A stretch of DNA of 64,000 bases from Akkermansia muciniphila (lineage in GTDB: Bacteria; Verrucomicrobiota; Verrucomicrobiia; Limisphaerales; BJHT01): the NCBI GenBank assembly GCA_945861535.1, contig CAMAUZ010000041.1, forward strand, positions 1-64,000. Direction: 5' to 3'. This document shows, one piece after another, positions 1 through 64,000 of this stretch. Made by a program: the position numbers and the translations under genes. How positions within the stretch are numbered: the stretch's first letter is position 1; every line of letters begins with the position of its first letter. The notes below the pieces were generated by a model. That model was given only the letters and a program-made list of their open reading frames with translations. It was not told the origin of the DNA and did not search any database.

Positions 1-213
1 TCCCGCCGCGTGGAGATGGAGGAGATCGAAAAGAACGACTTCAACCTGAACATCTCCCGCTACATCAGCACGGCGGTGGGGGAGGAGGGGATCGACCTGG
101 GGGCGGCCCATGCGCGCTTGGTGGAAATCGAAGCCGCTATCAAGGCGGCGACGGCGAAGCACAATGTGTTCCTGAAAGAGTTGGACGTGCCGCTGTTACC
201 GTCGGCGGAGTGA
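1..213 (+). CDS. hsdM: Type I restriction-modification methyltransferase M subunit, C-terminal end (partial)
   Basis: The reading frame is open from the left edge of the window and ends at a TGA, so only the last 70 residues are seen. They carry the tail typical of HsdM: the KNDFNLNISRY stretch (usual form NDYNLNIPRYV), then an acidic segment and the closing HNVFLKELDVPLLP (usual form FLKELGLPPLP). HsdM methylates adenine in the target of a type I R-M complex together with HsdS. The catalytic NPPF region would lie left of the window. It is followed in the same frame by a short hsdR-like scrap rather than intact hsdS or hsdR, so the locus looks broken on this side. Identification rests on the C-terminal motif only. 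Confidence 0.75.
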   Translation, partial: SRRVEMEEIEKNDFNLNISRYISTAVGEEGIDLGAAHARLVEIEAAIKAATAKHNVFLKELDVPLLPSAE

Positions 214-333
214 GTGGAGGCTAGGGGCGGCCCGATCTTCGACATCGCGCAAGCCATCGCCGTGATGCTGGAGAAGCACGGCATCGCCTGTGCCCTGACG
301 GACGGCGTGGAACGGCTGAAGGAGGAATTTTGA
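214..333 (+). pseudogene. Possible remnant of type I restriction enzyme R subunit (hsdR)
   Basis: This is a 39-codon open stretch that starts with GTG right after the hsdM stop codon and in the same frame. Its core, PIFDIAQAIAVMLEKHGI, recalls a helical stretch in the C-terminal half of HsdR proteins (AVMLEKYE followed by a FHGFD-like motif), but the match stops after about 20 residues. What follows is unrelated and ends in TGA. I read it as a fragment left after deletion of hsdS/hsdR. It could also be a chance ORF, and the assignment comes from memory of the family, not from a search. Confidence 0.35.
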
Positions 334-368
334 AGGAAGAAGGCCAACCGGCTGGACTTCATTCTTAG

Positions 369-581
369 CCGTAGCGATTCAGTGAGGGCGACCGGAGTGC
401 GGCCTTCAGGCCGCAGAAACGTCCGCCCGCAGCGACCGCATCATACAGTCCAAACGCGTCCTCCCGCTCACCATTGGGTGAGTTCAATAACACGGTTCGG
501 AAAATTCGCTCGCCATCGACAGGACGCACGCTTCTGCGGCCTGAAGGCCGCGCTCCTCGCACCCTCACTGCATTGTTACGG
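369..581. repeat. Family B inverted-repeat element, copy 1
   Basis: The left arm (369-422) begins CCGTAGCGATTCAGTGAGGG and contains GCGGCCTTCAGGCCGC followed by AGAAACGT. The right arm (about 528-581) is its reverse complement with scattered mismatches and ends CATTGTTACGG. Each arm also folds on itself through GCGGCCT/AGGCCGC. The roughly 105-base loop has no visible coding content. A second copy lies at 10540-10725 and a collapsed single hairpin with the same ends at 27747-27797. Confidence 0.8.
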
Positions 582-622
582 GTTAGGACTTCTGCATTCG
601 CACTTTCCCGGGCGTTGGTGCC

Positions 623-737
623 GGAGCGCGGCGCTGTCGTCCGCGACCAGTCGCAGCAGGTCGGAAAGCCACAGTGCATCGGGCGCAAACGAGGCTGGTC
701 GCACTGCTGCGGCTGGTCTGCGACACAGCCGCGGTCC
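623..737. repeat. Family A-like hairpin, variant arms
   Basis: Arms start GGAGCGCGGCGCTGTCG and end GACACAGCCGCGGTCC, resembling the family A arms but with a different stem centre and a shorter, unrelated loop. A similar variant is at 30263-30395. Confidence 0.6.
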
Positions 738-875
738 GTTTTCCGGAGAAGGGTGTTCGGACGCATTCGTGGAACAATCGCCTTCTCACCCTGGGCCGGT
801 GTCCAACCAACCGGGTGCGGTACACAGCTCTGCCGCCCGTTTCCTTGGCCGACAAATCACGGCAGCATCGGAAAC

Positions 876-924
876 CCGGGGCTGGAATGCCCCGTGAACT
901 GGCAGGCAAGGATGCCTGCCCCAC
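876..924. repeat. Family C element, right half only
   Basis: Contains the hairpin words GGCTGGAATGCCCCGTGAAC and GGCAGGCAAGGATGCCTGCC seen in the full family C copies at 22608-22745 and 52583-52720. The left half is missing, so this is a truncated copy. Confidence 0.7.
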
Positions 925-1082
925 CCGCCAGGCGAGGACGCCCGATCGTCTGCACGAAACGGAGATGCTCCCCCGGTTGCGTCGTGCTCGGAAAAAACAT
1001 TGCCGCGCGGCGGCGACGGAAGATGCTCCGCGCGCAATGCACCCAACGCCCAAGCGCCCCCGAAACCGCGACGCGTCATAAA

Positions 1083-3446
1083 ATGCGACCTGCCCGCCGC
1101 CCGTTTCCATCCGCAATCCCCTGCTTGCTCGCCGCGCTGCTGCTGGCCCCGACCGTGGCATCGAAAGCGGCTGTCCCGGAGTCCGCTGCAAAGCCCGCCC
1201 TCGCCGGAAACGCGCCACCCCGCGGCGACCACTGGGCGTTCCGTCCGCTCGTCGCGCCGCCCGTTCCCGTCGTGAAATCCACCGCCCGCGTCCGCACCTC
1301 CGTCGATGTTTTTGTGCTGGCCCGGCTCGAGACGAAGGGTTTGACCCTCGCCCCCGACGCCGCGCGGGCGGTGTTGCTGCGCCGGTTGTTCTTTGATCTC
1401 ACCGGCCTGCCGCCCGGCCCTGAGGAACTCACCGCCTTCCTCGCCGACCCGGCGCCGGACGCCTACGAGAAAATGGTCGATCGTCTCCTCGCCTCGTCGC
1501 ACTACGGCGAGCGCTGGGGCCGGCACTGGCTCGATGCGGCCGGTTACGCCGACACCATCGGCACCGACAACGATGTCAATGGCGGCAAGGTCCGCGTCGG
1601 CATGTGGCGGTATCGCGATTACGTCGTCCGCTCGCTGAACGCGGACCAGCCGTTCGACCGCTTCCTGTTGGAACAACTCGCCGGCGACCAACGCTTCGCG
1701 TGGCGGCGCGACAAGTGCGGACAGAACACCGACCGCGAGAAAAACCCCGACCAGTTTCAACCGGTGCCCCTCACCGCCGAGCAGAAGGAATGGCTCATCG
1801 CCACCGGCTTTCTCCGCACGGCCGTGGACGGCACCAACAACTACGAGCGCAACCGTCCGCTCGAGCGGCACCAAGTTTTGTACGACACCGTCGAGATTCT
1901 CACGAGCAACGTGCTCGGCCTCACCGTGCAATGCGCCCGCTGCCACGACCACAAATACGACCCCGTCACGCAACGCGACTATTTCCGTCTCCTCGCCTTC
2001 CTCACGCCTGCATACAACCCCGCGCAATGGACCCAGCCGCAGTTCCGCCACGTCGTCGCGTCCACGCCCGCCGAGGTGGAAACGATGAAGCCTTTCAACG
2101 CCGATCTCGACAAACAGATGAACGAACTCGGCGGTCGGCAGGGAAAAATTCGCACGCCACACCGCCAGCGGCTCGCCGCGGCCAAGCTCGCCGCCTTGCC
2201 CGCCGACATCGCCGCCGCGCTCAAGGCCGCCCAGGCACTCGCCGCCGACAAGCGCACCGCCGAACAAAAAAACCTGATCGAAACCACGGCCCCAATGACC
2301 CGCGTCACCGACGAAGAAGTGACCGCCGCGCTCACCCCCGAGGAACGCCAGGCCGACGCGACGCTGGAACAAGAGAAAGCCGCGCTGCGCGCCCGCCGAC
2401 GTGAGATCGAAAAACTCCAGGCAATCTGGGATGTCGCCGAGCCGCCGCCGACATTTCTGTTCAAGCAGGGCAACTACGAACTGCCCGGAGCCGAGGTCAC
2501 GCCCGGCCTGCCCGCGGTGCTCGCCGGCTCCGCCCCGCTGCCCGACGGACCGCGACGCTTGGCGCTCGCGCAGGCACTCACCGCGCCCGGCAGCCGCTCC
2601 GCAGCGCTCATCGCCCGCGTGCAGATGAACCGCCTCTGGCATCATCACTTCGGCCGCGGGATCGTCGCCACGCCGGGCAATCTCGGTCTCTCAGGAGCAC
2701 CGCCGACGCATCCGGAACTGCTCGAGTTTCTCGCCGCCGAGTTCGTTCGCGGCGGCTGGAAATTCAAGGCCATGCATCGCCTGATCGTGAACTCCACCGC
2801 GTATCGACAAGCCGCGCACGCCACGCCGGAACTCGCCACCCAGGCCGTAAACATTGATCCCGACAACACCCTGCTCTGGCACACGCGCCTGCGACGGCTG
2901 GAATCCGAGGCCGTGCGCGACGCCATCCTCACAGTCGCCGGGCGTCTCGACCGCCGCGTCGGCGGTCCGTTCGTTCCGCTGGAAGGCCGGCCCGACGGCA
3001 CCGTCGCCATTGCCAAAAATCAAGCGGACCCCGACGGCCCGCGCCGCCGCAGCCTCTACCTCTACGCCCGCCGGAATTTCAATCTGTCGCTCCTGTCCGC
3101 CTTCGATCAGCCATTGGTCGCCACCAACTGCACCGGCCGCCAAAGCTCCGTCGTGGTGCCGCAGGCGCTGGCGTTGCTGAACGATCCGGCCGTGCTCGAA
3201 GCCGCCGACGCCTTCGCCCGGCGCGTGCTGGCGCTGAATGGTTCGTCCGCCGACCGCCTCGCCTTCGCCTTCCGCCTCGCCCTGTGTCGCGCACCGAGCG
3301 CCGCCGAAGCCACCGCCGCCGCCGCGTTGCTGGATCGCCACGCCCGCCGCTACGCCGACCTTCCCGCCGACGACGCAGCGGTCCGCGCCCTGTCGCACCT
3401 TTGCCAAATGCTGCTTTGCACCAACGAATTCCTGTATGTGGAATAA
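1083..3446 (+). CDS. PSCyt2/PSD1 (DUF1549-DUF1553) exported protein
   Basis: A 787-residue protein. It opens with a signal-like segment (Arg-rich start, then CLLAALLLAPTVAS), then a DUF1549/PSCyt2 domain (about residues 75-300, with RRLFFDLTGLPP and the CARCHDHKYDP box containing CxxCH at C284-C287-H288), a charged linker, and a DUF1553/PSD1 domain (about 475-760, with RVQMNRLWHHHFGRGIV and NFNLSLLSAFDQP). The family is typical of Planctomycetes and Verrucomicrobia; its biochemical role is not established, but it nearly always travels with DUF1501, as here. No separate PSCyt1 domain is visible at the N terminus. I chose ATG 1083 because it gives the signal peptide; the upstream extension of the frame is repeat sequence. 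It overlaps the DUF1501 gene by 11 bases, so the two are probably translated together. Confidence 0.9.
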   Translation: MRPARRPFPSAIPCLLAALLLAPTVASKAAVPESAAKPALAGNAPPRGDHWAFRPLVAPPVPVVKSTARVRTSVDVFVLARLETKGLTLAPDAARAVLLRRLFFDLTGLPPGPEELTAFLADPAPDAYEKMVDRLLASSHYGERWGRHWLDAAGYADTIGTDNDVNGGKVRVGMWRYRDYVVRSLNADQPFDRFLLEQLAGDQRFAWRRDKCGQNTDREKNPDQFQPVPLTAEQKEWLIATGFLRTAVDGTNNYERNRPLERHQVLYDTVEILTSNVLGLTVQCARCHDHKYDPVTQRDYFRLLAFLTPAYNPAQWTQPQFRHVVASTPAEVETMKPFNADLDKQMNELGGRQGKIRTPHRQRLAAAKLAALPADIAAALKAAQALAADKRTAEQKNLIETTAPMTRVTDEEVTAALTPEERQADATLEQEKAALRARRREIEKLQAIWDVAEPPPTFLFKQGNYELPGAEVTPGLPAVLAGSAPLPDGPRRLALAQALTAPGSRSAALIARVQMNRLWHHHFGRGIVATPGNLGLSGAPPTHPELLEFLAAEFVRGGWKFKAMHRLIVNSTAYRQAAHATPELATQAVNIDPDNTLLWHTRLRRLESEAVRDAILTVAGRLDRRVGGPFVPLEGRPDGTVAIAKNQADPDGPRRRSLYLYARRNFNLSLLSAFDQPLVATNCTGRQSSVVVPQALALLNDPAVLEAADAFARRVLALNGSSADRLAFAFRLALCRAPSAAEATAAAALLDRHARRYADLPADDAAVRALSHLCQMLLCTNEFLYVE

Positions 3447-4905
3447 CCCCCGTAGCCGCCGACGTGAGGAGGCGGAGGCCCTCGCACCACGCTCGATCCG
3501 CCTCCTCAGGTCGGCGGCTACGCCCCCGCTCTCCCGCCGCGCCATGCTCCACCGCACCGGCCTCGGTCTCGGCGGCCTCGCGCTCACCTCACTGTTCCAC
3601 TCCGCGGGCCGCACAACCGGCGCGCCGCACTTCCCCGCAAAAGCAAAGGCGATCATCCTCCTGTTCCAGAGCGGTGGGCCGGGCCAGATGGATTTGTTCG
3701 ACCGCAAACCCGAGCTGCAAAAACGTGACGGCCAGAAAACGCCCATCGCCATCGACAAGTTTCTCCCCGGCAACACCGACCAACTGATCGCCTGCCCGTT
3801 CCCTTTCCGTCACTACGGCCAATGCGGCATGGAGCTCTCCGAACTGCTGCCCAATCTCGGCGGCCTCGCCGACCAGTTGTGCCTCGTGCGCTCGATGCAC
3901 ACCGGCCACGACAACCACACCGAAGGCACCGTGATGCTGAACACCGGCCACTTCACGATGGGCCGTCCCACCATCGGAGCGTGGATCAGCTACGGCCTCG
4001 GCACGGGCAACCGGAACCTGCCCACCTACGTCGTCCTCCGCGATCCCGCCGGCTACGACACCGCCGGCTCGCTCGCGTGGTCGCCCGGCTGGCTCTCTGC
4101 AGCCCACGGCGGCACCGAGTTCAGTTCGCGCGGCGTGCCCGTGCCGAACCTGCGCCCGCCCGCCCACATCAGCGCCGAAGCCCGCCGCGACGACCTCGAT
4201 TTTCTCGCGACCCTGAACCAGCAGCATCGCCGGTCATTCCCCCGCGAATCCGAACTCGAGGCCCGCATCGGCAACTACGAACTCGCCGCCCGGATGCAAA
4301 CCTCCGCCACCACCGCGCTTGATCTCGCGAACGAAAGCCCCGCCACGCGCGCCCTTTACGGCCTCGACGACACGGCCACCGCCGGCTACGGCACCCGCTG
4401 CCTGCTCGCCCGCCGCCTCGTCGAATCCGGCGTGCGCTTCGTGCAGGTCTATCCCGATCAGCAAGGACAAGTCTGGGACACGCACAACAACATGCAGCGC
4501 GATACCGAGAAAATGTGCCACCAGACCGATCTCCCCTCCGCGGGCCTGCTCAAGGATCTGCACGCCCGCGGCCTGCTCGACAGCACCATCGTCCTGTGGG
4601 CCGGCGAATTCGGCCGCCTGCCCGTCTCGCAAAATGGCACCGGCCGCGACCACAACAAACACGCCTTCAGCCTGCTCCTGGCCGGCGGCGGCTTCCGCGG
4701 CGGCCAGACCTACGGCGAGACCGATGAGTTCGGCTACAAAGCCACCGTGAACCGCGTGAGCGTCTCCGACCTCCACGCCACCCTCCTCCACCAACTCGGC
4801 CTCGATCACACCCAGCTCACCGCCGAACACCACGGCCGCCCCGACTCCCTCACCGACGCCCCCGTCACCGGCGCCCAAGTCGTCCGCGAACTCATCGCGA
4901 GATAA
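3436..4905 (+). CDS. DUF1501 family exported protein
   Basis: A DUF1501 protein of the alkaline-phosphatase-like superfamily, partner of the preceding PSD1 gene. Visible family marks are LSRRAMLHRTGLGLGGLAL (Tat-like N terminus), AIILLFQSGGPGQMDLFDRKPEL, HTGHDNHTEG, RFVQVYPDQ, and LWAGEFGRLPVSQNG...RDHNKHAFSLLLAGGG. Function is unknown. ATG 3436 lies inside the last codons of the upstream gene and allows coupled translation, but residues 6-29 are then encoded by a family E inverted repeat. A later ATG at 3544 avoids the repeat but loses the SRR motif. I favour the earlier start with an acquired N-terminal insert. Confidence 0.88.
   Translation: MWNNPRSRRREEAEALAPRSIRLLRSAATPPLSRRAMLHRTGLGLGGLALTSLFHSAGRTTGAPHFPAKAKAIILLFQSGGPGQMDLFDRKPELQKRDGQKTPIAIDKFLPGNTDQLIACPFPFRHYGQCGMELSELLPNLGGLADQLCLVRSMHTGHDNHTEGTVMLNTGHFTMGRPTIGAWISYGLGTGNRNLPTYVVLRDPAGYDTAGSLAWSPGWLSAAHGGTEFSSRGVPVPNLRPPAHISAEARRDDLDFLATLNQQHRRSFPRESELEARIGNYELAARMQTSATTALDLANESPATRALYGLDDTATAGYGTRCLLARRLVESGVRFVQVYPDQQGQVWDTHNNMQRDTEKMCHQTDLPSAGLLKDLHARGLLDSTIVLWAGEFGRLPVSQNGTGRDHNKHAFSLLLAGGGFRGGQTYGETDEFGYKATVNRVSVSDLHATLLHQLGLDHTQLTAEHHGRPDSLTDAPVTGAQVVRELIAR
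3452..3521. repeat. Family E inverted repeat inside the DUF1501 N terminus
   Basis: Two 25-base arms, GTAGCCGCCGACGTGAGGAG... (3452-3476) and its reverse complement with one mismatch (3497-3521), around a 20-base loop. A single arm recurs at 17438-17462, and related words (AGGAGCCGACGTTAGGAGGC) start each unit of the direct repeat at 24208-24564. The element is read in frame between the start codon and the Tat-like motif. Confidence 0.85.
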
Positions 4906-5079
4906 TTTAGGAGGCCACAGCCAAACTCGTGAGACCGGACCGAGATCGGTCGGGACCCAGCGATCAGTCCACGCCCGAAACTGAGATGACCCTCAGTTTT
5001 TAGCCGCTTCGATTCCGTGGTAACGGGAGAGAAAACCACAGCGAAACGATGAACACAGGGCGGCGGGGCCGCAACCCAC
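4906..5079. other. Short gap before family A copy 1
   Basis: The gap between the DUF1501 stop and the family A hairpin holds AAACCACAGCGAAACGATG, a fragment of the word repeated at 39067-39192. About 30 bases before 5080 are also shared with family A copies 2 and 3, so the element probably starts near 5058. No gene seen. Confidence 0.5.
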
Positions 5080-5208
5080 GGAGCGCGGCTGTGTCCGCCG
5101 AGGACCAGCCGCAGCGGCCCCGAAACCGCGAAGGCACCCGGTGGAATCAGGAGCGTCCCCTGCGCCCAACCCGCTGCGGCTGGTGCTCCGCGCACACAGC
5201 CGCGCTCC
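5080..5208 (+). repeat. Family A hairpin element, copy 1 (36-57-36 nt)
   Basis: Left arm GGAGCGCGGCTGTGTCCGCC... and right arm ...GCACACAGCCGCGCTCC are 36 nt each and pair except at the centre of the stem, where CCGCCGAGG faces GCTCCGCGC. The 57-nt loop is the same length in all three copies and keeps GAA, AGGC, GGAATC and TCC at matching positions. Because the two arms differ at the centre the element has a direction; this copy and copy 3 (33452-33580) are forward, copy 2 (26022-26150) reversed. Similarity extends about 20 bases beyond the right arm (AAATCCTCGC) and about 25 before the left arm. Confidence 0.9.
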
Positions 5209-6916
5209 GGGAGAAATCCTCGCCACGCTCGACCGCTTGTCAGGCGTGGTGGCGGACGATTTGGAGTCGCCGCATCTGGAGTTCAAGCCCTGGATAGATG
5301 CGCGGGCGGATATGCGCGTGGCGATGGAATATGCCGTGTGTTTCGCCAACGCGGAGGGAGGCGTGATCGTCTTCGGCGTCGCCGACAAGACTCGCGGACG
5401 CGCGACGGCGATTCACGGAGCCAAGGGCTACGACCTCGATGTGTGGCGGCGTGGCATTTTCGACGCGACGCGTCCGCACCTGCCGGTGGAGGTCAGCGAA
5501 CTCGCGGTGCCGGAAGGCACGGGGCGGCTGCTGCTCGTGCGGGTGCCTGCCGGGGAGAATCCGCCCTACGGCACGGCGCAGGGCGTTTTCAAACAGCGCA
5601 TCGGGAAGAACTGCATGCCGCTGGATCACGCGTCGTTTCAACGGGGGCGCATCGCATCCGGCGCTCTGGATTGGAGCGGGCAACCGGCGCATGGCGTGCG
5701 GCTGGCCGATCTCGATCCCGTGGAGATGGGACGGGCGCGGGCGATCTTGCGGGGCAAAAACCCAGAGTCAGATTTACTGCGGGCAAATGATGCGGATTTT
5801 CTGAAAGGCTTGGGTGCGATACGCGCCGGGCAGGTGCCGCACACGGGGCTGCTGTTGTTCCGGCAGCCGGAAGTGATCGCGGCGCATTGTCCGCAGGCGC
5901 AGGTGCATTATGTGCATCAGCCGAGCGACACGGCGGCGGCGCGCAACGACCAGTGGCGCGTCGGCCTGCTGCTGGCGCTGGAGCGGATCGAGCAGACGTT
6001 TAGCGGCCCGGCCAATCCCGAGGAGGAATTGTCGGTCGGACTCTTCAAATTGCGCGTGCCGGCTTTCCCGTTGGATTCCGTGCGCGAGGCCGTGCTGAAC
6101 GCACTGACGCACCGCGACTATGCCGATCCCGGCGAGGTGCTGATCCGGCACACGCCGCGCGAGGTGGTGGTGACCAGTCCCGGCGGATTCGTCGGTGGCA
6201 TCACGGTGGAAAATTTTCTCCGGCACGAGCCGGTCGCACGCAACCGCACGCTGGCAGATGCGCTGGTGCGGCTGCGACTGGTCGAGGCGGCAGGCATGGG
6301 CCGACGTCGCATGTGGGTGCAGGCGCTCAGTCTCGGCAAACCCGCGCCGCGTCCCGAATCCGACGGGCATCGGGTGACGCTGCGGCTTTTCAACACCGGG
6401 TGCGACACGGCGATGGCCGGGCTGGTGTCGCGATTGAATCAGGAGGGCCGGGACATCGGATTGGACACGCTGCTCGTGCTCTCGCATCTGCGCGAACACC
6501 CCTACATGGATGCCGACGAGGCGGCGCGGTTGTTGAGGGTGGATTCGGATGAAGCGCGGCGGTTGTTGGACGATTTGGGCCCTTCCGGCCTGGGGCTTTT
6601 GGAGCGGAAGTCGCACACCCGTTCGGCTACTTTCCATCTCACGAAAGGCATCGCTCGGGAACTGCTGGGTAAAGCGGCCAATACGAAAACGCGTGGACTG
6701 AATCCGATCCGCTACGCCGAAATGGTGCGGGAATATCTGCACGACCACCCGAGCATCTCGAACCGGGAAGTCCGGGAATTGCTGGGGCTGGGCGAATCGC
6801 CAACGGCGCAGGTGGAGGCGTCACGCTATTTGAAAAAATGGTCCGGGCCCGCGGGTTTCCTCACCGCCGATGGGAACGGGGCAAAGCGTTGCTACCGGCT
6901 CAAGGAGGCATCTTAG
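5141..6916 (+). CDS. Schlafen-like AlbA_2 ATP-binding transcriptional regulator
   Basis: About 591 residues in the longest form. Residues 35-165 form a Schlafen AlbA_2 domain (LESPHLEFKPW, then FANAEGGVIVFGVADKTRG, and GVFKQRIGKN). Residues about 330-420 match the HATPase_c_4-type C-terminal region (LDSVREAVLNALTHRDYADPG, VVVTSPGGF, VEAAGMGRRRM). The last 150 residues look like winged-helix modules (DADEAARLLRVDSDEARRLL; SNREVRELLGLG). Such proteins are usually called putative DNA-binding or ATP-binding regulators; no target is known. The start is uncertain: GTG 5141 lies in the loop of family A copy 1, and residues up to about 28 are repeat-encoded. GTG near 5249 would give a start free of repeat. 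The original 5' end may have been replaced by the element. Confidence 0.78.
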   Translation: MESGASPAPNPLRLVLRAHSRAPGEILATLDRLSGVVADDLESPHLEFKPWIDARADMRVAMEYAVCFANAEGGVIVFGVADKTRGRATAIHGAKGYDLDVWRRGIFDATRPHLPVEVSELAVPEGTGRLLLVRVPAGENPPYGTAQGVFKQRIGKNCMPLDHASFQRGRIASGALDWSGQPAHGVRLADLDPVEMGRARAILRGKNPESDLLRANDADFLKGLGAIRAGQVPHTGLLLFRQPEVIAAHCPQAQVHYVHQPSDTAAARNDQWRVGLLLALERIEQTFSGPANPEEELSVGLFKLRVPAFPLDSVREAVLNALTHRDYADPGEVLIRHTPREVVVTSPGGFVGGITVENFLRHEPVARNRTLADALVRLRLVEAAGMGRRRMWVQALSLGKPAPRPESDGHRVTLRLFNTGCDTAMAGLVSRLNQEGRDIGLDTLLVLSHLREHPYMDADEAARLLRVDSDEARRLLDDLGPSGLGLLERKSHTRSATFHLTKGIARELLGKAANTKTRGLNPIRYAEMVREYLHDHPSISNREVRELLGLGESPTAQVEASRYLKKWSGPAGFLTADGNGAKRCYRLKEAS

Positions 6917-6997
6917 CGATGAATTTAGCAGCCCGATTTTTTTGTCCGCCGAACCATTGGAGACCTCTGTTTTCGAGCGGTTTCCCGATCTTAGTTT

Positions 6998-7729
6998 TCA
7001 GTGTGGGCGGTTGTGCCGGGAGAAAGCTGTTTTCAGAAGACTGTGGGTGGGCAGGAAGATCAAGAGGGGCAGGCCGGTGAAGAGGAGGGCGAGCCAGGCA
7101 TAGGTGGGCATCCAGGTTTGCGGCGCGTCGTCGCTCATGCCCCAGACGTAGTTCACGTTGACGGGGACTTTGGCGTTGGCGAGGGCGGCCCCGGCGGCGG
7201 GGAGGAAATTGAAACAAATCAGGAGCAGCACCCACGCGGTCACGGTCCACACGGGCAGGGCGCGGCGGTCGTAGCCGAGGCGTTTGACCAGGAAGAGCAG
7301 GAGGAACGGCAGCCAGCCGTGGAAGAGGGAGAGGCCGCGGAGAAAAAGCGGGCGCTTCGTGTCGAACATGTAGGCGGTCATGCCGGTGAGCTTGAAGCCG
7401 AGCAGGCCGGCGGCGAAATCGGCGCACCAGAGCATTTGCGGGAGCACGATGCCGACGGCGGCGGCGCTGGCGAGGAGGGCGTTCTCGGTCCACACGGCGG
7501 CGAGGGTGACGAACAGCGCGACGTCGCAAAAATAGAGGAAGTTGGTGGGGCCGTAATTTTTCCAGTACACCGGCACCAGCACGGCCATGAAGGCCGTGTA
7601 GGCGAGCTTGAGCCAAAGCGGGAGACGAACGCGCTGGGGCGCGGCGGTGGTGGCCGGGGGCGGGTTGGCGGCGGCGGGCATGGCGAAGTTCTCGGGGGAT
7701 TGGGCGGTGCTGGCGAGGTCGTTTTTCAT
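6998..7729 (-). CDS. Multi-pass inner-membrane protein of unknown function
   Basis: About 243 residues with six or seven hydrophobic helices. Conserved-looking motifs are YWKNYGPTNFLYFCDVALF near the N terminus, LLPQMLWCADF-like residues in the middle, SLFHGWLPFLLLFLVKRLG, and a charged end. I recall similar unnamed membrane proteins in Planctomycetes and Verrucomicrobia but no function. I chose ATG 7729 (MKNDLAST); the frame continues upstream to 7777, and a later ATG at 7681 is also possible. It converges on the Schlafen-like gene with about 80 bases between the stop codons. Confidence 0.75.
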   Translation of the reverse strand: MKNDLASTAQSPENFAMPAAANPPPATTAAPQRVRLPLWLKLAYTAFMAVLVPVYWKNYGPTNFLYFCDVALFVTLAAVWTENALLASAAAVGIVLPQMLWCADFAAGLLGFKLTGMTAYMFDTKRPLFLRGLSLFHGWLPFLLLFLVKRLGYDRRALPVWTVTAWVLLLICFNFLPAAGAALANAKVPVNVNYVWGMSDDAPQTWMPTYAWLALLFTGLPLLIFLPTHSLLKTAFSRHNRPH

Positions 7730-7860
7730 GCGGCCAGCATTGCGGCGCGGCGGGCGCGAGCGGTAATCGAAAAACAAACGGGGGCATCGACGGTGCCGAT
7801 CGGCGCGTCACTGCGCGGCGCATGGAAGGGTGCGGCGCTGCTCCGGGGTAAAAAGGCCAG

Positions 7861-7964
7861 GGTACCGCAGGCGTCTCGCCTGCGAGTTCTGGGGGCGTCT
7901 CGCCCCGAGTTGCTACGGGCGGCGAGACGCCGCCCGAACTCGCAGGCCGGACGCCTGCGGTACC
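7861..7964. repeat. Family D inverted repeat
   Basis: Begins GGTACCGCAGGCGTCTCGCC and ends with the inverse, ...CGCCTGCGGTACC; inside it are GGGGCGTCTCGCCCC and GGCGAGACGCCGCC, so each half is itself a hairpin. A right-half copy occurs at 61019-61063. It lies in the 331-base gap between the membrane-protein and HDOD genes. Confidence 0.85.
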
Positions 7965-8060
7965 CCGACCTCGGTTCACCAGCTCCGGCCGCACCGCGCG
8001 CGATCGGTCGAGCAACCCCTCGCCTCCGACGGTTATTCTGGGGGCGCCGATTGGCCCGCG

Positions 8061-8897
8061 TCAGCCGCCGCCATTGAACGCGTGCAGATCCTGCTCGGCG
8101 CTTTGGATTTCCGAGGCGAGATCGAGTTCCAGCCCGTGCGGCATGTCGAAGGTGTTGAGGAACGCCCATTCGGGCAGGTCCTCGAACGCCCGGTCGATCT
8201 CCCGCGCGCCGTCGATGTTCACCTTGGCCATGTTCGCCAGGGCATCGGCCACCGAAATGCAGGCCGCCAGAAATCCGCCGTCGCCGCCGGGATCCCTGGT
8301 GTGGCGGGGATTCATCGGGTCGTGGTGATACCAGATGGCGCGCAGCAACTGCCCGTGCAGGTGCAGCCGGTCGCAGATGGCCGCGCCGACCTGCGGATGC
8401 CCCAGTCCCAGCAAGTCGGTTTCCAATTGGATGTGCCCGCAGCGCCGTTCCATCGCGCGCAAAATGATCATCTCGAACTCGCGCGGAAAATAATTCTCGA
8501 AGATCAGCTTGCCGATGTCGTGGAGCAGGCCGGCGAGATATTCGAGGCCGCAGGTTTCGCGAAAGGCCCCGGCGACTTTGTGCGTCAGGCGCGCGACCAG
8601 GATGTTGTGCAGCCAGAAGCGGTTCCAATCCATCTTGATCCGCATGTGCGTGAAGCGGTCCATCACGCCGACGGAGAAGGCGATGCGCCGCACCTCGACG
8701 AGGCCGATCATCAGGAGGGCCTGATCAATGTGGAGAATCTTGCGCCCGCCAAAACGCCCGGTGCTGGCAACCTGAATGCACCGCGTCGCCAGGCCGGCGT
8801 CCATCGCAATGATCCGGGCGATTTCATCCATCCCGGTGTTCTCGTTGCGCGCCGCCTCGGCCAGGCGCACCGCCGCGGCGGAGAAGGAGGGCACCAC
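8061..8897 (-). CDS. HDOD domain protein, N terminus cut off by an in-frame amber codon
   Basis: HDOD domain of about 200 residues (VPSFSAAAVRLAEAARN; MDAGLATRCIQVAS; YLAGLLHDIGKLIFENYFP). These are HD-related signalling modules without a known common enzyme activity, often tied to two-component or c-di-GMP pathways. The reported start is GTG 8897. The same frame continues upstream to ATG 8996 as 29 codons (MVETSELDQYLTVAHPSKRW...) that read into the domain but are separated from it by TAG at 8909-8907. So this is either a gene with a nonsense mutation or sequencing error, or a shorter protein that starts at GTG just inside the HDOD fold. No Shine-Dalgarno sequence favours the GTG. Confidence 0.7.
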   Translation of the reverse strand: MVPSFSAAAVRLAEAARNENTGMDEIARIIAMDAGLATRCIQVASTGRFGGRKILHIDQALLMIGLVEVRRIAFSVGVMDRFTHMRIKMDWNRFWLHNILVARLTHKVAGAFRETCGLEYLAGLLHDIGKLIFENYFPREFEMIILRAMERRCGHIQLETDLLGLGHPQVGAAICDRLHLHGQLLRAIWYHHDPMNPRHTRDPGGDGGFLAACISVADALANMAKVNIDGAREIDRAFEDLPEWAFLNTFDMPHGLELDLASEIQSAEQDLHAFNGGG

Positions 8898-8996
8898 CTT
8901 TTCCGACTACAACAGATCGGCGACGCGGTCGCGAATCCAGCGTTTGCTGGGATGCGCGACGGTCAAGTATTGGTCCAGTTCGGAGGTTTCAACCAT
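8898..8996 (-). pseudogene. Upstream 29-codon segment of the HDOD gene, ended by TAG
   Basis: ATG 8996 opens a frame that reaches TAG at 8909-8907 and continues directly into the HDOD domain. Residues such as SKRWIRDRVADLL look like a plausible helical lead-in to an HDOD fold. It is listed separately so that the break is explicit. Confidence 0.5.
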
Positions 8997-9190
8997 AGCT
9001 GGCAGGCCACAAACTCAAATTCACATTCGTCGGGTCTGGCGACGACGACGGTCCGGCTGCCGCAACCCTTGCCTTGGCTATCGGCATTTCGGGAAAATAC
9101 CCCAACCGCCTTTTTCACCCGCCGCGCGTGGCACTGTTCGCCGATGAAATGAACACCCCGTCTGCGCTGGGCGCGGGCTGGGCTTCCACC

Positions 9191-9238
9191 TGGCCCTTCG
9201 CCCTTCCCTTGAGCTTTGAGCTTTGGCCTTGGAGTTTT
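9191..9238. repeat. GAGCTTTGAGCTTT word repeat (family L)
   Basis: Words CCCTTCCCTTGAGCTTTGAG and CTTTGGCCTTGGAG, shared with 16563-16648 and, inverted, with 16381-16443. Located upstream of the cysE-like start. Confidence 0.7.
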
Positions 9239-9292
9239 TCCAGCAATGGCCCGTCGCTTGCGTTTCGCCCGCTACACCCAAATACTCCGCGC

Positions 9293-10213
9293 GTGAACGT
9301 CACTGTCACCCAACTCACCGACCAACTCCTCGAGTCGTATGCCCGCGTGGGCGGGATCAACCATCTGGACGGAAAGAATCTGCCCTCGAAGAGCGCCATC
9401 ACCGGGATCACGGTGGACCTGTTGCGGCTGTTGTTTCCGGGCTTTTTTGATGAACGCCCGGTGCAGCTTTCCGAGGTGCGGGTGGAGACGGCGACGTTGA
9501 TGGATGCGGTGCTGGGGCGGCTGGAAGAGGAGATCGCCAAGAGCCTCGCCTACGCTCCGCCGGCCGAGGTGCCGCGCGAAGATCACGGGACGTATGCGCG
9601 CCAGTTGACGCTGGAATTCTTATCCAACCTGCCCTGCATCCGCGGTCTGCTCCAGACGGATGCCGCGGCGGCGTTCGACGGCGATCCGGCGGCGTTGAGC
9701 AAGGACGAGGTGATCGTGGCGTATCCGTTCATCGAGGCCATCGCGGTGCAGCGGCTCGCGCATGAATTGCACTTGCGGAAGGTGCCGCTGATCCCGCGCA
9801 TCATGACCGAGTGGGCGCACAGCCGCACCGGCATGGACATTCATCCGGGGGCGGAGATCGGCTCGCACTTTTTTGTCGATCACTGCACCGGGACGGTGAT
9901 CGGGGAAACGTGCATCATCGGCAATCATGTGAAGCTCTATCACGGCGTCACGCTGGGCGCGCGCTCGACCTCCGGCGGCCAGCAGCTCAAGGGGAAGAAG
10001 CGGCATCCGACGATCGAGGATCAGGTGACGATTTATCCGGGGGCCACGATTCTGGGCGGCGAAACGGTCATCGGGCGCGGTAGCACGATTGGCGGCAACG
10101 TGTTCATCATGGAAAGCGTGGCGGCGAATTCCCTGGTGATTTACGACGGCTTGGACATGCGCGTGCTGAGCAAATCCGACAAGACCGCGCCGCGGCTGGA
10201 TTTTCAGATTTGA
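9293..10213 (+). CDS. cysE: Serine O-acetyltransferase
   Basis: 306 residues. An N-terminal helical part (residues 1-175) is followed by a left-handed beta-helix acyltransferase domain: MDIHPGAEIGSHFFVDHCTG, VIGETCIIGNHVKLYHGVTLG, then HPTIEDQVTIYPGATILGG and a final IGGNVFI. It transfers acetyl from acetyl-CoA to serine, the first step of cysteine synthesis, in the cytoplasm. The conserved DIH and DH residues of the active site are present. The long N-terminal part matches the roughly 300-residue form found in several non-proteobacterial phyla. GTG 9293 is chosen because the frame upstream is a simple repeat (GAGCTTTGAGCTTTGG at 9210-9225), not coding. No cysK is nearby. Confidence 0.9.
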   Translation: MNVTVTQLTDQLLESYARVGGINHLDGKNLPSKSAITGITVDLLRLLFPGFFDERPVQLSEVRVETATLMDAVLGRLEEEIAKSLAYAPPAEVPREDHGTYARQLTLEFLSNLPCIRGLLQTDAAAAFDGDPAALSKDEVIVAYPFIEAIAVQRLAHELHLRKVPLIPRIMTEWAHSRTGMDIHPGAEIGSHFFVDHCTGTVIGETCIIGNHVKLYHGVTLGARSTSGGQQLKGKKRHPTIEDQVTIYPGATILGGETVIGRGSTIGGNVFIMESVAANSLVIYDGLDMRVLSKSDKTAPRLDFQI

Positions 10214-10350
10214 GGAGGAGATTGCGGGGCGGAGGAATGTTCGCACACAAGGGCGTGGTGGAGGCCGGCTGGCCGAGCGGCAATCGAAGGAGTTGGGAAC
10301 ACAATACCCGCGCAGTTGGTTTTTCTTCCACGCGTGACCGCGCGTTTTCC

Positions 10351-10887
10351 GTCCCGGAGGGACACCGGAGGAGATTAGCCGGGGGCAAGTCTGCGGCAGC
10401 GGACGCCGCCCCCGGAAACCACCTCGAGTGGCTCCATGCCCCGGAGGGGCATCGAAGAAATGGGTCCGGCTAACTGGCCGCCGGCGGGTATGGCTTTGGT
10501 CCAACTCTGGCTGCCCGACCGGAGCCGAACATCGCAGTAGGAGCGCGGACTTGAGGCCGCAGAAACGTGCGGCTGGCAAAGGGCCGGAGAATTTCAAGAC
10601 GGTCATTGCCGACACACCAAAGAGTGGGCGGTGGAGGATGTCGGGGTGTTTGGCGCGCTCGCTGCGGCTGGACGTCTCTGCGGCCTGAAGGCCGCGCTCC
10701 TCTCGCGGTGATTGCATAGTTACGGCTGAGGAGTGCCGCGCGGAGGCGGAAACGCTGGGGGACGGTCTCCGACAAAAACCTTCTTCGATGCCCCTCCGGG
10801 GCATGGCCATTCGGCGCGGCGTCCGGGGGCGGCGCCCGCTGGCGCGGGTTTGCCCCCGGCTAATTTCCGGCGGTGTCCCTCCGGGAC
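10351..10887. repeat. Family J long inverted repeat enclosing a family B element
   Basis: Left arm GTCCCGGAGGGACACCGG...CATCGAAGAA (10351-10459); right arm TTCTTCGATGCCCCTCCGG...GTCCCTCCGGGAC (10781-10887). Each arm contains two smaller hairpins (CCCGGAGGG; GCCCCGGAGGGGC) and GGGGGCAAG / CCGCCCCC words. Related CCCGGAGGG words recur in the nested repeat at 41026-41514. Confidence 0.85.
10540..10725. repeat. Family B inverted-repeat element, copy 2
   Basis: Left arm GGAGCGCGGACTTGAGGCCG... and right arm ...CTGCGGCCTGAAGGCCGCGC followed by GATTGCATAGTTACGG, matching copy 1 at 369-581 at the arms but with a different loop. Confidence 0.8.
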
Positions 10888-11094
10888 GAGGGCCGGCGTC
10901 GTCGGCAGTTTTCTGATGGGCCGCTCGCTGCGGCAGCCACGGCGAAATTCTCCCTGGGCGCGAGGATTTCGGAGAGTGGGCGGTCCCTACCCGCAGCGCG
11001 AACGCACGACGGAGGTAGTCGGAGTTTCCCCCCGTTCCCTTTGCTCTTAACGCGCTGCGCCCGGGGACCGGTCGCGCTGCCCTCGGGCTTGCAG

Positions 11095-13116
11095 CTACGC
11101 CGCCACTTCCACCAGCAGATGCGGAATCACATCGCGCAGCTTGTTTTCAAGGACTTCACACATGTAGGGCTTTTGCAGAAAGCCCGAGATGCCGCGGTCG
11201 CCGTAGCGGTGCATGGATTCGTCTTCGCTGTACCCGCTGGAGAGCAGGATGGGCAGGTCGGCGCGGATCGCGCGCATGTGATCGCACGCCTCGGGGCCGT
11301 TCATGTTCGGCATGCTCAGGTCCATCACCACGGCCACGATTCGGTCGGCGTTCGCCTGAAAGACTTCGACACCCGCCACGCCGTCCTGCGCGAGCAGCAC
11401 GTCGAAGCCGATCTTATTCAAGAAGCCCTTGGTCACTTCCCGGACGCCCGGCTCGTCATCGACGACCAAGACCGTCCCGCTGCCGCGCAGCAGCCGGGCG
11501 GTGTATGAGTCGGCGGGCGGCGCGACCGGTTCCTGACGGGATTTGGGCAGATACACGCGGAAGGTTGTCCCCTGGCCAATGGTGCTGTTCACTTTCACCG
11601 CGCCTTTGTGGCTGCAGACGACGCCAAGGGCGGTGGACAAACCAAGGCCGCGCCCCGTGAACTTGGTGGTGAAAAACGGCTCGAAAATCTTTTCCTGAAC
11701 CTCATGGCTCATGCCGCAGCCCGTGTCCGCCACCTCGAACACGACATAATCCGCCCACGGCAACTGCGGTGACAGCACGGCCTCGGCAAGGTCGTGCTCG
11801 CCCGTCTGCACCAGCGCGGTTTTGAGCGTGATGACGCCGACGTGGTCAGCGATCGCCTCGGCGGCGTTGAGCACGAGGTTCATCAGCACCTGCTGGATTT
11901 GCGCTGGATCGACCTCGACCAGCAGCGGCTCGGGCGACAGTTCAAAACGAAGCTCCACCTTTTTGCTGATCGAGGTGCGCAACAGCTCGGTGATCTGCGC
12001 CACCAGCGTGTTCAGATCCAGGTTCAGGATCGTCAGGCGACCGTGGCCCGAGTAGGTCAGCAACTGCTTGCAAAACTCGGCCGCCTGCAGCGACGCGCGT
12101 TCTATCTTCGCCAGATTTTCGCCCGCGAGCGCGCCGGCCGGGAGGTTCATTCTGCCCAGGCTGGCATTGCCGAGAATGATGGTGAGCAGGTTGTTGAAAT
12201 CGTGGGCGATGCCGGTGGACAGGCGGCCGATGCTCTCCATCTGCTGCGCCTGGCGCAGTTGCAGTTCTAGATTTTTCCGTGCGGAAATATCCGTCGTCGA
12301 GCCGGCCATCCGTTGCACCTTGCCGTGTTCGTCGCGCAGCGCCCGGCCGCGGGTATAAACCCATTTGTAGGTGCCAGACTTGGTGCAGATGCGGTGCTCG
12401 GAACTGAAGAACGGCGTCTTGCCCTCCCAGTGCTCCTGGATGGCGGCCAGCATTTTCGCCCGGTCGTCGGGATGCACCAGGCTTTCCCACATGCCCATCT
12501 GGCTGGGCAGTTCGTCGTCCAGGTACCCGAGCATCTCCTTCCAGGTGTGGGACAGGAATATCTGGTGGGTGCTGAGATTCATGTCCCAGATGCCGTCATT
12601 GACGCCGTTGATCGCCAACTCGTAACGCTGCTGGCTTTCCGCCAAGGCCCGCGTCCGCGCGCGCAGCCGCATCCGCTCGTGGTACAGGCTCAATGCCGAG
12701 CGCACGCGGCCGAACAGCTCGACCTCGTTCACCGGCTTGGGAATGAAGTCCATCGCGCCCGCCGCAAAACTCTTCAGCAGCGCGGCATCCCGGCGCACGG
12801 CCCCGCCGGTGACGACGATGATCGGAATGTGCGAGGTCTTGGAATTTCCGCTGATGCGCCGACAGGTCTCGTAGCCATCCATCACCGGCATCATCAAATC
12901 GAGGAGCACCAGGCCGATGTCCGCACGCGCCTCGAGCGCCGCCAACGCCTCCTGGCCCGAGCGCGCCTGCACGACACACCCGTGGCCTTCCTCGGTCAGC
13001 ATCTCGTCCAGCAGGTCGAGATTGTCCTGGATGTCGTCCACGATGAGCACCGGCGTGGCGAGGATTTCACTCTCGACGGCCGGCTTGAGGTTTGAATCTG
13101 CGTCTCGGTTTTCCAC
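11095..13116 (-). CDS. Hybrid sensor histidine kinase (REC-PAS-HisKA-HATPase-REC)
   Basis: 673 residues, no membrane segment, so cytoplasmic. Order: receiver (22-140; phosphate acceptor D73 in LLDLMMPVMDG, K127), PAS/PAC (163-285; GIWDMN, SLVHPDDRAKML), HisKA (290-355; STGIAHDFNNLL with H305), HATPase (395-525; NLVLNAAEA, VADTGCGM, FTTKFTGRGLGLS), and a second receiver (547-665; D599 in VVMDLSMPNMNG). The HDFNN form of the H-box and the TGRGLGLS G2 box are those of the soluble hybrid-kinase class. It is last in a three-gene minus-strand operon, 10 bases after the HAMP-GAF hybrid kinase. No DNA-binding output is encoded, so the phosphate must leave to another protein. Confidence 0.92.
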   Translation of the reverse strand: MENRDADSNLKPAVESEILATPVLIVDDIQDNLDLLDEMLTEEGHGCVVQARSGQEALAALEARADIGLVLLDLMMPVMDGYETCRRISGNSKTSHIPIIVVTGGAVRRDAALLKSFAAGAMDFIPKPVNEVELFGRVRSALSLYHERMRLRARTRALAESQQRYELAINGVNDGIWDMNLSTHQIFLSHTWKEMLGYLDDELPSQMGMWESLVHPDDRAKMLAAIQEHWEGKTPFFSSEHRICTKSGTYKWVYTRGRALRDEHGKVQRMAGSTTDISARKNLELQLRQAQQMESIGRLSTGIAHDFNNLLTIILGNASLGRMNLPAGALAGENLAKIERASLQAAEFCKQLLTYSGHGRLTILNLDLNTLVAQITELLRTSISKKVELRFELSPEPLLVEVDPAQIQQVLMNLVLNAAEAIADHVGVITLKTALVQTGEHDLAEAVLSPQLPWADYVVFEVADTGCGMSHEVQEKIFEPFFTTKFTGRGLGLSTALGVVCSHKGAVKVNSTIGQGTTFRVYLPKSRQEPVAPPADSYTARLLRGSGTVLVVDDEPGVREVTKGFLNKIGFDVLLAQDGVAGVEVFQANADRIVAVVMDLSMPNMNGPEACDHMRAIRADLPILLSSGYSEDESMHRYGDRGISGFLQKPYMCEVLENKLRDVIPHLLVEVAA

Positions 13117-13126
13117 AAAATTATTT

Positions 13127-15691
<2,565 letters not shown>

Positions 15692-15694
15692 GGC

Positions 15695-16099
15695 TCAGGC
15701 AAACTCGGGCAGGAACCGGTGGATCGTGGTACGGAACAAATTTTCATCGGTGATCGGCTTGCTCAGATACTCGTTGAAGCCCGCCGCCAGCAATTCCACC
15801 CGGTGGCTGCGCATCGCGTGCGCCGTCAGTGCGATGGCCGGCACCGCGGCGGCCGCCGCTCCGCTGCGGCGGATTTCCCGCAACAGCGTGATGCCGTCCA
15901 TGCCCGGCAGCGAAATATCCAGCAGCAGCAAATCCGGCAGCGAATCCGTGGCATGCTGCAACCGCCCGAGCGCCAGCGCGGGATCGGCGTACCACTCGAC
16001 CACGAATTCCTCGTCGAGGAGATCCAGCACCAGGTCGGCGTTGTCCTGATTGTCTTCCACGAGCAGGATTCGGCGCTGGGGAGAAAAACGGTGATTCAT
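15695..16099 (-). CDS. Single-domain response regulator (CheY-like)
   Basis: 134 residues, a stand-alone receiver: RILLVEDNQDNADLV (acidic pocket), LLLLDISLPGMDG (phosphate acceptor Asp), AIALTAHAM (switch Thr/Ala), YLSKPI (Lys). No output domain, so it acts as a phosphate shuttle or by protein contact. I chose ATG 16099 (MNHRFSPQ), which places the first strand at the normal position; the frame upstream is Arg/Gly-rich and lacks similarity. First gene of the phosphorelay operon on the minus strand. Confidence 0.88.
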   Translation of the reverse strand: MNHRFSPQRRILLVEDNQDNADLVLDLLDEEFVVEWYADPALALGRLQHATDSLPDLLLLDISLPGMDGITLLREIRRSGAAAAAVPAIALTAHAMRSHRVELLAAGFNEYLSKPITDENLFRTTIHRFLPEFA

Positions 16100-16672
16100 G
16101 CAGTGATAACGGTGATTCCGCCGGGCCGCTGGAAACTGGCGTCCGGCGACGGCATAACCAGCCGGAGCTGATCCCGCCCCGCCCCCCGGACCCCGATGGC
16201 ATGGCGGCGCGCGGCGCCCCAAGGCCCCGCGGCGACTGTGCAACTCGGCGAACGTCGAGAAACCTTCACTCTCCTTCATCGGAAGCGACCGGCGGGAAGT
16301 TGAGACTTTTCGCGAGGGAGTAACGCTGGCCCCGCGAGCCGTCACCCGTGCGTCGCACAGTTGCCGCCGGGGAGGGGCGGGATGCTCAAAGCATAAAGCT
16401 CAAAGCTCAAGGGAAGAACCAAGCGCCAAGCGCCAAGAGGACGCCACGGCGAATTGTCAGTGAGCGAAGTAATGCCCGGCGTCATCCAGCGCGAAGGTGC
16501 CCGGTCGTTGCATCTGCACGACCGGCTGGTGGCATGTCTCCCACGATCCCCGAGTAGATTTCACCTTGTTCCTTGGCCCTTCCCTTGAGCTTTGAGCTTT
16601 ATGCTTTGAGCTTTTCTGGAGCTTCGAGCTTTATCCTTTGAGCTTCCCCGCCCCGCCCCTACACTCCGCCGC
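16100..16672. other. Gene-free stretch with inverted GAGCTTT-word repeats
   Basis: About 570 bases between the divergent phosphorelay operon and ispF. AAAGCTCAAAGCTCAAGGGAAG and nearby words (16381-16443) are mirrored by CTTCCCTTGAGCTTTGAGCT and further copies (16563-16648). Upstream regions of both operons must lie here, but I cannot place a promoter with confidence. Confidence 0.65.
16381..16648. repeat. Family L inverted word repeat
   Basis: Tandem AGCTCAA words at 16383-16443 plus GCGCCAAGCGCCAAG; the inverse GAGCTTTGAGCTTTATGCTT and two degenerate repeats of it follow up to 16648. One plus-orientation copy is also at 9191-9238. Confidence 0.75.
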
Positions 16673-17152
16673 ATGGTTCATGTAGGAATTGGTTACGATG
16701 TTCACCAACTGGTCGCCGGACGCCCCCTCGTCCTCGGCGGCGTCACCATCCCCCACGACAAGGGCCTCGACGGCCACTCCGACGCCGACGCCCTCATGCA
16801 CGCCATCTGCGACGCCGTCCTCGGGGCCATCGGCGAAAGCGACATCGGCGAGTTTTTTCCCAACACCGACCCGCGCTGGAAAGGCGCGCCCAGCCGCATC
16901 TTCCTCGAGGAAGCCGCCCATCAGGTCCGCCTGCGCCACGGCCGCATCATCAACGTCGATGCGACCATCATCGCCCAGCAGCCCAAGCTCCGCCCGCACG
17001 CCGCCGCGATGCAGGAAAACATCGCCTTCGCCCTCGGCCTCACCCCGGCGAAGGTCGGCATCAAGGCCACCACCAACGAACACCTCGGCTTCATCGGCCG
17101 CGAAGAAGGCATCGCCGCAATGGCCGTCGCCTCCGTCGATCTCCCAGATTAA
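16673..17152 (+). CDS. ispF: 2-C-methyl-D-erythritol 2,4-cyclodiphosphate synthase
   Basis: 159 residues, the standard length. It makes the cyclic diphosphate from CDP-ME 2-phosphate in the MEP isoprenoid pathway, as a cytoplasmic trimer. Visible marks: VGIGYDVH (D9, H11 metal ligands), DGHSDADALMHAICDA (H43), DIGEFFPNTDP, NVDATIIAQQPKL, and KATTNEHLGFIGREEGIAAMA. ATG 16673 gives the canonical N terminus. A conserved small protein gene follows after 9 bases, probably in the same transcript. Confidence 0.97.
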   Translation: MVHVGIGYDVHQLVAGRPLVLGGVTIPHDKGLDGHSDADALMHAICDAVLGAIGESDIGEFFPNTDPRWKGAPSRIFLEEAAHQVRLRHGRIINVDATIIAQQPKLRPHAAAMQENIAFALGLTPAKVGIKATTNEHLGFIGREEGIAAMAVASVDLPD

Positions 17153-17161
17153 CCCCGCATC

Positions 17162-17434
17162 ATGGCCAAAGCTGAAATCGGTTGGACCCGCACGACAGAG
17201 GAAGGCACCAAGCTGGACGTGTACGCCCAGCACGTCGGCAAGCGCTGGATTTTTTACGCCCGCGAACGCCGCTTCGAGGAATGGCAGCGCATCGACAAAC
17301 CGCCCCTCGAAGACTGGCTCGAACTCCTCGACGCCGTCCGCCGCAAAGCCCAGCGCATGCTCCTGCGCCCCGAGGAGCCCCTGTTCGTCGCCAAACAAAT
17401 CCGCGAGCGCTTCCCCGACGCCAAGTTCGAGTAA
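17162..17434 (+). CDS. Conserved small protein of unknown function
   Basis: 90 residues, no membrane segment and no signal. It starts at an ATG 9 bases after ispF. It has a two-part look: a beta-like N-terminal half (GWTRTTEEGTKLDVYAQHVG, WIFYARERRFEEW) and a helical C-terminal half (PPLEDWLELLDAVRRKAQR). Codon use and composition match its neighbours, supporting a real gene. I do not recognise the family. Confidence 0.7.
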   Translation: MAKAEIGWTRTTEEGTKLDVYAQHVGKRWIFYARERRFEEWQRIDKPPLEDWLELLDAVRRKAQRMLLRPEEPLFVAKQIRERFPDAKFE

Positions 17435-17571
17435 CCGTGTAGCCGCCGACGTGAGGAGGCGGACCCGGAAGCGCCGCAACGGCGCAGCATGGGGCCATCG
17501 TACTGGAACTGCGCAGGGGGGGGCGTTGGCGGAAAGTCCCGGTGGCGACCGGGAGTGCCCCGCAAAATCTT

Positions 17572-17690
17572 CCCCATGATTCTGCCTCTAATGATTTTGT
17601 TCCAATCCCCATTCTGTTTTGCGGTGGGCGCTCGCGAGGCGGGGGGCGGGACCGGGAATGCTCAGAATCATTAGAGGCAGAATCATGGGG
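17572..17690. repeat. Perfect 25-bp inverted repeat
   Basis: CCCCATGATTCTGCCTCTAA... (17572-17596) is mirrored exactly by ...TTAGAGGCAGAATCATGGGG (17666-17690), with 69 bases between. Within each arm, ATGATTCTGCCTCTAATGAT repeats the ATGATT word. Confidence 0.9.
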
Positions 17691-17858
17691 GGCAGCGAAT
17701 GGGCGGTACGTTGGTAGGCGGACCGGGAGCGCGGCGTTCACGCCGCAGAAGCGTGAAACACAAAGGGGCCGCCGGATTTGCCCGCTCCCCCCTGCCCTGC
17801 GGAAGTCTCTGCGGCATTCACCCCGCGCTCCACCGAAAAAAGCTCCAGCGCTCCCCCC

Positions 17859-17897
17859 GTTGAACGTTGAAAGTTCAAAGTTGAACGTTGAACGTTC
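17859..17897. repeat. GAACGTTGAA / AGTTCAAAG word repeat
   Basis: A short array of GTTGAACGTTGAA and AAAGTTCAAAG words, partly palindromic, 60 bases upstream of the amidotransferase start. Confidence 0.7.
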
Positions 17898-17959
17898 CCC
17901 CGCGCGTTCGCCGGTTCACAGCCCCGGTCCGCACCCATGATTTCCAATCATATCTCCCC

Positions 17960-18726
17960 ATGAAAACTCCTCCCCTCATCCTCGTTTCCCCCAGCACCCA
18001 AGCCCGCGGCACCGAGTTCGCCGACCGCTCGATCAGCCTCTCCGACCGCTACCCCGAAGCCATCCTCGCCGCCGGCGGACTGCCCCTGATCCTCCCCTGC
18101 CTCACCGACAAAGCGGCCATCGCCGCCGCCGTCGCGCGCTGTGACGGCGTCTGCCTCACCGGCGGCGACGACCTGCACCCCGACCTCTACGATCCGAATC
18201 TTCCCGCGGAAATCCGCAAAACCATTACCCTCGTCTCCCCCGAGCGCGATCTCCTTGAACTCGAGCTCATCAAACAACTCTTCGCGCAACAGAAGCCCCT
18301 CTTCGCCATCTGCCGCGGCCACCAAGTCCTCAACGTCGCCCTCGGCGGCACCCTGATCGCCGACATTCCCCTGCAAGTTCCCGGCGCCCTCCGCCACCAG
18401 CGCAGCGACGCCAAGAACGAACTCGTCCACGCCGTCGCGGTGAAACCCGGTTCAATTCTCGCCAGATATGCCGATGACATGACTATGTCAGTCAACAGTT
18501 CACACCATCAGGCCGTGGGCCGGGTTGCCGAGCCGCTGCTCGTCACCGGAACCAGCCCCGACGGCGTGATCGAGGCCCTGGAGTTGAAGCCCGAGACCAT
18601 CGGCTGGTTGCCGTACCTGCTCGCCGTTCAGTTCCACCCCGAACGCCTGTTCGACCGACACCCACGGTTTAAGGACATGTTTCGCGGCTTCATTGAAGCG
18701 TGCGAAATCGGGATGGACCCCGCTCG

Positions 18727-18730
<4 letters not shown>
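17960..18730 (+). CDS. Class I glutamine amidotransferase (peptidase C26, PuuD-like)
   Basis: 256 residues. Triad visible: nucleophile C118 in FAICRGHQVLNVALGG, and H226 and E228 in AVQFHPER. Upstream, GVCLTGGDDLHPDLY matches the oxyanion region of gamma-glutamyl-gamma-aminobutyrate hydrolases. The family cleaves gamma-glutamyl bonds of glutamylated amines in the cytoplasm; the substrate here is unknown, and no puuA/puuB-like partner is present. I chose ATG 17960 (MKTPPLILVSP), which starts directly at the first strand. Its TGA overlaps the ATG of the sigma-54 activator (ATGA), suggesting co-translation. Confidence 0.9.
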
Positions 18731-20064
<1,334 letters not shown>

Positions 20065-20070
20065 GCCGCG

Positions 20071-20211
20071 TCGTCATGGTAGGGACGCGCTGCGCGCGTC
20101 CCTAACTTTTCCCCCACCCCCCGCGATCACCCGCAACGACGGGCTTTGCAATCCCCGTGCGCGCGAAACGGGGAAAGGTCAGGGCCGCGCGCAGCGCGGC
20201 CCTACCACGAC
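20071..20211. repeat. Inverted repeat of GGGACGCGC / GGCCGCGC type
   Basis: TCGTCATGGTAGGGACGCGC... is mirrored imperfectly by ...GCGCGGCCCTACCACGACG at its far end. Each arm is itself a GC-rich hairpin (GACGCGCTGCGCGCGTC; GGCCGCGCGCAGCGCGGCC). It lies between the sigma-54 activator and the cupin gene and could also end transcription, but lacks a T-run. Confidence 0.75.
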
Positions 20212-20276
20212 GCGTAGAGCGCTACCACACGCCCCCATTGCATCTCCCCCCCCGCCCCCGCTACAACCGCCCGCGC

Positions 20277-20639
20277 ATGGACATTACGCACCTCGACGCC
20301 ACCCCGCCGTTCACCACCAAGGACGGCTCGGAAATCCGCGAACTCCTCGCCTCACGCAATTCCGCCATCCGCAACCAAAGCCTCGCCGAGGCCCGCGTCC
20401 CCGTCGGCGGCAGCACCCTCGAACACTATCACGCGCGCACCGAGGAGATTTACTACATCACCCACGGCACGGGCCGGATGCGCCTCGACACCGAGACGCG
20501 CGACATCCGCGCCGGCGACGCCATCGCCATCCCGCCCGGCCGCAAACACAAGCTCTGGAACACCGGCCCCGAAACCCTCCGTCTCCTCTGCTGCTGCGCG
20601 CCCGGCTACGAGCACGCGGACACGTTCATCACGGAGTGA
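20277..20639 (+). CDS. Single-domain cupin protein
   Basis: 120 residues, one cupin_2 barrel: the first motif is LEHYHARTEEIYYITHGTGR (H50, H52, E56 as metal ligands), the second GDAIAIPPGRKHKLWNTGPE (H91). It is probably a metal-binding enzyme or sensor in the cytoplasm; the substrate cannot be told. I chose ATG 20277 because the frame before it runs through a repeat. Separated by 42 bases from the following toxin-antitoxin-type cassette. Confidence 0.85.
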   Translation: MDITHLDATPPFTTKDGSEIRELLASRNSAIRNQSLAEARVPVGGSTLEHYHARTEEIYYITHGTGRMRLDTETRDIRAGDAIAIPPGRKHKLWNTGPETLRLLCCCAPGYEHADTFITE

Positions 20640-20681
20640 CTGTGGTCTCGCGGGAATTTTCCTCCTAACCACTGCACGCCT

Positions 20682-20879
20682 ATGCCCACCCAATTCATCA
20701 CCGACAAAAGCGGCAAGCGCATCGCCGTCATCCTGCCCATCGCCGAGTACCGGGCGCTGCAGGAGGACTTGCAGGACTGGGCCGCCATTGCCGAGCGGCG
20801 CACTGAACCGACCGTTCCGTTCGCCGATGTGGTCGCGCGCTTGCACCGCCGAGTAGCGTCCGCTACACCTTGCCCATGA
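20682..20879 (+). CDS. Phd/YefM-type antitoxin-like small protein
   Basis: 65 residues. The pattern FITDKSGKRIAVILPIAEYRALQEDL followed by AAIAERRTEPTVPF resembles the short N-terminal part of Phd/YefM-like antitoxin proteins, which bind DNA and often lack their C-terminal toxin-binding tail. It overlaps the next gene by 4 bases (ATGA), so it heads an overlapping cassette with HicB and HicA. No RelE or Doc toxin is nearby; it may instead help regulate hicBA. The first gene of the chain. Confidence 0.72.
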   Translation: MPTQFITDKSGKRIAVILPIAEYRALQEDLQDWAAIAERRTEPTVPFADVVARLHRRVASATPCP

Positions 20880-21082
20880 AACTTTCCGTGACCTTGGACC
20901 GAGATGAGGACGGCATCTGGATTGCCGAATGCCCCTCCATTCCCGGCTGCGTGAGCCAGGGCAAATCCAAAGCCGACGCCTTGAAAAACATCAAGGAAGC
21001 CATCGCGCTGTGCCTCGAGGTGCGCGCCGAGCGCGGCCTGCCGCTCACCATCGAAACCCAGCAGGTGGAAGTCCTCGTCTAA
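20876..21082 (+). CDS. hicB: HicB-family antitoxin
   Basis: 68 residues from ATG 20876. It has the HicB partial RNase H-like fold pattern: KLSVTLDRDEDGIWIAECPS, IPGCVSQGKSKADALKNIKEA, and a final helix plus TIETQQVEVLV. This short form lacks the C-terminal DNA-binding part, so it acts mainly by blocking HicA. Overlaps the previous gene by 4 bases and hicA by 1 base (TAATG), the expected tight coupling, though here antitoxin precedes toxin. Confidence 0.85.
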   Translation: MKLSVTLDRDEDGIWIAECPSIPGCVSQGKSKADALKNIKEAIALCLEVRAERGLPLTIETQQVEVLV

Positions 21083-21303
21083 TGCCCGCCCTCCCGGTAT
21101 TGAGCGGACGCAAGGTCGTCCGGGCGTTTGGCCAACTCGGCTGGGCAGTCGCCCGGCAACGCGGCAGCCACATCGTGTTGGTGAAGGACGGCGAAATCGC
21201 CACGCTGTCAGTACCCGATCACAAGGAAGTCGCCAAAGGCACCTTGCGCAGCTTGATTCGGACCGCCGGAATAACAGCGGAGGAATTTATCGCAGCCCTA
21301 TGA
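21082..21303 (+). CDS. hicA: HicA-family mRNA interferase toxin
   Basis: 73 residues. Double-stranded-RNA-binding-like fold of HicA: LSGRKVVRAFGQLGWAVARQ, catalytic His in RGSHIVLVKDG (H30), LSVPDHKEVAKGTLRSLIR, and the closing AGITAEEFIAAL. HicA cleaves mRNA independently of ribosomes when free of HicB. All key residues are present, so the toxin is probably active. Its start overlaps hicB by one base; its stop overlaps the glutaredoxin ATG (ATGA). Confidence 0.9.
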   Translation: MPALPVLSGRKVVRAFGQLGWAVARQRGSHIVLVKDGEIATLSVPDHKEVAKGTLRSLIRTAGITAEEFIAAL

Positions 21304-21557
21304 AACCCCAGAACATCCGTCTCTTTGTCAAAACCGGCTGCGGCTGGTGCGACGCCGCCGAGGAATGGCTCGCCGAGCACGACCTCAAATACGCCACCAT
21401 CAACGTCTCGCACGACGCCAAGGCGTTCAGCGAAATGAAGGAACTCTCCGGCCAGACCCGCGCCCCCGTCATCGAGATCGATGGCGAGATTCTCGCCGAT
21501 TTCGGGCCGGAGGAACTCGAAGAATTCTGGGAGGATCTGACGGGCGGAAAGAAGTGA
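21300..21557 (+). CDS. Glutaredoxin-like thiol oxidoreductase
   Basis: 85 residues. Thioredoxin fold with the redox motif CGWC (C14, C17) in FVKTGCGWCDAAEEWL, the cis-Pro loop TRAPVIEIDG (P56), and an acidic C-terminal helix. Probably a cytoplasmic reductase of small disulfides or an arsenate/ribonucleotide-reductase-type partner; the exact substrate is unknown. It overlaps hicA by 4 bases, so its translation may depend on the toxin cassette. lipA follows after about 100 bases. Confidence 0.85.
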   Translation: MKPQNIRLFVKTGCGWCDAAEEWLAEHDLKYATINVSHDAKAFSEMKELSGQTRAPVIEIDGEILADFGPEELEEFWEDLTGGKK

Positions 21558-21660
21558 GCCGCGGCGCACAGAAGCGGCGCCGCGAAATGAGTTGCGCGCG
21601 CGGACGAAGCCCGTTTCGGTTGCCGCCCGCTGGCCCCATCGGCCGGCGAGTTTTTCGCAC

Positions 21661-22569
21661 ATGAGCACCGCCAGCATCGAGTCCAAGCCCCGCGCCCGCC
21701 TGCCTGAGTGGCTGCGGTTGAAACTGCCCACGTCGAGCAGCTTCATCGCCACGCGCAATCTCCTCGCCGACCTCCAGCTCCACACCGTCTGCGAAAGCGC
21801 CAAGTGCCCCAACCACTGGGAATGCTGGAGCCGCGGCACCGCCACCTTCATGATCGCCGGCGATCGCTGCACCCGCGCCTGCGGCTTCTGCGCCGTCGCC
21901 ACCGCCAAGCCCCTCGCCCTCGAAGCCGACGAACCCCAACGCGTCGCCGAGGCCACCCGCCGCCTCCAGCTAAAGCACGTCGTCATCACCGCCGTCGCCC
22001 GCGATGATCTGGCCGACGGTGGCGCGGAACATTTTCGCCAGACCATCACCGCCGTGCGCGCCGCCAATCCCGGCATCGTCATCGAGGTGCTCGTCCCCGA
22101 TTTCCTCGACCGCGAACTGTCCCTCGACACCGTGCTCGCCGCCGAGCCGCACATCTTCAATCACAACCTCGAGACCGTCCGCCGACTCACCCCGAGCGTC
22201 CGCTCGCGCGCCACCTACGACCGCTCCCTGAGCGTGCTGGGCAAAGTGAAAGCCAAACGCGGCGACGCCGTATTCACCAAGTCCGGCCTCATGCTCGGCC
22301 TCGGCGAAACCGAGGCCGAACTCTTCACCGCCATGGCGGACCTGCGCGGCGTCCACTGCGACCTCCTCACGCTCGGCCAGTATCTGCAACCCACGCTGAA
22401 ACACCTGCCCGTGGTGGAATACGTCACGCCCGACAAGTTCGCCGAGTACCGTCGCGTCGCCGAGCAGATGGGCTTCGCGCACGTCGCCAGCGGCCCGCTC
22501 GTGCGCAGCTCCTATCACGCCGATGAGTTCGCGCCGATTCCTGCCAGCGCGACGGCATGCGCGGGCTGA
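21661..22569 (+). CDS. lipA: Lipoyl synthase
   Basis: 302 residues. A radical-SAM enzyme that inserts two sulfurs into octanoyl groups on lipoyl domains. Auxiliary cluster Cys in CESAKCPNHWEC (C44, C49, C55); radical-SAM Cys in CTRACGFC (C70, C74, C77); NHNLETV and SGLMLGLGE motifs; and the RSSYHADEF C terminus whose Ser binds the auxiliary cluster. ATG 21661 gives the usual N terminus. No lipB is adjacent. The tail after RSSYHADEF is short and alanine-rich. Confidence 0.97.
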   Translation: MSTASIESKPRARLPEWLRLKLPTSSSFIATRNLLADLQLHTVCESAKCPNHWECWSRGTATFMIAGDRCTRACGFCAVATAKPLALEADEPQRVAEATRRLQLKHVVITAVARDDLADGGAEHFRQTITAVRAANPGIVIEVLVPDFLDRELSLDTVLAAEPHIFNHNLETVRRLTPSVRSRATYDRSLSVLGKVKAKRGDAVFTKSGLMLGLGETEAELFTAMADLRGVHCDLLTLGQYLQPTLKHLPVVEYVTPDKFAEYRRVAEQMGFAHVASGPLVRSSYHADEFAPIPASATACAG

Positions 22570-22875
22570 TCAGGAGCGCGGGCGGCCCGCCCGCAAGTCC
22601 GCGTTGCTGTGGGGCAGGCTTCCAGCCTGCCGGTTCGGGCGGCATCCTGCCGCCCGTTCCCAACTTCCGGCACCGGCCTGGTCTCCGCGTGGAAACACGG
22701 GGCAGGGATGCCCCGTGAACCGGCAGGCAAGGACGCCTGCCCCACGGCGCGGCGCGAGAGCCAGACCGCGTGCAAAAACCGGAACTACGCCCGTTGCTCC
22801 CGCCCCCGCTCAAACGCCGGTTGCAATTCCCCTGTCCAGTCACGATAAACACCGCCGTTGCCCAAACTGATTGCC
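22570..22875. other. Gap with family C copy
   Basis: About 305 bases between lipA and the SGNH-DUF1080 gene, nearly all family C element (22608-22745) plus a degenerate version of the 22-base end sequence (TGCAAAAACCGGAACTACGC, from 22770). No gene. Confidence 0.7.
22608..22745. repeat. Family C element, copy at 22.6 kb
   Basis: Four hairpin words in series: GGGGCAGGCTTCCAGCCTGC, GGGCGGCATCCTGCCGCCC, GGGGCAGGGATGCCCC, GGCAGGCAAGGACGCCTGCC. The outer parts pair with each other over about 20 bases. Near-identical to 52583-52720 except for the central loop; right half also at 876-924. Confidence 0.85.
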
Positions 22876-24189
22876 ATGAAAAATCTCCTCCTCGCCCTTC
22901 TCGTCGCCGCCGGTCTCATCGCCCCGCCATTTCTCGCCGCGCAGACGCCCGACAAAAAGCCCGCCGCCAAAGCCGCGCCCAAAGCCGCGAAGCCCGACCC
23001 CGCGATGGCGGTCATCACCGACGATCCGAAGCTCCCGCGCGTCCTGCTCATCGGCGATTCCATCTCGATCGGCTACACCGTGCCCGTGCGCGAACAGATG
23101 GCGGGCAAGGCCAACGTCCATCGCATCCTCACCAACGGCGGGCCGACGAGCAGCGGCGTGGCCAATCTCACCAAATGGCTCGGCACCGGGAAATGGGATG
23201 TCATCCACTTCAACTGGGGCCTGCATGACCTGAAGTACATGGACACCGGCAAGCAACAAATCCCGCCGGACGAGTACGAGAAAAATCTCCGCACGCTGGT
23301 CGCCCAGATGAAAGCCACCGGTGCGAAACTGATCTGGTGCAGCACCACGCCCGTGCCCGATGCCAAGCTCAACCCGCCGCGCAAACCGGCTGACGTGCTC
23401 GCCTACAACGCCATCGCCCGCCGCGTGATGGAGGAAAACAAAATCCCCACCAACGACCTGTTCACCCACGCCGCCGCCAAGCTCGCGGAGGTCCAGATTC
23501 CGGCCAACGTCCATTTCACCAAGTCCGGCTCCGACTACCTCGCGGTAAAAGTCGCCGCCGCCCTGCGTGAAGCACTTGGCCTGCCCACGACTTCCGCCGC
23601 CGCCGCTCCCGCCGCCGCCGCCGCTGCCGGTGCTGACTGGCTCCCGCTCTTCGATGGCAAGACCCTCACCGGCTGGCGCGTCACCGAGTTCGCCGGACAC
23701 GGCGACGTGCGGGTGGAAAAGAGCCAAATCTTCCTCGATGCCGGCTCGGCGCTCACGGGCATCACGTTCACGAACAAACCGCCGGTGATGAATTTCGAGA
23801 TCGCTTACGAGGCGATGAAGCTCAACGGCAGCGATTTCTTCGGCTCGCTGACCTTCCCCTACGACAAGACGCACTGCACGCTGGTCGTCGGCGGTTGGGG
23901 CGGCGCGGTGTTCGGCATTTCGAGCATTGATGGCGCGGACGCTTCCGAAAACGAGACCTCGAAGTTCATCAAGTTCGACAACAACCGCTGGTATCGCATC
24001 CGCGTGCGCGTGACGCCGGGCCGCATCGAAGCCTGGCTCGACGACGTGCAGGAGGTGAACCTCGAAACCAAGGATCACAAAATCTCCATGCGCTCCGGCG
24101 AGATCGAAGAAAACGTCCCGCTCGGTTTCGCCACCTGGCAATCCGCCGGCGCGCTGCGCACCCTCCGCTGGCGCCCGGTGAAGAAGTAG
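22876..24189 (+). CDS. SGNH hydrolase fused to DUF1080 (3-keto-disaccharide hydrolase-like)
   Basis: 437 residues. Signal peptide (LLLALLVAAGLIAPPFLAA), Ala/Lys linker, then an SGNH hydrolase domain (about 50-235; VLLIGDSISIGY with the nucleophile Ser, ILTNGGPTSSG, NWGLHDLKYM, and VHFTKSGSDYLA near the catalytic Asp/His), an Ala-rich linker, and a DUF1080 domain (about 250-437; WLPLFDGKTLTGWR, DFFGSLTFPYDKTHCTLVVG, GFATWQSAGALRTLRWRPV). DUF1080 belongs to the concanavalin-like fold and some members cleave 3-keto-glycosides. The fusion suggests a periplasmic enzyme that removes acyl groups and cleaves a sugar. Neither activity is shown. Confidence 0.88.
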   Translation: MKNLLLALLVAAGLIAPPFLAAQTPDKKPAAKAAPKAAKPDPAMAVITDDPKLPRVLLIGDSISIGYTVPVREQMAGKANVHRILTNGGPTSSGVANLTKWLGTGKWDVIHFNWGLHDLKYMDTGKQQIPPDEYEKNLRTLVAQMKATGAKLIWCSTTPVPDAKLNPPRKPADVLAYNAIARRVMEENKIPTNDLFTHAAAKLAEVQIPANVHFTKSGSDYLAVKVAAALREALGLPTTSAAAAPAAAAAAGADWLPLFDGKTLTGWRVTEFAGHGDVRVEKSQIFLDAGSALTGITFTNKPPVMNFEIAYEAMKLNGSDFFGSLTFPYDKTHCTLVVGGWGGAVFGISSIDGADASENETSKFIKFDNNRWYRIRVRVTPGRIEAWLDDVQEVNLETKDHKISMRSGEIEENVPLGFATWQSAGALRTLRWRPVKK

Positions 24190-24571
24190 GGAGCGGCGGT
24201 ATCCTGTAGGAGCCGACGTTAGGAGGCTCTAACCTTTTCCGTGCGAGAAGCGTGCGTCGACTCGGGGAGGGTGGACCCAAGCTTGTCTCCGTCGGCATTG
24301 GCGAATTTCGGAAGTTCGGGCGGCCAACTCGCGGAAGGACGTTAGGGTCTCGTCACCTCGACTCCTACAAGACGATGACTCTCGCTTGGAGGAGCCGACG
24401 TCAGGAGGCTCCAACCTTTTCCGCGCGAGGCGCGTGCGTCGCCTCTTGAGCTGACTCGGGGAGGACGGACCCAAGTTTGTCGCCGTCGTCATTGGCGAAT
24501 TTCGGAAGTTCAGACGGCCTTCTCGCGGACGGAGGTTAGAGTCTCGTCACCTCGACTCCTACAATGAGGAG
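24190..24571. other. Gap holding a large direct repeat
   Basis: About 380 bases between converging genes, almost entirely the two-unit direct repeat at 24208-24564. No gene. Confidence 0.75.
24208..24564. repeat. Direct repeat of two 163-175 bp units
   Basis: Units 24208-24370 and 24390-24564 share AGGAGCCGACGT(T/C)AGGAGGC at the left, CGAATTTCGGAAGTTC in the middle and GTCTCGTCACCTCGACTCC at the right. The left and right ends of each unit are partly inverted copies of each other, so each unit is also a long hairpin. The second unit has about 12 extra bases. Confidence 0.85.
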
Positions 24572-25948
24572 TCACGGAAACGGCGGAAACGGCGTGCTCA
24601 CGAACGGCGAGGGCGTGCCGGGCGGGACATTCGGATCGTTCCCAAAGGCCGGGTAGTTGTCCGTCAACGTCTTCATAAATGCGACCAGCGCCGCTTCCTC
24701 GTCCGGCGTCAGCCCAAGATTCCCCACTTCCTCAAAGTTTACGTTCAGCGTCACCTCGGGCACCGGCCAACCCTTCACGCCAAACCCCGGGTCCCGATCC
24801 GACGCCACGCGGCCCAAGACGTCGCGCGTGTTGTAGAAATGAACGATTTCCTCGAGCGTCGCGAAGACGCCGTTGTGGCCGTAGGGCGCGGTGACCGCGA
24901 TGTTCCGCAGCGTCATGGTCTTGTGCTTGCCGATGTGATTGCCCGCGGGGGATTTCGTGGCCACGTCCTTGCGCCCGCCCAACCCGAGGCTGGGGGAAGG
25001 ATTGCCCGGAATGCTCGTATTGCGCGGCACGCCGATGTTTTCGTAGGTGAAATCGGTGAACAACGGGGGAAAGACCGAGCCGTTGGGGGCGATGCTGGGC
25101 TCGCTGACATGACACCGCGAACAGAGCGCCTTGAAATTGAACAGCTCCAGGCCGAACCGCTCGACCGAGGTCAGGTCGGTCATGCCGGCGACGTAAAAAT
25201 CGAACTTGGAGGTGAACCGGTTGAACGACCGGATTTTCTCGAAGGTCGCGATGGCGCGCGTCATCGCGTCATACGCGGCGATCACGCCGGGCGGCGGCTT
25301 GGCGGAGGCGGGCGCGCGTTCGTAGGAGGCGATTTGGTTCAGGTCGATGTCGAACAGCGCCTCAAAGCTGCGCCGGTAGCGGGCGTTTTCCTTCAGCCGG
25401 GTCACCACCGCCCATTTGCTGGGCATCGCCATTTCCAGCGGGTTGAGGAAGGGCTCCGCCGCCTGCTCGTCCAGATTAGCCGCCCGGCCGTTCCAGAACT
25501 GCCCGCCGACGTACTGGGCGGCCTGTCCATCCCAGTGAAACTGCGGACTGAACGCGGCATACGCGACGGCGGGCGCATTGAGCACGCCAAACCTCCCGCG
25601 CACCGAACCGCGTGAAACCGCGCTGCCCGTCTCAACATTCTCGGGATCGACGAAACCGGACGCCGGCAGCGGCTGGCCCGAAACCGGATTCTTCGGCGGC
25701 GTAAAACTGTGACAGGTGGCGCAGGCCTGATTGCGATTGAGCGAAAGGTTTTTGTCGCGGAACAGATCGCCGCCCAGCGTCTGCACATCCGTCGCGGGGG
25801 GCACGGTGGTGCGCGGCTGCGGGTTCGCCTTCAGCCAGGCCCGGAAGACCTCGAGGTTGTGCGTCGGCTGCCGTCGCTCGGCGTGCGCGGATACGGTGCA
25901 AAACAACCAGGCCGTGGTCGCGGCGGAGATAAATAGCTGCCACTTCAT
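24572..25948 (-). CDS. Di-heme cytochrome c peroxidase / MauG family protein
   Basis: 458 residues. Signal peptide (AWLFCTVSAHA), two c-heme motifs: CATCH (C76-C79-H80) and CSRCH (C276-C279-H280), plus family marks GKIRSFNRFTSKFD-like middle, GRKDVATKSPAGNHIGKHKTM, MTLRNIAVTAPYGHNGVFATLEEIVHFYN. Members oxidise peroxide or modify proteins in the periplasm; the substrate here is unknown. It lies alone on the minus strand facing the SGNH-DUF1080 gene. Confidence 0.9.
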   Translation of the reverse strand: MKWQLFISAATTAWLFCTVSAHAERRQPTHNLEVFRAWLKANPQPRTTVPPATDVQTLGGDLFRDKNLSLNRNQACATCHSFTPPKNPVSGQPLPASGFVDPENVETGSAVSRGSVRGRFGVLNAPAVAYAAFSPQFHWDGQAAQYVGGQFWNGRAANLDEQAAEPFLNPLEMAMPSKWAVVTRLKENARYRRSFEALFDIDLNQIASYERAPASAKPPPGVIAAYDAMTRAIATFEKIRSFNRFTSKFDFYVAGMTDLTSVERFGLELFNFKALCSRCHVSEPSIAPNGSVFPPLFTDFTYENIGVPRNTSIPGNPSPSLGLGGRKDVATKSPAGNHIGKHKTMTLRNIAVTAPYGHNGVFATLEEIVHFYNTRDVLGRVASDRDPGFGVKGWPVPEVTLNVNFEEVGNLGLTPDEEAALVAFMKTLTDNYPAFGNDPNVPPGTPSPFVSTPFPPFP

Positions 25949-26021
25949 AATTTTGATCGCGGGTTAATAGCACACCCAGGCACACAGTTCAAAATACCCG
26001 CGCGCCGCGCCGAGTTTGCCC

Positions 26022-26150
26022 GGAGCGCGGCTGTGTGCGCGGAGCACCAGCCGCAGCGGTTTGGCCCCGTGGGACGCCTCGGATTCCAACCGGTGCCTGC
26101 GGGGATTCGAGGCCGCTGCGGCTGGTCCTCGGCGGACACAGCCGCGCTCC
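26022..26150 (-). repeat. Family A hairpin element, copy 2 (reversed)
   Basis: Exact 36-57-36 layout, reverse orientation relative to copies 1 and 3: the left arm here reads GGAGCGCGGCTGTGTGCGCG..., i.e. the reverse complement of their right arm. The loop, read on the minus strand, aligns position by position with the other two (GAA, AGGC, GGAATC, TCC conserved). About 40 bases beyond the arm also match copy 1 (ATGAAC...GCGGCG...CAAC). It lies between the peroxidase and PQQ genes. Confidence 0.9.
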
Positions 26151-26229
26151 GTGAGTTGTGGCTTCGCCGCTCTGGGTTCATCGATTCCGGCTAGAATCAG
26201 CCTCTGACCACCAACGTCTGCTCCCGCCA

Positions 26230-27525
26230 ATGCGCATGAAAAACACCCTCGCCCCGCTGCTTCTCAGCCTCGCTTTTCTCCACGTCGCGCTCCCGACGTC
26301 CGCGCAGGAGTGGACGCGGTTTCGCGGGCCGAACGGCACCGGGATCAGCCACGCGAAAACCGTCCCCACGAAAATCACGGACGCGGACATCAACTGGAAG
26401 GTGGCGCTGCCGGGGGTCGGACATTCGTCGCCGGTGCTGTGGGGCGAGCGCGTGTTCGTGACGACCACGGGCGACAAGGCGGGCGGTTTTCAGGCGGTGT
26501 GCGTCGATGCCAGGGACGGAAAAATTCTGTGGCAGCATGATTTTCCGCTGATGCCGTTTCCGCGGCACAAGTTGAACAGCTACGCCTCCTCGACGCCCGC
26601 AGTGGATGCGGAGCGCGTGTACGTGACCTGGAACGAGCCGGAGCATTACCAGATGGCGGCGCTGGATCACGGGGGAAAGGTGGTCTGGCAGCGGGATTTT
26701 GGTCCGTTCGTCAGCCAGCACGGCTGCGGCACATCGCCGATCGTGTATCGCGGGATGGTGATCCTCGGCAACGAGCAGGACGACGCCAAGTCAGTGAAAG
26801 GTGCCACGCGCAGCGGCACCAGTTCGGTGCTGGCGGTGGACGCCAAGACGGGCGCGACCGTGTGGCAGACGCCGCGGCGCAGCGCCGTGGTCTCCTACTC
26901 GACGCCGTGTGTGTACGAGCCGAAGAACGGGCAGACGGCGCTGGTGTTCCACAGCCAAGCGCATGGGATTTACGGAGTGGAACCGTCGAGCGGCAAGGTG
27001 CTGTGGGAGTACGGACAGGCCTTCACGATGCGCAGTTGCAGTTCGCCGATCCTTGCGGGCGATTTGATTCTGGGTTCCTGCGGGAGCGGCGGCGGCGGAC
27101 ATTACGTGACCGCCGTGAAGCCCGGCGACGCCGCGGCGAAGGCGCCCGCCGCACTGGCCTACGAGATGAAAAAATCCGCGCCCTACGTGCCCACGGGCAT
27201 CGCGGTGGGCGAACTCGTGTGGCTTTGGAGCGATGGCGGCGTGCTGACGTGCCTGCACGCGCCGACGGGCGAGGTGCGTTTTCAGGAACGCGTGGGTGGC
27301 AATTTCTTCGGCTCGCCCGTGTGGGTGGATGGCCGGCTGATCTGCGTCTCCACCGCCGGCGAACTGGTCGTGGTCGAGGCGAGTGAGAAGTTCAATGTGC
27401 TGCACCGGCACGCGCTGAATGAAGTCTGTCACACCACGCCCGCCGTGGCGCTGGGACGGCTCTTCCTGCACACGGAGAAACATCTCTTCAGCCTCGGCGG
27501 GGCGAAGAAGGTGGCGGGCAATTAA
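26230..27525 (+). CDS. PQQ-like beta-propeller protein, exported
   Basis: 431 residues. Signal peptide (LAPLLLSLAFLHVALPTSA), then an eight-bladed-type propeller with the usual phrases WTRFRGPNGTGIS at the start, HSSPVLWGERVFVTT, STPAVDAERVYVTW, WQRDFGPFVSQHGCGTSP. These planctomycete-type relatives of BamB have no proven cofactor or activity, and many lack PQQ. A second one is at 48478-49752. Starts ATG 26230 (MRMKN) or ATG 26236 both keep the signal peptide. Confidence 0.9.
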   Translation: MRMKNTLAPLLLSLAFLHVALPTSAQEWTRFRGPNGTGISHAKTVPTKITDADINWKVALPGVGHSSPVLWGERVFVTTTGDKAGGFQAVCVDARDGKILWQHDFPLMPFPRHKLNSYASSTPAVDAERVYVTWNEPEHYQMAALDHGGKVVWQRDFGPFVSQHGCGTSPIVYRGMVILGNEQDDAKSVKGATRSGTSSVLAVDAKTGATVWQTPRRSAVVSYSTPCVYEPKNGQTALVFHSQAHGIYGVEPSSGKVLWEYGQAFTMRSCSSPILAGDLILGSCGSGGGGHYVTAVKPGDAAAKAPAALAYEMKKSAPYVPTGIAVGELVWLWSDGGVLTCLHAPTGEVRFQERVGGNFFGSPVWVDGRLICVSTAGELVVVEASEKFNVLHRHALNEVCHTTPAVALGRLFLHTEKHLFSLGGAKKVAGN

Positions 27526-27790
27526 TGAACCCGAACGCTGAAAGGCAGCGAGGCACCACGTTGTAGCGCAGGTTTCCAAACCTGCTGTATCGCCGACTTC
27601 TAAGTCGGCGGGGCGTTGGGTATCCGAGACGCCCGGAAAATTCCGTCGGCCGCAGGTTTAGAAACCTGCGATACAGCAGGCTTGGAAGCCTGCACTGCAG
27701 GTGCCGCCGGAAACCCGCCGCCGGGTTGGGGCTTAATTCTTGGCCGTAACTGTTCAATGAGGGCGACAGGAGCGCGCCCTCACAGCATTG
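27526..27790. other. Gap with family F and a family B-type single hairpin
   Basis: About 265 bases, filled by family F (27562-27699) and the collapsed hairpin (27747-27797) whose last bases give the STAS gene its stop codon. Confidence 0.7.
27562..27699. repeat. Family F inverted repeat, copy 1
   Basis: TGTAGCGCAGGTTTCCAAAC... at the left is mirrored by ...CTTGGAAGCCTGCACTGCA at the right; CAGGTTT...AAACCTG words repeat inside each arm. Same family as 43913-44069. Confidence 0.85.
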
Positions 27791-27797
27791 TTACGGC
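27747..27797. repeat. Single hairpin with family B ends; carries STAS stop codon
   Basis: GCCGTAAC...ATGAGGGCG pairs with CGCCCTCACAGCATTGTTACGGC around a short loop ACAGGAGCG. It looks like a family B element reduced to its outer ends. Bases 27791-27793 (TTA) are the TAA stop of the STAS gene on the minus strand. Confidence 0.75.
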
Positions 27798-28330
27798 TTC
27801 GGGCCTTCCGCCGCGCCGCCGGTGATCTTTTTCAAGTCCTCGGCCAAGAACCGGGCCACGTCCTTGAACTTCGGGACGTTGTCGGGATTGATGGCCATGA
27901 GGAGTTGGTGGGCCTCCAGACAGGTGCGGGAAATCTCTTCACGGGTGGGCGCCACCCCGCTGGTCGGCACCGCCTCGAACTGGGTGAGGCTCGGCACGGA
28001 CTGGCGGCACATTTTGAACAGGTGCGCCACGCCGAGGTTTTCCAGCAGGTCCACAATGCGCGGCGGAGCATTGACCAACTGGATGAGCCGCTCCGCCCCC
28101 TCGGTCTCCGCAATTTTCAATCCGAGACCGGACAGCACGCCCAGAAAGGTGCTGTCCATGATGACACATTCGGAAAGCTCGAGAGCGAAGGCGAGATCGC
28201 CGCGCGCGCGCAGCTCGCTGACCAGGGATTTGAAATCCACGCTCGCGGCAAAGTTCGCCCGCCCGCTGATCTTCACCAGCACCAGCTTGTCGATTATCGA
28301 CACCAACATCGTGGCTGACGGTGTGCCCAT
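27791..28330 (-). CDS. STAS domain protein (anti-sigma factor antagonist-like)
   Basis: 179 residues, longer than a bare STAS domain (about 110). The fold core is ILVKISGRANFAAS, FALELSECVIMDSTFLGVLSGLG with the phosphorylation-site-like Ser60 after Asp59, and a helical C-terminal extension of about 60 residues (TREEISRTCLEAHQLLMAIN...). Likely a cytoplasmic partner-switching regulator; no anti-sigma kinase or PP2C phosphatase is adjacent. ATG 28330 used; M8 is a possible shorter start. The stop codon lies in a repeat hairpin. Confidence 0.8.
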   Translation of the reverse strand: MGTPSATMLVSIIDKLVLVKISGRANFAASVDFKSLVSELRARGDLAFALELSECVIMDSTFLGVLSGLGLKIAETEGAERLIQLVNAPPRIVDLLENLGVAHLFKMCRQSVPSLTQFEAVPTSGVAPTREEISRTCLEAHQLLMAINPDNVPKFKDVARFLAEDLKKITGGAAEGPKP

Positions 28331-28472
28331 ACGAAATTTCCAACCCGTTAAATCCGCGCCCCATCACGGCACCCGATCACGGTGCCCGAATCCTTCTCCC
28401 GACATCCCTTCCTTCCAAGGAAGAATTTGACCGTGGCGTGCGCCGGGAAAACTCATCCCCCGAAAAATTCCC

Positions 28473-29678
28473 TCACCACCGCCGCGGCGCAGCCGACTCG
28501 CGGCCGCCGGACGGCCCGCCCGCTCCCCGCGCGCCACCGGCCGCCGGCCGCGCGCCGCTGCAAATCCGGGTGATCACCTGCTGCAACAACAGGTCCTCGG
28601 CGACGCTGGTCGAGACCAGTTTCAAATTGCATTCCAACAGCAGGTCCATCGCGCGAACCAGTTCCGCCGAAGTGTAATTGGCCGCCTGCTGCGTGCCGCG
28701 GAACAACGGAAAGGGTTTGAGATCCAGCGCGGGAATCTTGCGCTCGCCACCCAGCAGCTCCGCCGGGATGCGTTCGAGCTGCGCCTTGAAGCTGCTGAAA
28801 TTATCCGTCGCCCGCAGCACCCCCGCCGCCAGCATCTCCTTCGCCAAGATCACCGTCCGCATCTTGGAGATCAGGCCGTACAGCAGCCCGATGGTGCTCT
28901 TCTGCTTGTCGGATTTCATCTCCCACAACTCCTCGTCCAACACGTGCAACGCCACCGCCAGCTTGCGGTCGCCCAGCGCCTCGCCCAGCGCGAACGCCCG
29001 TGCGTGCTTGCTGCGCGTGACGATCGCGGTTACATCCGCCAGCGTGATCGCGCCGCGCGCGCCAACGTAGAGAGCCACCTTCTCGACCTCGGCGGCCAGA
29101 TGCCGGGTGTTGGGGCCGACCGTCTCGATCAGCGCGGCGAGGGCGTCGTCGGCGATCTCCTTTTGCAGCCCGCGCAACTGCCGCAGCGCGAGGTTTTCCG
29201 CCTTGCCCGTCCACTCTTTGTCCTCGAACGAAAGGCCCGCGAAAATCTCGACGCGCCCGCGTTTTTCGAGGGTCTTGTAGAACGTGCGACGCTTGTCCAC
29301 CGCGCCCGCGGAGATCAGCAGGCGGACATTCGACCAGTCAAAGGTCTTGAGATCCTCGGCCAGTTGGGCGACGCCCGCGGTGACATCGCGGGATTCGCTC
29401 GTGCGGTCCGTGCCGAAAAAATTGCAGTCCTTGAACCACACCACCTTGCCGCCGCCGAAGAAGGGCAGCGTCTGCAATGCCTCGCGCAGTTTCCCCAGCG
29501 CCCGGCCCGCCTCGCCGGCATTGCCCGCGGCGGCATCGATCGTTTCATGATCCATGCCGCCAACCTCGGCGCACCAGTGGTGGAACAACTCCTTGGCCTT
29601 CTGCTTGACGGCGAAATCATCGTCGCCAAACAGCAACACCAGCGGCGCGACAGCGGAAGCGGGGGCGGCGGGGGGCAT
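28473..29678 (-). CDS. holA: DNA polymerase III subunit delta
   Basis: 401 residues. Clamp-loader delta subunit: LVLLFGDDDFAVKQKAKELF at the start, LQTLPFFGGGKVVWFKDCNF, NVRLLISAGAVDKRRTFYKTLEK, KYGLISKMRTVILAKEM-like helical middle, and LVRAMDLLLECNLKLVST near the end. It opens the sliding clamp as part of the loader complex. The C-terminal 20 residues are low-complexity Ala/Gly/Arg. It is 18 bases after the bifunctional nuclease gene and 142 before the STAS gene, all on the minus strand. Confidence 0.9.
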   Translation of the reverse strand: MPPAAPASAVAPLVLLFGDDDFAVKQKAKELFHHWCAEVGGMDHETIDAAAGNAGEAGRALGKLREALQTLPFFGGGKVVWFKDCNFFGTDRTSESRDVTAGVAQLAEDLKTFDWSNVRLLISAGAVDKRRTFYKTLEKRGRVEIFAGLSFEDKEWTGKAENLALRQLRGLQKEIADDALAALIETVGPNTRHLAAEVEKVALYVGARGAITLADVTAIVTRSKHARAFALGEALGDRKLAVALHVLDEELWEMKSDKQKSTIGLLYGLISKMRTVILAKEMLAAGVLRATDNFSSFKAQLERIPAELLGGERKIPALDLKPFPLFRGTQQAANYTSAELVRAMDLLLECNLKLVSTSVAEDLLLQQVITRICSGARPAAGGARGAGGPSGGRESAAPRRW

Positions 29679-29696
29679 CGGGAACGCGCGTTGGAA

Positions 29697-30161
29697 TTAC
29701 TTCTCGGAATCGCTCTCGCTCTGCCCGCCTTCGTTGATGCGGTCCAGGATCTCGCTCATGTCCTCGACCTTATCAAACAGGCGCGCCGCAACATAGATCG
29801 GCCGCTTCTGCGCGCACGCCAGCGCCAGACAATCGCTCGGCCGGGCATCCACTTCGACGATCTTTTTCCCCAGCTCGTTCTCCTGCGCCAAAATCAGCCG
29901 CGCGTAGTAAGTCGAGTTCTTCAGGTCGGTGATGACAACTCGCTCGACCGCGATGCCGAAACCCTTGAACACATCGTTCACCAGATCGTGCGTCAGCGGG
30001 CGCTCCTTTGGCGTGTCCCGCAGAAACATGCCGATCACCTGCCCCATGTTCGGCTCGACCTGGATGACAAACACCTTCTCGTCGTTCCCCAGAAAAATCG
30101 CGCAGCCACTGTTAGCGGGCAGGATTCCGCGGACCTTTACCGGGACGACTTCTTTCTTCAT
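29697..30161 (-). CDS. Bifunctional nuclease family protein (DUF151)
   Basis: 154 residues, one BFN domain: KVRGILPANSGCAIFLGN, VFVIQVEPNMGQVIGMFLRD, KSTYYARLILAQENEL-like strand and VDARPSDCLALACAQKRPIYVA (the most conserved block). Homologues are reported as RNase/DNase or simply as DUF151; activity here is not shown. Starts the small operon that ends with holA. Confidence 0.88.
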   Translation of the reverse strand: MKKEVVPVKVRGILPANSGCAIFLGNDEKVFVIQVEPNMGQVIGMFLRDTPKERPLTHDLVNDVFKGFGIAVERVVITDLKNSTYYARLILAQENELGKKIVEVDARPSDCLALACAQKRPIYVAARLFDKVEDMSEILDRINEGGQSESDSEK

Positions 30162-30637
30162 GGCGCGAGCTTACGAAGCACCCCCGAAAAGACAAGCACC
30201 CCGCTCGGCTGCGAAAAAAAGCGGCGACGCACGGCCGCCACGCACGGGCCGGGCACGCCGCCGGAGCGCGGCTGTGTCCCGCGCCGTGCGGGATCAGCCG
30301 CTGCGGCTCCGCCAGGAGTGACGCGCATGAAAAAATCTCAGCCCCCGGCAGTTCGGTGCGCGCTGCGGCTGGTCGCTGCGACACAGCCGCGCTCCGCGGG
30401 GCAGGTCCACCAGTCTCGCTTCGCCGCCAGTTCGCTCCCAAAAAATCCCGCTGCCCACCACCGCAGCCGGCCCGCGCCTGCCCACATTTCCAGCCCCGTC
30501 CGGCGCGCAAAAACACCGCTTTTTGCCACCCGAAAATTGCGGGTTAAAGGGCTTGCAGCCACCGGGGGTGCCCATTAGTTTCGCGCCTCTTTCGCGGGAC
30601 CGTGTTGGTGCAACGGCCGGGCGAAATTCCTTTCGGT
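30162..30637. other. Gap with a family A-like variant
   Basis: About 475 bases between the bifunctional nuclease gene and tRNA-Lys. Contains the variant hairpin 30263-30395. The rest shows no gene; promoters for the minus-strand operon and the tRNA must lie here. Confidence 0.6.
30263..30395. repeat. Family A-like hairpin, second variant
   Basis: GGAGCGCGGCTGTGTCCCGC... pairs with ...GCGACACAGCCGCGCTCC; the stem centre and loop differ from family A proper and are closer to 623-737 (both keep GCTGCGGCTGGTC near the right arm). Confidence 0.65.
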
Positions 30638-30713
30638 GGGTTGGTAGCTCAGTTGGTAGAGCAGTGCCCTTTTAAGGCATTGGTCCCGGGTTCGAGTCCC
30701 GGCCAACCCACCA
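30638..30713 (+). tRNA. trnK: tRNA-Lys (anticodon TTT)
   Basis: 76 bases including an encoded CCA. Acceptor stem GGGTTGG pairs with CCAACCC; D-arm GCTC...GAGC; anticodon stem GTGCC/GGCAT with loop CTTTTAA, anticodon TTT at 30671-30673; T-arm CCGGGTTCGAGTCCCGG; discriminator A. Reads lysine codons AAA/AAG. Confidence 0.97.
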
Positions 30714-30917
30714 GTTTTGGTTTGCAAGGCGGCCTTCGATTCTCGAGGCGGAATGGCAGCTCCCGTTCCAACCAGTTCACCCGTTTCGCCGGTGGGTGCG
30801 ATCGTTCACCGTTGGATTCCCCGCGCTTCAACAACCGCGCTCGACCCGGAAGTCGCGAGCCGTCCACCGCAGGTGCCCGTGCGATGACTTGATCGCGGAC
30901 CGGCTCGCAGGCACCGA

Positions 30918-32915
30918 TCAGGGTGCCGTGACGTCCACGCGATAGATACGCTGCGGATGCCGCGCATAATCGGTGTCGATGAACTCGGTTTCGCCGCTGG
31001 CGTTGGTGATGATCCCCAGCACGCTCCAGTCGGTCAGGTTCGTCGTCGCGCGAATGGTCCATTGGCTGCCTGGTTCGCCGGTGATGCGCAGCCGGATGCC
31101 GTCGCGCGGCGGCAAGGTGAGTTCCTCTGCTGGCGGCGGTATTTCCAAGGCGCCGCTTTGCAATGCCCCAAAACCCATGGTTTGCGGGCTGGTCAGCGCG
31201 AGCGGGCCGGCGGCGCCCCGGTTGGTGTAAAGCCCCTGCCCCGCCGGACGCAGGGCGAAGGATTCAGAGTAATTCTCCAGCAGGATTTGGCCGCGAACAA
31301 AAGCGCTTTGGTCCGTCAGCTCCACGTGGATCTTCCCATCGCTGCCGAATGCGTAGGTGGCCACAGTGGCATCTGGGTCGGCGTTGGCTGGGCGCCCCGT
31401 TCCGTCCACGCGAAGGTCTCCGCGCATGGTCAAGCCGGCGTCGCTGAACCCCTGCAGGCGGAAGCCGGCTGCGGTAACCAGATACCCATCGTTATCCATC
31501 TGATACACCCCATGCCGGGTGCCGAAGTACTCGCCGTTGGTCGGGTTCCGCACCAAGAAATAGCCGCCGCCAGCGATCGCCAGATTCGCCGGTTCGCCGG
31601 TCCGCCGGAGGGCACCCTGGTGCAGGAAAGTCAACGTCCGGCGGATCGCCAGCAGGTCCTCGGTGAGACTCAATGTTTCCAAGGATCCGGACGCGAGCTT
31701 GTTGCCAAAAATCCCCGCGGCGACGGCCTGCGGCTGCGGTCCGGCATCCGCCGCGTTGGCGTAGAGACCGTGATTGGTGCTCACCAGGCGCTCGGGATGT
31801 TGAAACGAAAACAGCACGATCTGACCGGCCCAGAGGAACGTTTGATCCGTGAAGCTGACCAGCACCCGCCCATCGCTGCCAAAGGCAAAATCGCGCCTGA
31901 CCGCTCCGGAACTCGCGCCCGGCGGACGGGCAGGACCATCAAGGCACACATCGCCGAGAGTCTGCGATGGGATGTCCGTGTACCCTTGCACGCGGAGCCG
32001 GTCATAGGTCACCAGATACCCCCCGGCGTCCACCAGGAACATCCCGGCCCGCGTGGCGAACAACTCGGACGTGTTGGTCTGCCGCACCAAGAAAAACCCC
32101 GGACCGTTGATCCCGAGATCGGTCTGCCGTCCCGTGCGCACGAGCAGTCCCTCCGTCAGCGGCCCGGCTTTCCGGGGGTCCGGATGCAGCGACACCCGCA
32201 GCTCTTCCGGGGTAGAATCGAGCGCCCCGCTGTAGATCGTTCCCAGCCCCGCGCGCCCCGGTTCCCCCCACTCAATCAGCGGCGCGGCCGCCGGCGTCCC
32301 GACGTAAATTTTGCCCGTGACCCGGGTCAGCCGCGGGGAGTCGGCGAACCTGCGCAGCAAGATTTGCCCGCGCGCAAACTCAGTTCCGTCGGAGAGAGTT
32401 ACCCAGATCTTTCCGTCGGGCGTCAGTTTCCACTGGCGAAGATTGGCCCCCGGGGCCGTGCCGGGCGGCTGACCGTTCGCATCCACTTGCAAATCCCCGC
32501 GGATTGAGAGCGCGGCGTCCTGGTAGCCCTGCACCCGCAGTCCCGAGTAGTTCACCAGATAGCCCGCCGAATCCACCCGGAAGTCACCCGCGCGCGACAC
32601 GAACTCCACGCCCGTCTCGGAGTCGCGGAGCACAAACCACCCGGCCCCGTTGATCGCCAGGTCTGTCTGCAAACCGGTGGCCCTGGCGTTGGTCATTCCC
32701 GATGGCAACGGCGGGAGACCCAGCGACCAACCGAATGGCAGCCCATTGCCGAACAAAAAGGCCGAGTCGTCAAAGCCTTGGATAAACTGAACCGGGCCTT
32801 GGAATGGCGCCAAGCGCAGATTCGCAGCGAGCAGTTGCGCGTTGGCCTGTGAAATCAGCGAAACAGCCACGACCAGCGCGGCCAGCCGGCGGCAGAATTG
32901 AGCAAGCAAAGTCAT
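30918..32915 (-). CDS. Exported protein with three flagellar hook/rod (FlgE/FlgG-like) repeats and C-terminal TNLTDW domain
   Basis: 665 residues. Signal peptide (RRLAALVVAVSLISQANA), then three repeats (about 84-240, 265-425, 443-600). Each has the phrases of FlgE/FlgG middle domains: TDLAINGAGWFVLRD (85-98), a SRAGDF/TRAGMF box, GYLV...LRVQGY, then TLSDGTEFARGQILLRRF-like strands matching the distal GQI...F.NP...LY.A..AGP pattern, and SGALDSTPEEL-like ends recalling the C-terminal helix of FlgG. Residues 605-665 form a separate domain with SQWTIRATTNLTDW and HPQRIYRVDV, common at verrucomicrobial C termini. No other flagellar gene is in the window, and the Sec-type signal peptide argues against flagellar export. 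Repeat 3 is closest to the consensus. Function unknown; a surface or filament-like role is a guess. Confidence 0.75.
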   Translation of the reverse strand: MTLLAQFCRRLAALVVAVSLISQANAQLLAANLRLAPFQGPVQFIQGFDDSAFLFGNGLPFGWSLGLPPLPSGMTNARATGLQTDLAINGAGWFVLRDSETGVEFVSRAGDFRVDSAGYLVNYSGLRVQGYQDAALSIRGDLQVDANGQPPGTAPGANLRQWKLTPDGKIWVTLSDGTEFARGQILLRRFADSPRLTRVTGKIYVGTPAAAPLIEWGEPGRAGLGTIYSGALDSTPEELRVSLHPDPRKAGPLTEGLLVRTGRQTDLGINGPGFFLVRQTNTSELFATRAGMFLVDAGGYLVTYDRLRVQGYTDIPSQTLGDVCLDGPARPPGASSGAVRRDFAFGSDGRVLVSFTDQTFLWAGQIVLFSFQHPERLVSTNHGLYANAADAGPQPQAVAAGIFGNKLASGSLETLSLTEDLLAIRRTLTFLHQGALRRTGEPANLAIAGGGYFLVRNPTNGEYFGTRHGVYQMDNDGYLVTAAGFRLQGFSDAGLTMRGDLRVDGTGRPANADPDATVATYAFGSDGKIHVELTDQSAFVRGQILLENYSESFALRPAGQGLYTNRGAAGPLALTSPQTMGFGALQSGALEIPPPAEELTLPPRDGIRLRITGEPGSQWTIRATTNLTDWSVLGIITNASGETEFIDTDYARHPQRIYRVDVTAP

Positions 32916-33775
32916 CCGCCCCTCCGCAGCAACATCGAAGCCAATCGCGGAAATCGCCCCGCCCCGTTTCCAACGCCGGCGTCGAGGTGCTTTCTCCCGG
33001 TCCGATGGGACAATATCGGCCGATTTCAATGGGTTGGCCCCGGAGCCGATCTTCATCGCCCAGTTCTGCTGGCAAATGCTTCCGGCGACGTCCGGGAAGT
33101 TCATTCCGCAGCCGTCCCGCTTGCGCCCCCGAATCAACGGCCCCACAGAGGACCCCTTCCACCCAGCCCACCGCCCTGCCGCCACCCTGGGGCCGGAACC
33201 GTGGTCTTAAAAACAAGCGAGCGCGCCGGGGAAGCTGGCGAGGTATCTCACGAAGAGTTTCTCGCGACGAGGCATTGGTTGTCCACGGATTTGCTGTGCG
33301 GGATGCAGTTCCGCGCCCGCCGTCCGCGACGGAAGACCTTTGCATACCGGGACCACGGGTGGCCCCGCCGCCCGATGTTTTCCGGAGGGAAACACCGTAT
33401 GAACTCACCCGCGGAAACGCCTTGGGTGTCGGCGGCGCAGCCGCAACTCAAGGAGCGCGACTGTGTCCGCCGAGGACCAGCCGCAGCAGCCCCGAAACGT
33501 CGTAGGCGCACATTGAAATCAGAGGCTTCCGGTGCGGTCAACCTGCTGCGGCTGGTGCTCCGCGCACACAGCCGCGCTCCGGGATAAATCCTCGCGCCAC
33601 GCGAGGATTTTGCCGGGTTGTAGTACGAAGAGATGCAAGCAGAGGCGTCCGCGAGCCAGCTTGAACGGCCGGAAAAAATTCCCAGCGAAGCCCGAGAGCC
33701 GCCGGAACTTTCTTGTTGGATGGGGCATCCGCCCCCTCACGTCGGCGGCTGCGAGCGGCGGGGACTGACGGCAGG
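32916..33775. other. Gene-free stretch with family A copy 3
   Basis: About 860 bases upstream of the hook-like gene. The frame of that gene stays open to 33185, but residues there look uncoded (Arg/Gly-rich, no family similarity). Family A copy 3 is at 33452-33580 with extensions. A partial inverse family E word (CCCCTCACGTCGGCGGCTGC) is near 33731. No RNA gene recognised. Confidence 0.6.
33452..33580 (+). repeat. Family A hairpin element, copy 3
   Basis: Same orientation as copy 1. Left arm GGAGCGCGACTGTGTCCGCC..., right arm ...GCGCACACAGCCGCGCTCC, 57-nt loop aligned to copies 1 and 2. The right flank GGGATAAATCCTCGC repeats that of copy 1 (GGGAGAAATCCTCGC) and itself continues into a small CCTCGC/GCGAGG hairpin. 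Confidence 0.9.
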
Positions 33776-34222
33776 CTACCGGCGGCGGACGAGGATGGCT
33801 TTCTTGGCGGTGCCTTCGAGTTCGATGCTGCTGGTCTCGACGGTGGGGTCGTCTTTGAGGGCGCTGTGAACGATGCGGCGGTCGTAGGCGTTCATCGGCT
33901 CGAGTTCGACGGCGTCACCCAGACGGCGGACTTTGTCGGCGGCGGCGTTGGCTTTTTTCTCGAGGACTTCGCGGGCCTGAGCGCGGTAGCCGCCGATGTC
34001 CACGGTGACTTTTGGCGCGGAGGAATCGAGGCGGAAAAGGATGCGGTTGGTGAGATACTGGAGGTCGGAGAGGGTCTGCCCCTGGCGGCCGATGAGCGCG
34101 GTGGCGTCAGGCGTTTGCACGTCGAGCAGGAGGCCGTCTTCGAGGGTCTGCACCTGGATGGTGGCGGCGAATCCGAGGTTGGAGAGGAGTGCCTGGAGGA
34201 TGGTTTGGGCTTGGGCTGACAT
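33776..34222 (-). CDS. khpB: KH/R3H RNA-binding protein KhpB (Jag-like)
   Basis: 148 residues. Lacks the N-terminal Jag domain of longer homologues; has a KH domain (ALIGRQGQTLSDLQYLTNRIL with the GxxG-like loop GRQG) and an R3H motif region (LEPMNAYDRRIVHSALKDDP). Probably a cytoplasmic RNA chaperone linked to cell-envelope control. Its place last in the rpmH-rnpA-yidD-yidC-khpB operon is the usual one. Starts 27 bases after yidC. Confidence 0.92.
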   Translation of the reverse strand: MSAQAQTILQALLSNLGFAATIQVQTLEDGLLLDVQTPDATALIGRQGQTLSDLQYLTNRILFRLDSSAPKVTVDIGGYRAQAREVLEKKANAAADKVRRLGDAVELEPMNAYDRRIVHSALKDDPTVETSSIELEGTAKKAILVRRR

Positions 34223-34249
34223 AAGCGTGGGCGGGCCGGGAGCGGCCGG

Positions 34250-36094
34250 TTAATCCTTTTTCTTTTTGAGCAGGGTGACTTTGCCGGACTTGGGATCGGT
34301 GCTGACGTTGGGGTTGACCGCAGCGCCCGCGGCGGCCGCCGCGGTCTTGCCGTCGTTGGCTTTCGTAACCTTCATCTGGAGGATGGTTAGCAGGTTTTGG
34401 ACAGTCCAGTAAAGGGTCAATCCGGCGGAGAAGTTGTAGAGGAACACCATGAACATGAGCGGCATGTATTTCATGATTTTCTGCTGCGTCGGGTCCATGC
34501 CCGGCGCGGGCGGGGTAAGGCCGGCCTGGATGAGCATGGTGACGCCCATGAGCAGGGGCATGGGGTTCACGGGGAAATTGAGGCCGGGAATCATCCACAC
34601 GGTGTCGGACTGCGAGAGATCGCAGGCCCAGAGGAAACTGGCGCCGCGCAGTTCGATGGCGCTCTGGAGCATGGTGTAGAAACCGAAGAAGACGGGAATC
34701 TGGAGCACCATCGGGAGACAGCCGGACATGGGGCTGACTTTGTTCTCCTTCATGAACTCCATGAGCTTGAGGTTCATCTTCTTGGGGTCGTCCTTATATT
34801 TTTCCTGCAGCGCTTTCATCTGCGGCTGGAGGGCGGACATGCGCTTCATTGAGCGGGTGCTGTGGTTGGTCAGCGGCCAGAAGGTGAGTTTGATGATGAC
34901 GGTGATGGCGATGATCGCGAGGCCGTAGGAGAGGCCGAAGGTGTGCAGCGCGTTCATGCAGAGCAGGAGCGCCTTGGCGAAGAAACCGAAGAAGCCGTCG
35001 AACTCCATCACGAGGTCGATGCCGTTGGCGAAGTCGGAGCCGAGGCGGGCGAGGTTGTGATACTCCTTGGGACCGGTGAAGACGGTGAACTGGTGTTCGA
35101 TCTGCGCGCCGGGGGCCAGCACGCTGGCGGCGTAGGCGAAGGCGGTCAGGTAGCCAAAGGGGTGGGCCACGGTCTTGGCGTCCTGCGCGAGGGTCTCGCG
35201 GCTGGGCGCGGGGAGATCAACGCGGTGCGCGATGACCTGCGACGCGGGGACCTTGGGCATCGCAATGATGGTGTAGAACTGGTTGAAGACGGCGGCCCAG
35301 AGGTAATTGGTGCCGGCCGGACTGGAGTACTCGCGGCGAGGGGTGCCGGGGATGCAGCCGAGGGTTTGGTTGGCGAAGTGCGTTTCGCGGGTGGCCTCGG
35401 CCTTCGCGCCATTGAACCACATCAGGCCCATTTTCGTGGCGTCGTCGTACGGGCCGATGGGCGTGGCGGTTCCGATGACGAGTTCGTGGGCGGGGAGGCC
35501 GAGCGGGGTGCGACCGCGGTTCTCGAGGCGGACGGTGGCGTTGAGGAGGTAGTTGGTGGCGTTGAGCTGGAACTCTTTCACCAGCACGAGGCCGTTGGTG
35601 AGTTGTTTCTCGGCGCGGATGGTGTCGCCGGTTTTCGTGAGCTTGAACGGGGCGGCGTCTTGCAGCGCGGGTGCGCCCAGGAGGGCAAAGGCGGGCGCGG
35701 GCGCGTCACCATTGAGCGCGGCGAAGTTGGTCGCGTTCTGGTTTTTCTTCGAGCAGCCGACGGCCTCGGGGAAGCCGGTCAGTTCCACGCGCTTGAGTCC
35801 GCCGCCGTGGGAGGTGACAACGAAGCGCGCCACTTTGCTTTCCAGCGTGAGGGTCGTCTCGGGACCGCTCACGGCGGGTAGGATCGCCGACGCCATCGGC
35901 GGCAGCTCGGGGTGGGACGGGGTGGCGGGAGCGGGCGCAGCGGGTGTGGTGCCGGGCGCGGCGGCGTTGCTGACGGCGTTGGTGCCGGCCCGCTGCGGTT
36001 GCGGCACGGGCGGATAGAGGCGGTTGACGAGTGGAAACCACAGCAGCAACAGCACGAACGAAACGATGAGAATGACGACGGATTTGCGGTCCAT
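34250..36094 (-). CDS. yidC: Membrane protein insertase YidC
   Basis: 614 residues. N-terminal membrane anchor (VVILIVSFVLLLLWFPLV), a Pro/Ala-rich linker, the large periplasmic beta domain of Gram-negative YidC (about 70-360), then five core helices (FFAKALLLCMNALHTFGLSYG; the hydrophilic-groove Arg near MKRMSALQPQ; GCLPMVLQIPVFFGFYTML; PLLMGVTMLIQ; YNFSAGLTLYWTVQN). It inserts membrane proteins alone or with SecYEG. The periplasmic domain shows a diderm cell. It begins directly after the yidD stop (no gap) and ends 27 bases before khpB. A basic C-terminal tail (VTLLKKKKD) may touch ribosomes. Confidence 0.97.
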   Translation of the reverse strand: MDRKSVVILIVSFVLLLLWFPLVNRLYPPVPQPQRAGTNAVSNAAAPGTTPAAPAPATPSHPELPPMASAILPAVSGPETTLTLESKVARFVVTSHGGGLKRVELTGFPEAVGCSKKNQNATNFAALNGDAPAPAFALLGAPALQDAAPFKLTKTGDTIRAEKQLTNGLVLVKEFQLNATNYLLNATVRLENRGRTPLGLPAHELVIGTATPIGPYDDATKMGLMWFNGAKAEATRETHFANQTLGCIPGTPRREYSSPAGTNYLWAAVFNQFYTIIAMPKVPASQVIAHRVDLPAPSRETLAQDAKTVAHPFGYLTAFAYAASVLAPGAQIEHQFTVFTGPKEYHNLARLGSDFANGIDLVMEFDGFFGFFAKALLLCMNALHTFGLSYGLAIIAITVIIKLTFWPLTNHSTRSMKRMSALQPQMKALQEKYKDDPKKMNLKLMEFMKENKVSPMSGCLPMVLQIPVFFGFYTMLQSAIELRGASFLWACDLSQSDTVWMIPGLNFPVNPMPLLMGVTMLIQAGLTPPAPGMDPTQQKIMKYMPLMFMVFLYNFSAGLTLYWTVQNLLTILQMKVTKANDGKTAAAAAGAAVNPNVSTDPKSGKVTLLKKKKD

Positions 36095-36400
36095 TTAGAC
36101 AAGGCCTTTCGCGGACGTGGCCGCAACAGCATGCGCGGCACAGCAGGAGGAGCGGGCGGCGCGCGGCGGCACGGGATCATGCCCGCAGCCGCCCCACGGA
36201 TGACAGCGGGCCAAACGGCGCGCGGTGAGCCAGACACCCATCAACGCGCCATGAGATCGAATCGCCGCAAGCGCATACGCCGAGCAGGAGGGCGTGAAAC
36301 GGCACGCACCCGCCGGACTGAGCAACGCCGTCAGCACCGGCGAGACGGCCAGTTGGTACAGCTTCAGCAGCGCGGTCAGCAGATGTTGCGCGAGGTTCAC
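36095..36400 (-). CDS. yidD: Membrane protein insertion efficiency factor YidD
   Basis: 101 residues from GTG 36400. Family marks: [39 protein letters not shown], and [18 protein letters not shown] small Cys-rich membrane-associated protein that helps YidC. GTG overlaps the rnpA stop by 4 bases (GTGA). The stop codon directly abuts the yidC start. The C-terminal 20 residues after HDPVPP are longer than in many homologues. Confidence 0.92.
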
Positions 36401-36774
36401 GGGGTGAGTTTCAACAAACGGGCGTGGCGCAGGGCGGCGAGCAGATCCCGCTCGACCTGGGCGAAATCCTTGCCGGCGATGGACGGGCGGGCGACGAGCA
36501 CCAAGTCCACGGGCGCGAGGAACTGGTTTTGATGCAGCCGGTAACTCTCGCGCAGCAACCGCCGGGCGCGGTTGCGCACCACGGCGGGACCAATTCGCTT
36601 CGGGGTGATGACGGCCAGGCGTGAAGCGGTCCCCGGCCCGAGGGTCATCCAATTCGCAATCAGGCAGCCATTCACCGTGCGCCGACCTTGGACCTTGATC
36701 CGCAAAAAATCACGCCCCTGCTTGATGTGCCGGGAGTGAGGCAGGGCCAGCGGACGCGGCGAGGGAACAGGCAT
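36397..36774 (-). CDS. rnpA: Ribonuclease P protein component
   Basis: 125 residues. Protein subunit of RNase [44 protein letters not shown], and the RNR box [17 protein letters not shown], followed by [13 protein letters not shown] chose ATG 36774 (MPVPSPRP), which precedes the conserved start; an upstream extension of the frame overlaps rpmH. It lies 14 bases after rpmH, in the standard order. Confidence 0.94.
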
Positions 36775-36788
36775 GACGCCTGAAAAGA

Positions 36789-36926
36789 TTACACCGGCGT
36801 CAATCGTTTGCGCCCGACGCGGCGGCGGTTGTTGAGGATGCCCCGGCCGGCCTTGGTGGCCATCCGGCTGCGGAAGCCGTGCTGGCGCTGACGGCGAATT
36901 TTCGACGGTTGATACTGGCGTTTCAT
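36789..36926 (-). CDS. rpmH: 50S ribosomal protein L34
   Basis: 45 residues, the standard L34: [20 protein letters not shown] at the start and [14 protein letters not shown]-type basic end. Structural protein of the large ribosomal subunit. First gene of the rpmH-rnpA-yidD-yidC-khpB operon. No dnaA lies upstream; the next gene in that direction is rlmN, so the origin is not shown here. Confidence 0.96.
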
Positions 36927-37266
36927 AAGCTGGCAAAAGTCACAAACCGGCCGTTGATCGGCCATCCCACCCACGGTCCGCACCTGGCGCGGAGCGGCGG
37001 ACACTAGCAGTGAAGGTAGGCGTGTCAAGCGAGCCGAACAGGTGGGAAGATATTTCGCACCTGGACCATGCGCAGCCGGATTTTGGCAGCCGAATGGGGA
37101 CAGGCAAATGCCAACCGGATTCCCCACTTGCCATTCTGAATGCGCGTCGGGGCCGTGGGCCGTCACGGATTTCCCCGCAGATTCAAGGCGGCCGGAGCTG
37201 GAAATTTTATCAGGCGTCGCCTTGAATCTGCGGGAGGATTTTCAGGAACCCTCGCCTCCCTCCGCC
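36927..37266. other. Gap upstream of rpmH with an inverted repeat
   Basis: About 340 bases. CCGCAGATTCAAGGCG (37175-37190) is mirrored exactly by CGCCTTGAATCTGCGG (37218-37233). On the minus strand it lies upstream of rpmH and just after the rlmN stop, so it could be an rlmN terminator hairpin (no clear T-run) or another repeat. No DnaA-box cluster seen. Confidence 0.65.
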
Positions 37267-38331
37267 TCACGCAGTCGCCGGAATCGGCGGCGGCGTTTGC
37301 CCCGCGGTCACGCGCGCCAACTGCCCGCAGGCGGCGGCGATGTCGGCCCCGAGTGAGTAGCGCGTGGTGACGGTGAAACCCTGTTCCCGCAGCGCCGCCG
37401 CGAACTCGGCGCGCCGCGCGGGATCGGTCGCGCCGAACGGGGCCGGGCCGTGGATGGCGTTGTAGGGAATCAGATTGATGTGCGCCTTCATTCCGCGCAG
37501 GAACTCGCCCAACGCCAGCACATCCGCGGCGGTGTCGTTCACATCGCGCAGCAGCAGATACTCGATCATCGGCAGCTCGCCTTGCAGCGCGGCCGCCTGC
37601 AGCAGCGCCTCGCGCAGCGCGCCCAACGAATGCCGGCGCGCGACGGGTATGAGGCGCTCACGCACGTCGGCCCGGGCGCTGTGCAAACTCAGCGCCAGGC
37701 GCAGGCGCGGAAAGCGTTTCGCGGCGCGCACCATCGCATCAGGAATGCCGACGGTGGAAACCAACATGCGGCGCGGATCAAGGTGCAGGCCCTCCGGCGC
37801 CGCGAGCAGGTCGAGCGCGCGGAACAATTCCGCTTCATTGTGAAACGGCTCGCCCATGCCCATGAACACGAGGTTCCGCACCTGCCGCCCCTCGGGCTGG
37901 AGGAGCAGATTCGCCTGCGTCACCTGGTCCAGAATCTCTGCGGCCCCGAGGTTGCGGCTCAATCCCAGCGTCCCCGTCGCGCAGAACGCGCACGCCGCCG
38001 CGCAGCCCGCCTGGGTCGAGACGCACAGGCTCGTGCGCCCGCTGGCGATGCGCAGGATGACCGACTCGATGAGTTCGCCGGTGCGCGTGCGGAAGAGCAG
38101 TTTCGTGGCCCCGTCGGCTTGCGAATCCTGCCGCGTCGCCAAGGTCAACGGATGAAAATCCACCTCGCGGGAAAACAGCGGGAGCGCCTCGGATGGCAGT
38201 TCCTTCAGCGCGTCGGCCGCGGTGAATTGCTTCTTGTGAAACGCGGTGCGGAAGCGCCGCACGAGAAACGGGTCCACCCGGCAGCGGCGGGCCAGCGCGT
38301 TGAGACCGGTGTGATCGTGGACGCTGATCAT
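37267..38331 (-). CDS. rlmN: 23S rRNA (adenine(2503)-C(2))-methyltransferase
   Basis: 354 residues. Radical-SAM enzyme that methylates A2503 of 23S rRNA and A37 of some tRNAs. Cluster Cys in GCAAACAFC (C110, C114, C117); the substrate-linked Cys C103 (SLCVSTQ) and the resolving Cys C335 (IAAACGQL) are present. GMGEPFHNE and STVGIPDAM are family marks. ATG 38331 overlaps the stop of the flavin-oxidase gene by 4 bases (ATGA), so they are probably coupled. Confidence 0.94.
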   Translation of the reverse strand: MISVHDHTGLNALARRCRVDPFLVRRFRTAFHKKQFTAADALKELPSEALPLFSREVDFHPLTLATRQDSQADGATKLLFRTRTGELIESVILRIASGRTSLCVSTQAGCAAACAFCATGTLGLSRNLGAAEILDQVTQANLLLQPEGRQVRNLVFMGMGEPFHNEAELFRALDLLAAPEGLHLDPRRMLVSTVGIPDAMVRAAKRFPRLRLALSLHSARADVRERLIPVARRHSLGALREALLQAAALQGELPMIEYLLLRDVNDTAADVLALGEFLRGMKAHINLIPYNAIHGPAPFGATDPARRAEFAAALREQGFTVTTRYSLGADIAAACGQLARVTAGQTPPPIPATA

Positions 38332-38855
38332 GCGCCGGATCTCCCCTGCGCCGCCGTCGGCCCTGCCGATGTCGCGATCGCCGCCGGGGGCGTCGTCGTC
38401 GCCGTCCCCGCCGAGAGCAGCACGTCGTGATATTCGAGCGCCCATTCGCACATGAAACGCACGCGGGTCGGGCGGATGCGATAGATGATCAACGCCGGAT
38501 TATCGAGCGAACCCAGGTATTGCCGCAGCAAGGGGCTGGCGTCCCAAATCTCCTGCAGCAGCGGGCGTTCGGTGACGATCTCGGCGACGCCGGAGAGGCG
38601 GACCTGATCGTGGTGCTCGTCGAGATAGCAAAGTTCCACCTTCGGATTGGCGGCGATTTCCGCCGTCTTGTGATAACTCCGCAGGTTCGCCACATACACC
38701 GTGAAGCCGTCGGTGCGCACCGGCGACACCGGCCGCACGCAGGGCTGATCGCCGGCGACTGTGGCGAGATGAGGAAAGCGGTCGGCCTGCACGACCGCGC
38801 GGGCGAGGGCTGCGACTTCCTCGGGCAGGATGGGCTTAACGGCTGGTTTCGACAT
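38328..38855 (-). CDS. Pyridoxamine 5'-phosphate oxidase-like protein
   Basis: 175 residues. Split-barrel flavin fold: FPHLATVAGDQPCVRPVSPV, TVYVANLRSYHKTAEIAANP, and VELCYLDEHHDQVRLSGVAE. A C-terminal Ala/Thr/Pro tail is unlike the core. Family members bind FMN or F420 and oxidise or reduce varied small molecules; the substrate is unknown. It may be the first gene of a pair with rlmN. Confidence 0.82.
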   Translation of the reverse strand: MSKPAVKPILPEEVAALARAVVQADRFPHLATVAGDQPCVRPVSPVRTDGFTVYVANLRSYHKTAEIAANPKVELCYLDEHHDQVRLSGVAEIVTERPLLQEIWDASPLLRQYLGSLDNPALIIYRIRPTRVRFMCEWALEYHDVLLSAGTATTTPPAAIATSAGPTAAQGRSGA

Positions 38856-39066
38856 GCCGCACTTTTACCAACCTCCCACGGAGAACTGAACAACTATTGA
38901 AGTGCTTTCCAAATCCGCCGTGGTAGGGCGCGTCTGTCCTCAGCGCGCCGCCGAACCATGCGGACGCTCCACCGGCGGGGATTCGTCGCCCCCCTCGATC
39001 TCTGTGCCTGCAATGCGCGGGGTATCTGTTTAGCCGTACCGATTCAGTCGGGCCGATCTTCTTCGA

Positions 39067-39192
39067 CCACAGAGACACGATGAACACAGAGAAGAACGAG
39101 GGATGGCATCGGCTCCAGGAAGTCACCGATCAGTGAAGGACGAACGACCAGCGAGTCCTTGGTTTTTCTCTGTGTTCATCGTGTCTCTGTGG
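39067..39192. repeat. Perfect 27-bp inverted repeat (CACAGAGACACGATG type)
   Basis: CCACAGAGACACGATGAACA... (39067-39093) is mirrored exactly at 39166-39192, with 72 bases between. A fragment of the arm (CACAGCGAAACGATGAACAC) also lies at 5038-5057 before family A copy 1. Confidence 0.9.
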
Positions 39193-39227
39193 TCCAAAAG
39201 GTTCGGTTCGACTGCAGGGTTACGGTT

Positions 39228-39436
39228 TAGCGCCAAAGGCGCGGACTTATTCCAGCCTGGGGCAACGCCCCACGAAGGGAGCCATTTACCATTTGAGCGC
39301 TGAAAGCGCGGTCCATCGCGGGGAAGAATCATCCTTCATCAGAAAGATAGAACGGGCTTTCAGCCCTGAATTTATTGGCTGGCATCTTACCTGGGGCGTT
39401 GCCCCAGGCTGGTATGAGCCGCGCCTTTGGCGCTAG
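39228..39436 (+). repeat. Family G element, copy 1 (209 bp)
   Basis: Bounded by TAGCGCCAAAGGCGCGG and its inverse. Inside are CCTGGGGCAACGCCCCA, GAGCGCTGAAAGCGCGG and GGGCTTTCAGCCCTGAATT hairpins in series, then CTGGGGCGTTGCCCCAGG. The copy at 53793-54000 is nearly the same 208 bases in the opposite orientation. Confidence 0.9.
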
Positions 39437-39574
39437 CCACATACTACGTGGGCGGCGATCTCCTTCCCGGCGCGCTTCGTGCGCCACGGCTGCCGAGCCA
39501 TCCGATCAGCGCCACTCCGTCGTCGTCGGCGTTTTGATTGCCACGCCAAAGTCGCGCCCCGTAAGCTCCGCACC

Positions 39575-41005
39575 ATGACAACCATTGGTGATTGTTCACG
39601 TCGCGCCCGCCGAGTCGGCGTCGGGCTGATCGCGGTGACGCTCGGCTTTGCGGCCTGCAAGCCGGCAAAAAAAGACGACGCCCCCGCCGCCGCCACGACC
39701 AACGCGCCGATCCCGAAGCCGCCGCCGTTCCCCGGTGCCGCGCGCCCGCCCAAGACGAACGCGCCCGCCGCGCCCAGCCCGTCCATCGTGACCACGAATC
39801 GCCCGGTGCCCCCGCCGCCCGCGCCCGTCACGATCACCAATCTTCCCGCGACTAATCTCCCCGCCCCCCCGGTCGTCCCCGTCGTGCCCGTCCGCACGCC
39901 GCCCACCAACCCGCCGCCCGTCGTCAAGCCCGTCGTCAAGCCCGTCGTCAAGCCCACCACCAACGCGCCAACGACCAGCGCGCTCCCCGCCACCGCGCCC
40001 CCGGTCGTCGTCACCGCGACCCCGCCCGTGCGTACGCAGATTCAGTTGCCGACGCCCAAGGCCACCAACGCGCCGCCCAAATTCAGCGTCGCGGAGATTC
40101 GCGCCAAAGCCGCCGAGGGAATGGCCGTGGCGCAATACAACCTCGGCGTCCTGTATTATCAGGGCCTGAACGACGTGAAGCAGGATTACGCCGAAGCGGC
40201 CCGGTGGTATCGCAAAGCGGCCGATCAGGCTTATCCCCAGGCCCTGTCCAATCTCGGCGTGATGTATGCGCGCGGACAATCCGTGCCGCAGGACCTCGCC
40301 GAAGCCGCGCGCCTCTACCGGCTGGCGGCGGAGAAAGGCGACGCGCTCGGGCAGAACAATCTCGCCGTCATGTGCGAAAACGGACACGGCGTTCCCAAGG
40401 ATTTTGTCGAGGCCGCCAAGTGGCATCGCAAAGCCGCCGAGCAGGGCTACGCGATGCCGCAATACAACCTCGGCAAGATGTATCTGCACGGCCGCGGCGT
40501 GCCGCAGGATTACGAGGAGGCCGCCCGCTGGATTCGTCGCGCCGCCGAGCAGGGCGAAGTCGAGGCACAGTCGGACATTGGCGTGATGCTCTACAGCGGC
40601 CAGGGCGTGTTGCAGAATTACGCCGAAGCCGCGCGGTGGTTTCAAAAATCCGCCGAACGCGGTTTCGCACCGGCGATGAATTACCTGTGGGAGGCCAACT
40701 ACAAGGGCCACGGCGTGAAGCAGGATTACGCCGAGGCCGCCAAGTGGGCGCAGAAATCCGCCGACGCCGGCACCCACGAAGGCATGGTGAATCTGGGCGT
40801 GATGTACGCCTACGGTCAGGGCGTGAAGAAGGATCTCGTCGAGGCCTACAAGTGGTTCACCATTGCCTTCAAACAAGGCAACTCCCGCGCCGGCGCCTAC
40901 CGCAACGAACTCGCCGAGCAGCTCGGGCCGGAAGACATTTTTGAAGGCCGCAAGCGCGCGAACGAATACAAGCTCCCCGTCCAGAAACGGGCGGGGCAAC
41001 GGTAG
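39575..41005 (+). CDS. Sel1-repeat lipoprotein-like protein
   Basis: 476 residues. N terminus GLIAVTLGFAACKPAKK looks like a lipobox with Cys28. Residues 37-165 are a Pro/Thr/Asn/Ala linker with tripled VVKP. Seven Sel1-type repeats follow (about 170-440), e.g. AQYNLGVLYYQGLNDVKQDY and LGVMYAYGQGVKKDLVEAYK. Sel1 repeats form protein-binding alpha-solenoids. Probably anchored in the outer or inner membrane, with the linker reaching into the periplasm. Partners unknown. Confidence 0.85.
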   Translation: MTTIGDCSRRARRVGVGLIAVTLGFAACKPAKKDDAPAAATTNAPIPKPPPFPGAARPPKTNAPAAPSPSIVTTNRPVPPPPAPVTITNLPATNLPAPPVVPVVPVRTPPTNPPPVVKPVVKPVVKPTTNAPTTSALPATAPPVVVTATPPVRTQIQLPTPKATNAPPKFSVAEIRAKAAEGMAVAQYNLGVLYYQGLNDVKQDYAEAARWYRKAADQAYPQALSNLGVMYARGQSVPQDLAEAARLYRLAAEKGDALGQNNLAVMCENGHGVPKDFVEAAKWHRKAAEQGYAMPQYNLGKMYLHGRGVPQDYEEAARWIRRAAEQGEVEAQSDIGVMLYSGQGVLQNYAEAARWFQKSAERGFAPAMNYLWEANYKGHGVKQDYAEAAKWAQKSADAGTHEGMVNLGVMYAYGQGVKKDLVEAYKWFTIAFKQGNSRAGAYRNELAEQLGPEDIFEGRKRANEYKLPVQKRAGQR

Positions 41006-41064
41006 GAGGCGGGCAGGAGCAGGCCGGCAGAAAAATAGGGGCAGAAAAATGGGGGCCCCGGAGG

Positions 41065-41341
41065 GGGCGCATCTCAGTTTTTTGCAATGACGCGGCACGG
41101 TCCTGGCCGTCCCGGAGGGACGACTGAGAATAGCCCAGCACTTGAGTGCTGGGTATGCGGTGATGCCACCCGCAAGTCCCGCAGGAACGACCGAGGCATC
41201 GGTCAGTTGGGTCGGTCGTCCCTGTCGGGACTTGTTTCTACCACCATCGCTGACCCAGCACTGAAGTGCTGGGCTATTTTCACATGTCCCTCCGGGACTG
41301 CTGGAAGTGGTCTCGGTGTTGCAAGAAACTGAGCTGCGCCC
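41065..41341. repeat. Element bounded by 22-bp terminal inverted repeats, interior type 2
   Basis: Left end GGGCGCATCTCAGTTTTTTG..., right end TGCAAGAAACTGAGCTGCGC..., matching the ends of the element at 52500-52768. The interior differs: CCCGGAGGGAC, CAGCACTTGAGTGCTGGG and their inverses, itself nearly symmetrical. Confidence 0.8.
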
Positions 41342-41522
41342 CCCCCCGGAGGGGAATCTTGCGGTTCATCGCGGAATGCCAGGCCCGCGGCGCGCTGCGG
41401 ACAGACGCGCCCTACCAGCCGCAGGCAGTTCCAAACTTCCCAGTTCACAAGTTCTTCGCCACAAAGCCCCCCGCCTTTCCCATCCCCATTTTTCTGCCCC
41501 CCTATTTTTCTGCCAGCTCCCC

Positions 41523-41558
41523 TCGGAAAACAAAAAGGCCCGCTCCTGCGAGCGGGCC
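41523..41558 (-). terminator. Intrinsic terminator of the PSCyt1-LRR gene
   Basis: Read on the minus strand, GGCCCGCTC-GCAG-GAGCGGGCC forms a 9-bp stem with a 4-base loop, followed by TTTTTGTTTTCC. It lies 28 bases after the stop codon. Confidence 0.9.
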
Positions 41559-41586
41559 GTGACCAAACATCCTGCCTGCGAGCGGA

Positions 41587-42720
41587 CTACTTCTTCTCGT
41601 CCTTCTTCACCTCAGCCTTCTTCGGCTCTTCCTTCTTCGCGTCCGGCTTCTTGGGTTCGTCCTTTTTCGGTTCGTCCTTTTTGGCGTCCGGCTTCTTCGG
41701 CTCCTCTTTTTTCACCTCGGGCTTTTTCGCTTCTTCCTTCTTCGCCTCGGGTTTCTTGGGGTCCTCTTTTTTCGGCTCGGCGGGCTTGATGATCGTCGCC
41801 AGATCCCAGCCGCGGTTGATGTCCGTCTTGGCCAGCCCCGCCTTCAGTTTCTTCGCACCGTCATCCGTGACCTTGGTCTGCCAGAGGTACAGGTTCCGCA
41901 GGTTTTTGAAGCCCTTGAGATTGTCGATCGCCGCGTCCGTGACCTTGGTGTTGTAGAGGTTCAGATAGACCAAATTCTCCAAGCCGGTCAGTTGCGCCAC
42001 GCCCGCGTCGCCGACGCCGGTGTTTTCCAGATGCAGGCTCAGGAGATTCTTCAAGCCCTTGAGATTCACCAACCCGGCGTCCGTCACCTTGGTTCCCGCC
42101 AGATTCAGATACACGAGGCTCGGCACATCCTTGAGCTGGGCGAGTGTGGCGTCGGTCACGTTGGTGCCCATCAGGCCGAGGTTGGCTTCCATCCACGTCA
42201 CGTTCATCGCGACCGGGCGGATCGGAATCCCGGCGGCCTCGAGCTTCTTGATCGCGGCCAGTTCCTCCGCTGCGGGCTTGAAGGCTTTGAGCTTGGCGAA
42301 GTCGTCGGTGGGACCGGCGGTGGGCTTGGGCGCGTTCTTATCGACGGGCCAGTCGGCACCCTGGTTGATCCAGTTTTTCACCAGTTCGATCTGCGCCTTG
42401 GTGAGCGGGTCGCCCTTCTTGGGCATGATGTCGTCGTGCCCCGCGGGCAGGATGACGCGCTTGTAGAAATCGCTCGTCTCCGCCTTGCCGGGGACGATGG
42501 ACGGACCGCTCTCGCCGCCCTTGATCGCCGCCTCGCGTGTGTCCAGGCGCAGCTTGCCCTTCTGCTTTTCCGCGCCGTGGCATTCGACGCAGGACTTCTG
42601 GAGGATCGGTTGGATTTCCTTGGCGAAGTCCACCTTCGCGGCGGGGGCGGCCGCGGCCTGCGCGAAGCTCGCGCAGAGCAAGCCGGCGGCCACAATGCTG
42701 GTTTTTTTGATGGTGTTCAT
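41587..42720 (-). CDS. PSCyt1 cytochrome-domain protein with leucine-rich repeats and Lys/Glu/Pro tail
   Basis: 377 residues. Signal peptide (IVAAGLLCASFAQAAAA), PSCyt1 domain (30-125; heme motif CVECH at C44-C47-H48, IMPKKGDPLTKAQIELVKNW), then five to six leucine-rich repeats (about 180-305; VYLNLAGTKVTDAGLVNLKG) and a 60-residue tail of KKEEPKKPDAKK-type repeats. PSCyt1 is a typical planctomycete/verrucomicrobial c-type cytochrome domain of unknown redox partner. The tail has about even Lys and Glu and may bind surfaces or nucleic acid. Ends at a clear intrinsic terminator. Confidence 0.88.
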   Translation of the reverse strand: MNTIKKTSIVAAGLLCASFAQAAAAPAAKVDFAKEIQPILQKSCVECHGAEKQKGKLRLDTREAAIKGGESGPSIVPGKAETSDFYKRVILPAGHDDIMPKKGDPLTKAQIELVKNWINQGADWPVDKNAPKPTAGPTDDFAKLKAFKPAAEELAAIKKLEAAGIPIRPVAMNVTWMEANLGLMGTNVTDATLAQLKDVPSLVYLNLAGTKVTDAGLVNLKGLKNLLSLHLENTGVGDAGVAQLTGLENLVYLNLYNTKVTDAAIDNLKGFKNLRNLYLWQTKVTDDGAKKLKAGLAKTDINRGWDLATIIKPAEPKKEDPKKPEAKKEEAKKPEVKKEEPKKPDAKKDEPKKDEPKKPDAKKEEPKKAEVKKDEKK

Positions 42721-42883
42721 ATCTGAGGTTTTGATTTTGGGAAACGGGTGCTTCGGTTCAGTGGGAAGCGTGTGGGTCTTTGTGATTCAAATGCGACGGG
42801 GAGACAACTGAATTGTGGTCCGCCGATTGTCCGGGGCGACAGGACGCGGTCATTGGTCCCCACGGCCGGCGATCCTTCCGGCT

Positions 42884-43828
42884 TTATTGCAACTTCCAAT
42901 ACGCGAGCGCATTGGCTGGGGTTGTGATGCTGCCGAAAGTGATTGGACTGGTCTTGTCCACCAATTCCGCACGGCCATCAACAAAGCTGATCATGGTCTT
43001 GCCGTTGTGTTCGACCCCGATGTTGGGAGCGTAGTGGGGAGGATTATAGTTGGCAGGATTGGTGGGATCGCCGCCGTTAAACGCCGCAACGGCCAGTGGG
43101 TAGCTCGCCGGCGTTGTGCTGTAAGCATACCAAGCCATGCTGAAAGGCGTCCCGACGAAATTGATACCGGACAGGGTGCTGGTTTCGTAGCTGAACACTT
43201 TTTCAGCGGGTTTATCAACGGAGGTAAGCAGCGTTGGGTTCGTTTGCGTACCTCCACCGGCGAATTGAGGGACAGGGACTGGCCCCAAACCAGCTCCTCC
43301 AAGGTAGGGATTCAGCCGATAACGCGGACTGGCGACAAACTTCATATTGGCAAATCTGAAAACGACATTGGGAATCATGCGCGGGTCATCATGGGGTTGC
43401 CCCGGACAGTCGTAATTGTTGTTGCTAACTTTGCCGGTAGAACGGGTGTTGATAACCACCGATGGAGCATCCTCTGGAGTGGTCAGGTAAGGCGAAAGCA
43501 GCGAACCCCCTTCAGAAGCACTGTAGTAAGGTTCCATAGTCCCCGGTAATCCGGCGGTCCCAAATCCCCACGCGTAGGGCAACCGGTCATCCTGATCACT
43601 GGCGTAGAGCTGGGCCGAGAGCCCCCACTGTTTGGTGTTGTTCATGCACAGCGAACCCTTGGCCTTCTTCTTCGCGCTGCCGAGCGCGGGCAGCAGCATG
43701 GAGGCGAGGATGCCGATGATGGCGATCACGACCAGCAGTTCGATCAGCGTGAAACCATCCCGATGGGAGCGGCGTGAGGAACGCGCCATGAAAGAACCCG
43801 ACACCGTGGAAGGAGATTGGGAGTGCAT
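42884..43828 (-). CDS. Type II/IV pseudopilin-like protein (prepilin N-methylation motif)
   Basis: 314 residues. The N terminus has [20 protein letters not shown] followed by [16 protein letters not shown], the standard prepilin peptidase site (cut before Phe) and assembly helix. The rest is the globular domain common in Planctomycetes/Verrucomicrobia ([53 protein letters not shown], close to the H-x9-DG type). Probably part of a type II secretion-like pseudopilus. The frame allows ATG 43828; ATG 43789 ([12 protein letters not shown]) is nearer to the motif and perhaps the true start. No secretion genes are adjacent. Confidence 0.88.
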
Positions 43829-44154
43829 GGCGTCTCTCGACCCTGCGCGTCGCGCATTTCTTCACCCTCATTGCGGGGAACCTTGCGACGGGGCGCATCC
43901 GCGCACGGCCCCGCGTAGCGCAGGTTTCCCAACCTGCTGTATCGCCGATTTCCAAACGGCAGCGGCCGCGGGATTTCGGGCGCGCGCGACATGCCAGGAC
44001 GTTGCGGGTGCCCGGTGCCAGCGGGTTTAGAAACCCGCGATACAGCAGACTTGGAAGTCTGCGCTACGCGGACCAGTGCGCGAATGCGTCCTTTGCGAGG
44101 GAGTGCCGCGCCCGTTCCGCAACACGCCAACTCACCGCGCGCCGCGCGCGCGCC
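43829..44154. other. Gap with family F copy 2
   Basis: About 325 bases, mostly the family F element 43913-44069. No gene. A possible promoter for the pseudopilin gene cannot be placed. Confidence 0.65.
43913..44069. repeat. Family F inverted repeat, copy 2
   Basis: GCGTAGCGCAGGTTTCCCAA... at the left pairs with ...CTTGGAAGTCTGCGCTACGC at the right; the inner part keeps GCTGTATCGCCGATT and its inverse as in copy 1 (27562-27699). Confidence 0.85.
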
Positions 44155-44922
44155 TCACGGCTGCTTCGGTTTCACAAACGGCGCCAGCTCCCGCACTGCG
44201 ATCACCCGGCAGCCCTGCGCCTTCAGGTGCGCCAAATACGCCTCAAACTTCGCCGGCTCCGTGCTGACCCATGGATGCTTCAGGTCCGGCACGCCATGAA
44301 ACGTCAGCACCGCGATCTTCCCATCCTTCGCCTGCGCCACCGCCGCCTTGAACTGCTCGAGCGTCGAGTCCGGCTTGCCATCAAACACCTGCGGCATCGT
44401 CAACGGCTCGTCCGCGACGGGATCAAACGCGCGCGCCCCGCCCGCCCGCGCAAACCGATACCCGCGCTCGCGCAGCAACTTCACCGCCGCCGGACTGGTC
44501 TGGTAGCCCGGATAACAAAAGCTCGTGGGCCGCGCGATGCCGTTCGTCGCGCATTGCCTCTCGATGTGCTCGACGTCCGCCGCGAGCTGCTCTGGCGTCT
44601 GCCGCGGCACGGCGGCGTGACGGCGCGTGTGATTGCCAATCTCGAAGCCCGCGGCATCCAGCGCGCGGATTTGCTCCCACGTCATGTAGTTCGTCTTGTC
44701 CATGGAAAACTCGAAGCCCTCGGTGATGAAAAAGGTCGCGCCAAAACCATGCTTCTTCAGCAGCGGCGCGACGAACGTGGCATGGCTCGCCACCGAATCA
44801 TCGAACGTCAGCACCACCGTCCCGTCCGGCACCGGCCGCCGCTCCTCCGTCATTCCGAACCCCGGGAGCAACAGCAGAACGGCCAGGCAAAATGGGTTCA
44901 CTTTCAAATGAGAAATAATCAC
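44155..44922 (-). CDS. Polysaccharide deacetylase (NodB fold), exported
   Basis: 255 residues from GTG 44922, which has GGAAGG upstream as a good ribosome site. N-terminal membrane or signal segment (FCLAVLLLLPGFG). NodB motifs: VVLTFDDSVASH (catalytic Asp pair), IGNHTRRHA (metal His), FCYPGYQ, and LTFHGVPD near the end. Likely removes N- or O-acetyl groups from a polysaccharide in the periplasm. It is divergent from the sulfatase pair with about 310 bases between, mostly repeat. Confidence 0.85.
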   Translation of the reverse strand: MIISHLKVNPFCLAVLLLLPGFGMTEERRPVPDGTVVLTFDDSVASHATFVAPLLKKHGFGATFFITEGFEFSMDKTNYMTWEQIRALDAAGFEIGNHTRRHAAVPRQTPEQLAADVEHIERQCATNGIARPTSFCYPGYQTSPAAVKLLRERGYRFARAGGARAFDPVADEPLTMPQVFDGKPDSTLEQFKAAVAQAKDGKIAVLTFHGVPDLKHPWVSTEPAKFEAYLAHLKAQGCRVIAVRELAPFVKPKQP

Positions 44923-45233
44923 CCGCGAACCTTCCCACGCCAGACAGCTCCTTGGCAATCGCGACCGCCCGCCAAGCTCCTGCTCCGCACCATCGCGCCG
45001 TGAACGCACAAAAATTTTTGGCAGGGGAATTTGGGGCAAAGGAATGGAGGCAAAGGAATGGAGACAGAGCGGCTGATGCCCTTGCCCACATTCCTTTGCC
45101 TCCATTCCTTTGCCTTAAATTCCCCTGCCCCAAATTCCCCTGCCAAAAATCCCTGTCGCATTCCCATGCCCTTTCAACTTCCGGTTTCGCCGCCACCCGT
45201 CACACTCCCCGCATCATTTCGCCCCAGCCGCCC
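44923..45233. other. Divergent gap with a word-type inverted repeat
   Basis: About 310 bases between deacetylase and sulfatase starts, with the repeat 45014-45150. Promoters for both directions are expected at its edges. Confidence 0.6.
45014..45150. repeat. Inverted word repeat GCAAAGGAATGGAG / CTCCATTCCTTTGC
   Basis: ATTTTTGGCAGGGGAATTTG... and GGCAAAGGAATGGAGG units (45014-45060) are mirrored at 45089-45150 by CATTCCTTTGCCTCCATTCC and AATTCCCCTGCC units, with one extra unit on the right. Confidence 0.85.
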
Positions 45234-46742
45234 ATGAAATTACGACCACTGCTCACCCTCGCCCTCGCCCTCACCTGCTTCTGCGCCTGCGCCGCGCCCG
45301 CCGCCGAACCGCGCCCCAACATCCTCCTCATCCTTGCGGACGACCTCGGCTACGCGGATCTCGGCTGTTTCGGCGCGACCGACATTCGCACGCCGCACCT
45401 CGACCGCCTGGCGCGCGAAGGCACGCGCTTCACCAGCTTCTACGTCGCGCAACCCGTCTGCACCGCCAGCCGCGCCGCGCTGCTCAGCGGCTGCTACCCC
45501 AACCGCATCGGGATGCACGGCGCGCTCAACCACACCAGCCGCAACGGCATTCATCCCGACGAATGGCTGCTGCCCGAAATGCTCCAGGCCCGCGGCTACG
45601 CCACCATCTGCATCGGCAAATGGCACCTCGGCACGCTCGCGAAATTCAACCCCCTGCGGAACGGCTTCGCCGAATGGTTCGGCACGCCCTACTCCAACGA
45701 CAACTCCAAGTACCACCCCGTCCTCGCCGCCGAGATGCCGCCCTTCCCGCTGCACGAAGGCGACCGCGTCCTCGAGCTCGACCCCGACCAGAGCCAGTTC
45801 ACGCGCCGCTTCGCCGAACGCGCCGTGTCCTTCATCGAACGCCACGCCGCGCAACCGTTCTTCCTCTACCTGCCGCACGTCATGCCGCACGTCCCGATTT
45901 TTGCCTCGGAAAAATTCAAGGGCCGCTCCGCGCGCGGACTCTACGGCGATGTCGTCGAGGAACTCGACTGGTCCGTCGGCCAGCTCCTCGCCGCCCTCGA
46001 ACGCCTCCACCTCGCCGAGCGCACCCTCGTGATTTTCTTTTCCGACAACGGCCCGTGGCTCAGCTACGGCAACCACGCCGGCTCCGCGCGCCCGCATCGC
46101 GAGGGCAAACTCACCGCCTTCGACGGCGGCGTGCGCGTGCCGCTCATCGTGCGCTGGCCCGGTCAAGTGCCGGCGGGCCGCGTGAGCGACGAACCCTTCA
46201 TGGCCATCGACTGGCTGCCCACCCTCACCGACCTCGCCGGCGGCCAGCCTTCCACGCGCAAAATCGACGGCCTGAATGTGAAGCCCCTCCTGCTCGGCGA
46301 ACCGGGCGCGAAATCCCCGCACGACGCCCTCGCCTTCTTCGCCGGCGACGAATTCCATGCCCTCCGCAGCGGTGACTGGAAGCTGCACTTCGCCCACCCC
46401 TTCCTCACGACCGCGGGCGAACCGGGCCGCGGCGGCAAGCCCTCGAATTGGGGCAAAACCGTGCCCCTCGCCATCACGCAATCCGGCATCACCGGCATCG
46501 CCAGCCGCCACGGCCAGCGCGTCGAGCACATCCCGCTCTCCCTCTTCAACCTCCGCACCGACCCCGGTGAAACCAACAACGTCGCCGCGCAACACCCCGA
46601 GATCGTCACGCGCCTCACCCGCCTCGCCGCCCCCATCCGCGCCGACCTCGGCGACTCCCTCACCAGCGTCCCCGGCACCGGCCTGCGCCCCGCCGGAATT
46701 GATTCCGCGCCCGCCGCTCCCCAAACTCCCAAATCGAAATGA
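45234..46742 (+). CDS. Sulfatase (arylsulfatase type), exported
   Basis: 502 residues. Signal peptide (LLTLALALTCFCACAAPAA). Alkaline-phosphatase-superfamily sulfatase: metal Asp pair ILADDLGYAD (D36, D37), formylglycine site PVCTASRAALLSG (C76, CxAxR form), KWHLG, and FFSDNGPWLSYGNH for the metal/His region. It hydrolyses sulfate esters in the periplasm after formylglycine maturation. Its 3' end overlaps the second sulfatase by 4 bases, so the two are co-expressed. Substrate unknown; the nearby deacetylase suggests a complex polysaccharide. Confidence 0.92.
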   Translation: MKLRPLLTLALALTCFCACAAPAAEPRPNILLILADDLGYADLGCFGATDIRTPHLDRLAREGTRFTSFYVAQPVCTASRAALLSGCYPNRIGMHGALNHTSRNGIHPDEWLLPEMLQARGYATICIGKWHLGTLAKFNPLRNGFAEWFGTPYSNDNSKYHPVLAAEMPPFPLHEGDRVLELDPDQSQFTRRFAERAVSFIERHAAQPFFLYLPHVMPHVPIFASEKFKGRSARGLYGDVVEELDWSVGQLLAALERLHLAERTLVIFFSDNGPWLSYGNHAGSARPHREGKLTAFDGGVRVPLIVRWPGQVPAGRVSDEPFMAIDWLPTLTDLAGGQPSTRKIDGLNVKPLLLGEPGAKSPHDALAFFAGDEFHALRSGDWKLHFAHPFLTTAGEPGRGGKPSNWGKTVPLAITQSGITGIASRHGQRVEHIPLSLFNLRTDPGETNNVAAQHPEIVTRLTRLAAPIRADLGDSLTSVPGTGLRPAGIDSAPAAPQTPKSK

Positions 46743-48316
46743 AAACTCCCGCTGCTGCACCGTTTCCGAACCAGCTCGTTTCGCGCGCCGTCCTGTGCGC
46801 CCTCCTCGCGTTCGCCGCACTCACCTTCCCCGCGCGCGCCGCGCAGATGCGCCCCAACATCATCATCATGCTCATCGACGACATGGGCGTGATGGACACC
46901 TCGGTCCCGTTCCTCACCGATGCCGCGGGCCAGCCCAAGCGCTACCCGCTCAACGATTATTTCCGCACGCCCAACATGGAGCGCCTCGCCGCGCGCGGCA
47001 TCCGCTTCAACAACTTCTGCGCCATGAGCGTGTGTTCACCCACGCGCATCTCGATCATGACCGGCCAGAACGCCGCGCGCCATCGCACCACCAACTGGAT
47101 CAGCCCCGACAACAACAACGCCGGCCCCAACGGCCCGCCACAATGGAACTGGCAGGGCCTGAAAAAAGGCGACGTCACCCTGCCGCGCCTGCTCCAGTCC
47201 GGTGGCTACCGCACCATCCACGTCGGCAAAGGCCACTTCGGCCCGCGCCAATCCGAAGGCGCGGACCCGAAGAACATCGGCTTCGACATCAATGTCGGCG
47301 GCGGCTCCATCGGCGCGCCCGCCAGTTATTACGGCCTGCAGAATTACGGCAACGCCGGCGGCAAGGTCGTCAAACAATCCCCCGCCGCCGTCCCGCATCT
47401 CGAGAAATACCACGGCACTGACACCTTCCTCACCGAAGCCCTCACCCTCGAAGCCAAATCCCACGTCGCCGCCGCCGTGAAGGACGACAAACCCTTCTTC
47501 CTCTACTTCGCCCACTACGCCGTCCACGCGCCCTTCAACTCCGACCCGCGCTTCGCCGCGCACTACCAGAACTCCGGCAAACCCGCGCAGGCCCAAGCCT
47601 TCGCCACGCTCATCGAAGGCATGGACAAATCCCTCGGGGACCTGCTCGACCAACTCGACCAGCTCGGCGTTGCGGAAAACACGCTCTTCATTTTCCTCGG
47701 TGACAACGGCTCCGACGCGCCCCTCGGCCACCAGCACGAAGTCGCCTGCGCCGAGCCATTGCGCGGACGCAAAGGTTCGCACTACGAAGGCGGCATGCGC
47801 GTGCCGTTCATTGCCGCGTGGGCGAAACCGAACGCGAACCACGCGCAGCAAAAACGCCTCCCGATCACCGCCGGCACCATCCAGCGCCAGCAGGCCGCCG
47901 TGTACGATCTCTTCCCCACTGTGCTCGCTCTCGCCGACAAACCCGCGCCGCCCGGACACATCATCGACGGCACCCGCCTCGCCTCGCTCTTCACCGGCAA
48001 ACGCGACGCGACCCGCGACGAAGTCTTCCTCATGCACTACCCACATGCCCCGCACCGCACCGACTACTTCACCACGTACCGCAACGCCGACTGGAAGGTC
48101 ATCTACCACTACTTCCCGTCGAAAGTTTCCGAAGACTCCCACTACCAGCTCTTCAATCTCGCCACCGATCCCTTCGAGCAAAAAAACCTCGCCACCGCCG
48201 AACCCGCCCACCTCCACCGCCTGATGCAAGGACTCATCACCGGCCTCGAAAAACAGAACGCCGTCTATCCCTTGGACAAAGACACCCGCTCCCCGCTGAA
48301 ACCCAAACTGCCCTGA
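46739..48316 (+). CDS. Sulfatase, exported
   Basis: 525 residues. Signal peptide (LCALLAFAALTFPARAA). Metal site IIIMLIDDMGVMD; formylglycine site MSVCSPTRISIMTGQ (C99, CSPTR form); GDNGSDAPLGH. Overlaps the first sulfatase by 4 bases (ATGA). Sequence differs clearly from the first, so a different substrate or position is likely. Ends 50 bases before the perfect 38-bp inverted repeat. Confidence 0.92.
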   Translation: MKTPAAAPFPNQLVSRAVLCALLAFAALTFPARAAQMRPNIIIMLIDDMGVMDTSVPFLTDAAGQPKRYPLNDYFRTPNMERLAARGIRFNNFCAMSVCSPTRISIMTGQNAARHRTTNWISPDNNNAGPNGPPQWNWQGLKKGDVTLPRLLQSGGYRTIHVGKGHFGPRQSEGADPKNIGFDINVGGGSIGAPASYYGLQNYGNAGGKVVKQSPAAVPHLEKYHGTDTFLTEALTLEAKSHVAAAVKDDKPFFLYFAHYAVHAPFNSDPRFAAHYQNSGKPAQAQAFATLIEGMDKSLGDLLDQLDQLGVAENTLFIFLGDNGSDAPLGHQHEVACAEPLRGRKGSHYEGGMRVPFIAAWAKPNANHAQQKRLPITAGTIQRQQAAVYDLFPTVLALADKPAPPGHIIDGTRLASLFTGKRDATRDEVFLMHYPHAPHRTDYFTTYRNADWKVIYHYFPSKVSEDSHYQLFNLATDPFEQKNLATAEPAHLHRLMQGLITGLEKQNAVYPLDKDTRSPLKPKLP

Positions 48317-48366
48317 CACTCAACCACGCCGCCGCGGGGAAAAACCACTGATGCAGAGACAAGTTG

Positions 48367-48477
48367 AAACCACTAACCGGCACTAACTGGCACTAATAAG
48401 ACAAAGACTTCTGAACCACTTTTCCCAGTTCCGTTTGCCTTGTCTTATTAGTGCCAGTTAGTGCCGGTTAGTGGTTT
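48367..48477. repeat. Perfect 38-bp inverted repeat with 35-nt loop
   Basis: Left arm 48367-48404 begins AAACCACTAACCGGCACTAA; right arm 48440-48477 is its exact reverse complement ending GGTTAGTGGTTT. The arm holds two tandem GGCACTAA words. It sits between converging genes, and the next bases (TTA) are the PQQ gene's stop codon. Confidence 0.95.
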
Positions 48478-49752
48478 TTATCTCCCCGTCGGCGACACGC
48501 ACACCAAATCGCCGCGTGAATTGCGGCAATAAATCCGCCCGCCCGCCAGCACCGGCACCATCCAACATCGGCCGCCCAACACCGACGCACGCGCCGTCGC
48601 CTTGAAACCCGTCGGCGTCGCGGGTGCCGCCACCAACTCGCCGCGCTCGCTCAGAATGAGCAACCCCCCGCCGCCCGCCACGCCCAGCACCGAACCGCAC
48701 CCCAGCGCCTCGCCCGGCGGCACGCGCCACTTCTGCTTCCCGGTCGCCAGCTCCAAACACACGAACTCCGTCGGGCGACCGCGATGCGCCGTGCCATCGA
48801 ACCCATACAAATGCCCGTCCACGAGCACGCTGTTGTTCATGTGATTACACATCGTTTTGTTCTCGTAGATTTTTCGCAGCCGCTCCCCCGCCAGCTCGAA
48901 CAACGCGCAGCCGCGATCATAACCCGTCGAAATGAAAATCCGGTTGCCCTGCACGATCGGCGTCGTCGCCGTGGTATCAAACGACGTCTTCCAATCGACC
49001 GTCGCCACCGTCTTGCCGCCGCCCGCGTCGATCACCGCGAGGCCCTCGGTTTTCATCACCGCCAGCAGCTTACGCCCGTCCGCCGTGAACGCCTTGGGCG
49101 TGCCATACGCCGGCGTGAAGCTCTCGCCTTTCCACCGCACTTTGCCCGTCGCCGCGTCGAGCGCGAAGGTCGCCCCCGCCTCGATCACCAGCGTCTGATC
49201 ATCGAGAAAATAAGGTGAACACGCGAAGCCCCATTCCGGCGGATCACTCAGGCCCGCCTCGGCCAGCATGTCCCGCTGCCACACCAATTTCCCCGTGTCC
49301 GCCTGATAACAATGCAACCGCCCGTGCTTGCTGTACGTGAACACCCGCCCGTTCCGCACGGTCGGCGTCGCGCCCGGCCCGCCCTCGTAAAACCGGTCAA
49401 TCAACGGCGCGGGATACGACTGCGCCCAAATCTCCGCGCCGCTCTCCGCGTTGAAACACCACACCGTCTCCTCACCGCCCGACTTCGGCCCGCGATGCCC
49501 CATCGTGAACACGCGACCGTCCGCCACGGCCACCGACGAAAACCCCGTGCCCACCTTTTTCCGCCACACCACGTTCTCGAAATTCGGCGCGTCCGGCAGT
49601 CGCTCCGTCGTGATCCCGTTCTCCTCCGGCCCCCGCCACTGCGGCCAGTCCGCGCCATGCCCGCGCGGCGCGACAGCGAAGACAACGGCGAAAAGGACAG
49701 CGATGAAAATGCCGCCCCGAGGAGCAGCTCCGATTCTTTGTGTAGTAAGCAT
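48478..49752 (-). CDS. PQQ-like beta-propeller protein, exported (second copy)
   Basis: 424 residues. Signal peptide (FIAVLFAVVFAVAPRGHG) and propeller with WPQWRGPEENGITTER, FSSVAVADGRVFTMG, CFNAESGAEIWAQS, GRLHCYQADTGKLVWQRD. Related in family to 26230-27525 but not close. I chose ATG 49752; the frame before it is repeat. Stop codon is directly next to the 38-bp inverted repeat. Function as for the other copy: unproven. Confidence 0.88.
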   Translation of the reverse strand: MLTTQRIGAAPRGGIFIAVLFAVVFAVAPRGHGADWPQWRGPEENGITTERLPDAPNFENVVWRKKVGTGFSSVAVADGRVFTMGHRGPKSGGEETVWCFNAESGAEIWAQSYPAPLIDRFYEGGPGATPTVRNGRVFTYSKHGRLHCYQADTGKLVWQRDMLAEAGLSDPPEWGFACSPYFLDDQTLVIEAGATFALDAATGKVRWKGESFTPAYGTPKAFTADGRKLLAVMKTEGLAVIDAGGGKTVATVDWKTSFDTTATTPIVQGNRIFISTGYDRGCALFELAGERLRKIYENKTMCNHMNNSVLVDGHLYGFDGTAHRGRPTEFVCLELATGKQKWRVPPGEALGCGSVLGVAGGGGLLILSERGELVAAPATPTGFKATARASVLGGRCWMVPVLAGGRIYCRNSRGDLVCVSPTGR

Positions 49753-50109
49753 GGTGAACAATTTTTCTACTGGTGCTCGGGCATCAGAGTGACACCGCCG
49801 AGGTAGCTCGACATTCCAATGTCGAGTGCGGCAGCGCTGGCAGGACGTGCGGGTCTCGACATTGGAATGTCGAGCTACCAGTCCACCGCTGGTCACTCCA
49901 TGGCACGAGTCTCAGTAAGCCCGAATTCCGCAACCGACGTTCTGCGCTGACCTGTACCAAACGAAAGTTCATGCCGAAACCACCGAAATGAGCAGCGCGT
50001 GCGACTCCCTCTCCCCGTGAGGCACGAACGGAGGAGAGGGAGCCGGAGGTCCCGGTGCGAACCGCGTTCATCACCCACTTCGGCCCGTTGTGCGTCCGCG
50101 TCGGCCCTC
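49753..50109. other. Gap with hairpin repeats
   Basis: About 355 bases. Contains the inverted repeat 49802-49879 and the hairpin CTCCCTCTCC...GGAGAGGGAG at 50005-50042. No gene seen. Confidence 0.65.
49802..49879. repeat. 25-bp inverted repeat with internal CTCGACATT hairpins
   Basis: GGTAGCTCGACATTCCAATG... (49802-49826) is mirrored at 49855-49879. Each arm is itself almost palindromic (CTCGACATT/AATGTCGAG), giving several alternative foldings. Confidence 0.85.
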
Positions 50110-51117
50110 TCACCGCCCGCCCCCGCTCTTCCGCACAAACTTCAACACCCGATTACCCGTGGCGTCCGCGACGTACACGGAACCATCACGCGCCACCGCA
50201 ATATCGTGACCCAGCAGAAACTGCCCTGGTCCTTTGCCATACGAACCGAAGCGGTCGAGCACGCGGCCATCGGCATCCAGCTCCACCGCGCGCGGCCGGT
50301 CGATACGCTTTAGCGGACCATCACCGCCGTCGATCGCGAAGATGTGCCCCTCGGCACTCACGCTCACGCCATAGGGACGCCCAATCAGCGGGCCTTTCCA
50401 TTCCGCGAGGAACTGCCCCTTCGCATCAAACACCTGCAGCCGCGCGTTCGTGCGGTCGCACACGATCACGCGCCCGCGCGGGTCCACGGCCACGCCGTGC
50501 GGAAGATTGAACTGCCCCGGCCCCGCGCCCTTGCCACCAAACTCGAAATCATAACGACCCGCGGCGGTGAACTTCACCACGCGCGTGTTTTTGTAGCCGT
50601 CGCTCACGTAGCAGGAACCATCGGCCAGCACCGCAACATCGGACGGCAGATTAAAATGCGTCTGGTCCGCGCCCGCCACGCCGCGCTCGCCGAGCGTGAG
50701 CAGCAACCGGCTGCCATCGGGGCTGAACTTGAAAACCTGCTGCCGGCCGACATCCGTGATCCACACGTTGTCCTCCGCGTCGAGCGTGAGGCCGTGCGGC
50801 ATGATGAACTGATTCGTGCCCCAGCTCCCGAGCAGCTTGCCCGTCCGTCCGTCGATGACACTTACCGTCGGCCCGGCGATTAGATCGGCAGGAAACGGCG
50901 TGGTCCACCGGCGGTCGCGGCGATGCAGCACCACGACATTGTTGTGCGAATCCACCCCGACCGCCGTGCATTCGCCCAGCACATGCGTCGGCGGCAACGC
51001 CGGCCAGTCCGGCACGACCTCATGCTGCGGCGCAGCCGGCTCGGCGCGGCCGGTCGCCGTGAGACACACGAGAAAAAGAAAGGCGCAAAGCAGCTCTCGG
51101 GACAAGGGGTTGTTCAT
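50110..51117 (-). CDS. NHL-repeat beta-propeller protein, exported
   Basis: 335 residues. Signal peptide (LLCAFLFLVCLTATGRA), five or six NHL repeats (e.g. FNLPSDVAVLADGSCYVSD, GQFNLPHGVAVDPRGRVIV, GQFLLGHDIAVARDGSVYVAD). Similar in layout to peptidyl-alpha-hydroxyglycine lyase-like propellers, but catalytic residues were not checked. Follows the Tat-exported protein by 24 bases, so probably co-transcribed with it. Confidence 0.87.
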   Translation of the reverse strand: MNNPLSRELLCAFLFLVCLTATGRAEPAAPQHEVVPDWPALPPTHVLGECTAVGVDSHNNVVVLHRRDRRWTTPFPADLIAGPTVSVIDGRTGKLLGSWGTNQFIMPHGLTLDAEDNVWITDVGRQQVFKFSPDGSRLLLTLGERGVAGADQTHFNLPSDVAVLADGSCYVSDGYKNTRVVKFTAAGRYDFEFGGKGAGPGQFNLPHGVAVDPRGRVIVCDRTNARLQVFDAKGQFLAEWKGPLIGRPYGVSVSAEGHIFAIDGGDGPLKRIDRPRAVELDADGRVLDRFGSYGKGPGQFLLGHDIAVARDGSVYVADATGNRVLKFVRKSGGGR

Positions 51118-51141
51118 GAATCGTAATCGCCGCGACCAATC

Positions 51142-52443
51142 TCAATCCCGCGCAAACAACGACTCCTCCGGCGCTTGGTAGCGCACGGCGAGCTGCGGCG
51201 TCTCGAGCCGCTTCCCGCCATCGGCGAGCGACTGCACGGCGGCGGCGAGGATGCCACTGGTCAGCAGCGTGCGCTCGATCGGATACGGCGCGCGGCCCGT
51301 CACGAACATCCGCTCCGCCTGCGCCATGAGCGCCGCCGAATAGACCACGTTCGGATTTGGCGGCAGATGAAACAGCGTCGAGAGCGGCTCCGCCTGCCCC
51401 TTGATCCGCGCCGCAAACGTGAAATCCCCGACCAGCCCGCTGAGCAAAAACATCGTGGCTTTGAGTCCGTCCGCATACTCGATCCGATACGCGACCGGGT
51501 CCTTGACAAAGGCGCGCATCTGCGCGGGCGTGGGGTAGCGGTGACTGGTCGTGGGCGGTTGCGCGAGCGTGTGACTGCGCGCGAGACACGCCGCGAAGAG
51601 CGCGCCGTCCCAGCCGCCCGCGGCCCACGAACCCTTCTCCATCGCCTGCCACACCGCGTCGCCGCGCAACGCCTGCACGGCCACCACGCCCGTTTCGCCG
51701 CCGCGCCGCCGCTCGGCCATGCACTGGATCACCTCGAGCGCGTGGAAGTCGTAGCTGTCCACGCGGCCCATCGCCACGCACATCGCCTCCTCGACCTCGG
51801 CCCCCGACGGCATCTCCACCGCCGGCATCCGCCACGTGACCGGCAACGAGGAACCGGCGAGAAACGGAAACTTCAGCTCCCGCGAGATCGCCACCATTTC
51901 CTGCGCCCACTCCCATTTCCACGACAGATGCTTGTCGTTGAAAACCGGCGTCGTGCGGCCCTCCTGGCGGAAGACCTCCGTGACCTGCTTGAAAAATTCG
52001 TAGCGCGGATACTTCCGCTGCCCAAGTTCGTTGTCGGGATAATCGCCGTGCTCGCCGATGACCAGCACCGCATCCACCGCGAGCTGTTTCCCGCCACAGC
52101 GCAAGGTCGCGGCGATGCTAGGATAAATCGTGAACCCAAACTCTTGCGCGCGCTGCCGGCTCAAATCCTTCGCCGGCGTCTGATCCACATACGCCGCGAC
52201 CACCTCGAGCGGCGGCCGATGCCAGCGTCCCCGCAGCGGATAACCCGCCAGGAACCGCTCGCCCATGTGCCACGCGTGCGATCGATAGGTCCACTCCGTC
52301 GTGACAATCGCCAACCGCTTCGGCCGTCCCCCCTCGGCCGCCAGCGCGAGCGCGGGCCACCCGCAGGCGGTCGCAGAAAACCCGGCACCAACAGTGGCAA
52401 GAAATTCGCGGCGTGAAGGGCGTGGTCCGGTGGTCATGCGCAT
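51142..52443 (-). CDS. Tat-exported protein of unknown function
   Basis: 433 residues from ATG 52443 (MRM; ATG 52437 also possible). N terminus RPSRREFLATVGAG is a Tat signal, so the protein folds with a cofactor or partner before export. Central features: VTTEWTYRSHAWHMGERFL, VLVIGEHGDYPDNELGQ, KWEWAQEMVAISRELKFP. I recall similar unnamed proteins in Planctomycetes but no function. It heads a pair with the NHL gene. The frame upstream of the start is family C repeat. Confidence 0.8.
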   Translation of the reverse strand: MRMTTGPRPSRREFLATVGAGFSATACGWPALALAAEGGRPKRLAIVTTEWTYRSHAWHMGERFLAGYPLRGRWHRPPLEVVAAYVDQTPAKDLSRQRAQEFGFTIYPSIAATLRCGGKQLAVDAVLVIGEHGDYPDNELGQRKYPRYEFFKQVTEVFRQEGRTTPVFNDKHLSWKWEWAQEMVAISRELKFPFLAGSSLPVTWRMPAVEMPSGAEVEEAMCVAMGRVDSYDFHALEVIQCMAERRRGGETGVVAVQALRGDAVWQAMEKGSWAAGGWDGALFAACLARSHTLAQPPTTSHRYPTPAQMRAFVKDPVAYRIEYADGLKATMFLLSGLVGDFTFAARIKGQAEPLSTLFHLPPNPNVVYSAALMAQAERMFVTGRAPYPIERTLLTSGILAAAVQSLADGGKRLETPQLAVRYQAPEESLFARD

Positions 52444-52499
52444 CGGATAGCATCCGGCCGCGCCGAGCGCAACGCTGGCGGCGGAACCGGTCGGGCGGA

Positions 52500-52768
52500 G
52501 GGCGCATCCCAGTTTCTTGCAACGATTGGTGCGGGTTGGTGCCATCCCGCAAGCATGACCAGGAGCGCGGATGCGCCGGGACTGTGGGGCAGGCTTCCAG
52601 CCTGCCAGTTCGGGCGGCATCCTGCCGCCCGTTCCCATCGGTCGGCGGCGGGATGGTCCCCACGGCGGAACACGGGGCAGGGATGCCCCGCGAACTGGCA
52701 GGCAAGGATGCCTGCCCCACACCCGCGGCGTGGGCACCAGACCGCGTGCAAGAAACTGCGATGCGCCC
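52500..52768. repeat. Element bounded by 22-bp terminal inverted repeats, interior family C
   Basis: Left end GGGCGCATCCCAGTTTCTTG... and right end TGCAAGAAACTGCGATGCGC... match as inverted repeats with one mismatch in 22. The interior is family C plus ACCAGGAGCGCGGATG. The same ends bound 41065-41341. Confidence 0.85.
52583..52720. repeat. Family C element, copy at 52.6 kb
   Basis: Same four hairpin words and order as 22608-22745. The central loop differs. Here the element sits inside the TIR-bounded unit 52500-52768. Confidence 0.9.
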
Positions 52769-52914
52769 GTCAGAGTGGCGCGTGAGGACAGACTGTCCCA
52801 ACGCCGGTTCAGGGGTAGCAGATCGGGTTAAAGCTAATGCCGTTCGGTAATTCCAACGCAGAATCCCAACGGGGTTGCCGCGAGTTGCGGAGCGCGCACT
52901 TGGCACCCCAGCGC

Positions 52915-53442
52915 TCAGCGGTTGCTCGCCAGTTTCGGCTCGGGGCCGCGCGCGTCGGCCACCGCGGCCTGCGCTTTGAGATGGTTCAGTTCCGTGAGAA
53001 CGCGACGCCAGTATTTCTCGGTGGCGGATAATTTCCGGTGGCCGTTCGGACCGCCGTTGTGGATGCGCGCCAGCACCTCGGCATTGCCCTGCTCAAGCGC
53101 GGCGGGACAATACCGCTTCCAATAAGCCCGCATTACTTCCGCGGCCGCCGCCTCTTTACGCACGTCGCCCCAGTCGCACGGGGTGCCGGCATCCAGCCAA
53201 TATTTCCGGCTGATTTGATACGGGCCAAAACTGCGGCCACCATCTCCGACGGCCGCCGCCGGATCGGCCTCCCCGCCGGTCTCGACGATGCGGATGGCGG
53301 CGAAAATGTGTTCCAACCGCTCGGCGCGAAGCCCTGGCGCGGCGAGGATCAACCAGCCCACCAGGCCCACGGCCCACGCGCGTCGGCGGAGGTTGTTCGC
53401 CGGAAAAGTTCGCCAACGGGCTGGGGGCGCAATCGTCTTCAT
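52915..53442 (-). CDS. i-type (destabilase-like) lysozyme family protein, exported
   Basis: 175 residues. Signal peptide cut near residue 40 (LVGWLILAAPGLRA). Mature part: IRIVETGGEADPAAAVGDGG with Glu54 as likely catalytic acid, SFGPYQISRKYWLDAGTPC, and RIHNGGPNGHRKLSATEKYW. The order E...GPYQI...YW.D...HNGGP matches invertebrate-type (destabilase) lysozymes. Most of the Cys residues of animal members are missing, as expected in a bacterial form. Likely a murein hydrolase in the periplasm; the active site was not tested further. ATG 53442 chosen. Confidence 0.75.
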   Translation of the reverse strand: MKTIAPPARWRTFPANNLRRRAWAVGLVGWLILAAPGLRAERLEHIFAAIRIVETGGEADPAAAVGDGGRSFGPYQISRKYWLDAGTPCDWGDVRKEAAAAEVMRAYWKRYCPAALEQGNAEVLARIHNGGPNGHRKLSATEKYWRRVLTELNHLKAQAAVADARGPEPKLASNR

Positions 53443-54101
53443 GGGTGTCAGTCGTCCTTGTCTCCTCGTGCCGTAGCACAACCAAAGAGGGTATCGACGC
53501 ATAGGGCGTTGAACTTTACCCCCAACCCGAACGCGGTCCCGACGGGCGACGGGAAACCACGGAGCAGCACTGACTGGCGCTCATGAAAACCAGGGCGGGG
53601 CGCGCGTGAAGAGGGAAGTCCGAGGCGGGCGTTTTTCGGGTTAGCCCGAACTTCGCAGCAGAGGCGGCGGAGCCAACGGGTAGCACAGGCGACCCGCCGC
53701 TCGGAATGGGAGAGACGCGCGAACTGTTTCTGACGTCGGTGGCCAACAGGAGCCGTCCTGCCATTCCGTCCGGCCAGTGGCCGGTATGTGCTTAGCGCCA
53801 AAGGCGCGGCTCATACCAGCCTGGGGCAACGCCCCAGGTCAGATGCCAGCCAATGAATTCAGGGCTGAAAGCCCGTTCTATCTTTCTGCTGAAGGATCAT
53901 GCTTCCCCGCGATGGACCGCGCTTTCAGCGCTCAAAAGGAAAATGGCTCGCTTCCTGGGGCGTTGCCCCAGGCTGGTATAAGTCCGCGCCTTTGGCGCTA
54001 AACAGATACAGTGGGCGGACGGCACAGGCGGGTCGCCTGTGCTAACGGTTCAACTCGGGCGTTCGTGAACGGGCGGGCCCCCCGCGCTCCGGGGGCCGCG
54101 C
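53443..54101. other. Gap with family G copy 2
   Basis: About 660 bases. Family G copy 2 at 53793-54000; the rest shows no gene and no repeat I can link to others, apart from GGGCTAACCCG-like words near 53640. Confidence 0.6.
53793..54000 (-). repeat. Family G element, copy 2 (208 bp, reversed)
   Basis: Reverse complement of 39228-39436 with few differences (e.g. one base shorter). Ends TAGCGCCAAAGGCGCGG and its inverse; the internal order of hairpins is reversed. Confidence 0.9.
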
Positions 54102-55172
54102 TCAGATGCGTACTTTGAACTGCTCGCCGGACTTGAGGGACAGGGCGAAGGCTTCCATCAGCACGGGGATCTTTTGAAGGTCTTTCAAACTCACCAGTTC
54201 GACGGGCGAGTGCATGTAGCGGTTGGGCAGACTGATGAGGCCGCTGGGGATGCCGCCACGCGTCCAGAAAATCGCGTCGGTGTCCGTGCCGCTGGTGGCG
54301 GACATGGCCTCGTGTTGCAGGTCGATTTTGCGGGCCTTCGCCACTTGTTCGATGCGCGCCATGATCTCGGGATGATTGCAGCCGCCGTGGGTGATCGCCG
54401 GGCCGTCGCCGATCCTGATGTCGCCGTGTTGCTGCTGGTTCACCGTCGGGTAATCGGTCGCGTGGGTGACGTCCACGACGAGGCAGGCGTCGGGCTTGAG
54501 CGAGTAGGCGATCTGCCGCGCGCCGAAGAGGCCGACTTCTTCCATGATGTTCGAGACGGCGCAGACCTCGGCCTTGAGCTTGCCCTTTTGCGAGTGCAAC
54601 AGGCGCAGGGCTTCGGCGACGGACCAGGTGCCGGCGCGGTTGTCAAACGCACGCGCCACGGCGAGGTCGCCGCGGAGAATTTCAAATTCATCGACCAGCG
54701 TGATCGGGTCGCCGATCTGCACGAGCTGGCGGGTTTCCTTTTTGCTGCGGGTGCCGATGTCGATGAACAGCTCGTGAATTTCAGGAGCTTTCTTTTCCTT
54801 GTCCCCTTTCATCAGGTGCGGCGCGACGTTGCCGACGACGCCGCGGACGGGGCCGTGCTTGGTGTGAATGGTCACGCGCTGGGCCTTGGTGATCGCGGGG
54901 TCCACGCCGCCAAGTTTGCGCACGTAGATGAAGCCGTCGCGGTGGATGAAGTTGACGGCCATGCCGATTTCGTCGGCGTGCCCGGCGAGCATGAGGCGCG
55001 GTGAACCGCCCTTGTTCAGCACGGCAACGCAGTTGCCGTACGCGTCGCTGAAGGTCTCATCGGCAAACTCGGCGACATAGTCGAGCCACACGCGCTGGCC
55101 GCGGGCTTCGTGCCCGACGGGGCTGGGGGTGTTGACCAGTTGTTTGAGGAATTCGAGGGATTCTTTGCGCAT
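54102..55172 (-). CDS. M42 family metallopeptidase
   Basis: 356 residues, typical length. Metal ligands and active-site residues visible: AGHADEIGM (H65, D67), ARAFDNRAG (D177), SNIMEEVGLFG (E211, E212), VDVTHATD (D234), and a C-terminal RYMHSPVELV His. It removes N-terminal amino acids from peptides (glutamyl/leucyl aminopeptidase group) as a dodecamer in the cytoplasm. ATG 55172 chosen (MRKESLEFLKQ); the frame upstream is repeat. Stands alone on the minus strand. Confidence 0.9.
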   Translation of the reverse strand: MRKESLEFLKQLVNTPSPVGHEARGQRVWLDYVAEFADETFSDAYGNCVAVLNKGGSPRLMLAGHADEIGMAVNFIHRDGFIYVRKLGGVDPAITKAQRVTIHTKHGPVRGVVGNVAPHLMKGDKEKKAPEIHELFIDIGTRSKKETRQLVQIGDPITLVDEFEILRGDLAVARAFDNRAGTWSVAEALRLLHSQKGKLKAEVCAVSNIMEEVGLFGARQIAYSLKPDACLVVDVTHATDYPTVNQQQHGDIRIGDGPAITHGGCNHPEIMARIEQVAKARKIDLQHEAMSATSGTDTDAIFWTRGGIPSGLISLPNRYMHSPVELVSLKDLQKIPVLMEAFALSLKSGEQFKVRI

Positions 55173-55459
55173 GGCCGAGAGTAGGCGGAGGCGGTGGGGG
55201 AAATCAAACTCTTGACCGCCACAATTCAATCGGTCCGCCGATTTCGAGATCGGGCGAAGCCCGACGACCCGGGTAGCGCACGCCGCTGGCGTGTCGTTTT
55301 CGGCGGCCCGCCGAAAACATCGTGCCACTAACTTTTCCCCGCTGAAGAGAAGGCAGCCTTGGGAACGACGGTTTGGGCGGGCCGCCCAAACTTGCACGCG
55401 GGCCGCGTGCGCTCCCCTGCCGGGCGCTGGCGCGCCGCGGGCAGGAGCGCGCGGGAGGC

Positions 55460-56695
55460 TCAGGGCCGCAGAAACTTCTCGGCGGCGTAATCGGCGTAGC
55501 GCAGACCGAGCGGCGTGAGCTGGAAGCGCTCGTCGGAGCGGGCGGCGAAACCGCAGGCGGCTAGTTCGTCCATTTCCGCGCGCCATTCGGTGCGCAGGTC
55601 GAATCCGGTGACGGTCTGAAACTGGCGGAAGGGCCAGCCGTGGTTCATGCGCAGGCCAAACGCGGCGGTCTCGCCGGCGCGGCCGAGGGGCGGGAGTTTT
55701 TCGCGGCTCTCGATGGCGCGGCGGCCGGCTTCAAGTTGCTCGCAGTAAAGCTGGGTGTTGGCCCAGTTCTTGGTGCGTTCGCCGGCGACATAGCCGGTGG
55801 CGCTGGGGCCGACGCCGTGGAATTCACCGCCGCGCCAGTAATTCACGTTGTGCTGGCAGGCGAAGGCGGGAACGTCCGCGGGGAGGCTGCCCGCGGCGGG
55901 CGCGACACACGGCGCGGACGGGGCGTCGTTCGCGGGCGCAGCGCTGCTGCCGGCGCGGGTTTCGCGGGCGAAATTGGCGACTTCGTATTGGCGGAATCCG
56001 GCGTCAGCGGAGCGCTGGAGAAGTTCCTCAAACATCGCCGCCGCGAGGTCTTCATCGACCGAGAATTCGCCCGCCTGCATCTGGTGAAACAGCGGCGTGT
56101 CCTCCTCGTAGATGACCTCGTAGGAGGAGAGATGCTCGCTGCCGAGCGCGAGGGCTTCGGCGAGCGTGGCGCGCCAGACGGCGAGCGTCTGGCCGGGGAT
56201 GGCGAACATGAGATCGACGTTGATGTTGTCAAAGCCGGCGGCGCGCAGGGTGTCGAAGGATTTGAAAACCATCGCGCGGCTGTGAACCCGGCCGAGCCGG
56301 TCGAGCAATTTTTCATCCAACGACTGCACGCCCATGGAGATGCGGTTGACGCCGAAGTCGCGGAGCAGGCGGGCCTTGTCGAGCGAGACGGTGGCGGGAT
56401 TGCACTCGACGGTCCATTCGGCGGCCCCGAGAAGTTTCGCACGCTCCATGGCGCGCAGGATGGTCTCCCACTGGCGAAGCGTGAGGAGCGAGGGCGTGCC
56501 GCCGCCGAAGAAAATGGTGCGGGGGGCAGCGGCGGGGGCGATGAGTTCCAGTTCGCGAACCAGCGCGGCGACGTAGCGATTGATCAGCTCGCCGCTCGCG
56601 GCTTCGGAGTAAAAAGCGCAGTACTCGCACTTCTGCGCGCAGAAGGGGACGTGGACGTAGAGACTGGTGACGGGCCGGGACGACAGAGCGGTCAT
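55460..56695 (-). CDS. hemW: Radical SAM heme chaperone HemW
   Basis: 411 residues. Radical-SAM Cys C19, C23, C26 in FCAQKCEYCAF; FFGGGTPSLLT; MGVQSLDEKLLDRLGRVH; SSYEVIYEEDTPLF; and NYWRGGEFHGVGPSATGY, all characteristic of HemW (formerly annotated as HemN-like). It binds heme and helps load it onto target proteins. An Ala-rich insert (about 235-270) lies between core and the C-terminal domain. Confidence 0.9.
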   Translation of the reverse strand: MTALSSRPVTSLYVHVPFCAQKCEYCAFYSEAASGELINRYVAALVRELELIAPAAAPRTIFFGGGTPSLLTLRQWETILRAMERAKLLGAAEWTVECNPATVSLDKARLLRDFGVNRISMGVQSLDEKLLDRLGRVHSRAMVFKSFDTLRAAGFDNINVDLMFAIPGQTLAVWRATLAEALALGSEHLSSYEVIYEEDTPLFHQMQAGEFSVDEDLAAAMFEELLQRSADAGFRQYEVANFARETRAGSSAAPANDAPSAPCVAPAAGSLPADVPAFACQHNVNYWRGGEFHGVGPSATGYVAGERTKNWANTQLYCEQLEAGRRAIESREKLPPLGRAGETAAFGLRMNHGWPFRQFQTVTGFDLRTEWRAEMDELAACGFAARSDERFQLTPLGLRYADYAAEKFLRP

Positions 56696-56787
56696 GAAGT
56701 CAGGATGACCGGCTCAAACCTCCAAGGGAAGACTGCGGAACAAATAACCGGTGCGCACCCATGCCCGCGCACCAGTTCCGGACGAAG

Positions 56788-56997
56788 TTACGGCTGGGCG
56801 GCGCGCTGAACGTTTTGGGCCTTCATCCCCTTGTCGCTCTGGATCAAGTCGTAACTCACGATCTCGCCCTCCGTCAGGGTCTTGAAGCCCTCGGCCGCGA
56901 TCAAGGTGTGGTGAACGAACACATCCTTGCCGCCTTCACCCTCGATGAAACCAAAACCCTTTTTGTTGTCGAACCACTTGACCTTGCCGCTCGCCAT
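56788..56997 (-). CDS. Cold-shock protein
   Basis: 69 residues, the CspA-type OB fold: [18 protein letters not shown] (RNP1 KGFGFI), DVFVHHTLI (RNP2), and [20 protein letters not shown]. Binds single-stranded RNA or DNA in the cytoplasm. Its long upstream gap (56998-57173) may hold a structured 5' leader, but I see no defined element. Confidence 0.95.
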
Positions 56998-57173
56998 AAC
57001 TGTTTGTTTTCTCTCTGGGTTCAGAGGCCATACATCTCACCCCGACCCAATCGTTGACCGAGTTTCTGCGACCGCCGGAAGGCAGCCTGAGTTGGGCGCA
57101 TCCTAGAAGTTGAATTTTGGCACCGTCAACCTAAAAGCCGCGCTGGGTGGATTTCCGCCAGCCGAATCCCGAC

Positions 57174-57683
57174 TCACTCCCGCGCCGACGCCGATGGCCC
57201 CGCCTGTCCGAGCCGCCCGAGCAGATTGGTCGTCGATTTGCCGGCGACAAATGCCAGGAAATGAATCTCCCCCCCGCACCCCTCCACGATGCGGCGCTCC
57301 TCCTGGTTCATCTTCTCGTGCGTATAGTCCGCCCCCTTCACATAAATGTCCGGCTCGACCAACCGCAGAAACGCCGCCGCCGAAGTCTCGGGAAAAATCG
57401 CCACGGCGCTCACCGATTCCAGCGCCGCCAGCACCAGCGCCCGGTCCTGCTCGGCGTTGACCGGACGGCTCTCCCCCTTCAGCCGTCGCACCGACGCGTC
57501 GCTGTTCAAACCCACCACCAACGCGTCGCCCAGATTCCGCGCCGCTTCGAGATAAGTGACATGCCCTGCGTGCAACAAATCGAAGCAGCCATTGGTCACC
57601 ACCACCCGGCGACCGTCCCGCCGCGCCTGCTCGCGCCAAGCCCGGAGGTCCGCCAGCGCGACGATTTTTTCACGGAAATTCAT
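57174..57683 (-). CDS. rfaE2: D-glycero-beta-D-manno-heptose 1-phosphate adenylyltransferase
   Basis: 169 residues. Nucleotidyltransferase with VVVTNGCFDLLHAGHVTYLE (HxGH, H38 and H41), NSDASVRRLKG, and KGADYTHEKMNQEE for the sugar-phosphate side. It makes ADP-heptose for the inner core of lipopolysaccharide, supporting a diderm envelope. Here the kinase half (HldE1) is not fused; it must be elsewhere. ATG 57683 gives the usual N terminus. Confidence 0.92.
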   Translation of the reverse strand: MNFREKIVALADLRAWREQARRDGRRVVVTNGCFDLLHAGHVTYLEAARNLGDALVVGLNSDASVRRLKGESRPVNAEQDRALVLAALESVSAVAIFPETSAAAFLRLVEPDIYVKGADYTHEKMNQEERRIVEGCGGEIHFLAFVAGKSTTNLLGRLGQAGPSASARE

Positions 57684-58014
57684 CCCGCAATCCTGTTGGC
57701 CGGCACCCGCGCTGGCAACGCGCAAAACAACATCCAGCAAAAACCCGACGCCCCCCGGAGTCTTTTTGACGGGCTGAGGTCGGATCATTCGCCCCGGCTC
57801 CGGAGCACGCTCGGGACACCGCCAACCACCAACCGACACCGCGGGTCCAGCGGGCTGGACGGAACCACTCCGCGGTCGCCGCTCAGGGCGAGCGGGCTGC
57901 GAGAAGCCAAGAGCCGCTTGGCTACTGAGCGCCGTTCTCCGATCCGGCGCGTTTTCGGGTTTTCGCGAAACGCGCCGAACTGGGGTGCGGCGCTCCGCAG
58001 CGGGCGCGGGGTGC
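57684..58014. other. Gap with hairpin, no gene
   Basis: About 330 bases. The hairpin GGCGCGTTTTCG...CGCGAAACGCGCC is at 57946-57976. No gene and no match to the other repeat families recognised. Confidence 0.55.
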
Positions 58015-59217
58015 TCAGGCGTCGAACTGCCAGACGTGGACGAAGCCAGCCATGTCGGCGGTGGCGAGGCGGGTGCCGTCGGGGGAGATGGAGAGAGCGT
58101 GGATCCAGTCCTTGAACTGGCCGCCGCGGGGTTTGCCGAGTTCTTTCACGAGTTTGCCGTCGGCCAGGTTCCACAGGCGCACGACGGTGTCGCGCCCGGA
58201 GGTGGCGAGGTGTTTGCCGTCGGGATGGAAGCAGAGGTCGGTGAGGCCGTTGAGGTGGCCGGGGGTGAGTTCGCGCTGCTTTTTTCCGGTGGCGGGATCG
58301 AGGAGAAAAATCTTGCCGCCGGTGCCGTCGGCCTCGCCGCCGCGGCCGAGCGCGAGGGTTTTGCCGTCGGCGGAATAGGCGGCAGCGGCGATCTGCAGGT
58401 CTTTGAATTCCTTGCTCAGGTCGTGCTGCACGGTGCCGGTGGTGGCGTTCCACAGTTTCACGGCATTATGGCGGCCGGAGTCGAACACGAGCGGGTAACG
58501 CTCGGACACGCAGGCTTGCTGGAGATCCGGGGAGAGCGCGACGGCGTAGGCCCAGCCTTTGACCTGCCAGCGTTTCTTTTCCGTGCCGGTGGCGCGGTCG
58601 TAGAGGATGACATTGCCCGCGTCGTCGCCGGTGATGAGCGTGGATTGGTCCTGGCTGAGCGAGAGGCCGACGATCCATTCGTGGCCCTGGATGGTGCGGG
58701 CGGATGGCTGGGTTTTGACGGTGACTTCGAGGGGCGGCGGGGATTTGCGGCCGGAGCTTTTGTTGCGCGCGATGTCTTCGATGGTGCGGGCGTTGAGGAT
58801 GAGTTTGGCGGGCTCGCCGGGCGCGGCGGCGAGGTCCCAGTAGCGGAGGGTGTGGTCGTTGCTGGCGGAGAGGAGCCAGCGGTTCTCGACGGCAAGGAGG
58901 CGGTTGATGACGTTGCTGTGGCCGACGCATTGACGCACGGGCGGGAGCGCGGCGTGGAGGGGTTTCTCGGATTTGTCCGCACTGCTGGCGTTGCTGGCGG
59001 GTTTGTTTTTTTCGGGGGGCGGCTCGGGGGTTTTGTCGGGCGGCGCGGACAAATCCCAGATGAGGATTTCGCCACGGTTGTTGCCGGCGGCGAGGTGTTT
59101 CGGGCCGACGAAACTCACGGCGGAAACCCAGTCGGCATCCCACGGGAGGGAGTAAAGGAGGGTGGCTTTGTCGAAGTTCATGGGGTCAGGCGAGGTGCGT
59201 TTTGCGGCGTCGGGCAT
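58015..59217 (-). CDS. WD40-repeat beta-propeller protein
   Basis: About 400 residues from ATG 59217 (MPDAAKRT) or ATG 59181 (MNFDKATLL). Seven or so WD40 repeats, e.g. SFVGPKHLAAGNNRGEILIW, LSASNDHTLRYWDL, HPDGKHLATSGRDTVVRLW, ISPDGTRLATADMAGFVHVW. No signal peptide with these starts, so it may be cytoplasmic or part of a larger exported system. Downstream of DUF1501 on the same strand; in this group WD40, DUF1501 and PSCyt genes often share operons. The frame upstream of 59217 is repeat (family I). Confidence 0.8.
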   Translation of the reverse strand: MPDAAKRTSPDPMNFDKATLLYSLPWDADWVSAVSFVGPKHLAAGNNRGEILIWDLSAPPDKTPEPPPEKNKPASNASSADKSEKPLHAALPPVRQCVGHSNVINRLLAVENRWLLSASNDHTLRYWDLAAAPGEPAKLILNARTIEDIARNKSSGRKSPPPLEVTVKTQPSARTIQGHEWIVGLSLSQDQSTLITGDDAGNVILYDRATGTEKKRWQVKGWAYAVALSPDLQQACVSERYPLVFDSGRHNAVKLWNATTGTVQHDLSKEFKDLQIAAAAYSADGKTLALGRGGEADGTGGKIFLLDPATGKKQRELTPGHLNGLTDLCFHPDGKHLATSGRDTVVRLWNLADGKLVKELGKPRGGQFKDWIHALSISPDGTRLATADMAGFVHVWQFDA

Positions 59218-59241
59218 GGTGAGAGCGAGAACGGGAACCGC

Positions 59242-59328
59242 GGTGGGTAGGGCGCGCCTGTCCTCAGCGCGCCGGTTGCGTGTCCGCACGTCGGGCGGCG
59301 CGCTGAGGACAGACGCGCCCCACCCACC
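59242..59328. repeat. Family I inverted repeat (GGCGCGC...CTCAGCGCGCCG)
   Basis: TAGGGCGCGCCTGTCCTCAG plus CGCGCCG at the left pairs with CGGCGCGCTGAGGACAGACG at the right. It lies between DUF1501 and WD40 genes. Single arms recur at about 38921-38953 and 41388-41415. Confidence 0.85.
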
Positions 59329-59359
59329 GCTGGCGGATCCTCACGCTCGTATGTCGCGA

Positions 59360-60631
59360 TCACGACAGCAGCGCCTTGATGGGCTTGGAGCCTTCGGGTG
59401 TGGCCCAGACGGGGCGCGTGCCGACGTAGTGTTTCTCGCGCGGGTTCACGCCGAGCGCGGTGTAAATGGTGGCGAAGAGGTCGCCCTCGCTGACGGGGTT
59501 CTCGGCGACCTCGCGACCGTCGGCGTCGGTGGAGCCATAGACCACGCCACCTTTTATTCCGCCGCCGGCGAGGACGATGGTCCAGCCGCGGATGAAATGG
59601 TCGCGGCCCGCGCGGTTGTTGATCGTAGGCGTGCGGCCGACTTCGCCCATCCACACGACGAGCGTGTCCTGCAACTGGCCGGTGCGCTCGAGGTCGATGA
59701 GGAGGCCGGACCACGCGGGATCGAGCACCTGCATGTTCGCCTTGTGACACACGAAATTGTCCGCGTGGCTGTCGTAGTTGTCCTGACCGACCTCGACAAA
59801 GGGCACGCCGGCCGCGACAAGTTTGCGCGCGAGGAAACAGCCGCGGCCGAAATCGGTCGCGCCGTAGAGGGCCTCGTGCGCGGGCCAGTCTTTGCTGGTG
59901 TCGAAGAGGGACTTGGCGCGCAGGAGCCGCCAGGCGCGTTCCTTGGCGACGCGATGACTTTCGTAGGCGTCGGCGCCGTTGGCTTTTTTGTGTTCGGCTT
60001 CGATGGCGCGGAGGAGGTCGTTGCGGCGCTCTTCATTCGCCGCGGGCAGATACGGACTGGTGAAGTAAGGGAGCTTGCCGTTGCGATCGATGCTGAAGGG
60101 TTCGTAGCGCGGGCCGAGATAGCCGGAGCCGGCGTTGCCCGTCGGTCCCATGCGCACGAAGCTCGGCAGGTCGGCGTCGGCCTGACCGAGATACTTGGCG
60201 ATCATCGCGCCGAGTTCCGGGTGGGGCGTGCGCTCGGACTGCTTGTAGCAGGTGTGCATGTGATAGATGCCGTCGGGATGATCGGGCGACTGCGTCCTCA
60301 TGCTGCGGATGATGCCGAGCTTGCCGACCTGCTGCGCCATCTTCGGCAGATACTCGCAGATGCGGTAGCCGGGCAGGGCGGTCTTGATTTCGCGGAAGGG
60401 GCCGGCGGTCGAGCGGCCGGGCTTCATGTCGAAGGTGTCGATCTGGCTCGCGCCGCCATTCATCCAGAGCAGGATGCAACGCTTGCCGCGTTTCTGCGCC
60501 TCGGCGGCGATGGTTTGGGAGTTGAAGAGTCCGCCCCAATTGGCGACCGCGACGCCGGCGGTGGTGGCAAGCGCGCCCTTCAGCAGGGCACGGCGGGAGA
60601 GGTGTTCGTGTCCGGGACAATGGCCGTTCAT
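59360..60631 (-). CDS. DUF1501 family exported protein (second copy)
   Basis: 423 residues. N terminus HLSRRALLKGALATTAGVAV is a Tat signal. Family marks: CILLWMNGGASQIDTFDMKP, SMRTQSPDHPDGIYHMHTCY, PFVEVGQDNYDSHADNF, and LVVWMGEVGRTPTINNRAGRDHF. I chose ATG 60631 (MNGHCPGH). It differs clearly from the copy at 3436-4905. Between LTD-CotH and WD40 genes on the same strand. Function unknown. Confidence 0.88.
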   Translation of the reverse strand: MNGHCPGHEHLSRRALLKGALATTAGVAVANWGGLFNSQTIAAEAQKRGKRCILLWMNGGASQIDTFDMKPGRSTAGPFREIKTALPGYRICEYLPKMAQQVGKLGIIRSMRTQSPDHPDGIYHMHTCYKQSERTPHPELGAMIAKYLGQADADLPSFVRMGPTGNAGSGYLGPRYEPFSIDRNGKLPYFTSPYLPAANEERRNDLLRAIEAEHKKANGADAYESHRVAKERAWRLLRAKSLFDTSKDWPAHEALYGATDFGRGCFLARKLVAAGVPFVEVGQDNYDSHADNFVCHKANMQVLDPAWSGLLIDLERTGQLQDTLVVWMGEVGRTPTINNRAGRDHFIRGWTIVLAGGGIKGGVVYGSTDADGREVAENPVSEGDLFATIYTALGVNPREKHYVGTRPVWATPEGSKPIKALLS

Positions 60632-60683
60632 ACGGGTAAGGCAGACTGGTTTTTGGGGGGCGTGTTCAATGGTAGAAGCGGGG

Positions 60684-60711
60684 GATTCGTGATTCGTGAT
60701 TCGTGATTCGG
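60684..60711. repeat. Tandem GATTCGT x4
   Basis: Four 7-base units, the last GATTCGG, in the leader of the DUF1501 gene 52 bases before its ATG. A length-variable tandem could alter expression by slippage, but no data here show that. Confidence 0.8.
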
Positions 60712-61018
60712 GCAATCCTGGCGGTTGGGGAACGGCGTGGAAAAAGACCAGGCGCTGGATTTTCTCGCCGCTGGCAGCGTTGCCCGTCAGTCATGGATCG
60801 CCGGTGTCTCGGCGTGCTGCGGTTGCCACACCGCGCCCAGCCGCGCTGGAACGTCTCCTTCTCTGCGGCTCTCCGATCTCTGCAGGGTTCTGCTTCGCCC
60901 TCGTTCTCGCCAAACGTCCGGTGGCGGGAGCAACCTGAAACAGAACACCGCGGAGATCGGAGGGACGCCGAGCGGGGAAGGCGGGGGCGCTCGTTTCCAC
61001 AACCGCTCGGAGGGACAC

Positions 61019-61063
61019 GGGGCGAGACGCCCCGTGAACTCGCAGGCGGGACGCCTGCGGTAC
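61019..61063. repeat. Family D element, right half
   Basis: GGGGCGAGACGCCCCGTGAA followed by the end CGCCTGCGGTAC; matches the right half of 7861-7964. Confidence 0.75.
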
Positions 61064-61078
61064 GAGGCAGCGGGCGTC

Positions 61079-64000
61079 TCAGGGTTTTGTCGGGAGCATC
61101 GGGGCGGTGATGCGCGTGAGGGGGGCTTGGGTGGTGCTGAGGATTTTTCCCCATTGATCGGTGCCGGTGATGGTGAGGGCGGTTTCGCCGGGCTTGAGCT
61201 GGAGGTTGGGGATGGTCCAGGTGGTGTCGGTGGTCCAGACGGGCGTGGCTTTTTTGTGGCCTTCGACTTTGAGGTGCAGAATGCCGTAGGGCGCGGTGCC
61301 GGTGAGGTGAACGAGGTCGTTGGTGGCTACGAGAGTTTTGGCTGGGCCGGTGGTAAAGGCGAAGGGGACTTTCGCACCGTTGCCCATGTCGCGGAGCGCG
61401 GCGGGGACGCGGGCTTTGAACCAGTTGCGGTAGAAATCGGCGTTGATGGCGGCGGCGGGCGCGGCGGTTTCCTCGGCCTTGAGCCAGGCGTCCATGCGGA
61501 CGGAGTTGACGGTGTGGTCGCGGATGAGTTCCTGGACGTAGGCGTAAAGGAGGCGGCGGTGGTGGGGGCGCTCGACGTAGGCGCGGAACCAGCCGTTGCC
61601 GCCGTAGAAATTCGCGTTGGGATCACCGTAGGCGAGGTCGCTGTCCCAATGCAAAAAGTGGAAGCGGCCGTCGTCGGCGCGGCGGTAGAAGTAGGCGTTT
61701 TTGCCGCGGCCCTGCGTGAAGGTGTCCCAGTCGCTGGCGTAGCCGCGGGCGGCGGTAAGTTTGAGGACGGCCTCGGGGTCGATGAGCTGGTCGATCTCGC
61801 TCTGGGTGTATTTGTTCTGCGTCACCACTTTGAACAACTGAATGAGGTTGGTGAAATCATCAGCGTCCTCGACGGAGCGTTTCATCCATTCGGTGCGGTA
61901 GCGGCCGGCGTTGTCGCTGCCTTTGTAACCCCAGTCGGCGTCGCGCATGGTGCGTTCCCAGTTGTCTTTGAACCACCATTCGTCATCGATGCGGTAGAGT
62001 TCGCCGCGCGCACCGTTCGGGAGGTAGCGGTTCATGAAATCGGTGTCCACCGGCTCGGTGTCTTCGCGCAGCATGGGGCCGCTGCCGTTGACGACGAGGC
62101 GGACAAATTCGTTTTCGCTGGCGGGATGGCCGAGCAAGTAGAGGAGATGGCGCGTGATGCGGTTGTGGTGGCGCGCGCCGCCGTCGGGGTCGTTGTCAAA
62201 GGTGAACTTGACGTGGCTGCGGAAGAGGCGGTCGTGGGGGAGTTTCCATTTGCCGCGGCCGAGGTCGCCGCCACGCGTCCACGGGCTGCCGCTGTTGCGG
62301 ACCTCGGCGTTGTAGAAGATGTCCTCCTCGTTCGAGATGAAGGTCATGTTCATGTAGTGATTGGAGTGGCGGGGGTAGCGGAAGCCGAACTTCGGCGATT
62401 CGCCATTGGCGACGGCCTCGACGTCGTATTGCGAAACCACGAAGCGCATGAAGCGCAGGTCGCGCGGGTGGGTGCGGTCGTCGATGGTAAGGAGCGCGGG
62501 CTTGGCGGGGCCGGAGCGCGGGAGGGTTTGCGTGAGGCCGTTCTGCGCGGTGGCGACGACGTAGAACTGCACGATCTGGCCGTTGCCTTTGTATTCGGGA
62601 AGTTCGGCGGTGAAGCGGCCGTCGCCGGCGATGGCGTCGCCGCCGGAGAGGCCGTCATCGAACATGACTTTGTTGGTCCACACGCCGTTGCCGTTGGCGT
62701 TGTCGAGGCGGTGGAAGACTTGCACGGAGGCGAGGGGCGCGGCGGAAAATACGCGCGCGGTGATATTGATCGTGTCCTTGCTCTTCGGAACGGCGGGGCT
62801 GTGGCGGAGGTTGTCGAGCTGCGGCGCGGGCTGGTCGGTGGCGGTGGAATTGCGTTTGCCAGGCGTGCCGAGATTGGTTGGAGGTGTGATCCAAAAGGAG
62901 TTGGCGATGCTGTGATCGAAGGTCTGCGCGATGAGCCGCGCCGAGCCGGAAACCCAGCGGGCCTCGAAGAAAAGGAGGTTGGTGGTGCCTTTCTTGAGGC
63001 CGGTGGCGTCGGTCTCGACGCGGTTGGCGCGATTGTCGCCGCGGCCGTCGGAGATGATGTGGAGTTCGCCGTTGGTGTGGTAGCTGGCGGCGTGATTGCC
63101 CTGGCAGAGCCAGCCCCAGAAGCTGGAGTTGTTGGTGGACTGGCGGTCGCCGTGGTCGAGGAGATTGGGACCGGCGCGTTCGGTGCGGGCGGCGACGTTA
63201 TCGAGAAGTTCGGCGACGTCTTCGCCCTTGGTTTGCACGAGGGGAATCCCGAGCTGCCGAAGCTGGATATTTTTCAGCACGAGATGGCCGTCGCTGACCA
63301 TGTGGAGGTGGAGTTCGCGATAGTCGGTGGGCGCGCCGTAGGGCTGGAGTTCGTCGTAACGCGAGACGTAGCGGTAGGGTTTGAAGGGAGCCTTTTTCGA
63401 TTCGTCGCTGTCGCGCCAGGCGGACGAGCGGCGGAGGTCGGACCAGGGATTGACGAGCTCCATGCTGCTGCCGCCGCCCTTGGCGAGTTCGGGCCAGTCG
63501 CCGCCGGCGTGGTAATCGACTTCGCACACGAGATTGCCGAAGCGGTCGATCAGGCGGAGGAGTTCGCCCTTGTGGCTGAGGCGGCCTTTGAAATTGCCGA
63601 GCAGCGGGATGTTTCCGTACGCCTCGCGCATCCAGTTGGTGTTGGCGGCGATGACGAGGTAGCCGCCGGCGGGGAGCATGGTGCCTTTGTGAAAGGTGAA
63701 TTCGACCCCCTCGCTGAAGCGCCAGAGGCTCAGGTCCACGCCGTCATTGCCGCGGTTGAACAGCTCGATGAACTGGCCTTCCTCCTGACCGAGCGGGCGG
63801 TCGAACATGATTTCATTGATGACGATGTCGCGGTTGCGCGGCGGGTTGTTGGTCACACCGCGCGAGGGGTAAATGGCCGAGTACCATTCGTCCGTGCCGT
63901 CGGGAAAGGCCTGCCAGGCGTCGCCTTGCGGGGCGGTGAAGCGGCGGCAATCGAGGACGGTGTTGGCGCGGTTGACGAGGTAGATCGTGACTTCGTGGGC
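61079..64000 (-). CDS. LTD-CotH large exported protein (partial at right edge)
   Basis: The frame is open beyond the right edge (at least 973 residues seen). Visible parts, N to C: a lamin-tail-like domain (IVINEIMFDRPLGQEEGQFI, LVIAANTN), a middle part (HSIANSFWITPPTNLGTPGK), a beta-sandwich near RHSPAVPKSKDTINITARVF, then a CotH-type kinase-like domain (NHYMNMTFISNEEDIFYN, GELYRIDDEWWFKDNWE, HFLHWDSDLAYGDP), and a C-terminal Ig-like end. CotH proteins can phosphorylate partner proteins in spore formers; in this group the fused LTD-CotH proteins are large secreted proteins of unknown role. The N terminus is outside the window. Confidence 0.88.
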   Translation of the reverse strand, partial: AHEVTIYLVNRANTVLDCRRFTAPQGDAWQAFPDGTDEWYSAIYPSRGVTNNPPRNRDIVINEIMFDRPLGQEEGQFIELFNRGNDGVDLSLWRFSEGVEFTFHKGTMLPAGGYLVIAANTNWMREAYGNIPLLGNFKGRLSHKGELLRLIDRFGNLVCEVDYHAGGDWPELAKGGGSSMELVNPWSDLRRSSAWRDSDESKKAPFKPYRYVSRYDELQPYGAPTDYRELHLHMVSDGHLVLKNIQLRQLGIPLVQTKGEDVAELLDNVAARTERAGPNLLDHGDRQSTNNSSFWGWLCQGNHAASYHTNGELHIISDGRGDNRANRVETDATGLKKGTTNLLFFEARWVSGSARLIAQTFDHSIANSFWITPPTNLGTPGKRNSTATDQPAPQLDNLRHSPAVPKSKDTINITARVFSAAPLASVQVFHRLDNANGNGVWTNKVMFDDGLSGGDAIAGDGRFTAELPEYKGNGQIVQFYVVATAQNGLTQTLPRSGPAKPALLTIDDRTHPRDLRFMRFVVSQYDVEAVANGESPKFGFRYPRHSNHYMNMTFISNEEDIFYNAEVRNSGSPWTRGGDLGRGKWKLPHDRLFRSHVKFTFDNDPDGGARHHNRITRHLLYLLGHPASENEFVRLVVNGSGPMLREDTEPVDTDFMNRYLPNGARGELYRIDDEWWFKDNWERTMRDADWGYKGSDNAGRYRTEWMKRSVEDADDFTNLIQLFKVVTQNKYTQSEIDQLIDPEAVLKLTAARGYASDWDTFTQGRGKNAYFYRRADDGRFHFLHWDSDLAYGDPNANFYGGNGWFRAYVERPHHRRLLYAYVQELIRDHTVNSVRMDAWLKAEETAAPAAAINADFYRNWFKARVPAALRDMGNGAKVPFAFTTGPAKTLVATNDLVHLTGTAPYGILHLKVEGHKKATPVWTTDTTWTIPNLQLKPGETALTITGTDQWGKILSTTQAPLTRITAPMLPTKP

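Follow-up and report, generated by a model that had tools for sequence, protein, structure and literature searches.

A putatively Sec-exported verrucomicrobial protein built from three flagellar hook D1 domains

Domains of the hook and rod are, to our knowledge, ordinarily encountered only as components of the flagellar axis. The window analyzed here, a stretch of 64,000 nucleotides from an assembly labeled Akkermansia muciniphila, raises the question of what such domains may do elsewhere. A first-pass annotation of the gene at 30918..32915 described a 665-residue protein with a signal peptide and three hook/rod-like repeats, and proposed that the fold had been captured, without a flagellum, for a nonflagellar extracellular role. 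We found no earlier description of such arrays in the literature searched.

RESULTS

The array gene encodes three D1 domains behind a putative Sec-type signal

The array gene lies on the minus strand, starts with an ATG at 32915, and encodes 665 amino acids plus a stop; a Shine-Dalgarno-like GGAGGGG can be read at 32919..32925 (-). The first-pass observation is confirmed: the protein consists of a Sec-type signal, three FlgE D1 domains of full length, and, at its C terminus, a fibronectin type III (FnIII)-like domain. The putative signal peptide (residues 1 to 26; 32838..32915, minus strand) runs from RR through LAALVVAVSLI to SQANA^Q, and both its hydropathy and the AxA-type site (ANA^Q) fit the Sec type. 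The best 11-residue hydropathy is 3.0, compared to 0.30 to 1.42 in 38 FlgE-type controls, and the h-region is signal-like in 11/11 family members (1.8 to 3.1), outside the range of these controls. We infer Sec export, as well as the probable final location of the protein.

An HMM built solely from single-D1 FlgE proteins of the same order recovered all three domains as complete or nearly so: repeat 1 (residues 79 to 234; 32214..32681; independent E value [iE], 1.5e-53), repeat 2 (residues 259 to 424; 31644..32141; iE, 3.5e-40), and repeat 3 (residues 437 to 592; 31140..31607; iE, 8e-56), all on the minus strand. These bounds are near those first proposed (84-240, 265-425, and 443-600). Pfam PF22692 (FlgE/F/G D1) matches three times (E = 6.5e-28) and NCBIfam TIGR03506 matches at E = 3e-65; even the flgF equivalog cutoff of TIGR02490 is passed (183.6 versus 178.5 bits). 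The repeats are 39 to 41% identical to each other and 45 to 47% identical to the D1 of the genome's own FlgE. D1 homology is thus far above chance.

Structure prediction, which the annotation had suggested as a check, agrees. The AlphaFold2 model (alignment A2) has a pLDDT of 75.6, mostly 80 to 94 in repeats 1 and 3, and a pTM of 0.51. Its best Foldseek matches are flagellar axial proteins without exception, and alignment of the model to solved FlgE/FlgG D1 structures gives Z scores of about 20 to 22 (VIA-align Z of 19.9 for repeat 1 to the FlgE D1 of 9wwj, and 21.8 for repeat 3 to FlgE 6k9q). A model of the relative L044 gives fold matches at Z scores of 21.4 to 21.7.

The array protein lacks the parts that make a hook subunit

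Each repeat corresponds to a full D1 of the hook protein FlgE (Salmonella 6jzt/6k9q, Pseudomonas 9wwj, and the genome's own P0002) with the same fold, but the array protein carries three D1 domains per chain and an FnIII-like tail, and its gene lies outside flagellar operons. It also lacks D0 and Dc and has lost a Dc-contact loop, and a Sec-type signal replaces type III export. The distal rod protein FlgG (PF22692/TIGR02488) shares the D1 fold, but FlgG combines a single D1 with D0-Dc and leaves the cell by type III export, and the array protein is nearer FlgE.

PF00460 (N-terminal D0/Dc) and PF06429 (C-terminal D0 helix) are absent from the array protein at E values up to 1, as they are from all nine relatives tested, whereas P0002 has PF00460, PF22692, and PF06429. 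The FlgE N terminus is absent, with the Sec-type signal in its place; export signals of early flagellar subunits have been described (PMC8983047). In Salmonella, D0-Dc provides most of what holds the hook tube together; contacts between D1 domains are loose, and a loop at the D1 tip (about residues 328 to 332) touches the Dc of a neighbor (PMC6769732). K203, G205, and N207 of the genome's own FlgE align with Salmonella FlgE residues 328, 330, and 332 and hardly vary among the 22 FlgE rows. In the secreted repeats, K, G, and N are kept in only 3/29, 7/29, and 1/29 cases, whereas the remaining invariant columns average 20.5 (p = 0.0026). Judged from these alignments, the secreted repeats have retained fold residues and lost hook-assembly residues.

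That the protein is nevertheless a genuine axial subunit, hook or rod, that uses flagellar type III export is therefore extremely improbable: its D1 homology to FlgE speaks for it, but the missing D0 contradicts it, and the absence of Dc, the Sec-type signal in place of the FlgE N terminus, the vanished contact loop, and the separate normal FlgE in the genome also argue against it. By sequence criteria, the array protein is not a hook subunit. The missing D0 parts for export and polymerization, the Sec-type signal, and the location outside flagellar operons lead us to conclude that the D1 fold has probably been recruited to a different function beyond the inner membrane. This partly supports the capture for a nonflagellar extracellular role that was originally proposed; a filament, one of the roles then considered, is unlikely because the polymerizing D0-Dc part is gone.

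A linker strand is predicted to complete the C-terminal domain

The C-terminal domain (residues 600 to 665, TNLTDW...RIYRV; 30921..31118, minus strand) is recognized by structure matches and by matches within the genome. The TNLTDW type named in the annotation has 12 other matches there (E ≤ 0.01), the longest of the open frames reaching 6931 amino acids. The array protein has the same C-terminal domain as long secreted-type Verrucomicrobiota proteins (TNLTDW...RFYR), but here it is fused to hook domains and predicted to be completed by a linker strand. We give the tail no family name because its Z scores against FnIII/Ig-like domains, about 5 to 7, are too low. A sorting role for this domain finds no support, since relatives in genomes G179 and G178 carry the same domain type in the middle of the chain.

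Since the aligned range of the tail begins near residue 236, the strand between repeats 1 and 2 (residues 236 to 244; 32184..32210, minus strand), seen in the models and marked by a conserved RV in alignment A1, seems to complete the FnIII-like domain. In the model led by L044, which is ∼25% identical to the array protein, the tail is likewise completed, by residues from 226. Docking of this strand into the C-terminal domain is a prediction rather than independently proven, because both models share alignment rows.

The genome has flagellar genes, and the array gene lies apart from them

The statement that the window contains no visible flagellar gene stands, but the broader claim of a protein without a flagellum does not: the 7.9-Mb genome has FlhA beside a normal 281-amino-acid FlgE (P0002) on contig C12 and FlgF, FlgG, FlgA, FlgI, FlgK, and FlgL on contig C62. 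The annotation had named a full flagellar operon elsewhere, with the array protein as a normal part, as evidence against its reading; there are flagellar genes elsewhere, but the array gene is outside their operons, on a different contig, flanked by tRNA-Lys and khpB-yidC. Among relatives, we found no conserved gene neighborhood around arrays and no conserved flagellar neighbors.

The array gene is absent from G001, the one congener searched. DNA identity to this genome stops at window position 30719, at the 3′ end of tRNA-Lys, and resumes at khpB (33776); the G001 counterparts of the two flanks are on different contigs, with other genes. The tRNA-Lys gene itself (30638-30713) ends almost exactly at this stop, and in G001 a 1367-amino-acid open frame follows. 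A tRNA-associated island was considered and set aside: since the G001 flanks are on separate contigs and other carriers have no tRNA next to the gene, we treat the boundary as a synteny break. The region also contains a dispersed repeat of ∼170 to 200 bases with inverted internal halves (33431-33630), with copies at 5059-5228 and 25990-26170. The window copies are 82 to 85% identical, and G001 contains many.

Multi-D1 proteins are rare, patchy, and probably of several origins

In a set of 320 genomes from the order, multi-D1 proteins behind signal-like N termini are encoded by eleven besides the one studied here. The window's plan of three D1 domains and an FnIII-like tail recurs in seven of them (G138, G069, G119, G232, G242, G231, and G180); the G180 array is cut by a contig end, so that its N terminus lies outside the available sequence, and that of G231 is interrupted by an in-frame TGA. 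The G130 array is truncated, running into other sequence after two repeats; no third repeat was found downstream, where a different reading frame follows. G179 and G178 have secreted-type D1-FnIII-D1 proteins (L090:6935-8326 and L093:4994-6394). G203 has four FlgG-type D1 domains behind a lipobox, LGGC (L091:6929-9016, plus strand; TIGR02488 total E = 7.8e-118); the best match in the order of this lipoprotein-like protein is the genome's own FlgG (45%), and we detected no counterpart in the order's other genomes.

A first contig scan with the single array protein as the query recovered no relative. Across 388 genomes sampled phylum-wide (E ≤ 1e-30), only single-D1 matches were found apart from the window's own, and among 122 D1-containing open frames in additional loci there was no multi-D1 protein outside Verrucomicrobiota; diverged arrays could be missed in either search. 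The array family is rare and patchy in the order. At L046:4309-6341 (minus strand), the G119 array gene has two prepilin-like open frames ([24 protein letters not shown]) as neighbors. Some FlgE proteins of the order (L049, L050, and L053) have long central insertions with repeated AHGFTTG-like segments, giving 381 to 558 amino acids versus the usual 270 to 300.

When 54 D1 domains are placed in a tree, repeats from different genera tend to group by position. Repeat 1 of the array protein groups with those of G130 and G242 (96/76; inner pair, 98/82), and repeat 2 of G242 with those of G180, G232, and G231 (99/99); in the genus of G069, G138, and G119, repeats also group by position, except for the misplaced repeat 1 of G119. 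This position-wise grouping fits one old triplication. The repeats of G179 and G178 nest with the FlgE of their respective lineage (98/91 and 99/88), which fits a separate birth of these arrays, and the G203 lipoprotein would be a third. How many births there were is uncertain, given the weakness of many inner branches and the long branches of some repeats. By direct reading, the linker retains a trace of the FlgE segment preceding D1 (HQGALRRTG in the array, TQGPLARTG in FlgE).

In most relatives, frames stay open across 630 to 712 codons at 25 to 40% identity. Between relatives, dN/dS by the NG86 method is about 0.16 to 0.44, with dS near saturation, and YN00 estimates were mostly defeated by saturation; the values are consistent with constraint on the protein sequence.

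Arrays co-occur with flagellar genes

Across the order, 132/320 genomes have FlhA, compared to 9/12 carriers (Fisher p = 0.017). Among high-quality genomes the numbers are 65/154 and 7/7 (Fisher p = 0.002), and at the genus level 56/118 and 6/7 (p = 0.04). These p values are optimistic because genomes are related and incomplete. Broken copies occur in two of the three carriers without detected FlhA (G130 and G231, whose genomes are also less complete) and in none of the nine others (p = 0.045). The co-occurrence suggests that the role of the array may depend on a flagellum.

DISCUSSION

How could hook domains have left the hook? In the mechanism we propose, a resident flgE would have been duplicated in tandem. 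The D0/Dc segments, which carry type III export and polymerization, would have disappeared, and a Sec signal peptide and, at the C terminus, an FnIII-like domain would have been added. Sec would then export an array of three D1 beta-domains for which hook-like polymerization would be impossible. The D1 fold would be retained as a stiff module, with the hook-assembly surface released and other surfaces evolving fast, and the strand between repeats 1 and 2 would dock in the FnIII-like domain, pinning the array into a compact shape.

On balance, we lean toward the array protein being a Sec-exported, nonpolymerizing, nonaxial scaffold or binding protein of the surface or periplasm, made of retired hook domains and possibly linked to the flagellum; the binding role is what we infer rather than observe. 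The rarity and patchiness of the family, its absence from G001, and the co-occurrence with FlhA (7/7 versus 65/154) count against a scaffold. The main rival is that the Sec-exported D1 array acts on the cell's own flagellum from the periplasm or the outside; it might, for instance, line the exit of the rod or hook, cover the hook, or compete for partners that bind the hook. We regard such an accessory role as rather unlikely, even though all seven high-quality carriers have FlhA, broken copies are confined to genomes without detected FlhA, and the arrays derive from FlgE at least twice and from FlgG once. They are not linked to flagellar operons, fewer than one-tenth of the order's flagellated genomes carry one, and the repeats, only 45 to 47% identical to the resident FlgE D1, diverge far faster. 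This divergence, together with the lost D1-to-Dc contact loop, makes mimicry of the hook lattice doubtful.

Patchy presence, absence from a congener, two broken copies, and long branches could also suggest an evolutionary relic, a set of little-expressed, decaying pieces of a duplicated flgE. This is improbable given the long open frames of strongly diverged relatives, a signal peptide kept throughout, conserved repeat order and linkers, and dN/dS well below 1.

Returning to the scaffold or binding protein that we prefer, its wider history can be outlined only tentatively, and we would put it somewhat below an even chance: within a single verrucomicrobial order, flgE on at least two occasions and flgG on one would have shed D0/Dc, been multiplied, and acquired a signal peptide or lipobox. 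The outcome would be a previously undescribed class of proteins of the envelope or surface that is kept mainly where a flagellum exists. Automatic naming of its members as "flagellar hook protein" or "FlgF" would inflate flagellar gene counts. The family may serve as a natural experiment that separates the residues of the D1 fold from those of hook assembly. If D1 has repeatedly been separated from the segments for export and assembly and secreted through Sec, the family would illustrate how components of a molecular machine can be put to new use.
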